NCBI GenBank assembly: GCA_016935075.1 | Contig: JAFGRP010000189.1 | Coordinates: 1 to 34,129 of the forward strand | Direction: 5' to 3' | Source of the DNA: Deltaproteobacteria bacterium | Lineage (GTDB): Bacteria; Desulfobacterota; Syntrophia; Syntrophales; UBA5619 | DNA length: 34,129 nt | Shown here: positions 1-34,129 of the stretch, in pieces | Position numbering within the stretch: the stretch's first letter is position 1 | How the letters are laid out: each line of letters begins with the position of its first letter | Position numbers and translations under genes: made by a program | The notes under the pieces: model-generated | Databases searched by the model: none | Seen by the model: the letters and a program-made list of their open reading frames with translations, nothing else | What the model was told of the DNA's origin: nothing

Positions 1-432
1 GCCGCCAAGGTGAGGTTTTTTGCGCTGGGCCAGAAGGCCTGGGGCATCAACAACCTGTTGAGCATCTGCAACTTCACATCGGTGCCCATCCACGCCATGA
101 CCTTCCGCAACCTGGTCGAGGCGGTGCGGGCGGTCACCGGCTGGGACACGAGTCTTTATGAAATCATGCTGGCCGTGGAGCGGTCGATGGTCATGTCGCG
201 GATGTTCAACCTGCGGGAGGGCCTGGGGCCGGAAGACGACCGCGTGATTCGACGGTGGCATGAAGCAATGCCGGGCGGGCCCCTCCAGGGCAGGAAAATC
301 GATGAGCGGGAGTTCCGGCGCGCGGTCGGGCTTTTCTACGAACTGTCCGGCTGGGACCCGCAAGGCCGGCCGACGTTCGGGAAATTGGTGGAACTGAATC
401 TCGAATGGCTGCAATCGGAGATACCGGGATGA
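1..432 (+). CDS. Aldehyde:ferredoxin oxidoreductase, C-terminal part (5' end outside window)
   Basis: Open from base 1 with no start codon, so the gene begins upstream; 143 codons are visible. The residues fit the C-terminal domain of tungsten-containing aldehyde:ferredoxin oxidoreductases: an N-L-L-S-I-C-N-F segment where the family carries its last cluster-binding Cys, then VTGWD, then MSRMFNLREGL, then a DDR segment. The family oxidises aldehydes to carboxylic acids with ferredoxin, using a tungstopterin cofactor and one [4Fe-4S] cluster in the cytoplasm. The stop codon overlaps the ATG of the MoaD-like gene (ATGA, 429-432), an arrangement common for this family. The tungstopterin and most cluster ligands lie outside the window, so activity cannot be judged. 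The substrate is unknown. Confidence 0.85.
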   Translation, partial: AAKVRFFALGQKAWGINNLLSICNFTSVPIHAMTFRNLVEAVRAVTGWDTSLYEIMLAVERSMVMSRMFNLREGLGPEDDRVIRRWHEAMPGGPLQGRKIDEREFRRAVGLFYELSGWDPQGRPTFGKLVELNLEWLQSEIPG

Positions 433-659
433 CGATACGCGTTCGCGTGAGCCTTTATTCAGGTCTTCGCATCAACCGATTTTCAGAGGCCGAGGTCGAA
501 TTACCCGGAGGCGCCACGATGACCGATTTGCTGGACAAGCTGCAAATACCGATGCAGGACGTCGGCGTTGCCGTGGTGAACGCCCGCAGCGGAACCTTTC
601 AGCAGGAGTTGCAGGCAGACGACAGAATTACGCTCATTCCACCCATCGGCGGCGGCTGA
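429..659 (+). CDS. MoaD/ThiS family sulfur-carrier-like protein
   Basis: A 76-residue protein with the ubiquitin-like fold signature of MoaD/ThiS: an N-terminal strand (TIRVRVSLYSGLR), a helix around TMTDLLDKL, a second strand with VAVVNA, and the C-terminal IPPIGGG tail whose terminal Gly-Gly is adenylated and thiocarboxylated in the family. I chose the ATG at 429 because it overlaps the upstream stop (ATGA) and starts directly with the first strand; an in-frame ATG at 405 would add eight residues lying inside the upstream gene. Small MoaD-like proteins often accompany aldehyde ferredoxin oxidoreductase genes and probably serve tungstopterin dithiolene synthesis. That role is inferred from context. 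Confidence 0.85.
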   Translation: MTIRVRVSLYSGLRINRFSEAEVELPGGATMTDLLDKLQIPMQDVGVAVVNARSGTFQQELQADDRITLIPPIGGG

Positions 660-756
660 TGCGCCCGATACCTCCGCTCTATGCAACCGCCCTGCCGGCC
701 CCGGCTATCCGGATCGGAAAGACCGGATCCATGAGTGCCCTGGATGTATCCCCATA

Positions 757-787
757 CGATTTTAATTGGAATAAAATGTTAAAATCG
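757..787. promoter_or_regulatory. AT-rich dyad, possible operator
   Basis: Perfect 9-bp inverted arms, CGATTTTAA (757-765) and TTAAAATCG (779-787), are separated by 13 bases in the otherwise GC-rich gap between the MoaD-like gene and the BPL_N gene. There is no T-run, so it is not an intrinsic terminator. Its place upstream of the 854 gene suggests a regulator binding site. The rest of 660-853 shows nothing recognisable. Confidence 0.35.
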
Positions 788-853
788 ATATAGCGCTCTC
801 CGCGGCTTCCCGGAATCCCGCATCACAAGGTAACGGGGATATGGCATGCCGGA

Positions 854-2194
854 TTGCCGATCATACCCATTGCGATGATTGAAACCGTTCAGAAAAGACC
901 CTGCGCCCTGCTCTGGGACGAATCGTTCCTCTGGGGAGTGATGGCCTGGCAGGCGCTCAAGGCGGCGGGACTGCCCTTTGATCTCCTCCGGTCGGAGGAT
1001 ATCCGTCAGGGCGCCCTTTCCCGTTACCGGATGATCTTTGTCCCGGGCGGCTGGGCATCGAACAAGCTCGATGCCTTGGGAGAGCGGGGGCTGGAGAGGA
1101 TCCGGCGTTTCGTCGCCGACGGCGGCAGTTATCTGGGGATCTGCGGCGGCGGGGGACTGGCCACCCAAAACGGCCTCGGTCTCCTGCCGATCCGGAGGCG
1201 GTCCTCATCGGAGAGGGTCCCCAGCTTCAGCGGCCGCATCCGCCTTTCCCCAAACGCGCATGTGATCTGGAAAGATGTTGAAACACCCGTCTTTTGGATC
1301 TGGTGGCCGTCGCAATTCCGGGTCGCGGACCCGAATGTCCATGTCCTGGCCGGATATGAAGCGGCGCAACCGGACGCCTTCAGTTCGGATATCCAGGTTG
1401 CGGATGGGGAGAGCGTCGGCTGGTCCGGTCTGGAGCGGCGCTACGGGATCCTTTTAAACCCGGCGCGCCTGCATGGCGAGCCCGGGGTTGTCGAGGGCTG
1501 TTTCGGCCGCGGCAGGGTGATCCTGTCGCTGGTCCATTTCGACACGCCCGGAGACCAAAATGGCGTTTTGGTCCTGCGAAACCTCTGGACCTATCTGTCT
1601 GCCGGTGGTTCTGTCTGCCCTGAAACCGGCACAGGAAGCGCAAAGAAACGATCCGATCGGGGTCTCCCGCAAGCCGGGAGACGGACCGGCCCGGCTCTCC
1701 CCCCGGCGGCGTTGGAAACGGTCGGGGAAATTCGGGCGGCCGTTGGGGAACTGATCGCCGCAGGCGCGAAAAATTTCCTTTGGTATTGGCGGAATCCCCT
1801 CCTCCTTCAGTGGCGCCGCGGCGTCCGGGGCCTCGAATATTCCACGCTGGCCGTGATGACCGGGGAGATCGCAAAACGCCTCGGTGAACCCGCCGCCTTG
1901 GGTCCTGAAGGCCGGCCGGCGCTTCCCGAACCGCTGGATCCCTCGTGCCTGCAGGAGAATCTGGAAGAGATCCGGGGGCTGCTCCTCCCCTTTTGCGAAA
2001 AGGCGAAACGCCTTCTGCTCTTGGAGCGGTTCGGCATGATGAACGCCCCCCTCTCGCCGATGGTCTGCGAGGATCCCGGGATCAGCCGACTGAGGCGGGA
2101 GCTTTTTGGTTCGGAGATGAGTCACGGAGGAGAATTCAAGCGTCTCATAGACAGGGTGGATATTTTATTGTATAGCCTGATCCGGGGGGAATGA
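854..2194 (+). CDS. BPL_N (biotin-protein-ligase N-terminal-like) class I glutaminase-fold protein
   Basis: 446 residues from a TTG at 854, or 439 from the ATG at 875; neither has a convincing Shine-Dalgarno, so the start is uncertain. Residues about 15-240 match the BPL_N/DJ-1-type fold: a CALLWDES strand, an IFVPGGWAS turn, and the nucleophile elbow LGICGGGGLA with Cys97 (numbered from 854). A late LVHFDTP stretch supplies a His where amidotransferase-like folds carry theirs. The C-terminal 200 residues are a mostly helical region I do not recognise. Family members have no settled function; this is not a biotin ligase, since the catalytic BirA domain is absent. It stands alone between the MoaD-like gene and the metallo-hydrolase. 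Confidence 0.6.
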   Translation: MPIIPIAMIETVQKRPCALLWDESFLWGVMAWQALKAAGLPFDLLRSEDIRQGALSRYRMIFVPGGWASNKLDALGERGLERIRRFVADGGSYLGICGGGGLATQNGLGLLPIRRRSSSERVPSFSGRIRLSPNAHVIWKDVETPVFWIWWPSQFRVADPNVHVLAGYEAAQPDAFSSDIQVADGESVGWSGLERRYGILLNPARLHGEPGVVEGCFGRGRVILSLVHFDTPGDQNGVLVLRNLWTYLSAGGSVCPETGTGSAKKRSDRGLPQAGRRTGPALPPAALETVGEIRAAVGELIAAGAKNFLWYWRNPLLLQWRRGVRGLEYSTLAVMTGEIAKRLGEPAALGPEGRPALPEPLDPSCLQENLEEIRGLLLPFCEKAKRLLLLERFGMMNAPLSPMVCEDPGISRLRRELFGSEMSHGGEFKRLIDRVDILLYSLIRGE

Positions 2195-2257
2195 ATCCTC
2201 TTTTCTTGAAAGGACGTCTGCGCGATCGGCACTGAAACAGGGAGAGATCAATCCATC

Positions 2258-2992
2258 ATGGAATTATCCATCATCGCTTCCGGAAGCAACGGCAATTGTT
2301 ATCTTTTGCAATCCGCAGGGGCCTCCGTCCTGTTTGATGCCGGCAAGAGTTTCTCCGAAACGGAAAGGCGGATGGCCGCCCTGGGCAGGGACATCCGGCA
2401 GGTGGATGGCATCGTGCTGTCCCATGCCCACGGGGATCATTACCAGGGGATCGGGCCGATCGCGAGAAGACTTCATATTCCCGTTTATGTCCGGGAGGAG
2501 GTTTATGCGGCGTGCCGGCGGAGGCTGGGACCGGTCGATGTCTGCCATTTCGAGAACGGCTTCAGGATCGGGGATATGGAGATCATTCCCGTTGAAACCT
2601 CCCACGATGTCAGCTCCTGCGGCTTTGTCGTCGGCCGTCTCGGGATTTTCACCGATACGGGCTGTGCGACCTCCCAGATGAAAGAGGTCATCCGGGACCT
2701 GGACGCCGTGCTTCTGGAGTCGAATTACGATGAAGAGATGCTGATGAACGGCCCCTACCCCCTTGATCTCAAGGAACGGATCGCATCCGACCGGGGCCAC
2801 CTGAGCAACGAAGACGCAAGCGATTTCATCCGCCGGTATGGAGATCACCTCTCGCAGGTCTTCCTGGCCCACCTGTCCGAAACCAACAACAGCGCGGACA
2901 AGGTGAAGGAAACCTTCGAATCCTTCAACGAGGATCGGCCCTGCGTCGTCTGTTCGCGATACCGGCAAACGGGAACATTCCGAATCGGATGA
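2258..2992 (+). CDS. Metallo-beta-lactamase-fold hydrolase, YycJ/WalJ-like
   Basis: 244 residues preceded by GGGAGA and an ATG. The N-terminus (LSIIASGSNGNCYLL) and the metal motif H56-A-H58-G-D60-H61 are those of the small YycJ-like exonuclease/hydrolase branch of the metallo-beta-lactamase superfamily; further ligands appear as ETSHD, FTDTG and LAHLS. Such proteins bind two Zn or Mn ions and several are DNA exonucleases, but the substrate here cannot be read from sequence. The stop codon lies inside the first copy of a tandem 13-bp repeat that leads into the long inverted repeat downstream. Confidence 0.85.
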   Translation: MELSIIASGSNGNCYLLQSAGASVLFDAGKSFSETERRMAALGRDIRQVDGIVLSHAHGDHYQGIGPIARRLHIPVYVREEVYAACRRRLGPVDVCHFENGFRIGDMEIIPVETSHDVSSCGFVVGRLGIFTDTGCATSQMKEVIRDLDAVLLESNYDEEMLMNGPYPLDLKERIASDRGHLSNEDASDFIRRYGDHLSQVFLAHLSETNNSADKVKETFESFNEDRPCVVCSRYRQTGTFRIG

Positions 2993-3072
2993 TGGGGGTC
3001 AGTGATGGGGGTCAGGTCTTGAAATTTAGCGTTCACTCCATGAACGCTAAATTTCAAGACCTGACCCCCCAT
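2990..3072. repeat. Long perfect inverted repeat with tandem 13-bp lead-in (REP/MITE-like)
   Basis: Arms of 29 bp, 3007-3035 and 3041-3069, are perfectly complementary around a 5-base loop (CTCCA). The outer ends read GGGGGTCAGGTCTTGAAAT. Ahead of the left arm the 13-mer TGATGGGGGTCAG occurs twice in tandem (2990-3002 and 3003-3015). The element fills the space between two convergent genes. GGGGTCAGGTCTTG-type ends are, to my memory, typical of repeats mobilised by REP-associated tyrosine transposases in deltaproteobacteria; no such transposase is in the window. There is no T-run, though the hairpin could still block read-through from both sides. Confidence 0.8.
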
Positions 3073-3076
3073 GTTT

Positions 3077-3790
3077 TCAGCGGCAGCTGGTGCAGACGGC
3101 CAGATCGTCCACCGGGACGCCCGTCTTGGAACTGATGTAGGCCAGTTGGTCCTCGGGAGCGAAGTACCGCCCGCAGACCTTGCAGGCTTTCATCTTGAAG
3201 GTCCTGCCCCAGATCGTCCGGGTGTCGCCGGTGGTCTCCATTTCGATGTGGCCCGTGGGACAGACGTAGGCGCAAGCGCCGCAGCCGATGCAGGTCGCCG
3301 ACGCCTCCTGGAAGGGGGTGCAAACATTCTTTTCCGTCCCCCGATAGGAGAAGCCGATGGCGCTGACCCCGACGATCTTCTCGCAGGTCCGGACGCACAT
3401 CCGGCACAGGATGCACTTCACGCCGTCCTGGTCCGGTTTGAATCTCGGCTCGGCCGCAACGCCCATCTCGGCCGCCATCTCCTGGAGCTGCTCCGACGCG
3501 GGGCAGCGGGCCAGAAGGAGCTGGAGGACCAGGCGGCGGACGTTCATCGCCCGCTCGCTCTTCGTTTCCACGACCAGTCCCTCTGCAACGGGATAAAGGC
3601 AGGACGCAACGATGCGCGACCTCTTCCCCTGCTTGGCCTCGACAACGCAAAGACGGCAAGACCCCGAGGGTTCAAGCGACTCGTGGGAACACAGGGTCGG
3701 GATGACGATGCCGTTCTCCCGGGCGACTTCCAGGATAGTCCGCCCGGCCTCCGCTTCGATTTTCTTGTTGTCTATCGTCAGATTGATCAT
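3077..3790 (-). CDS. HoxU/NuoG-N-like iron-sulfur subunit
   Basis: 237 residues with Cys groups for four metal sites in order: a plant-type [2Fe-2S] ferredoxin domain (C34, C45, C48, C64), two [4Fe-4S] sites (C126-C129-C132-C136 and C167-C170-C173-C177), and a C-terminal rubredoxin-like CxxC pair (C203/C206 and C233/C236) that probably holds Zn or Fe. This is the short HoxU form of the NuoG N-terminus, an electron relay between a flavin NADH subunit and a partner. It is last in the operon, 8 bp after nuoF, with an AGGTAAAGG ribosome site. HoxU usually serves a hydrogenase or formate dehydrogenase; here only the Por genes are present. Confidence 0.88.
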   Translation of the reverse strand: MINLTIDNKKIEAEAGRTILEVARENGIVIPTLCSHESLEPSGSCRLCVVEAKQGKRSRIVASCLYPVAEGLVVETKSERAMNVRRLVLQLLLARCPASEQLQEMAAEMGVAAEPRFKPDQDGVKCILCRMCVRTCEKIVGVSAIGFSYRGTEKNVCTPFQEASATCIGCGACAYVCPTGHIEMETTGDTRTIWGRTFKMKACKVCGRYFAPEDQLAYISSKTGVPVDDLAVCTSCR

Positions 3791-3798
3791 TTTTACCT

Positions 3799-5655
3799 TT
3801 ACCTCACGATGATAGCGTCAAATTTGCAGCTTTCCCTGCAGGCGCCGCACTTGGTGCACTTGGCCGGATCGATCTTGTGCGCCTTCTTCCGTTCGCCGCC
3901 GGCCGCACCCGTCGGGCAGACCTTGGCGCAGAGGGTGCAACCGGTACACTTCTCGGGATCGACGCTGTAGGTGATCAGGTTCCGGCACAAGCCTGCCGGA
4001 CAGCGCTTTTCCTTGATGTGGGCGTCGTACTCGTCGCGGAAGTAGCGGATCGTGCTGAGCACGGGATTGGGGGCGCTGTTGCCCAGGGCGCACAGGGCGC
4101 CGTCCTGTATCCCCTTGGAAATCGATTCCAGGAGTTCCACGTCCCCCTCCTGGCCGCGGCCTTCGGTAATGTCCACCAGGATGTCGCGCATCCGCCGGAT
4201 GCCTTCCCGGCAGGGAACACATTTGCCGCAGGATTCCGAAACCAGGAAGTTCGTGAAGTACCTGGCCACGTCCACCATGCAGTTGCGCTCATCCATGACG
4301 ATCATGCCGCCGGAGCCCATCATCGAACCGATTTTGGTCAATGCGTCGAAATCGACGGGCATATCGAGGTATTGCTCGGGGATGCAGCCGCCCGATGGCC
4401 CGCCCGTCTGGATCGCCTTGAACTTCCGGCCTTCGGGGATTCCACCGCCGATCTCGAAGACGATCTTGCGGAGCGTCGTCCCCATAGGGACCTCGACGAG
4501 GCCCGTGTTGTTGATCTTGCCGACCAGGGAGAAGATCTTTGTCCCTTTGCTGTTCTCGGTTCCGATGCCGGCGTACCAGGCTGCGCCCTTCTCGATGATG
4601 AACGGGACGTTGCCCCAGGTTTCGACGTTGTTGAGGTTCGTCGGCTTGTCGTAGAGACCTTTGTGCGTCGCGTGGATGTACTTCGCGCGGGGTTCGCCGG
4701 CCCGCCCTTCCAGCGAGGCGAAGAGCGCCGAGGACTCGCCGCAGACGAACGCGCCGCCGCCCCGGTTGATCTTCACGTCGAAGGAAAAACCCGATCCCAG
4801 GATGTTCTCACCCAAAAGCCCCGCCGCGCGGGCCTGCTGCATCGCGGTGGTGATGTTCTTCACCGCAAGGGGGTATTCGTTTCGGACATAAATGTAGCCC
4901 TGGCTGGAGCCGATTGCGTACGCGCCGATGATCATCCCCTCGAGAACCAGATGGGGGTTCCCCTCCAGGAGGCTCCGGTCCATGTAGGCGCCCGGATCGC
5001 CCTCGTCGGCATTGCAGATGACGTACTTGGGTTCGCCCTGGGCCTTGCGGGTCTCGTCCCACTTCCAGCCGGCGGGAAATCCTCCGCCGCCCCGGCCCCG
5101 GAGGTTCGCCTTGATCACCTCCTGGATGATCTCTTCGGGTTTCATCGTGGTCAGCGCCTTTCCCAGGGCGCTGTAGCCGCCGATCGCGAGGTAATCCTCC
5201 ATGCTCGTCGGATCCACTTTGCTGTTGAGACCGAAGACGAGGCGGGTTTGTTTCTTGTAGAACGGGACGTCGTCCTCGTGGACGATCTTCTCTCCTGTGG
5301 CGGGATCGACGTAGAGCAGCCGGTCGATGATCTCCCCCTTCAGGAGGGTCTTGTCGATGATCTCCCCGGCGTCCGTGAGCCCGACGTGCTGGTAGAATAC
5401 CTTCTCCGGAGCGATGACGACCATTGGTCCTCTTTCGCAGAAGCCGTGGCAGCCGCTGGTCCGTAAGTCGATCTTGTCGGCGAGGCTCCGTTTGGCCAGT
5501 TCCTCGCGGAAACTGTCCACCAGCTTCTGGGTTCCGTAGGCCAGGCAGCCGGTTCCGACGCACACCGTGATGCAGGGTTTCTTTGGGTCGCGGCCCGCCT
5601 TGAGTCTCTCCTGCACGCTTTTCAGTTCATTGAAGGATTTAATCTTGTTCATCAT
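3799..5655 (-). CDS. NADH-oxidoreductase flavoprotein subunit, NuoF/HydB/HndC-like
   Basis: 618 residues. An N-terminal thioredoxin-like [2Fe-2S] domain (C32, C37, C69, C73) is followed by the NuoF core: the NADH/FMN glycine loop GRGGGGFPAG (187-196) and NADEGDPGAYMDR (215-227), then the [4Fe-4S] site C476-C479-C482 with C522. Two extra ferredoxin clusters sit at the end (C570-C573-C576-C580 and C600-C603-C606-C610). This five-part architecture is that of the NAD(P)H subunit of electron-bifurcating or NAD-linked hydrogenases rather than respiratory complex I. Its start overlaps the nuoE stop by 17 bp and follows AAGAAGGG. All expected cofactor residues are present. Confidence 0.92.
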   Translation of the reverse strand: MMNKIKSFNELKSVQERLKAGRDPKKPCITVCVGTGCLAYGTQKLVDSFREELAKRSLADKIDLRTSGCHGFCERGPMVVIAPEKVFYQHVGLTDAGEIIDKTLLKGEIIDRLLYVDPATGEKIVHEDDVPFYKKQTRLVFGLNSKVDPTSMEDYLAIGGYSALGKALTTMKPEEIIQEVIKANLRGRGGGGFPAGWKWDETRKAQGEPKYVICNADEGDPGAYMDRSLLEGNPHLVLEGMIIGAYAIGSSQGYIYVRNEYPLAVKNITTAMQQARAAGLLGENILGSGFSFDVKINRGGGAFVCGESSALFASLEGRAGEPRAKYIHATHKGLYDKPTNLNNVETWGNVPFIIEKGAAWYAGIGTENSKGTKIFSLVGKINNTGLVEVPMGTTLRKIVFEIGGGIPEGRKFKAIQTGGPSGGCIPEQYLDMPVDFDALTKIGSMMGSGGMIVMDERNCMVDVARYFTNFLVSESCGKCVPCREGIRRMRDILVDITEGRGQEGDVELLESISKGIQDGALCALGNSAPNPVLSTIRYFRDEYDAHIKEKRCPAGLCRNLITYSVDPEKCTGCTLCAKVCPTGAAGGERKKAHKIDPAKCTKCGACRESCKFDAIIVR

Positions 5656-6118
5656 CAGTCGTACCCTTCTTCCCTAATTTCTTGAGGATCTTCGTCGATT
5701 TGGCAATGTTCATGTGCCCGTGATACTCCCCGTCCACCACGAGAACGGGCCCCAGGGCGCAGGCCCCGAGACAGCCGACCGTCTCGTAGGAAAACTCGAG
5801 GTCGGCCGTCGTTTCACCTTCCTTGATTCCGAGGATGTCCGCAACGTTGCGGGCGATCAGTTCGGCGCCCCGGACGTGGCACGCCGTTCCCATGCAGAGG
5901 CTGAGCTGATGACGCCCCTTGGGTTTCAGGCTGAAGGCCTTGTAAAACGTCACCACCTCGTACACGCGGCTGATCGGCACGCTGAGGCGGGCTCCGACCG
6001 CAAACAGGGCATCCTTGGGAAGATAATTGAACTCCTTCTGGACGTCCTGGAGGATGGGAACCAGGTAACTCTTGTCCCCGCCGTATCGCTGAACGATCTC
6101 CTTAACCTTTTCTTCCAT
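5639..6118 (-). CDS. NADH-oxidoreductase [2Fe-2S] subunit, NuoE/HydC-like
   Basis: 159 residues, normal for NuoE. A helical N-terminus (VPILQDVQKEFNYLP) leads into the thioredoxin-like domain with the four [2Fe-2S] ligands C75, C80, C116 and C120 (CMGTAC and CLGAC). It pairs with the NuoF-like subunit to pass electrons between NAD(H), FMN and the Fe-S chain. It has a GAGG ribosome site, starts 37 bp after porB and overlaps nuoF, so all these genes are probably one transcript. Nothing is missing compared with the family. Confidence 0.92.
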   Translation of the reverse strand: MEEKVKEIVQRYGGDKSYLVPILQDVQKEFNYLPKDALFAVGARLSVPISRVYEVVTFYKAFSLKPKGRHQLSLCMGTACHVRGAELIARNVADILGIKEGETTADLEFSYETVGCLGACALGPVLVVDGEYHGHMNIAKSTKILKKLGKKGTTDDEQD

Positions 6119-6155
6119 TCTCTTCTACCTCGTTTTAAGATGGTCTGGCCGCAAA

Positions 6156-7154
6156 TTACTTTTTCAGCCGGGCCCTGAGTTCTTCCCGGGACTTGGAGCA
6201 ATTCACCTTGATCATCAGGGCATCCCACTCGATGTCGACCCGTTCCTGGATGACCTGGATCTGGTCGGCGGTAAGATGGCGGAAGCGCCCCTGTCCCTTG
6301 ATGTAATCCTGCACGGGGCGCCGTTTTTCGGGAACCTCCACGGTGAGGCGGTATTTGCCGTCTTCCACTTCATAAAGCGGGAAGATCCCCGTCTCGAGGG
6401 CGAGGCGCCCCAACTTGATGCAGGTTTCCGAGGCGGACCGCCATCCCGTGGGGCAGGTCACGAGACAGTGGATATAGGAGGGCCCCTTCACCTGCCGCGC
6501 TTTCTTCACCTTGTTCATGAAATCGATCGGGTAGCTTGGGCTGGCCGTCGCCACATAGGGCACGTTGTGGGCGACGATGATCTCGGCCACGTTCTTCTTC
6601 CAGACCTGGTTCCCGGGAATCTTCCTGCCGGCGGGAGCGGTCGTCGTCGATGCAAGAAACGGGGTGCCGCTGGAGCGCTGGATGCCCGTATTCATGTATG
6701 CCTCGTTGTCGAAGCAGACGTAGAGCATGTCGTGGCCGCGTTCCATCGCGCCGGAAAGGGCCTGAAAGCCGATATCCATCGTCCCGCCGTCGCCGCCGAT
6801 CGCGACGGACTTCACGCGCCGGTCGGCGATCTTCCCCTTGCGCCTCAGCGCGGCCAGTCCCGCCTCGACGCCCGATCCCACCGACGCGGAGTTGGGAAAC
6901 GCCACATGGATCCAGGGCAGTTTCCAGGCCGTCGTGGGATAGAGGCTGGAGATAACCTCCATACAGCCGGTCGCATTGCTGATGACCGTGTCCTTCCCGA
7001 GGGCCTTGCACATCAGCCGGATCGCCAGCGCTTCGCCGCACCCTTGGCAGGCGCGGTGCCCGCCGCTGAAGAACTCTTCCTTGCTGACCAGTTTCGGGGC
7101 GTACAGGTCAAAGTTTTCAACGATGTTCTTAGGATTTTTCATTGCGGTATTCAT
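6156..7154 (-). CDS. porB: 2-oxoacid:ferredoxin oxidoreductase beta subunit (pyruvate type likely)
   Basis: 332 residues. The N-terminal HRACQGCGEA segment carries C36 and C39, which with C64 and C234 (VTCPTGW) supply the proximal [4Fe-4S] cluster. Thiamine diphosphate/Mg binding is shown by GDGG (121-124) through FDNEAYMNTG (148-157). The subunit decarboxylates the 2-oxoacid on thiamine diphosphate and makes the acyl-CoA with the alpha subunit. The start overlaps the porA stop by one base (TAATG). Pyruvate is favoured by the resemblance to PorB and the company of a PorD-type delta subunit, but branched-chain 2-oxoacid (Vor) enzymes look very similar and cannot be excluded. Confidence 0.88.
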   Translation of the reverse strand: MNTAMKNPKNIVENFDLYAPKLVSKEEFFSGGHRACQGCGEALAIRLMCKALGKDTVISNATGCMEVISSLYPTTAWKLPWIHVAFPNSASVGSGVEAGLAALRRKGKIADRRVKSVAIGGDGGTMDIGFQALSGAMERGHDMLYVCFDNEAYMNTGIQRSSGTPFLASTTTAPAGRKIPGNQVWKKNVAEIIVAHNVPYVATASPSYPIDFMNKVKKARQVKGPSYIHCLVTCPTGWRSASETCIKLGRLALETGIFPLYEVEDGKYRLTVEVPEKRRPVQDYIKGQGRFRHLTADQIQVIQERVDIEWDALMIKVNCSKSREELRARLKK

Positions 7155-8320
7155 TATCCCCTCACTCCGTAGATTTCATATCGTTCGGAAAGCTTCCCTT
7201 TGGCCGCCCGCCGGACCATGTCCATGAAATTCTCCACATGGACGTCCCGGCCCCCCAGGCCGATGATGTAGTTGACGATTTTCGGCCGCTTCGGCACAGC
7301 GTAAAGGGAGGAGCGGATCTCCGAACAGACGGGACCGCCGGGGCCGCCGAAGGAGACGGCGCGGTCGGTCACGGCCAGGACCTTGATCCCCTGGACCGCC
7401 TTTTTCAGGTCGTCATGGGGGAAGGGCCGCCACAGTTTGATCTTCAGCAGGCCCGCTTTCACGCCCTGCTTGCGCAGCTCGTCGACGGCGATCTCGGCCG
7501 TCTCGCCCATCGACCCCATCGTCACCAGGGCGATCTCGGCGTCCTCGGTCCGGTAGGACTGGATCGGCTCATACTTTCGGCCGAACAGCTTTTCCCACTC
7601 TTTCCATACCTCCTTGACGACCTTGATGGAGTTGACCAGCGCCGTGTCCTTGGATTTCTGCGCCTCGGCGAAGATCTCCGGCATGCCCAGGGTTCCCATC
7701 GAAACGATCTTGTCGGGATGCAACGTGGCGTAAGGGACATACTCGGGAAGAAAACGGTCCACCTCCTCCTGATCCGGCATGATGATCGGCTCGACCATGT
7801 GGGTCAGTTGAAAACCGTCCATATTCATGTTGACCGGGAGCATGACCCGGCGGTCCTCGGCGACCTTGAAGGCCTGAATGGTCATATCGACCGCTTCCTG
7901 GCCGTTTTGCGCAAAGAAGGTGATCCAGCCGGTGTCCCGCATCGGCATGATGTCGCTGTGGTCGTTCCAGATGTTGATGGGGCCTGATACGGCGCGGTTG
8001 GCGATGATCATCACGATGGGCAGCCGCATCGCCGAGGTAATCGGCAGGATCTCGCCCATGTAAAGGAGGCCCTGGGAGCTGGTCGCCGTCACGACACGGG
8101 CGCCGGTTGCCGAAGCGCCCATGGCGGCGCTGAGGGCCGAATGCTCGGATTCCACGGTGATGAAAGAGGCATCCACGCGGCCGTCGTAGACGATGTCGGA
8201 CAGGTGCTCGGCCACGTGGGACTGAGGCGTGATGGGATAGACGGCCGCTACTTCAAATCTGCAGAGTGCAGCCGCTTCCGCCGCCGCAATCGCTACTTCC
8301 ATTCCTATTCGCTTGCCCAT
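7154..8320 (-). CDS. porA: 2-oxoacid:ferredoxin oxidoreductase alpha subunit
   Basis: 388 residues starting MGKRIGMEVA at 8320, where GAGGAGGG precedes the ATG; a longer reading to 8365 would run into porD and is not needed. The N-terminal domain has the family AAVYPITPQSHVAEHLSD segment (2-oxoacid and CoA site), followed by ESEHSALSAAMGAS and TSSQGLLYMGEILP. The C-terminal domain contains the GSMGETAEIAVDELR loop. The subunit forms the catalytic dimer with PorB. It begins 2 bp after the porD stop, which indicates translational coupling. Confidence 0.9.
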   Translation of the reverse strand: MGKRIGMEVAIAAAEAAALCRFEVAAVYPITPQSHVAEHLSDIVYDGRVDASFITVESEHSALSAAMGASATGARVVTATSSQGLLYMGEILPITSAMRLPIVMIIANRAVSGPINIWNDHSDIMPMRDTGWITFFAQNGQEAVDMTIQAFKVAEDRRVMLPVNMNMDGFQLTHMVEPIIMPDQEEVDRFLPEYVPYATLHPDKIVSMGTLGMPEIFAEAQKSKDTALVNSIKVVKEVWKEWEKLFGRKYEPIQSYRTEDAEIALVTMGSMGETAEIAVDELRKQGVKAGLLKIKLWRPFPHDDLKKAVQGIKVLAVTDRAVSFGGPGGPVCSEIRSSLYAVPKRPKIVNYIIGLGGRDVHVENFMDMVRRAAKGKLSERYEIYGVRG

Positions 8321-8322
8321 CC

Positions 8323-8616
8323 TTATCCCTCCTCGTTGACCATTTTGATGGCGCCGGACCAGCACTCGTGGGCACAGATTCCGCAGCCCTTGCAGTAGTC
8401 CAGGTTCGCCTCAAAAAATCCATCCGCATCCTCGGTCACGCACCCTTCGGGGCAGTAAATATAGCAGATGCCGCACTTGATGCATTTCGTATTATCCCAG
8501 ATCGGGCGCTTTGCACGCCAGCTCCCGGTGTGATATTTGCCGGCGCTTCCCGGTTGGAAAACCATGCATCCGGGATTGACCTCCTGCCAGGTTTCTGGCC
8601 ACTTTTTCTCTGTCAT
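8323..8616 (-). CDS. porD: 2-oxoacid:ferredoxin oxidoreductase delta (ferredoxin-like) subunit
   Basis: 97 residues with two classical [4Fe-4S] sites, C45-C48-C51-C55 and C75-C78-C81-C85. The lead-in YHTGSWRAKRP before the first cluster is typical of PorD/VorD delta subunits and argues for a pyruvate- or valine-type enzyme over the 2-oxoglutarate type. It carries electrons from the catalytic cluster toward external ferredoxin or, in this operon, possibly toward the HoxU/NuoEF subunits. It sits 28 bp after porC. Confidence 0.9.
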   Translation of the reverse strand: MTEKKWPETWQEVNPGCMVFQPGSAGKYHTGSWRAKRPIWDNTKCIKCGICYIYCPEGCVTEDADGFFEANLDYCKGCGICAHECWSGAIKMVNEEG

Positions 8617-8644
8617 TGTGATACCTCAAGAGTTGTGTTGATCC

Positions 8645-9193
8645 TCAGTTGATGATCTTGACCTCGTCGAAGGCCCGCTTCGCGGCCGCCTGGTTCTTTG
8701 ACGCGATCCTGCCGAATCTTTCCTTGATAGGAGTATCCAGGGATTCCAGCTTCACGGCGCCCGTCAGCTTGACCAGGGCGCCCAGCATGGTCGTGTTCGT
8801 AATGGGCACGCCCAGCTCCTTCCATGCGATTCCCGTGGCATCGCAGGTTGCGATCTTGCCATCGAAATGGATCTTCTTCCTGAGCTCTGTCAGGTTTTTC
8901 GTCGTGTTGACCAGCAGGGTCCCCGTCGGTTTCAATCCTTCGGCCACGTCGACCAGACCCACGAGACTCTCATCGAGCACGACGACCAGGTCCGGATGGT
9001 AGATGCCCGAGCGGATCTTGATCTGCTTGTCGTCGACCCGGTTGAACGCCGTGACCGGCGCCCCGCGCCTCTCCGGCCCGAAGCTCGGGAATCCCTGCGC
9101 ATACTTTCCCTCTTCGATAGCGGACAGAGCAAGCAGTTCGACCGATGTGACCGCCCCCTGACCGCCTCTTCCGTGCCATCTGATTTCTAACAT
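8645..9193 (-). CDS. porC: 2-oxoacid:ferredoxin oxidoreductase gamma subunit
   Basis: 182 residues with the gamma signature IRWHGRGGQGAVTSVELLA at the N-terminus, FGPERRGAPVTAF next, and the TTMLGAL segment near the C-terminus. The subunit is structural and contributes to the CoA site of the complex. It is the first gene of the seven-gene operon, preceded by GGGAG about 10 bases from the ATG and by an AT-rich promoter region. Having gamma and delta before alpha and beta is a usual order for four-subunit Por enzymes. Confidence 0.9.
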   Translation of the reverse strand: MLEIRWHGRGGQGAVTSVELLALSAIEEGKYAQGFPSFGPERRGAPVTAFNRVDDKQIKIRSGIYHPDLVVVLDESLVGLVDVAEGLKPTGTLLVNTTKNLTELRKKIHFDGKIATCDATGIAWKELGVPITNTTMLGALVKLTGAVKLESLDTPIKERFGRIASKNQAAAKRAFDEVKIIN

Positions 9194-9295
9194 TCGTCAA
9201 ATCTCCCGTAATGGTTAGCTTTTTAAATAAAAAACTATAAATACTTATCTCACTTGAGATTGGCTGTCAATAGGTTTTCAAAGATTTTCAAGGAA
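9194..9295 (-). promoter_or_regulatory. Promoter region of the por-nuo operon with a palindromic operator candidate
   Basis: This 102-bp AT-rich gap holds a minus-strand TTGACA (plus-strand 9265-9270) followed 17 bases later by a poor -10 match. Between them lies ATCTCA-AG-TGAGAT (9247-9260), a perfect 6-bp-arm palindrome placed where a repressor would block polymerase. The -35 and the palindrome are clear; the -10 is weak, so the exact promoter is uncertain. Confidence 0.45.
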
Positions 9296-9895
9296 TCAAA
9301 CACCCCTGCGGAATTCGATGCATTTGGCGAGCGTCATCCGATCCGTGTACTTGAGGTCCCCGCCCATGGGAACGCCGAAGGCGATCCGCGTGACCTTCAC
9401 ATTTCGTTCTTTGAGGAGCTTCGAGATCAGCAGCGCCGTCGTTTCTCCCGGAACACTCGGGTTGGTCGCCACGATCACCTCTTCAACGGTATTGGACGCG
9501 ATCCGATCGAGGAGCTCGCGGATCCGGAGCTGTTCCGGTCCGATCCCGTCGAGGGGGGAAAGCGCCCCGTGGAGGACGTGGTAAACCCCGTGGTACCCCC
9601 CGGACGTCTCCAAGGCGATGAGCGAATCCGGCTCCTCGACGACGCAGATGAGCCCGTGGTTCCTCGCTGTATCGGCGCAGATGTTGCACAGCTCTCCCTC
9701 GGCAAGGTTGAAACAGACCGAACAGAGACGGATCTTATCCTTCACGTCGAGGATGGTCTGGGCCAGACGCCGCGCATCCTCCGCGGGGATATGGAGGATG
9801 TGGTTCGCCAGACGCGCCGCCGTCTTCTCCCCGATGCCGGGAAACCTGGATAACTCTTTGATCAGGCGCTGGATGGGCAGGGCGTAACCGGACAT
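9296..9895 (-). CDS. recR: Recombination mediator RecR
   Basis: 199 residues, the normal RecR length. Order: helix-hairpin-helix ([17 protein letters not shown], about 14-30), a Cys4 zinc site (C58, C61, C70, C73), then a Toprim domain with [14 protein letters not shown]. It acts with RecF/RecO to load RecA at gaps. It follows ebfC by 8 bp in the widely conserved dnaX-ebfC-recR order. No anomalies are seen. Confidence 0.97.
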
Positions 9896-9903
9896 GGCGC
9901 CCC

Positions 9904-10215
9904 CTACATCAGGCCGGGGATCTGCATTCCCCCGGTAATCTTCCCCATCTCGGAAGCGGCCATCTCCTGGGCCTTGCGGATCCCCTCGTTCACCGCCGCG
10001 ATGATCAGGTCCTGGAGCATCTCGACATCGTCGGAATTGACGACCTCTTTTTCGATCTTCAGGGAGAGGATTTCAAACTTGCCGTTGACGGCGACCGAAA
10101 CCATCCCGCCGCCCGCGGTTGCCTCGACGATTTTCGCCGCCAGTTCCTCCTGGAGCTGCACCATCCTTTCCTGCATCTTTTTCGCCTGCTTCATGATGTT
10201 TCCGAAATTCTGCAC
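9904..10215 (-). CDS. ebfC: YbaB/EbfC nucleoid-associated protein
   Basis: 103 residues from a GTG at 10215, chosen because an AAGGAGGT site ends 6 bases upstream and family similarity begins there ([16 protein letters not shown]). A second GTG at 10257 would overlap the dnaX stop (GTGA) and add 14 residues with no family match. The helical N-terminus, the [12 protein letters not shown] strands and the C-terminal helix are those of the dimeric DNA-binding YbaB/EbfC family. It lies between dnaX and recR as in many bacteria. Confidence 0.92.
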
Positions 10216-10253
10216 CGATGCTACCTCCTTACCATTTGGGCTGACCCCATTGT

Positions 10254-12125
10254 TCACGTGTCGATCACCTTCACTTCCCGCACCTCCGCCCCGGGAAAGA
10301 CGTCGAGGATCTTGCGGACAAGCGGATGGGAAAGCGCCTCCCGCCGGATCTCCTGGATGCGATGGTTCTTTGCCGCCCGGCCGTTCCCGTTTCCATTCCC
10401 GTTACGGTGGGTTGTCGAACCGTTTGCATCGGACGCCAGCACCTCGATCTCCAGGGCCGTCTCCCGGCAAAAAAAACGCCGGCCGTATTCCCCAAGCTCA
10501 TTCTGCCGTCTGAGCACGTCATCGAGAAACAGATACCCTTTTTCAAAACCGATTCGGAGACGACCCTCTTCACAGCAGAGGCACTTTCCCGATTCGAGCT
10601 TGGCACAGAGGGCCGGATCCTGTTGCTTTACAAATTCCTTGTAGCCCTGCCACTCGCCGTCCGGGGGAGTCCCGCCGCCCGTTTCCCCTCCATGGATGAT
10701 GTGCGGATGGCCATTCGCCCGATCCGCCTCCGCATCTGTCCGGTAAGGCGCGCGCGCCTCCTCTGCGGGGATTGCGGCGGCCATATTCCCCGGGGTCGGC
10801 GAAGCCGCATCCCGACGTCCCGCCGGCAACGCTTCGCCTTTTCCGTAAGCATTGCAGCCCGCCGGCGTCCTGGCCGCCGCATCGTTCCCATCGTGCCCCG
10901 ATCTTGCCTGCATTCCTCCGGCACCTGTCCCGTTTCCCAACGGACGGGCCGCGCCGGAGCCCCCCGGCGTCGTCCTGCCTCCGAGCCGCTTCTCCAGCCC
11001 CTCCATCCGGGCGAGAACCGACTCGATCGGGATCAGAGGTGAAAGATAGGCCATCCGGCAGAGAACCGCCTCCAGGTTCAGGCGCGCATTCATGCTCCGG
11101 CGGACGCTCTCCTCCTCGGCCATCAGGATCTCCAGGTAGCGCTGGAGGGTTTCGGTCGACTGCCCCGCCGCCTGGGCCTTGAGTCTGATCGTCTCTTCCG
11201 TGGGGAGATCGACCAGGGGGTCCCTCTCCCCGGCGATTCCGGTGAAAAGCAGGTTCCGGAAGTGGCCGAGGAGCGTCTGAAAAAAATAGCGCATGTCGAT
11301 GCCGGCGTTGTAGGCCTCGTCGATGATCGTCAGACAGCGGCCGGCGTCCCGGGCAAGGACCGCTTCGGAAAGGACAAAGAGGAAACGCCGGTCCGACCGT
11401 CCGAGAATCTCCTCCACCGCCTGGTCCCCGATCTCGGCGCCTGCGTAGGAGATCACCTGGTCAAAGATGCTCTGGGCATCGCGGAGGCTCCCGTCCCCCG
11501 CCTCGGCGATCCAGGAAAGGCCGTTGTCGCTGATCCGGATCTTCTCTTCCGTTGCAATCTTCCTCAGATTCCCGGCGATCTGTTTCAGCGGGATCCGCCT
11601 GAAATCAAAGCACTGGCAGCGGGAGAGGATCGTCGCCGGCACCTTCGGGGTTTCCGTCGTCGCGAAGATAAAAATCACATGGGCGGGCGGCTCTTCCAGC
11701 GTCTTGAGGAGGGCGTTGAAGGCCGGCGTGGTCAGCATGTGGACCTCGTCGATGATGTAGATTTTGTAGCGGCCGGAGGCGGGGGCGAATTTCACATTTT
11801 CGCGGAGTTCCCGGATCTCGTCGATCCCCCGGTTGGAGGCTCCGTCGATCTCGCGGACGTCGATCGCGTTTCCGCCCGTGATCTCCCTGCAATGGCCGCA
11901 CCGGTTGCAGGGAGTCGGTGTCGGTCCCGTTTCGCAGTTCAGGGCCTTGGCGAGGATCCGGGCGATCGAGGTCTTCCCCACCCCGCGCGGCCCGCTGAAG
12001 AGAAAGGCGTGGGCGATGCGCCCGCCGGCGATCGCATTCTGCAACGTCCGGACCACATGCTCCTGCCCCAGGACGTCTTCAAAAACCTGGGGTCTGCATT
12101 TTCGCGCGAGAACGCGGTATTCCAC
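10254..12125 (-). CDS. dnaX: DNA polymerase III subunit gamma/tau
   Basis: 623 residues from a GTG at 12125 with GAGGAG five bases upstream. Walker A GPRGVGKT (45-52), the zinc module C64/C73/C76/C79, the Walker B DEVH box (126-129) and the sensor segment ATTETPKVPATILSRCQ identify the clamp-loader ATPase. Domain III follows (DGSLRDAQSIFDQVISYAG). After about residue 380 comes a low-complexity Gly/Ala/Arg linker and a short tau-like tail. No AAAAAAG slippery site is visible on the coding strand in the linker, so a separate gamma form made by frameshifting is not indicated. It heads the protein-coding part of the tRNA-Ser/SRP RNA/dnaX cluster. Confidence 0.96.
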   Translation of the reverse strand: MEYRVLARKCRPQVFEDVLGQEHVVRTLQNAIAGGRIAHAFLFSGPRGVGKTSIARILAKALNCETGPTPTPCNRCGHCREITGGNAIDVREIDGASNRGIDEIRELRENVKFAPASGRYKIYIIDEVHMLTTPAFNALLKTLEEPPAHVIFIFATTETPKVPATILSRCQCFDFRRIPLKQIAGNLRKIATEEKIRISDNGLSWIAEAGDGSLRDAQSIFDQVISYAGAEIGDQAVEEILGRSDRRFLFVLSEAVLARDAGRCLTIIDEAYNAGIDMRYFFQTLLGHFRNLLFTGIAGERDPLVDLPTEETIRLKAQAAGQSTETLQRYLEILMAEEESVRRSMNARLNLEAVLCRMAYLSPLIPIESVLARMEGLEKRLGGRTTPGGSGAARPLGNGTGAGGMQARSGHDGNDAAARTPAGCNAYGKGEALPAGRRDAASPTPGNMAAAIPAEEARAPYRTDAEADRANGHPHIIHGGETGGGTPPDGEWQGYKEFVKQQDPALCAKLESGKCLCCEEGRLRIGFEKGYLFLDDVLRRQNELGEYGRRFFCRETALEIEVLASDANGSTTHRNGNGNGNGRAAKNHRIQEIRREALSHPLVRKILDVFPGAEVREVKVIDT

Positions 12126-12162
12126 GGATGCTCCTCAAGAGGCATGAAGGGAAAAATAAAGG

Positions 12163-12264
12163 GATAGCCGGGTTGACCCGCAGCACACGCCGGTGACTGC
12201 TGCCGCTGCTTCCTTCCGGACCTGACGGGGTTCACAGACCGTCGTCGAGCGGGGCCCGGCTATC
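12163..12264 (-). ncRNA. ffs: Signal recognition particle RNA, small bacterial (4.5S) type
   Basis: On the minus strand the region folds into one long hairpin. The outer stem is a perfect 10-bp pairing (12163-12172 with 12255-12264). Near the tip is the SRP54/Ffh-binding core GTCAGGTCCGGAAGGAAGCA with its GGAA tetraloop context. About 102 nt, the usual 4.5S size. It binds Ffh to target membrane proteins. It lies 15 bases after tRNA-Ser and about 40 bases before dnaX, probably in the same primary transcript. Confidence 0.95.
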
Positions 12265-12279
12265 TTTCCTAATTTAACA

Positions 12280-12373
12280 TGGCGGAGAGAGCGGGATTTG
12301 AACCCGCGGTACACCTTTGAGGGCGCACACACGATTTCCAGTCGTGCTCCTTCAGCCGCTCGGACATCTCTCC
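12280..12373 (-). tRNA. tRNA-Ser (anticodon GGA)
   Basis: Cloverleaf on the minus strand: 7-bp acceptor (GGAGAGA with TCTCTCC), D arm with GAGCGGCTGAA, and a CACGA/TCGTG anticodon stem around loop CTGGAAA, giving anticodon GGA. A long variable arm (GTGCGCCCTCAAAGGTGTAC) is class II and typical of Ser. The T arm is GCGGGTTCAAATCCCGC. Discriminator G and CCA are encoded (12280-12283). It reads UCC/UCU codons. Confidence 0.97.
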
Positions 12374-12399
12374 GGTATATCCGGCCGTAAATCGGCGGC

Positions 12400-12429
12400 A
12401 TTATAGAGGTGCGAAAATCGTTCTGTCAA
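12400..12429 (-). promoter_or_regulatory. Consensus sigma-70 promoter of tRNA-Ser / SRP RNA
   Basis: On the minus strand TTGACA (plus 12424-12429) and TATAAT (plus 12400-12405) are exact consensus boxes separated by 18 bases. They end 26 bases before the tRNA. This strength fits a stable-RNA gene and would also feed SRP RNA and perhaps dnaX. Confidence 0.85.
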
Positions 12430-12460
12430 GGAATTATAAGTGACAGATAAAAAATATCCC

Positions 12461-12489
12461 TTGACAGGCAAAAACAGCCCTCCTATACT
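12461..12489 (+). promoter_or_regulatory. Near-consensus promoter facing the serine dehydratase gene
   Basis: TTGACA (12461-12466), a 17-base spacer and TATACT (12484-12489). Its -35 box and that of the divergent tRNA promoter form a 9-bp inverted repeat (CTGTCAAGG 12423-12431 and CCTTGACAG 12459-12467). It would transcribe the transporter remnant and then the serine dehydratase gene. Confidence 0.7.
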
Positions 12490-12528
12490 TTTATGAAGGG
12501 AAAGCAATGTCTTATCAATTCAATTGTT

Positions 12529-12717
12529 ATGAAGATTCCATTTGACGACCTTCTCGGCATAACGGCCGGCGTTACCGGAAACCCGGCAATCCTTGCGTAA
12601 GCAGCCAAACTGGTTCCCACGGACAGGCCCGATATCGGATTTTCCATCATCTTCCCCGGTGCGACGATACTGAAGATCATTATCGTCCAGATTGTCATCG
12701 CCGTCGGGGCAGGCTGA
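12529..12717 (+). pseudogene. C-terminal remnant of an AspT/YidE-type transporter
   Basis: The frame 12529-12717 reads like the last 60 residues of the Asp/Ala-antiporter (YidE/YbjL duplication) family: DLLGITAGVTGNPAILA, then a stop, then LVPTDRPDIGF and a hydrophobic IIFPGATILKIIIVQIVIAV end. The in-frame TAA at 12598-12600 falls where a Tyr or Phe codon would be expected. No upstream transporter body exists; tRNA-Ser lies just 150 bases away. It is a degraded piece with no plausible product. It may mark an earlier transporter-plus-serine-dehydratase operon that lost its first gene. Confidence 0.65.
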
Positions 12718-12761
12718 TACGAATATTCAACGCATTGAAAAAATAAAGCAGGAGGTGTTTT

Positions 12762-14273
12762 ATGAATCGCCGTAATTTCTTGAAAGCAGCCTTGATTTCA
12801 TCCGCGGGAGTGGGCAGTCTTTTGCTGAACCCGAATCAGGTATCCGCCAGGGGAATCCCTTCCCGTGCCTTTCCCGGCATCGCTAAGGACAAATGTTACC
12901 GGAGCCCGCCCCAAGGCGTAATCGTTACATCTCTTACGGATATGTTCAAGATCGGTCCGGGGCCGTCGAGTTCACATACCATCGCGCCCCTGCGCATTTC
13001 GAGCAACTTCCGGACAGCCCTGGAGGGGTTGCCGAAAGACGTCATGGAAAAGGCGGAACGCATCGAAGCCAGGCTCTACGGCAGCCTGAGCGCCACGGGC
13101 AGAGGGCACCGCACCGACCGCGCCGTTCTGGCGGGTTTGCTGGGACAGAAGACGGAGACCTGCGACACGAAGCTGATGGATGAGCTCCAGGACACCACGA
13201 AGAAGTACACGACGGTAATAAACGGCAAAAGCTTTACTCTGGGCAAGGACACCCTGGTATGGGACAAGGTGGAGCATAACTATCCCTTCACCAATACTCT
13301 GATCATGCGGCTGATCGGAAAGGACGGGTCGGCGCTCTTTGAACGTGAGTACTATTCACCGGGCGGGGGCTTCTTTCAGTGGAAAGGGCAGCCGGCTCCG
13401 GATCGCGGACAGCCCGTACACCGCTACGGCAGCATGACGGAGTTCAAGCGTCTGGCAAAAGAGAAAAAAAAGAGCCTGCACGAGATCATGATTGGAAACG
13501 AGAAGGCCATCATGAAAACCGGTGATAAGGAAATATATGCGCATCTCGACATGGTTCTGAAAACGATGGAAGGCGGGGTGAAGCGGGGACTCAAGGAAGA
13601 GGGCCTGCTGCCCGGGCCGTTCGAAATGCACAGGAAGGCAAAAAGGATTTACACGCAGTCATTGAAAGCGAAAAGTGGAGATCGTTACATGCAGCAGGTC
13701 AGCAGCTACGCCCTGGCCGTGTCGGAAGGCAACGCCGCCGGCCGTCTGGCCGTTACCGCCCCCACCCTGGGTTCGGCGGGAACCATGCCGGCGATTGTCT
13801 ATGTAATGAAGAATCATATGAAGCTTTCCCGCGACGCCATGCGCAAAGGACTTCTGGCCGCCGGCCTGGTCGGGTTTCTTTGCAAGAACAACGCGGGCAT
13901 TGACGGTGCGGATGTGGGATGTCAGGGCGAGATTGGCGTCGCGTCGTCGATGGCCGCCGCCATGATCGCATACGCGACCGGCGCTTCCCTCGAGGCCACG
14001 GAGGTGGCGGCGACGATTGCCCTCGAACATCACCTGGGCATGTCCTGCGATCCGGTGGGAGGATTTGTCGTGATACCGTGCATCGAAAGGAACGCCTTCG
14101 GCGCCATCAAGGCCTACAATGCCTACCTGATTGCGACCAGCGAGATCACCTCGCAGCACTGGGAGGACCTGGACAGGGTCATCATGGCCATGCTGGAGAC
14201 GGGCAAGGCCCTGCCTCCCCAGTTCAGGGAGCTGGGGACCGGCGGCCTGGGCGTGACGATGGTCGACTGCTGA
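12762..14273 (+). CDS. L-serine dehydratase ([4Fe-4S], single chain) with twin-arginine leader
   Basis: 503 residues after a strong AGGAGGTG site. The mature part is a full-length iron-sulfur L-serine ammonia-lyase: beta domain with FKIGPGPSSSHT near residue 63, alpha domain with GADVGCQGEIG and GMSCDPVGG. C387, C429 and C440 are spaced 42 and 11 apart, as I recall for the three cluster ligands of the Legionella enzyme, and the very last residue is Cys503, matching that enzyme's C-terminal 'tail-in-mouth' Cys. Unusually, the protein begins MNRRNFLKAALISSAG, a good Tat signal with hydrophobic core and an Ala-rich cleavage area near 29. The enzyme converts serine to pyruvate and ammonia; family members are normally cytoplasmic. 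A Tat-exported Fe-S enzyme would act in the periplasm. Export is inferred. Confidence 0.88.
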   Translation: MNRRNFLKAALISSAGVGSLLLNPNQVSARGIPSRAFPGIAKDKCYRSPPQGVIVTSLTDMFKIGPGPSSSHTIAPLRISSNFRTALEGLPKDVMEKAERIEARLYGSLSATGRGHRTDRAVLAGLLGQKTETCDTKLMDELQDTTKKYTTVINGKSFTLGKDTLVWDKVEHNYPFTNTLIMRLIGKDGSALFEREYYSPGGGFFQWKGQPAPDRGQPVHRYGSMTEFKRLAKEKKKSLHEIMIGNEKAIMKTGDKEIYAHLDMVLKTMEGGVKRGLKEEGLLPGPFEMHRKAKRIYTQSLKAKSGDRYMQQVSSYALAVSEGNAAGRLAVTAPTLGSAGTMPAIVYVMKNHMKLSRDAMRKGLLAAGLVGFLCKNNAGIDGADVGCQGEIGVASSMAAAMIAYATGASLEATEVAATIALEHHLGMSCDPVGGFVVIPCIERNAFGAIKAYNAYLIATSEITSQHWEDLDRVIMAMLETGKALPPQFRELGTGGLGVTMVDC

Positions 14274-14309
14274 AAGAAATGCCGATAAAGGCGATTTGAA
14301 AAAAATGAG

Positions 14310-14353
14310 GCGCCGCCCGGGGTTTCCCGGAGGGGCGGCGCTTCAGGTTTTTT
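14310..14353 (+). terminator. Rho-independent terminator after serine dehydratase
   Basis: Stem GCGCCGCCC (14310-14318) with GGGCGGCGC (14333-14341), an inner CGGG/CCCG pairing, then six T at 14348-14353. It lies 36 bases after the stop codon and has a normal intrinsic terminator form. Confidence 0.85.
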
Positions 14354-14632
14354 ACGAGTTGAGCAATCATGAATGACAGAAGCGTTGAGAGGATCGGTCA
14401 ATTTCGGTACTGGGTGAAAGCGAGCAAGGAGGGGAAGCTGCAGAAGGTTGGAAAGCAGCAAAGACCCCTGCCGCCCATGAGCGGCAATACTATGCCTTAC
14501 GCATCGCGGCATGAGGACAATTCGCGTCCACTATTGACATCAGATGCCACCTTAATGTTTTAAAAACTGGATGATTCAAAGGTATGACCGGCATAATCAC
14601 GATCTGTTTTTCTCTACATGAAAGGAGCCAAG
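14354..14632 (+). other. Gene-free spacer before the C69 dipeptidase gene
   Basis: About 280 bases with no convincing gene. TTGACA at 14534-14539 followed by TTTTAA at 14558-14563 (18-base spacer) is a weak promoter candidate for the dipeptidase gene. A short open frame at 14369-14563 has no ribosome site and no recognisable protein features. Confidence 0.4.
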
Positions 14633-16369
14633 ATGAAAACAAGAATCCTGCTTGCAGCCCTGATCTTTACCCTGGTTCTTCCACATTCCGTGCTTGCCTG
14701 TACGACCCTCCTGGCGGGCAAGGACGCCACGACTGACGGCTCGGTCATGGTGTCCCATTCCGATGACGGGCTCGGGGACTCGCGCCTTATCTATGTTCCG
14801 GCGAGAGACCACAAGCCCGGTGCCTTGCGGGCGGTGTTCTACACCCATTGCGCATTGGGTTTCATGCCGCAATGGGGCGCCACCGAAAGCCATCGCATCG
14901 TGACCAAGGACCGTGGACCGGGCTATGACACCGCCGGCGATCCCGCCTGTGTACCCCTGGGTCATATCCCCGAGGTGGAGCACACCTATGCCTACTTTGA
15001 CGCGAACTACGCAATTGTGAACGAACACCAGTTGTCCATCGGAGAATGCACCAACCTCGCCAAGGTTCACCCTCTGCCCGAGCCCGGGAAGCGCATTTTC
15101 TACTCTGCCGAGCTGTCACGTGTGGCCCTCGAGCGCTGCAAGACCGCCCGCGAGGCGGTCCGGCTCATGGGCGACCTCATTGAAAAATACGGCTACTATG
15201 GAACCGGTGAAACCCTGTTGGTCGGCGATCCCAAAGAGGGATGGGTTATGGAAATGTGCGGGTATGACATGGACGGAACCGGCGGCGTTTGGGTGGCTCA
15301 GCGCGTCCCCGACAGTGAAGTCTTCGTTGCCGCCAATCAGTTTCGCATTCGAAACATCCGTGAAAACGCCGAAGACTTGATGTACTCCAAAAACATCTTT
15401 GATGTCGCCAAACTCAAGGGCTGGTGGAAACCCAAGGACGGCCTGCTTGACTGGACCGCCGTGTACGGCAACGGGGAATTCCATCACCCCTACTACTCTC
15501 TACGTCGCGTGTGGCGAGCCCAGTCGTTGATAGCGCCTTCGCTTAAACTTTCCGCCTGGGTGGAAGGCCCCCTTACCCGTGCATATCCGTTCACCGTTAA
15601 GCCGGACCAGAAACTGACGGTCGAAAACATTTTTGCCATCCACCGCGACAACTATGAGGGCACCGAATTCGATCTGACCAAGGGGCTGGCCGCAGGGCCC
15701 TTTGGCTGTCCCAACCGATTTGAGGGGCAGGCAGAAGCCGTGGCCGACAAGGAAGGCCGGTTGAGTCCTCTCAAAGGTGAATTCGAGCGGCCGCTGAACA
15801 TCTACCGCTGCGTCTATGCCTACGTGAACCAATCGAGAAGCTGGCTTCCCGACGCCATCGGCGGCCTGACCTGGTTCGGCCCCGACCGGCCGGCCACTGC
15901 GGTTCTTATGCCGTTCTATGCCGGGGCCACCGATCTGCCCCTGCCCATTCAGACAGCCGATATTCTCAAGCTTGAACGTGGGAGCATGTGGACCGCTTTC
16001 AATTTCGTCGCCAACTATGCCATGCTCAAATACTCGTACATGATCAAGGATATCTGGTCTGTGCGCGACCGGTTCGAAGCGCAGGCCTTCGGCAGGCAGG
16101 CGGAGCTGGAAGCGCGGGCAATCGAGCTCTGGAAGAAGGGCGACGAAGCCGGTGCGCGTGCCTCCCTGACCCGTTACAGCACTGAGAACGCCAGAGCCGT
16201 CCTCAGTGAGTGGTGGAAACTCGCGGACCTGCTCTACGTCAAATACAACGACGGCTACCTCAACACCCGAGAAGGTTTGGCCCAGGCTGTTTTCTATCCT
16301 GCCTGGTGGCTCAAGGGCGTTGGTTACGAGAAGGGGCCTGTATCCTACAAGAAACCCGGCAAGCGCTAG
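14633..16369 (+). CDS. Secreted C69-family dipeptidase (Ntn hydrolase)
   Basis: 578 residues from the ATG at 14633, placed 8 bases after AAAGGAG; the ATG at 14618 contains that ribosome site itself and is rejected as the start. A signal peptide (KTRILLAALIFTLVLPHSVLA) ends just before Cys23. The following CTTLLAGKDATTDGS is the N-terminal nucleophile motif of peptidase family C69, in which the exposed Cys is the catalytic residue. Conserved blocks include NEHQLSIGEC, GETLLVGDPKEGWVMEM and VAANQFRIRNI. Family members are mostly dipeptidases. The V-L-A-C boundary also resembles a lipobox, but lipidation would block the catalytic amine. It follows the exported-looking serine dehydratase, which suggests a shared role in using peptides or amino acids outside the cytoplasm. 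Confidence 0.87.
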   Translation: MKTRILLAALIFTLVLPHSVLACTTLLAGKDATTDGSVMVSHSDDGLGDSRLIYVPARDHKPGALRAVFYTHCALGFMPQWGATESHRIVTKDRGPGYDTAGDPACVPLGHIPEVEHTYAYFDANYAIVNEHQLSIGECTNLAKVHPLPEPGKRIFYSAELSRVALERCKTAREAVRLMGDLIEKYGYYGTGETLLVGDPKEGWVMEMCGYDMDGTGGVWVAQRVPDSEVFVAANQFRIRNIRENAEDLMYSKNIFDVAKLKGWWKPKDGLLDWTAVYGNGEFHHPYYSLRRVWRAQSLIAPSLKLSAWVEGPLTRAYPFTVKPDQKLTVENIFAIHRDNYEGTEFDLTKGLAAGPFGCPNRFEGQAEAVADKEGRLSPLKGEFERPLNIYRCVYAYVNQSRSWLPDAIGGLTWFGPDRPATAVLMPFYAGATDLPLPIQTADILKLERGSMWTAFNFVANYAMLKYSYMIKDIWSVRDRFEAQAFGRQAELEARAIELWKKGDEAGARASLTRYSTENARAVLSEWWKLADLLYVKYNDGYLNTREGLAQAVFYPAWWLKGVGYEKGPVSYKKPGKR

Positions 16370-16387
16370 GAAATGCGATGCGGTCAT

Positions 16388-16815
16388 CCAAGCGCAGCAG
16401 CTCAGGTCATGCAGTAGGCGGCGATTATAGAGGAAATACCGACGCAGGATTTTCGGGATGCTGAAGACAAAATGCCGATGAGGCACCTTCTTGAGCACGT
16501 TCATACATAACCCTCCCCGAACTCCACAACCCGCTTCTGGTGGCATGAGGGGCAAAAGTGGCGGCGTTTGCAGGAGAAGGCCAGAAGGTACTCGTGATTG
16601 CAGTCCCGGCATTTCACTCGGGCAAAGCCGTTGCGCAGGTTGCCGCATTCCAGGTACCGGCAGATGACATGCTGAAGATAGGGACGGAAGAATCCATAGG
16701 ACCGCTCAAATCGTTCTTCATAAACTTGGAGGAAGGCTTCCAGATCTTCGACGCATCGATAATTATCGGTAGCCTGCGGTTTTCGGTGCCGATATACGAC
16801 CGATTTGACGGCCAT
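16388..16815 (-). pseudogene. IS91-family transposase, frameshifted 5' fragment
   Basis: From the ATG at 16815 the frame encodes the IS91 zinc-binding N-terminus (CRDCNHEYLLAFSCKRRHFCPSCHQKRVVEFGE), then reads GYV and stops at 16501. Shifting frame by one base at about 16511 restores the family continuation (LCMNVLKKVPHRHFVFSIPK, RRYFLYNRRLL), which runs to about 16388 and ends abruptly beside the dipeptidase gene. A single missing base, probably in a Trp codon, explains the shift. The catalytic Y2/rolling-circle region is absent, so the element is dead. Confidence 0.8.
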
Positions 16816-17124
16816 GAATGACGCCGTTACACACCCTTTTAATTTATTTTCATACGCCTATTGAATAGACAGGAAATATGAGTACAATAATGATATTTAT
16901 AGAAGATATTTCAAGACTATGTGCGACGGCGAGCGGGGGGACATCTGCGACATAAACCCTAAATGAAAGCAGGGATTATATTTCCTGCAGCGAATATGCC
17001 CCCAAACTGCTCAAATATTCACCTGTCAAGAGCAAATAGAGTTGTCCGGTTTTCTGTTCATGAAGGGATGTCCTTTGGGAACAGGAGGAGAGCGACGGAC
17101 GTTCGCATTCCTCAACCCGCTTCG
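16816..17124. other. AT-rich spacer between two IS remnants, probably holding an IS end
   Basis: About 310 bases without a gene. On the plus strand GGGGGGACATCTGCGACATA (16936-16955) and, nearer the transposase, a minus-strand CCGGACAACTCTATTTGC stretch resemble the terminal region of ISNCY-type elements. This was recalled rather than searched. It is therefore probably the right-hand non-coding end of the ISNCY-like fragment. Confidence 0.35.
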
Positions 17125-17691
17125 TCAGGCTGTTTTCTTTATCTCCTTGGGTTTTCCCCGGGGATCATAATTGGCCAGTTTGCGGGGGCCGTGGAAGATG
17201 GCCAGGGAGCCATCGAGATACCGATGGACCTGTACCCTGACCCTGACGTAATGGCAGCGGTAATGATTCGCGGGGATTTGGAGGGTCATTCCCTCGAAGC
17301 TGACATAGTTGTTGGCGCTGACGGTCCGCTCATCCTGTTGACAGAGGATGTCGTCCAGGTTATCTCCCACCCAAGGGACGAACGCTGATCCTTCTTCAGG
17401 GGCCAGCTGCATGAACTCGGCATTGAATGCGGGAAGATACGTCTGGGCCACGTATCGATTGGCCGCGTCTATATCGGTGATCCCATGGAGGGCCAGCTCC
17501 TTGACCAGTCTGTCCTGGTGCGTCTTAAAAGCTCTTTCGCTACGCCCCCGGGCCTCGGGAGAGTAGGCTGGGATCATCTGGATGCCCAACTGCTTCATGG
17601 CCCGACCGAACTGGGTCAGCTGTGTCTTGCTCACCTTGCTTCCTTTCTGGGGTGTGAGCCAGTAGTGGCTCCCCCGGTCCGTGTAAAGCCA
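17125..17691 (-). pseudogene. ISNCY-like DDE transposase, C-terminal fragment
   Basis: The open frame reads from a Trp codon at 17689-17691, directly after an in-frame stop, through LYTDRGSHYW (second catalytic Asp) and IPAYSPEARGRSERAF (catalytic Glu) to KEIKKTA at 17127. This is the second half of an ISNCY/IS1202-like integrase-core transposase; the helix-turn-helix and first Asp are gone. The GTG at 17634 is internal and not a real start. The break at about 17692 is a deletion or insertion junction 125 bases before galE. Confidence 0.78.
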
Positions 17692-17783
17692 TTATAATGA
17701 TATGTGCTTTATCCATCATAAAAAGATCTGTCTCTTGTCTTTTCAAACAGGATGGGGTAGTTACAAAAATATTTCAGAAGTAA

Positions 17784-18785
<1,002 letters not shown>

Positions 18786-18798
18786 GGAAGGGGAGTCC

Positions 18799-19947
18799 AT
18801 GGATTTTATCGACCTGGCAGCGCAGCAGCGGCGCATCCCGGAGACCTTGAACGCCAGCATCGCCCGGGTTTTTGCCCACGGCCAGTACGTCAATGGCCCG
18901 GAGGTCCGGGAACTGGAAGCGACGCTCGCCGGTTACGTCGGCGCAAAACATGCCGTCGGCTGCGCTTCGGGTACCGACGCCCTCCTGATGGCGCTCATGG
19001 CCTTCGGGATCGGTCCGGGCGACGCCGTCTTCACGACGCCCTTCACCTTCGTCGCAACCGCCGAGGTGGTCGGCCTCCTTGGCGCGACGCCGGTCTTCGT
19101 GGACATCGATCCCGCGACCTTCAATATCGACCCGGCGAAGCTGGAACAGGCCATGGAAGCCGTCGAAAAGGGCGACCCGGCCCTCCACCCGCTGCCCGGC
19201 GCCTTCTGCGGAAAACTTCGCCCCCGCGCCGTCATCCCCGTCGACCTCTTCGGCCTCCCCGCGGATTACGATGCAATCGAGGCCGTCGCCGCCCGACGCG
19301 TCATCGCCGTCATCGAGGACGCCGCCCAGTCCTTCGGCGGCGAATACAAGGGGAGAAAGGCCGGTTCTTTCGGGGCGATTGCCTGCACCTCCTTTTTCCC
19401 TGCCAAACCCCTCGGCTGCTACGGCGACGGGGGGATGTGCTTCACGGACGACGATCGTTTCGTCGGGCTTCTCCGCTCCATCCGGAACCACGGCCAGGGA
19501 AGCGACAAGTACGAGAATATCCGGATCGGGATCAACGGACGCCTCGATACCCTCCAGGCCTCGATACTGCTCGCCAAATTTGCAATCTTCCCCGAAGAGA
19601 TCGACCTGCGCCGGGAGGTCGCCCGGCGCTACAACGAACTCCTCACCGGTTCCGTAAAGACACCGGAGATCCCCGAAGGGTGCAAGAGCGCCTGGGCGCA
19701 GTACTCGATCCTTGCACAGGACAGCGAAGAGCGGTCTTCTCTGATCGCGAAACTGAAGAAGGCCGGCATCCCGACGGCGATTTATTACCCGAAGCCCCTC
19801 CACCGCCAGACAGCCTTCTCCTGCCTGGGTTACAAAGAAGGGGATTTCCCCGTGAGCGAGGATTGCGCCCAGCGGATCTTCAGCCTTCCGATGCATCCCT
19901 ATCTCACCGCCGGGGACCAGCGCCGCATTGCCGCCCTGTTTCAATAA
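18799..19947 (+). CDS. DegT/DnrJ/EryC1/StrS-family sugar aminotransferase
   Basis: 382 residues from the ATG at 18799, preceded by GGAAGGGGAG; a longer in-frame reading inside galE is not credible. PLP features: CASGTDAL (55-62), EDAAQSFG (173-180) and Lys203 in SFFPAKPLGCYGDGG. C-terminal HRQTAF and LPMHPYL are family blocks. The family transaminates nucleotide-linked keto sugars, and the form most resembles WbpE/WlbC-type enzymes making 3-amino or 4-amino sugars for O-antigen or cell-surface glycans. It is coupled to galE. The exact sugar is unknown. Confidence 0.9.
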   Translation: MDFIDLAAQQRRIPETLNASIARVFAHGQYVNGPEVRELEATLAGYVGAKHAVGCASGTDALLMALMAFGIGPGDAVFTTPFTFVATAEVVGLLGATPVFVDIDPATFNIDPAKLEQAMEAVEKGDPALHPLPGAFCGKLRPRAVIPVDLFGLPADYDAIEAVAARRVIAVIEDAAQSFGGEYKGRKAGSFGAIACTSFFPAKPLGCYGDGGMCFTDDDRFVGLLRSIRNHGQGSDKYENIRIGINGRLDTLQASILLAKFAIFPEEIDLRREVARRYNELLTGSVKTPEIPEGCKSAWAQYSILAQDSEERSSLIAKLKKAGIPTAIYYPKPLHRQTAFSCLGYKEGDFPVSEDCAQRIFSLPMHPYLTAGDQRRIAALFQ

Positions 19948-20035
19948 GCAGGGGAACCGCTATCCCTTATGAACAGGCTCTTGAAGAAAGGATGCGTTGG
20001 TAGTACGAATACCGGCACCGTAGGAGGTACAACCC

Positions 20036-20362
20036 ATGCCAAGGGCTCCAAAAATTACACCCATTTCCAATCTGAGACAAAACGCCAGCGATGTGATCAG
20101 GAGCGTGTCATCTTCGAGAGAACCTGTTTTCATCACCCAACGCGGTAAAGCAGCGGCAGTCAGCTTTCACGAAAAGGCAGAGAGAACGCTTTCCCGTCTC
20201 GCGAAGTTTCCCGAATCCGGAAGGTGGCTGCCGGAGTTCCCGGATCTCCCTTTTCGTGAAGTGATAAGGAAACCCGGCCAACGGGCTTATTCAAAAAAAC
20301 CCGTCTGTGGGGAGCTTGGTCTGGCATCGAATCTCATATCTTTCGTTCAATTGTGGGTTTAG
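20036..20362 (+). pseudogene. Chimeric relic: Phd antitoxin N-terminus joined to ParE/RelE toxin piece
   Basis: A 108-codon frame after a good TAGGAGGT site. Residues 1-42 (PKITPISNLRQNASDVIRSV, then FITQRGKAAAV) are a Phd/YefM antitoxin DNA-binding N-terminus, cut where the antitoxin normally continues. From about 44 the chain instead reads like the C-terminal half of a ParE/RelE toxin (ERTLSRLAKFPESGRWLPEF, then PFREVI), and after residue 77 it becomes unrelated sequence. A deletion that removed the antitoxin end and toxin start would give this. If translated it could bind the old operator, but no complete toxin or antitoxin remains. Confidence 0.6.
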
Positions 20363-20844
20363 TCCATGAACTCTTCAAGCTCATACGCGATAACGAACAT
20401 CGGTTGCAGGATCCGGTTTTCAGATCGGTTATAAGGCAACTCGATCGGCCAACACGACAGGCGTGGGAAACGGTTGTCGCAGGTGCACTGGGAGCCACGC
20501 CTACAGACCCGATAGGGAGAAGCCCATTGCTGATCCGAAATAAGATTTCTTTCCACTGTGACGCCAAGGCAATCTTTGCGGGCTACCGTCATCACTTTCT
20601 AACGCCGGGACAGCTCAATGAGCGCGCCTTCATATCACTCGGCAATACTATGAAAGAGTCGAGGTTCCGTTTTGCTGATGCAGCTGCGCTCGGGTACTTG
20701 AGGTCAATCATGGTACAGGAAAACCTGGAAGCAGGGATAACGCAGATCGCGGATCTTCTTCAACCCGTGAATCGTGCCCTCATGGCTATCGTCAAAGCTT
20801 TCGTGCAGAAAAGGGGATACGCATTCAGATTCGAGAACGAATAG
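20353..20844 (+). CDS. Hypothetical protein, possibly HEPN-like, perhaps 5'-truncated
   Basis: 163 residues from a GTG at 20353. The frame is open back to 20260 and the extra residues (LWGAWSGIESHIFRSIV) look coding, but no ATG, GTG or TTG occurs there and no ribosome site precedes 20353, so the true N-terminus may have been lost at the upstream junction. I do not recognise the family. R62-N63-x4-H68 (RNKISFH) within a helical protein fits the R[N/D/H]x4-6H catalytic pattern of HEPN ribonucleases, many of which act in toxin-antitoxin or phage-defence systems. This is a weak motif match only. It overlaps the Phd/ParE relic by 10 bases. Confidence 0.5.
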   Translation: MGLVHELFKLIRDNEHRLQDPVFRSVIRQLDRPTRQAWETVVAGALGATPTDPIGRSPLLIRNKISFHCDAKAIFAGYRHHFLTPGQLNERAFISLGNTMKESRFRFADAAALGYLRSIMVQENLEAGITQIADLLQPVNRALMAIVKAFVQKRGYAFRFENE

Positions 20845-20958
20845 ATCAATTGGCTTCTATAAGCAAACGCTGGTGAGCGGGAATCTACCATGACTGATAC
20901 TAATGTCCGGGTGAATTGCTAACAAAGTTGATCAAACTAACTTAGAGGGTGTGATCCT

Positions 20959-22749
20959 ATGCGATCCGATGAACAGCGCGACCAGAGTATCGATGTGCTT
21001 ATGGCGAGGGTTCAGGCGCTTGAAGAGGAAGTGGCAATGTTAAAGGGTGAACCTCTCACTGAAGAGAGTCCGCCAGAGCAGGAGAAGGCGGTTTTGGATG
21101 CCTCCCGGCCGTTCGTCTTTTCCAAACTCGAACAAAAGATCTATTCGGGCAAACCGGCTGATTCCTCGCTTGAAAGTGCCATTGGTACCCGCTGGCTTGG
21201 ACGTATCGGGGTGTTGGCCATCCTCTTCGGGGTGGCGTTCTTTCTCAAATATTCTTTTGACAACAAGCTGATCGGTGAAATGGGAAGGGTCATGCTGGGC
21301 ATTTTCTGGGGCGCCGCATTTATCGGCGCAGGGGAATACCTTCAGAAAAAAAAGAATATGAGGTTATACGGGCAGATGTTAAGCGGCGGCGGTCTGGCCG
21401 TGCTCTATCTGGCGCTGTATGCGGGCTTCGCACTCTACCATCTGATCCCCGCCCCGCTGGCGTTCATAGGGATGCTGGCAGTCACCACCACGGGGATGAC
21501 CCTCTCGATCCGATATTCAACCTATTCTCTGGCTGCCATCGCCCTCATCGGCGGTTTTCTGACTCCCGTCATGCTCTCCACGGGTCAGAACCAACCCCTG
21601 ACCCTGTTCGGATATGTTCTGCTGCTGGACGCGGGTACGTTGTTGCTGCTCCGTTTCCGTCAATGGCCTACGTTTGCAGCAGCCTCTTTATTCGGCACGA
21701 CACTGCTCTATTCCGGCTGGCACTCGGAATTTTATAGCGATTCGCAGCAATGGCTTGCCTTCGGCATCATCGCCGTGTTTTTTGTTTTCTACAACCTGTA
21801 CATTCTGATATCCCGCTTTTATTCCCGGGACGTGGAATCTCATGTCGATCGAATCATCATCTTCGTCTCCGGGGGCTTTTTCTTCCTGTCCTTTTTTGCC
21901 CAGCACGATTGGGAATGCACCTGGCCGGTCAAGATCTGCGCATTGGCCCTGGCGGGCGTCGAGATCGGCATGGCCGAGCTTGTCAGGCGCCGCGCATCGG
22001 CTGCCCGGATGACGGTTGCCGCCTATTCAGCCGCTTCCGTGATCATGACTGTTATCGCAACCTTTGTCGTGCTGGAGCAGCGCTGGATCATGCCGGTCCT
22101 GGCGGCGGAAATGGCCGCCCTGGGCTGGATCGGCTTTCGGCTGGATTCGCCGGCGCTGCGGCGCGGGGCCTATCTGCTGGGGCTGATCGTGTTGTTCCGG
22201 TTCGCGGATGACGTCATTCTTAATCTTGAGCCTTTTCAATACTTCATTCCACTTTTCAATGGCCGCTTCCTGGTCTGCGCGGCGGCGATAGTGGGTTTTT
22301 ATGTCCTGCTGTATTTTACAACGCGGGGACGGGATAAATTTGATGCTCTCGAGCGGTATGCGGTTGAGGCCATATTCACGATTACACAGGCCCTGTCACT
22401 GGTGCTGCTGTCCGTCGAGGTCCATGACTTCTTCCGATTCCGGTCTCCGGGACAGGTCATGGGATGGTGGTCCTCCCATTACGCCTACCAGCTTTCGCTT
22501 TCGGTCCTCTGGGCCCTGTATGCGTCTCTTTTAACGGGGGTGGGCATCTTCAAGCGTCTGCGCGGTGCACGCATACTGGGAATCCTGCTGCTGGCCGCCA
22601 CGGTGCTGAAGGTCTTTTGGATTGATCTGTCCGAGTTGCAGACCTTCTATCGCATCATCTCATTTATCGTGCTCGGGCTGCTGCTGCTGGTCGTTTCCTA
22701 CAGCTATAACCGTTTCAAACACCTGATCTTCGGAGAAGACAAACCATGA
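20959..22749 (+). CDS. DUF2339 polytopic membrane protein
   Basis: 596 residues. A short N-terminal coiled coil (SIDVLMARVQALEEEVAMLKG) is followed, from about residue 78, by the DUF2339 start (GTRWLGRIGVLAILFGVAFF) and then many hydrophobic segments, at least 14 by eye, to the end. The function of the family is not established; it occurs next to DUF3999 genes in many Gram-negative bacteria, as here. The stop overlaps the next ATG (ATGA, 22746-22749), so the two products are probably made together and may form one inner-membrane complex. Confidence 0.85.
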   Translation: MRSDEQRDQSIDVLMARVQALEEEVAMLKGEPLTEESPPEQEKAVLDASRPFVFSKLEQKIYSGKPADSSLESAIGTRWLGRIGVLAILFGVAFFLKYSFDNKLIGEMGRVMLGIFWGAAFIGAGEYLQKKKNMRLYGQMLSGGGLAVLYLALYAGFALYHLIPAPLAFIGMLAVTTTGMTLSIRYSTYSLAAIALIGGFLTPVMLSTGQNQPLTLFGYVLLLDAGTLLLLRFRQWPTFAAASLFGTTLLYSGWHSEFYSDSQQWLAFGIIAVFFVFYNLYILISRFYSRDVESHVDRIIIFVSGGFFFLSFFAQHDWECTWPVKICALALAGVEIGMAELVRRRASAARMTVAAYSAASVIMTVIATFVVLEQRWIMPVLAAEMAALGWIGFRLDSPALRRGAYLLGLIVLFRFADDVILNLEPFQYFIPLFNGRFLVCAAAIVGFYVLLYFTTRGRDKFDALERYAVEAIFTITQALSLVLLSVEVHDFFRFRSPGQVMGWWSSHYAYQLSLSVLWALYASLLTGVGIFKRLRGARILGILLLAATVLKVFWIDLSELQTFYRIISFIVLGLLLLVVSYSYNRFKHLIFGEDKP

Positions 22750-24014
22750 ATCGATTATTTTGCTGCATCCTGTGTACCCTGCTGTCGCTCTTGGGAACGG
22801 CGGGTCTTTGCACCACGTTCGACGAACGGCTATGGGAGAGGTATGCCGAGATCGAAACGTCTCAAGGCGGGTATCCGGGCAGCCTGATGGGGATATACCT
22901 GGGACCGCAGCAGTTGGGCGATGTACATGCCAAAACCTCCTTTGCCGATTTAAGGGTGATGACCGACCAAAAGGAAGAGGTCCCCTGGCAAATGGTATCG
23001 AGGAGGCCGGCAAAGCGGCAGGAAGCCATACCGCACCGGATGCAGAATCTATCCACCACCGAAAAAGGCGAAACCTGGCTGGAACTTCTGGTCGACAGGC
23101 AGGAGGCCAGGGTCAATGCTGTGGAAGTCGTCACGCCCGACACCGATTTTTCACGACAGGTGCAGGTGCTCGGCAGTTCCGACGGTCAAAATTGGAACAC
23201 GCTTCGCAAGGACGGGGTCATTTTTGATTTTCCCAGAATCGAAAAACTCCGCCATACGCGCATTACCTTTCCCCCGGCCGGGTTTCGTTATATTGCTATC
23301 AAGATAAATAACGGCGGCGCCCCACCGCTGACCGTCAGCGACGTCAGGCTATGGCAGGAAAGCGATTCCCGGGGTCAGACCTATATGATTCAGGGAACGA
23401 TTGAAAAGTCGGAACGCAACGTCGACCGTAAGGAAAGCAGCATCGTGGTCTGCATGAACGCGGTATTCCCGCTGGATCGATTGACGATCACCACGCCGGA
23501 ACGCAACTTTCAGCGCTCGGTGGAGGTGCAGGTCAAACGGGGGAAGGGGAACTGGGAGTGGTGGGCCCGGGGAACTATTTTCAGCTTCGATACGGAAACG
23601 ATGCATGAATCGCAATTGGCAATCGATATGCCGGAGATTGCGACCAAAGAATTTCGGCTGATATTCAAAAACCTTGACAGCCCGTCTCTTCCGGTCACCG
23701 GCGTGACTGGCAAAGGCTATCGCAGATTGCTGGTTTTCAAACAGCAGGCGGACCGGAAACTGTATCTCTTCTGGGGCAATCCGCTGGCACAACAGCCCCG
23801 GTTCGATCTGGACGAAATCGTAGCGAAGCAGAAGTTGGACGAGTTGCCCATGGCCTACCTCGGACAGGCTCGCGCAAATTCCGCATTTGCCGGAGACAAG
23901 GCTAGGCTCCCTTTCACTGAACGTTACAAATACCTTCTCTATATTGTCGTTATCCTGGCGATCGCAATCCTGATTTTCTTGCAGTATCGTGTGATCAGAC
24001 GTGTAGATTCGTGA
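22746..24014 (+). CDS. DUF3999 envelope protein
   Basis: 422 residues. A signal peptide (about 1-22) is followed by a large extracytoplasmic, beta-rich region: LRVMTDQKEEVPWQ, then VLGSSDGQNWNTL, a discoidin-like repeat pattern, then TITTPERNFQRSVEV. A single transmembrane helix lies near the C-terminus (about 394-414) with a short positive tail (RRVDS). This layout is that of DUF3999 proteins, which have no known activity. It starts by ATGA overlap with the DUF2339 gene. A role in envelope or polysaccharide handling is only guessed from topology. Confidence 0.8.
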   Translation: MNRLFCCILCTLLSLLGTAGLCTTFDERLWERYAEIETSQGGYPGSLMGIYLGPQQLGDVHAKTSFADLRVMTDQKEEVPWQMVSRRPAKRQEAIPHRMQNLSTTEKGETWLELLVDRQEARVNAVEVVTPDTDFSRQVQVLGSSDGQNWNTLRKDGVIFDFPRIEKLRHTRITFPPAGFRYIAIKINNGGAPPLTVSDVRLWQESDSRGQTYMIQGTIEKSERNVDRKESSIVVCMNAVFPLDRLTITTPERNFQRSVEVQVKRGKGNWEWWARGTIFSFDTETMHESQLAIDMPEIATKEFRLIFKNLDSPSLPVTGVTGKGYRRLLVFKQQADRKLYLFWGNPLAQQPRFDLDEIVAKQKLDELPMAYLGQARANSAFAGDKARLPFTERYKYLLYIVVILAIAILIFLQYRVIRRVDS

Positions 24015-24172
24015 GGAATGAAACACAATTATCGGCTGCTGCTGCGTCAGGCAAATAATAAAATCGCCTAATCGGTTGCCGGGTTCTAAAAAACATTGTC
24101 AGACTAATATTATTGACAAAACCGTATCGATTATGTTATCGTATTACAAAATAGATCGATGGAGGTTTTGGT

Positions 24173-24379
24173 ATGCAATCCGTAACCGTATCGCCAAAAT
24201 ATCAAGTCGTCATACCCAAAACGGTAAGGAAGGCATTGAATCTTCGCCCGGGTCAAAAAATGCAGGTTGTGGCATATAACGGCCGCATTGAACTGATACC
24301 CGAACGCGATATCAAGGAACTCCGTGGATTCATCAAGGGCATCCATACGGAATTCAGCAGAGAGGAAGATAGGGTATGA
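24173..24379 (+). CDS. vapB: AbrB/MazE-fold antitoxin (VapB type)
   Basis: 68 residues after GGAGG. The N-terminal 45 residues (SVTVSPKYQVVIPKTVRKAL, then LRPGQKMQVV) form the AbrB/SpoVT swapped-hairpin DNA-binding domain, and the acidic/charged tail presumably binds the toxin. The stop overlaps the toxin ATG (ATGA at 24376-24379), the usual vapBC coupling. A TTGACA at 24113-24118 lies upstream, and the repeated TATCG elements around 24125-24143 may be the autoregulatory operator. Confidence 0.9.
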   Translation: MQSVTVSPKYQVVIPKTVRKALNLRPGQKMQVVAYNGRIELIPERDIKELRGFIKGIHTEFSREEDRV

Positions 24380-24762
24380 ATATCGTTGACTCTTCCGGCT
24401 GGCTGGCCTATTTCGCGGATGAGCCCAATGCCGAGCATTTTCTGATGCCCTTGAATGATTCGACTTCGCTTGTTGTTCCCACGGTAACGATATATGAGGT
24501 CTTTAAGGTCATTCTACGGGAATCCAATGAGGATGATGCGCTGCAGGCGGTCGCTGCCATGCGAAAAGGAACCGTTGCGGATCTGACGGCGCCTCTGGCC
24601 ATTGCCGCCTCAAAGCTCAGTGCGGAGCATAATCTACCCATGGCCGACAGTATTATTCTCGCCACGGCAAAGGAATTCAATGCCAAAGTGTGGACCCTGG
24701 ATTCGCATTTTATAAACATCAGCAACGTGAAGTACTTTCCAAAGAAAGAACAGCCGGAATAA
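24376..24762 (+). CDS. vapC: PIN-domain ribonuclease toxin VapC
   Basis: 128 residues with the PIN active-site acids D5 (NIVDSSGWL), E41 (TIYEVFK), D91 (MADSIILATA) and D109 (TLDSHF). VapC toxins cleave specific tRNA or rRNA sites until neutralised by VapB. All four acids are present, so it is probably functional. It overlaps vapB by four bases. Its position in a stretch with other toxin-antitoxin traces suggests acquired DNA. Confidence 0.92.
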   Translation: MNIVDSSGWLAYFADEPNAEHFLMPLNDSTSLVVPTVTIYEVFKVILRESNEDDALQAVAAMRKGTVADLTAPLAIAASKLSAEHNLPMADSIILATAKEFNAKVWTLDSHFINISNVKYFPKKEQPE

Positions 24763-24815
24763 GCCTGCCCCTGCGGAGGCGCGGAGGCATGGGAAGGATG
24801 AAGCTTGAACGCAGC

Positions 24816-24842
24816 AAAAGCCCGCCCCTGAGAAAGCAGGGG
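24816..24842 (-). terminator. Possible terminator after lipA
   Basis: On the minus strand CCCCTG and CAGGGG (24825-24842) pair around a 6-base loop, just past the lipA stop, followed by a short T-run (complement of 24816-24819). The stem is short and the T-run poor, so this is tentative. It also faces the vapC transcript. Confidence 0.35.
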
Positions 24843-24847
24843 ACTCT

Positions 24848-25732
24848 TTACGAGGCTATCAGTTCTTCGGCGTGATAGGAACTGCGCACCAGGGGGCCGC
24901 CGGCCACCCGTGCAAAACCCATCTTCAATGCAACCTCCCGCCAGGCATCGAATTCCCCGGGTGGAACAAAGCGGGCAACGGGAAGGCAGTCCCTTTTCGG
25001 CTGGAGATACTGCCCGAGCGTCAGGAGTTGACAACCGGCGTTGAGAAGGTCGCGCAGCGCCGATTCAACCTCGTCGGGACGTTCGCCGAGGCCGAGCATC
25101 AATCCGGACTTGACCGCCATGCCGGGTGCGTGGAAGCTAATCCGCCCCAGCAGTTCGAGGGAGCGGTCATACATCGCCTGCGGCCGGGCCTCCGGATAGA
25201 GGCGCGCCACCGTTTCCAGATTGTGGTTGAGGACGTCGGGACGGGCCTCCAGAACGGTCCGGAGCGCCGCTTCATTCCCTTGAAAATCGGGAACCAGAAC
25301 CTCGATGCGCACCGAAGGCCGGCGGGCGCGCAGGCAACGGATCGTCTCCGCAAAAAAACCGGCGCCGCCGTCGGGAAGGTCGTCTCGGGTCACCGAGGTG
25401 ACCACGATATAATTTAGCGACATCCGGACGGCCGCCTCGGCGACCCGTCGGGGTTCGTCGGGATCGGGCCTCTCCGGCCTTCCCTGCGTCACGGCGCAGA
25501 AGCGGCAGCCGCGGGTGCAGGAGTCCCCCAGGATCAGGAAGGCCGCCGTCCCCCGGGAAAAGCACTCCCCGCAGTTGGGACAGCGCGCCTCCCGGCAGAC
25601 CGTATGGAGGCGCCCATCGTCCAGCAGAAACCGGGTCCGGGAGAAGGCCGGATCGGACGGCAGCGGGCGACCGAGCCAGGCAGGCTTCCGGATAGATTTA
25701 TCTTCTTGCTTGATTTGGTTCATCTCCCCCAT
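24848..25732 (-). CDS. lipA: Lipoyl synthase (radical SAM)
   Basis: 294 residues, normal for LipA. Both cluster motifs are intact: the auxiliary CX4CX5C (C46, C51, C57) and the radical-SAM CX3CX2C (C72, C76, C79). Other family blocks are VVTSVTRDDLPDGGAG and GLMLGLGE, and near the end a conserved GGPLVRSSYHA carries the Ser that ligates the auxiliary cluster. It inserts two sulfur atoms into the octanoyl group on GcvH. It starts 3 bp after the gcvPB stop, so it belongs to the gcv operon; no lipB or lplA is nearby. Confidence 0.95.
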   Translation of the reverse strand: MGEMNQIKQEDKSIRKPAWLGRPLPSDPAFSRTRFLLDDGRLHTVCREARCPNCGECFSRGTAAFLILGDSCTRGCRFCAVTQGRPERPDPDEPRRVAEAAVRMSLNYIVVTSVTRDDLPDGGAGFFAETIRCLRARRPSVRIEVLVPDFQGNEAALRTVLEARPDVLNHNLETVARLYPEARPQAMYDRSLELLGRISFHAPGMAVKSGLMLGLGERPDEVESALRDLLNAGCQLLTLGQYLQPKRDCLPVARFVPPGEFDAWREVALKMGFARVAGGPLVRSSYHAEELIAS

Positions 25733-25735
25733 TTC

Positions 25736-27193
25736 CTACCCGATAAGACAGGGGTTCCGGGCCGCCGCGGTTTCGTCGAGCCGCTTCACCTTGCAGCGGG
25801 ACGGCGCCTCCCGGACGACCCCGGGATTCTCCCCGGCCTCGCGGACGACGGACCGGAAGGCCTCGATGAAACCGTCGAGAGCCTCCTTCGTTTCCGTCTC
25901 CGTCGGTTCGATCATGATCGCGCCGTGAACCACGAGCGGGAAATAGATCGTCGGCGGATGATACCCGTAATCGATGAGGCGCTTGGCCATCTCCAGCGTC
26001 ATGATCCCGCTTTCCTGCTGGTTTTGGTCGGAAAAGACGCATTCGTGCATGCAGGGGCGGTCGTAGGCGGGGTGCAGCACGTCTTTGAGCTTTTCCCGGA
26101 CATAGTTGGCGTTCAGGACCGCGAGCCGGCTGACCTGCTTCAGTCCGTCCGGACCCAGGCTGAGGATGTAGGCGTACGCCCGCAAAAGAACGCCGAAGTG
26201 GCCTTGAAAGGCCAGGACGCGGCCGACGGATTCCGGAAAGTCTTCGGAAAGCGCATATGCCCCGTTCCGTTCGACGACGCGGGGAACGGGGAGAAACCGG
26301 GCGAGATCCTTCCGGACCGCCACCGGACCGGCGCCGGGCCCGCCGCCCCCGTGGGGCGTGGAAAAGGTCTTATGGAGGTTCAGGTGCAGGATGTCCACGC
26401 CGATCTCCCCCGGCCTCACGATGCTCAGGACGGCGTTCATGTTGGCCCCGTCGCCGTAGACGAGACCGCCCCGGTCGTGGACGATCCGGGCGATTTCAAG
26501 GATGTTCGCCTCGAAGAGACCCAGGGTGTTGGGGTTGGTGATCATGATCCCCGCCGTCTCGGAGTCCATCAGCCCCGCGACCGTCTCCGAGGCGATGATG
26601 CCGTCCGGCCCTGAGGGAACCGGGACGGGGGCGTAACCGCAGAGGGCGGCGCTCGCCGGATTCGTTCCGTGCGCCGTGTCGGGGATCAGGATCTTCGTCC
26701 GCTGCTTTCCCCGGCTGCGATGAAAGGCGTGGATGATCAGCATCCCCGCCAGCTCCCCCTGGGCGCCGGCCGCCGGTTGCAGCGTCGCCGCATCGAAACC
26801 GGTGATTTCGGCCAGAAACCGCTCCAGGCTGGACATCAACCGCAGCGCCCCCTGGGACAAAACGGACGGCAGCAGCGGATGGGCCGCGGCAAATCCCCGC
26901 AGGCCCGCCAGCTTTTCGTTGATCTTCGGGTTGTACTTCATCGTGCAGGAACCCAGCGGATAGAGGCCGGCATCCACCCCGAAATTCCAGGTGGAAAGCC
27001 GGGTGTAATGGCGGACCACCTCGATTTCACTCAGATCCGGGAAATCGGGTCCATTGCCCGTCAGCTCCGCAGGCAGGGGATTCGGAGGCACGTCGGCCGC
27101 GGGCATGGAGAAGCCGCGGCGCCCCTTTTTCCCCCGCTCCCAGAGGAGCGGCTCGTTCAGGATGAGTCCGGTCGTTCCGGGTGCTTCGCTCAT
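25736..27193 (-). CDS. gcvPB: Glycine dehydrogenase (decarboxylating) subunit 2
   Basis: 485 residues from the ATG at 27193, which overlaps the gcvPA stop (ATGA) and has GGAGGT upstream; a longer frame to 27409 lies inside gcvPA and is discarded. Lys275 in LNLHKTFSTPHGGGGPG is the PLP lysine. TAHGTNPASA and TNPNTLGLFE are further P-protein blocks. With GcvPA it forms the split P-protein that decarboxylates glycine and loads aminomethyl onto lipoyl-GcvH, reversibly. Split P-proteins are usual in anaerobes. Confidence 0.95.
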   Translation of the reverse strand: MSEAPGTTGLILNEPLLWERGKKGRRGFSMPAADVPPNPLPAELTGNGPDFPDLSEIEVVRHYTRLSTWNFGVDAGLYPLGSCTMKYNPKINEKLAGLRGFAAAHPLLPSVLSQGALRLMSSLERFLAEITGFDAATLQPAAGAQGELAGMLIIHAFHRSRGKQRTKILIPDTAHGTNPASAALCGYAPVPVPSGPDGIIASETVAGLMDSETAGIMITNPNTLGLFEANILEIARIVHDRGGLVYGDGANMNAVLSIVRPGEIGVDILHLNLHKTFSTPHGGGGPGAGPVAVRKDLARFLPVPRVVERNGAYALSEDFPESVGRVLAFQGHFGVLLRAYAYILSLGPDGLKQVSRLAVLNANYVREKLKDVLHPAYDRPCMHECVFSDQNQQESGIMTLEMAKRLIDYGYHPPTIYFPLVVHGAIMIEPTETETKEALDGFIEAFRSVVREAGENPGVVREAPSRCKVKRLDETAAARNPCLIG

Positions 27194-28521
27194 GAGACCA
27201 CCTCCCGGACCAGCCGGTCCATCTCCTCCCGGCTGCACGTCTCCGTGACGCAGATCAGGCCGTGATCCGCCAGTTCCGGATAATGGCCGCCCAGGGAAAG
27301 CCCGGCCACGATCTTCTTCTCGATCAGCCTCCGGTATCGGGCGTCGAAGCCGCCGGGAAAGCCGACGACGAATTCGTTGAACGTGGGGCCGGAAAAACGG
27401 ATCGGGCATCCCGCATCCTTGAGCGCGTTCTTCAGATATTCCGCCTTATCGTGGTTGAGTGAGGCCAGTTCCCGGATACCGGTCCCCCCCAGGGAGGCCA
27501 TGGTCATCGCGGCGGCCAGCGCGTTGAGGCTGTTGTTGGAGCAGATGTTCGAGGTCGCCTTCTCCCGGCGGATGTGCTGTTCCCGCGTGGCCAGCGTGAG
27601 CACGAAACCGCGCTTCCCGTCCCGGTCCTTTGTCTTTCCCACGAGGCGGCCGGGCAGTCTCCGCATGAACGCTTTGCGGCTCGCGAGCATGCCGAGGGCC
27701 GGCCCCCCGAAAGAGCGGGGAATGCCCAGGCTCTGCCCCTCTCCGGCCACGATGTCGGCGCCCTGGCTTCCCGGACTCTTCAGGAGCCCGAAGGCGAGCG
27801 CCTCGGTGCAGCATGAAACCAGCAGCGCGCCGCCGGAATGGGCCCTGTCCGCCGCTGCCCGCACGTCTTCGATGCAGCCGAAGAAGTTCGGCGACTGCAG
27901 GGCAATGGCGGCCAAGTCTTCGACTCCCTCCAGACAGGAAAGATCGGTGAGGCCCGTTTCGAAACAGGGGATTTCCAGGAGTTCATAGCCGGTGGGGGCG
28001 AAGTAGGTCCGGACAACCTGACGGTAGTGGGGATGGATCGCGCGGGAGAGGGCCGCCTTCTTCCGCTTGGTGATCCGGACCGCCATCAGGAGCGCCTCTG
28101 CCAGCGCCGTTGCGCCGTCATAGTGGGAGGCCGTGGCCACCTCCATCCCCAGCAGGCGGGCCGTCAGCGTCTGATATTCGTAGATCCCCTGCAGCGTGCC
28201 CTGGAGCATCTCCGGCTGGTACGGCGTGTAGGAGGTTACGAACTCGGAACGGCTTAAGAGCGACGAAACGGTCGCGGGGATGTAATGGTCGTAGCTTCCG
28301 GCGCCCAGAAACAGCGAGTATTCCGGGGAGACGGCCATCCGGCCGGCCATTTGTCCGACCTGACGCTCCAGGTCCCACTCGCTCGTCGCCTTCGGCAGGT
28401 CCAGCGCCCCCGCGAAACGGCAATCCGCCGGAACCGCCGCAAAGAGGTCGTCGATCTCCCTGAGGCCGACTGTTTCGAGCATCACGGCTATATCCTCCGT
28501 GGTGTGGGGCAGGTAACGCAT
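27190..28521 (-). CDS. gcvPA: Glycine dehydrogenase (decarboxylating) subunit 1
   Basis: 443 residues, typical GcvPA length. Recognised blocks: MRYLPHTTEDIAVML at the start, FLGAGSYDHYIPATV, TPYQPEMLQGTLQGIYEYQT, then GGPALGMLASRK. This subunit lacks the PLP lysine and supports GcvPB. It begins directly after the gcvH stop, with AAGGAGAGG overlapping the end of gcvH, and overlaps gcvPB by four bases, which indicates tight co-translation of H, P1 and P2. Confidence 0.95.
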   Translation of the reverse strand: MRYLPHTTEDIAVMLETVGLREIDDLFAAVPADCRFAGALDLPKATSEWDLERQVGQMAGRMAVSPEYSLFLGAGSYDHYIPATVSSLLSRSEFVTSYTPYQPEMLQGTLQGIYEYQTLTARLLGMEVATASHYDGATALAEALLMAVRITKRKKAALSRAIHPHYRQVVRTYFAPTGYELLEIPCFETGLTDLSCLEGVEDLAAIALQSPNFFGCIEDVRAAADRAHSGGALLVSCCTEALAFGLLKSPGSQGADIVAGEGQSLGIPRSFGGPALGMLASRKAFMRRLPGRLVGKTKDRDGKRGFVLTLATREQHIRREKATSNICSNNSLNALAAAMTMASLGGTGIRELASLNHDKAEYLKNALKDAGCPIRFSGPTFNEFVVGFPGGFDARYRRLIEKKIVAGLSLGGHYPELADHGLICVTETCSREEMDRLVREVVS

Positions 28522-28926
28522 CTATGCCTCTCCTTTTAAACGGGCGCGGTAGGCCTCCGCCGTCAGAAGCCGCGGGAAGGCCGCGGGATTATCCGGTTTG
28601 AGCAGGATCATCCACCCGTCGCCGTAAGGGCTCTGATTCAGCAGGACAGGGTCTTCGCTCAGGGGGGCGTTCACGGCGGCAACCTCCCCCGAAAGCGGCA
28701 GGTAGCATTCGGAGACCGATTTCACCGATTCCACCGTGGCAAAAACCGCCCCCTGCGCGATATGGGCACCGACGGACGGCAGCTCCACATAGACGATGTC
28801 CCCGAGTTGATCCTGGGCGTAATCGGTCAGCCCCACGCGCGCCAGATCGCCTTCCGGCCGGACCCATTCATGGTCGGCGCTGTAGCGGAGCTCTTCCGGT
28901 AACCGGATTTCCTCGATTTTTTTCAT
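28522..28926 (-). CDS. gcvH: Glycine cleavage system H protein
   Basis: 134 residues from the ATG at 28926, chosen because GAGGAGG sits just upstream; an in-frame ATG at 28950 would precede that site. The lipoyl-carrying Lys69 lies in ATVESVKSVSE, with YSADHEWVRPEGD and GLTDYAQDQLGDIVYVELP before it. It shuttles the aminomethyl group between the P-, T- and L-proteins. It is separated from gcvT-glyA by 224 bases containing a REP-like hairpin, so it may also have its own promoter, though none was clear. Confidence 0.96.
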   Translation of the reverse strand: MKKIEEIRLPEELRYSADHEWVRPEGDLARVGLTDYAQDQLGDIVYVELPSVGAHIAQGAVFATVESVKSVSECYLPLSGEVAAVNAPLSEDPVLLNQSPYGDGWMILLKPDNPAAFPRLLTAEAYRARLKGEA

Positions 28927-29020
28927 CGTTCCTCCTCGATTTGATTCCATGAAACTTTTGGAAATCGTGATCCCTCTGCGCGCTGGATATTTTCCGACCC
29001 TGCACCTCCTCGCTACGCTG

Positions 29021-29058
29021 GGAAAATTAGGAAAATTAGGGACAGCTCCCTATTTTCC
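29021..29058. repeat. REP-like hairpin with tandem 9-bp repeat
   Basis: GGAAAATTA occurs twice in tandem (29021-29029, 29030-29038). The second copy forms an imperfect hairpin, GGAAAATTAGGGA (29030-29042) with TCCCTATTTTCC (29047-29058), having one bulged base and loop CAGC. It lies between the gcvT-glyA stop and gcvH. AAATTAGGGACAG-type hairpins resemble repeats linked to REP-associated transposases (recalled, not searched). It could also stabilise or attenuate the gcv transcript. Confidence 0.5.
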
Positions 29059-29150
29059 GTAACGGGCGCCACACTGCGGGGGCAGGGTGCCCCGAAAAAT
29101 CTCCAATGCGCGCTCCCGGGATCCGATTCCCAAGTTGCTAAAATTTCTCC

Positions 29151-31796
29151 CTATATCAGGCGGTGCAGACTTTCCATCAGACCGGCGAACATCTCTTCCG
29201 CAAAACAGTAGCGCATCGTCAGGAAGCGTTTCCGGAAGGCCGTCACCTCTTTCCGGACCGGCCGCCCGCCCACCACAACGTCATGGATGTACTGGGCCAG
29301 TGTCCGGAAATCCTCCGCCCCCATGCCGAAACGCGACATCTCCTGCACGCCCATCCGGAGAGCGCCGGCCGCAGTAAACCCTTCTTCGTCGGGTGCCGCC
29401 TGGTAGTTGCAGATGATGTTGTTCTCCTCGAGCCGGCGGGCCGCTTCCACCGCCCTGGCATATTCGACCTTTACGATGACCTGGTGGGTCTCCGTAAAGG
29501 AGATCTCCGGATCGCCCGCCACCTGCAGGCCCGTGTCCCGGAGCGCCTGGGCAAAGGCCTTTGCATTCCGGATCACCGCCTGCTGGTAGGTGTCCCGGAA
29601 GCAGTTCATCTCGTAGGCGGCCATCAGCAATCCCAAAAGGGTTCCCAGGTGGTGGTTGCTGACGCTTCCCGGAAAGGTCCGGTTTTCCACCGACTCCCAG
29701 AGGGCATACTGTTTTTCCTCTTCCCGCCAGTTTCCGGCAACAATTCCCCGCTGGGTGCCGAAAAAGGTCTTGTGCGTCGAGCCCGTGACCAGGTCCGTCC
29801 CTTCGGCAAAGGGCTCCTGAAAATAGGGTCCCAGCAGCCCCAGGACGTGGGCCACGTCGTAGAGGACGACGGCCTCGATCTTTTGTTCCCGGAGGAAATC
29901 CCGGATCTCCCGGACGGGTTCCCGGTGGAGGACCATGCTCTTGCCGAAGATGATCAGCTCCGGCCGGAATTCGTCGATGATCCGGCGGGTTTCATCCAAA
30001 TCGATTTTGTAAGGGTTTTCGGACAAAACCGGAAAGTTGATCACGGCGGGCTTCTCCAGCCGCTTGTCGAATCCGACGAAATTGTAGAGGGCGCCCATCG
30101 GCTGGGCGCTGAGGTGGCCCCCCCGGATGATGTGGTTGTTCAGAACGGAGCGGATCCGCCGGGGTTCCGTCTTCCGGTCGCCCCGGTTCAGATAATCGAC
30201 CAGGCCGCTGAAGACCACGGCGTTGGCCATCTGTCCGCTCATCACCCGAACCTCGACTTCCCGGCAGCCGAGGTAGCGGCTCATCTCCTCCTTGAGCAGC
30301 ACCTCCACGCGGTCTATAAAATCCGTTCCCTGATAATAGAAGATCTCCGCATCGTAGTAGGAACGGAGGGAGCGGTGCTCGGCATAGCGTAAGGCAGGAT
30401 CCATCACGGTCAGGCGCCGCACCATGGGGGAGACGGTCTGCTCGGATGGGATGAGATTGATGCACTCGCTCTGGCGCCAGAGGGTATTTTGAACGGCCCG
30501 CTCCAGCAGATCGAAGGTCTTTTCGTGCCAGGCGCCGGAGAGCGGCCTCTCCCGCTCCTCCGCGGGGCGCAGAAGAATCGGCATCGCATAGGGCGGCGCA
30601 TCGGAGCGCAGATGCCAGGGAACCGCAACCGCATCGACCCGGTTTCCCCGGATCTCGATCTCCACCGGATCGTCCCTCCGGATGGGGCTGTCCACCAGCA
30701 TCAGGCCGATCGCCCGCATCCCCCGTTCCCCCGTGAAATGCGTCGAAAGTCCCGCGCCCGCGGTTTTCCAGTACGGGACCATCGTGCCGCTCGTCACGAA
30801 ACCGATCTCCCCGGCGCCCTTGAAAACCCGGAATCCCGCCCGGGCGATTCCCTTTCCGCGGAGAGCAAAAGGAACCACCCGCCGCGGAAGGTCCTTCAGC
30901 GAGCCGTAATCCTCATCCTGAATCCTTTTCAGGGTCTCAAACTGGAGGGACAGGGCCTCACGGCCGACGAAGTCTCCCTTCAGCGGCGACAGGCTTACGG
31001 CAAAACGGGCCAGGGGACAGGCGAAAATGGGGATCTCCTTCCCCGAGGGATCCTTCCCCAGTTCATGGCCGAAAAGGGGCAACCCGGCTTCCAGCCTCAG
31101 GGTGTCCCGCGCCCCCAGTCCAACCGGAACGGCCCCTTTCTCCAGGAAAAGATCCCAGAGCCATCCGGCGTCTGCTGATGCAGTGAAGAATTCAAAGCCG
31201 AGAGGCTCGCCTGTGTAGCCGGTCCGGGATATGAGCACCTTCTTTCCGTGAATGGAGGCCGATCGAATGGCATTCTTGATCGGTTCCGGCAAACCGCCGG
31301 CGCCGGTCAGTTCCTGGAGCATCGCCCGGGAATAGGGCCCCTGGAGAGAGATCATCGCCATCGATTCGGAGACGTCTTCCATCCGGGCTGAAGGGAAAAG
31401 GGACAGCACCTCCTGCAGATATTGCCGGTCGGCCTCCCGGTTGGCGGCATTCACGACCAGGAGGTATTCGTCCGGCGTGAATCGGTAAAGGTAGGCGTCG
31501 TCGATCGCGCCCCCATGGCCGTTGGGGATCATCGTGTACTGCGCAAAGCCGGCATCCAGTGCGGCGGCATTGTTGGAAAGGGCATGATGCAGGAAGGGGA
31601 GCGCTTCGGCACCGCGGACGATGAACCGCCCCATGTGGGAGACGTCGAAGAGACCGGCTGATTTCCGTGTGGCGAGGTGCTCCTCCACGATTCCGGTGCG
31701 GTACTGAAGCGGCATGTGCCAGCCGCCGAAATCGACCATCGTCGCCGCCAGCGCGATATGTCTTTCATGCAGAACGGTTTTCAGGAGATCGGCCAT
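29151..31796 (-). CDS. gcvT-glyA: Fused aminomethyltransferase / serine hydroxymethyltransferase
   Basis: One uninterrupted 881-residue frame. Residues 1-405 are a complete T-protein (GcvT): FDVSHMGR (50-57), GGAIDDAYLYR with the catalytic Asp near 99-100, and RTGYTGEPLGFE. A linker of about 20 residues leads to a full PLP serine hydroxymethyltransferase (about 425-881): ECINLIPSEQTVSP (444-457), GGHLSAQPMG, LYDVAHVLGL (D647, H650) and PLP Lys676 in TGSTHKTFFGTQRG. GcvT releases methylene-THF from aminomethyl-GcvH; SHMT adds it to glycine to make serine. Fusion would pass methylene-THF between active sites in either direction. The SHMT half is diverged from the common bacterial form (YYDAEIFYYQGTDFID in place of the usual YYGG segment). 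The gene starts 18 bp after lrp, with GAGGGG upstream. Confidence 0.93.
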   Translation of the reverse strand: MADLLKTVLHERHIALAATMVDFGGWHMPLQYRTGIVEEHLATRKSAGLFDVSHMGRFIVRGAEALPFLHHALSNNAAALDAGFAQYTMIPNGHGGAIDDAYLYRFTPDEYLLVVNAANREADRQYLQEVLSLFPSARMEDVSESMAMISLQGPYSRAMLQELTGAGGLPEPIKNAIRSASIHGKKVLISRTGYTGEPLGFEFFTASADAGWLWDLFLEKGAVPVGLGARDTLRLEAGLPLFGHELGKDPSGKEIPIFACPLARFAVSLSPLKGDFVGREALSLQFETLKRIQDEDYGSLKDLPRRVVPFALRGKGIARAGFRVFKGAGEIGFVTSGTMVPYWKTAGAGLSTHFTGERGMRAIGLMLVDSPIRRDDPVEIEIRGNRVDAVAVPWHLRSDAPPYAMPILLRPAEERERPLSGAWHEKTFDLLERAVQNTLWRQSECINLIPSEQTVSPMVRRLTVMDPALRYAEHRSLRSYYDAEIFYYQGTDFIDRVEVLLKEEMSRYLGCREVEVRVMSGQMANAVVFSGLVDYLNRGDRKTEPRRIRSVLNNHIIRGGHLSAQPMGALYNFVGFDKRLEKPAVINFPVLSENPYKIDLDETRRIIDEFRPELIIFGKSMVLHREPVREIRDFLREQKIEAVVLYDVAHVLGLLGPYFQEPFAEGTDLVTGSTHKTFFGTQRGIVAGNWREEEKQYALWESVENRTFPGSVSNHHLGTLLGLLMAAYEMNCFRDTYQQAVIRNAKAFAQALRDTGLQVAGDPEISFTETHQVIVKVEYARAVEAARRLEENNIICNYQAAPDEEGFTAAGALRMGVQEMSRFGMGAEDFRTLAQYIHDVVVGGRPVRKEVTAFRKRFLTMRYCFAEEMFAGLMESLHRLI

Positions 31797-31814
31797 ATTG
31801 TCCCCTCACATTCT

Positions 31815-32258
31815 TCACAGAATGTACGGCACCTTCAGATTGTACGTCTTGTACACCACGAAGGTCTCGGCGGACTGAACATCCCGGATCTGTGAAACCT
31901 GTTCCGTGTAGAATTCCAGCAGATCATTCGTATCGTTCAGCAGAACCGTCAGGATCAGGTCATACCGTCCCGTCACAACGCATACGGAAACGACCCCTTT
32001 GAGCCGGCTGAACTCTTCCCCCTTTTTAACCAGATCCATCGTGCCCAGTTTGATGCCGACCATCACCAGCCGATGCCCTGGAATGGCCTCCGGGTCCACG
32101 AGGCCGGTGACATCGAGAACCCCCTCCAGGTTCAGACGGTTGACGCGCGCCCGTACCGTATTTTCCGTGATGGAGAGTCTTTCGGCGATCTTTCGAAAGG
32201 ATTTTCTTCCCTCCCGCAGGTGCTTGATGATGGCCAGACTGGTTTCGTCGATTTTCAT
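31815..32258 (-). CDS. Lrp/AsnC-family transcriptional regulator
   Basis: 147 residues. An N-terminal winged helix-turn-helix (SFRKIAERLSITENTVRARVNRL, about 20-42) is followed by an RAM ligand domain (about 65-140: VMVGIKLGT, VVSVCVVTGRYDLILTVLL). Ribosome site GGGAGAG. It lies just upstream of gcvT-glyA on the same strand and divergent from lpd. Lrp-type proteins typically sense an amino acid, so glycine- or serine-responsive control of the gcv operon and lpd is the likely role, but the ligand cannot be read from sequence. Confidence 0.9.
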   Translation of the reverse strand: MKIDETSLAIIKHLREGRKSFRKIAERLSITENTVRARVNRLNLEGVLDVTGLVDPEAIPGHRLVMVGIKLGTMDLVKKGEEFSRLKGVVSVCVVTGRYDLILTVLLNDTNDLLEFYTEQVSQIRDVQSAETFVVYKTYNLKVPYIL

Positions 32259-32399
32259 ATTTTCTCTCCCGTAAAAATCATTTACAATATATTGATCAAT
32301 CTGTCAATAAATTATTAAAATCTTGTTGTTTACATAAATATTTAATGATATTATTTTCCAAATGCTATATTTTCTAAAATGATCAATGGGAGGACCCCC
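32259..32399. promoter_or_regulatory. Divergent lrp/lpd promoter region with TGATCA boxes
   Basis: This 141-base, strongly AT-rich region separates lrp-gcvT-glyA from lpd. A perfect palindrome ATTGATCAAT (32291-32300) and a related ATGATCAAT (32379-32387) lie about 88 bases apart, one near each gene. A minus-strand TTGACA (complement of 32301-32306) adjoins the first. These are candidates for sites of the adjacent Lrp-type regulator. No glycine-riboswitch-like leader was seen. Confidence 0.45.
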
Positions 32400-33839
32400 A
32401 TGCCGGAAACATTCGATATCCTGGTGATCGGGGCGGGACCGGGCGGTCATGCGGCGGCGGTTCGGGCGGCCAAGCTGGGGGCGCGGGCGGCGATCATCGA
32501 GCGGCAGGGATGGGGCGGGACCTGCACCCACCGGGGATGCATCCCCACCAAGGCCCTGCTGGCCTGCAGCCGGCGCTATGCGGAGCTCAAGAAGCTCGGG
32601 CGGATGGGCGTGCATGTGGTCGATCCATTCCTCGACTTTGCCACGCTGAAACGGCACCAGGAACAGCTCGTGAAAATCTCCGCGCTTGGCGTTCAGAAAT
32701 CCCTGAAGGAGGGCGGCGTAGAGATGAAAAGCGGGGAAGGGCAGATCCTCTCTCCAGGCGAAGTCAAATGGATTGCCGCGGACGGGACCTGCTCCCGCCT
32801 CTCTGCCCGGAATCTGGTGATCGCCTGGGGATCCGAACCCGCCCTGCCTCCCGGCGTGCAGCCTGCGGAGCGGATCCTGACCTCCGACGGCCTCCTGTCT
32901 CTGCGGACATTGCCGGAGAGCCTATTGATCGTTGGGGGGAACGTCATTGGCGTGGAGTTTGCCACGCTTATGGCCGAGCTGGGCGTCCGGGTGACCCTGA
33001 TCGAGATGATGGAACGGATCCTTCCCGGCGAGGAGGGTGAGGCGGCGGCGCTGCTGGCGCAGGAACTGAAAAATCTGGGGGTTGCCCTCCATACGGGTGT
33101 ACGGATGGAGACGATCCGGGAGACCGGTTCGGGGGTGCAACTGCTTGCCGCACCCGAAGGGTCTGTTTCTGAGACCCTGCGTACGGAGGGTTTACCCATC
33201 GCACATTCCCCCGGCGAGGGCGGAAAAGATCCAGGCCGCGTCCGGCTGGCCGGAACCCTGGAACTCACGGCCGAATACGCGCTGATCTGCACGGGGAGAA
33301 GGCCGCGGCTGAACGCGGAGGAACTCACCGCGCTGGGGATCCGCCACAACCGGCGGGGCATCATCGTCGATGAACGGCAGATGACCAGCGTTCCCGGGAT
33401 CTTCGCCGTCGGCGACATCACCGGCGGCATGATGCTCGCCCACCGGGCCATGCGGCAGGGGGAAATCCTCGCCGAACGTCTCTGCGGCGGCGACCGGATG
33501 GATTTCCGGGAAGAATGGATCCCCTCTGTCGTCTACACCCACCCCCAGATCGCCCGGGTCGGCCTGACCGAAGCGGAGGCAAGGCGCAGGGGAATCGCCG
33601 TCTCGGTCCGCCGGGCGGATTTCGCCGCCAACATCACCGCCCGCACCGCGCTTCTTGGGCCCGGTTTCGTCAAACTCCTGTTTCATCGGGACAGGCTGGC
33701 GGGGGCGACCATCGCCGGCGAGCGGGCAGGCGAACTCATCGCATCGCTGAGCCTGGCGATGGCCGCGGGTCTCGATCGCCGGCAGCTTGAAGCGTGGATT
33801 ATTCCGCACCCCACACTGAGCGAGGTGCTGGGGCTCTAA
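32400..33839 (+). CDS. lpdA: Dihydrolipoamide dehydrogenase (L-protein)
   Basis: 479 residues from the ATG at 32400, which has GGGAGG six bases upstream; an in-frame ATG at 32379 precedes that site. FAD motif GAGPGG (11-16), redox disulfide C42/C47 in GGTCTHRGCIPTK, NAD motif GGNVIGVEFA (179-188), second FAD contact AVGDITGG and the C-terminal catalytic HPTLSE (H470, E475). It reoxidises dihydrolipoyl-GcvH with NAD. Residues about 250-285 are an unusually long charged loop, roughly 20 residues more than I expect. It is divergent from lrp and converges on the next gene with a 4-base overlap at the stops. Confidence 0.93.
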   Translation: MPETFDILVIGAGPGGHAAAVRAAKLGARAAIIERQGWGGTCTHRGCIPTKALLACSRRYAELKKLGRMGVHVVDPFLDFATLKRHQEQLVKISALGVQKSLKEGGVEMKSGEGQILSPGEVKWIAADGTCSRLSARNLVIAWGSEPALPPGVQPAERILTSDGLLSLRTLPESLLIVGGNVIGVEFATLMAELGVRVTLIEMMERILPGEEGEAAALLAQELKNLGVALHTGVRMETIRETGSGVQLLAAPEGSVSETLRTEGLPIAHSPGEGGKDPGRVRLAGTLELTAEYALICTGRRPRLNAEELTALGIRHNRRGIIVDERQMTSVPGIFAVGDITGGMMLAHRAMRQGEILAERLCGGDRMDFREEWIPSVVYTHPQIARVGLTEAEARRRGIAVSVRRADFAANITARTALLGPGFVKLLFHRDRLAGATIAGERAGELIASLSLAMAAGLDRRQLEAWIIPHPTLSEVLGL

Positions 33840-34129
33840 AACAGATGCTCGCCGGCGGAGACAAACCGCCGGAACCCCTCCCGATCCTCGGCGCAGGCCG
33901 CGATCCGCGCAAGCCCCTTCTTCAGCTCCTCCGTGCCCGTCGCGATCGAAAGCCGCAGATAATGGAACGGCTCCGCGCCGATCCGGCCGAACGATTTCCG
34001 GTCCAGCGTCGCCACGCCGTGCACAAACAGCAGGAACATCTGCAGCAGCGTCGAGGGGCTCGTCTTCAGACGGATCTCCTCCGGAAGGGTTGCAAACGCA
34101 TCCATGATTCCGAGGTTGCGGCAGACCCC
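33836..34129 (-). CDS. PLP aminotransferase class I/II, C-terminal part (5' end outside window)
   Basis: Open from the window end (34129) to the TAG at 33836, about 97 codons; the Met at 34105 is internal because the preceding residues (VCRNLGIMDAFATLPEEI) continue the fold. VATLDRKSFG, GAEPFHYLRLSIA and a final GFRRFVSAGEHLF are typical of the small C-terminal domain of aspartate-aminotransferase-like fold-type I enzymes; the HYLRLSIA segment includes the Arg that binds the substrate alpha-carboxylate. The PLP lysine lies upstream of the window. Substrate is not determinable. Its stop overlaps that of lpdA tail to tail. Confidence 0.75.
   Translation of the reverse strand, partial: GVCRNLGIMDAFATLPEEIRLKTSPSTLLQMFLLFVHGVATLDRKSFGRIGAEPFHYLRLSIATGTEELKKGLARIAACAEDREGFRRFVSAGEHLF

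Follow-up and report, generated by a model that had tools for sequence, protein, structure and literature searches.

The window, the whole stretch of 34,129 nucleotides analyzed here, contains at 12762–14273 (+) a gene for a 503-residue single-chain [4Fe-4S] L-serine dehydratase (SDH) that bears a predicted twin-arginine (Tat) leader. From its sequence, the protein appears to be a genuine case of a known enzyme family adapted for Tat export; the type of enzyme itself is not new. The leader is conserved as an export tag, and an exported peptide-cutting enzyme is often encoded next to the gene, which suggests that the window bacterium and about twenty anaerobic relatives degrade serine outside the inner membrane.

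Enzyme core, relatives, and substrate

The open reading frame, whose coordinates and length were exactly those given in the sequence-only reading, scored 387.3 bits against TIGR00720, the equivalog model for single-chain L-serine ammonia-lyase (cut-off, 345.1 bits). An SDH_beta domain (residues 57–208; 12930–13385 (+); PF03315, E = 1.7e-39) is followed in the same chain by the SDH_alpha catalytic domain (residues 234–496; 13461–14249 (+); PF03313, E = 3.5e-67), and the alignment with Legionella LSD (LpLSD; PDB 4RQO) starts at residue 51 and runs through to the C-terminal residue. For LpLSD, the four cluster ligands, with Cys458 as the C-terminal one, and the catalytic base His61 have been assigned (PMC12647591). 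The Cys residues of the window protein are at positions 45, 134, 374, 387, 429, 440, and 503. In the alignment with 4RQO, Cys387 (13920–13922 (+)), Cys429 (14046–14048 (+)), and Cys440 (14079–14081 (+)) correspond to cluster ligands, Cys503 (14268–14270 (+)) to the C-terminal Cys that serves as the fourth ligand and intrinsic inhibitor in LpLSD, and His116 (13107–13109 (+)) to His61. These residues were invariant in the 14 intact aligned members with a Tat leader, and the earlier claim that the three cluster Cys and Cys503 are intact was correct. The AlphaFold model consisted of a helix at residues 3–20, disorder up to residue 49, and a mostly confident core thereafter. The structure closest to the core was 4RQO, with a TMt of 0.87, whereas the structures of the L-cysteine desulfidase CyuA gave weak matches with TMt values of 0.46–0.58.

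The distribution of the leader was surveyed in a Desulfobacterota-like phylum. Among the 155 genomes of the window's order, full-length Tat copies were present in G037, G061, G029, G040, and G082, and decayed or partial copies were present in G002, G007, and G088. Two genomes of another class, G327 (on the same contig as SKW35, L002) and G806, carried a Tat copy 76% identical to the window protein; together with the window and the full-length copies above, they make up a syntroph clade of eight intact members. This identity between classes and the patchy presence of the gene suggest that horizontal transfer lies behind the cross-class copies. A separate set of Tat-leader copies was found in 10 of 288 genomes of a Desulfovibrionaceae-type family, one of which ended at a contig edge and another of which had an internal stop. 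All the remaining relatives whose N-terminus was read were leaderless and began at residues 50–55 in the window numbering, and the four plasmid-borne homologs placed in the tree were leaderless as well. In the window's own genus, one Tat-SDH gene (L027, 11823–12119) was truncated after residue 99, with a C69 dipeptidase gene retained alongside, and another (L028, 8910–9647) was frameshifted. These decayed copies, from two genomes, indicate that some close relatives can do without the gene.

In a maximum-likelihood tree of 48 cores, from which the leader was excluded, the Tat rows formed two clades inside the leaderless enzymes, a syntroph-type clade (7 rows) and a Desulfovibrionaceae-type clade (9 rows). 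The Tat label changed 2 times on the tree versus 13.7 times in shuffles. A one-clade origin of the leader was not rejected (AU p = 0.28), and the best tree gave two clades. The stem of each clade was long (0.61 and 0.69 changes per column). The syntroph clade carried E323G, E418T, T428S, and Q437L/V, and the Desulfovibrionaceae-type clade carried N377H, P284K, and E442S, at positions with little or no variation among 32 leaderless relatives; G75A was common to both Tat clades. Several of the altered positions are near the cluster Cys in the sequence, with T428S beside Cys429 and Q437 near Cys440. The long stems and the altered near-invariant positions make a functional shift, in substrate or kinetics, possible, and it is because of these altered residues that serine is graded as the likely, rather than the certain, main substrate.

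Such a shift could mean that the exported protein is a beta-eliminating enzyme acting mainly on another amino acid, such as cysteine, threonine, D-serine, or a modified serine. This alternative would accommodate both the stem lengths and the substitutions close to the cluster Cys, but it is unlikely, since the window protein exceeds the TIGR00720 equivalog cut-off, the catalytic His, the cluster Cys, and the C-terminal Cys are all invariant, and the CyuA structures fit far worse than 4RQO (TMt of about 0.5 vs. 0.87). Moreover, a distantly related leaderless SDH (L135) is also paired with a C69 dipeptidase, consistent with serine being the currency common to these loci.

Gene surroundings and the C69 dipeptidase

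The secreted dipeptidase that the sequence-only reading had placed beside the SDH is real. The gene at 14618–16369 (+) encodes an exported C69 dipeptidase (PF03577, E = 5.1e-56) with a Sec leader and a Cys directly after the predicted cleavage site, between VLA and CTT. An SDH–C69 operon in the window was not supported, because the 344 bp between the two genes contain a strong hairpin of the terminator type with a T run after it (14306–14345 (+); fold, −36.1 kcal/mol; z, −4.05), and their co-transcription is doubtful.

A Sec-exported C69 dipeptidase gene adjoined 10 of the 20 Tat loci and in each case shared the strand of the SDH gene. It was downstream of the SDH gene at four loci (the window, L023, L027, and L079) and upstream at six (L075–L078, L112, and L116), and the linker between the two genes was 55 bp or shorter in 8 of the 10 pairs. 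The occurrence of two gene orders in two clades makes it unlikely that the pairing is an inherited accident. Of the 12 leaderless loci, only L135 had a C69 neighbor; there, at about 2770–5757 (+) in G240, a leaderless short-type SDH gene has an exported C69 dipeptidase gene downstream, at a distance of no more than about 50 bp, and an asparagine-synthetase-like gene comes next. C69 adjacency is thus not exclusive to the Tat forms, and this pair, together with the half of the Tat loci that have no C69 neighbor, suggests that the pairing tracks serine chemistry and not strictly the compartment. The leaderless genes of L033 and L133 adjoined SdaC-like permeases and that of L030 an amino acid permease, as recognized from the permease N-termini.

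Several other features were observed around the genes. Directly upstream of the window SDH, at 12529–12718 (+), is a decayed remnant of the C-terminal part of an Asp-Al_Ex (AspT/YidE-type) permease, recognized from its reading frames, which include an in-frame stop, and from a PF06826 match below the cut-off (E = 4.9e-5). Just past the C69 gene, an IS91-type transposase zinc-binding domain is encoded at 16501–16815 (−), which indicates that a mobile element touches the right border of the cluster. An ORF of 881 residues at 29151–31796 (−) contains GCV_T (residues 9–249), GCV_T_C, and SHMT (residues 433–837) and corresponds to a fused aminomethyltransferase–serine hydroxymethyltransferase; genes for the glycine cleavage P-protein and for a radical SAM protein resembling lipoyl synthase lie nearby. 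Elsewhere in the genome (G000:C233:14792-16528) there is a gene for a second C69 dipeptidase, which shares 75% identity with that of the window. In G037, the Tat SDH gene (L022) is surrounded by a one-strand run of exported enzymes (G037:C74, 5724–15990 (−)), including a DDAH-like lipoprotein, a Sec-exported arginine deiminase, an AAT-like (C45) protein, an S13 D,D-carboxypeptidase, and a beta-lactamase-fold protein.

The leader and predicted export

The N-terminus, MNRRNFLKAALISSAG, was confirmed. The predicted Tat signal peptide comprises residues 1–29 (12762–12848 (+)), MNRRNFLKAALISSAGVGSLLLNPNQVSA, which are followed by RG and lie wholly ahead of the enzyme core. It contains the twin-arginine motif NRRNFLK (residues 2–8; 12765–12785 (+)) and is supported by the conservation of M1, R3, R4, and F6 and by the helix at residues 3–20 of the model. 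A Shine–Dalgarno sequence, AGGAGGT (12750–12756 (+)), is located 5 nt ahead of the ATG. Across the 14 intact members, only Met1, Arg3, Arg4, and Phe6 of the leader were invariant. When the alignment was inspected by eye, a signal peptidase I site was seen after the h-region (VSA/RG, SLA/KG, SCA/RG, TWA/GF, etc., with the cut at the slash), and position −1 of the predicted cut was Ala in 13 of the 14 members and Gly in one. The following linker (residues 30–50; 12849–12911 (+)) was variable, with zero invariant columns and a pLDDT below 50 over most of its length. The fixed M1/R3/R4/F6 and the drifting residues 30–50 form the pattern expected of a selected Tat signal followed by a linker.

The window sequence was below the threshold of both Tat HMMs, with 15.2 bits for TIGR01409 (cut-off, 16.7) and 14.5 bits for PF10518 (cut-off, 22.7). 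At E ≤ 1, TIGR01409 (NCBIfam) and PF10518 (Pfam) matched 4 and 8 of the 14 clade members, respectively, and among 9 leaderless relatives TIGR01409 had no match. To gauge chance occurrence, context ORFs of at least 150 residues were screened with a permissive Tat pattern, RRx[FLIMV][LIVMF] within the N-terminal 45 residues together with a hydrophobic segment. The pattern matched 17 of 264 ORFs, of which 11 were the window gene and its orthologs; the remainder were 6 of about 253 ORFs, some of them antisense.

The sequence-only reading had proposed a Tat leader on a normally cytoplasmic enzyme class and had suggested a search for a Tat-bearing clade among single-chain serine dehydratases and for Tat translocase genes. 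Tat-bearing clades with a conserved RR-x-F exist and bear out the leader, and TatC was found in the window genome (249 bits). Since the leader is conserved and TatC is present, we infer that the enzyme is very probably exported, and that this occurs via the Tat pathway. In the same genome, which is about 91% complete, no second serine dehydratase and no importer of the SdaC family (PF03222) or SstT family (PF00375) were found, and one CstA-family carrier was present. CstA carriers import pyruvate and peptides. The presence of CstA and the absence of the SdaC and SstT families in this 91% complete genome fit deamination outside the membrane followed by pyruvate uptake.

If the leader instead served to anchor the protein in the membrane, or were a relic, the protein would be an ordinary serine deaminase on the cytoplasmic side of the membrane. 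The sub-threshold HMM scores of the window sequence would agree with this, as would the position of the L025 gene next to a 2-oxoacid:ferredoxin oxidoreductase operon, which would use cytoplasmic pyruvate, and of genes of the same type about 4 kb away in the window. However, in both clades precisely the Tat residues are invariant amid an otherwise drifting leader, a small residue is kept at the predicted cut, the neighboring genes encode exported hydrolases and not serine importers, and the genome yielded no SdaC- or SstT-type importer, all of which make a cytoplasmic location quite improbable. The further notion that the real start is near residues 45–53 and that the RR motif is a chance occurrence is barely credible and was rejected, since, although the conserved core starts at about residue 54, as do the leaderless homologs, a strong Shine–Dalgarno site precedes the ATG in the window and most orthologs, the leader is conserved as protein in about 18 genomes and across two clades with RR-x-F invariant, and there are no Met codons between codon 1 and Met61, which is itself inside the conserved core. 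Leaderless homologs with a conserved start near residue 45 had been named in the sequence-only reading as evidence against the leader; the starts found at residues 50–55 belong to other lineages and loci, some beside a permease, and hence give no argument for an untranslated leader in the window.

Proposed role and comparison with known systems

The proposed pathway starts with a precursor that would fold and acquire its [4Fe-4S] cluster in the cytoplasm, be exported in the folded state by the Tat translocase via the twin-arginine leader, and be cleaved after Ala29. In the anoxic periplasm, the mature enzyme would convert serine to pyruvate and ammonium by the chemistry of its family; on the basis of the conserved residues, the open iron of the cluster would bind the hydroxyl group, His116 would take the alpha proton, and Cys503 would act as a self-inhibiting plug. 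Exported peptidases, in particular the C69 dipeptidase encoded next to the SDH, would provide the serine, and pyruvate could plausibly re-enter the cell via a transporter such as the CstA-family carrier, so that a serine importer would be unneeded. We consider this reading as a whole, a Tat-exported periplasmic L-serine ammonia-lyase fed by exported peptidases with re-import of pyruvate, to be fairly probable, and peptide scavenging as its role to be plausible only, with the balance about even. In Desulfovibrio vulgaris Hildenborough, the putative serine dehydratase DVU2147 is required for the use of serine as a nitrogen source (PMC10102598).

A broader reading can be offered tentatively. Several anaerobe lineages may possess an extracytoplasmic amino acid catabolism module, in which peptide-derived serine, and in G037 also arginine-type compounds, would be deaminated outside the inner membrane, and pyruvate and ammonium would be imported in place of amino acids. 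Its components would be exported versions of normally cytoplasmic enzymes, namely, the Tat serine dehydratase, the Sec arginine deiminase, and the DDAH-like lipoprotein.

In the open-access literature, to which the search was confined, no description of a serine dehydratase that is periplasmic or exported by Tat was found. To our knowledge, no non-redox [4Fe-4S] dehydratase working in the periplasm has been described, and the window enzyme would be the first. If it is exported as predicted, these anaerobes would be able to degrade serine independently of its import, and the cytoplasm would not be the sole location of oxygen-labile [4Fe-4S] dehydratases. The enzyme would represent an apparently unreported class of Tat substrates in syntrophs and some Desulfovibrionaceae-type genomes and a testable case of compartment switching by a catabolic enzyme.

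The window enzyme shares with LpLSD (4RQO), which is of the SdaA/SdaB/TdcG type (TIGR00720), the domain order, the three cluster Cys, the C-terminal Cys, the catalytic His, and the fold. The known members of this type are cytoplasmic and start at the core, whereas in the window clade the core is preceded by a Tat-type leader with a predicted cleavage site, and several otherwise invariant residues are changed. Tat substrates with iron-sulfur cofactors include hydrogenase small subunits and DMSO-reductase-type enzymes. As predicted for the window protein, these are loaded with their cofactor, folded, and exported by a twin-arginine leader; however, they are redox proteins in electron chains, whereas the window enzyme belongs to amino acid catabolism and is a dehydratase without a redox function. 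The L-cysteine desulfidase CyuA (9FSL and 9FYI; PMC12647591) has a homologous [4Fe-4S] alpha,beta-elimination domain with a Cys/Glu base in place of His. The window protein has the LSD-type His and 4RQO as its closest fold, and in these two respects it does not fit the CyuA type. The C69 partner resembles the PepD type of PF03577 in its family match and in its nucleophile Cys right after the predicted Sec cleavage site, but differs from the PepD-type setting in that it adjoins a serine deaminase with an export leader.
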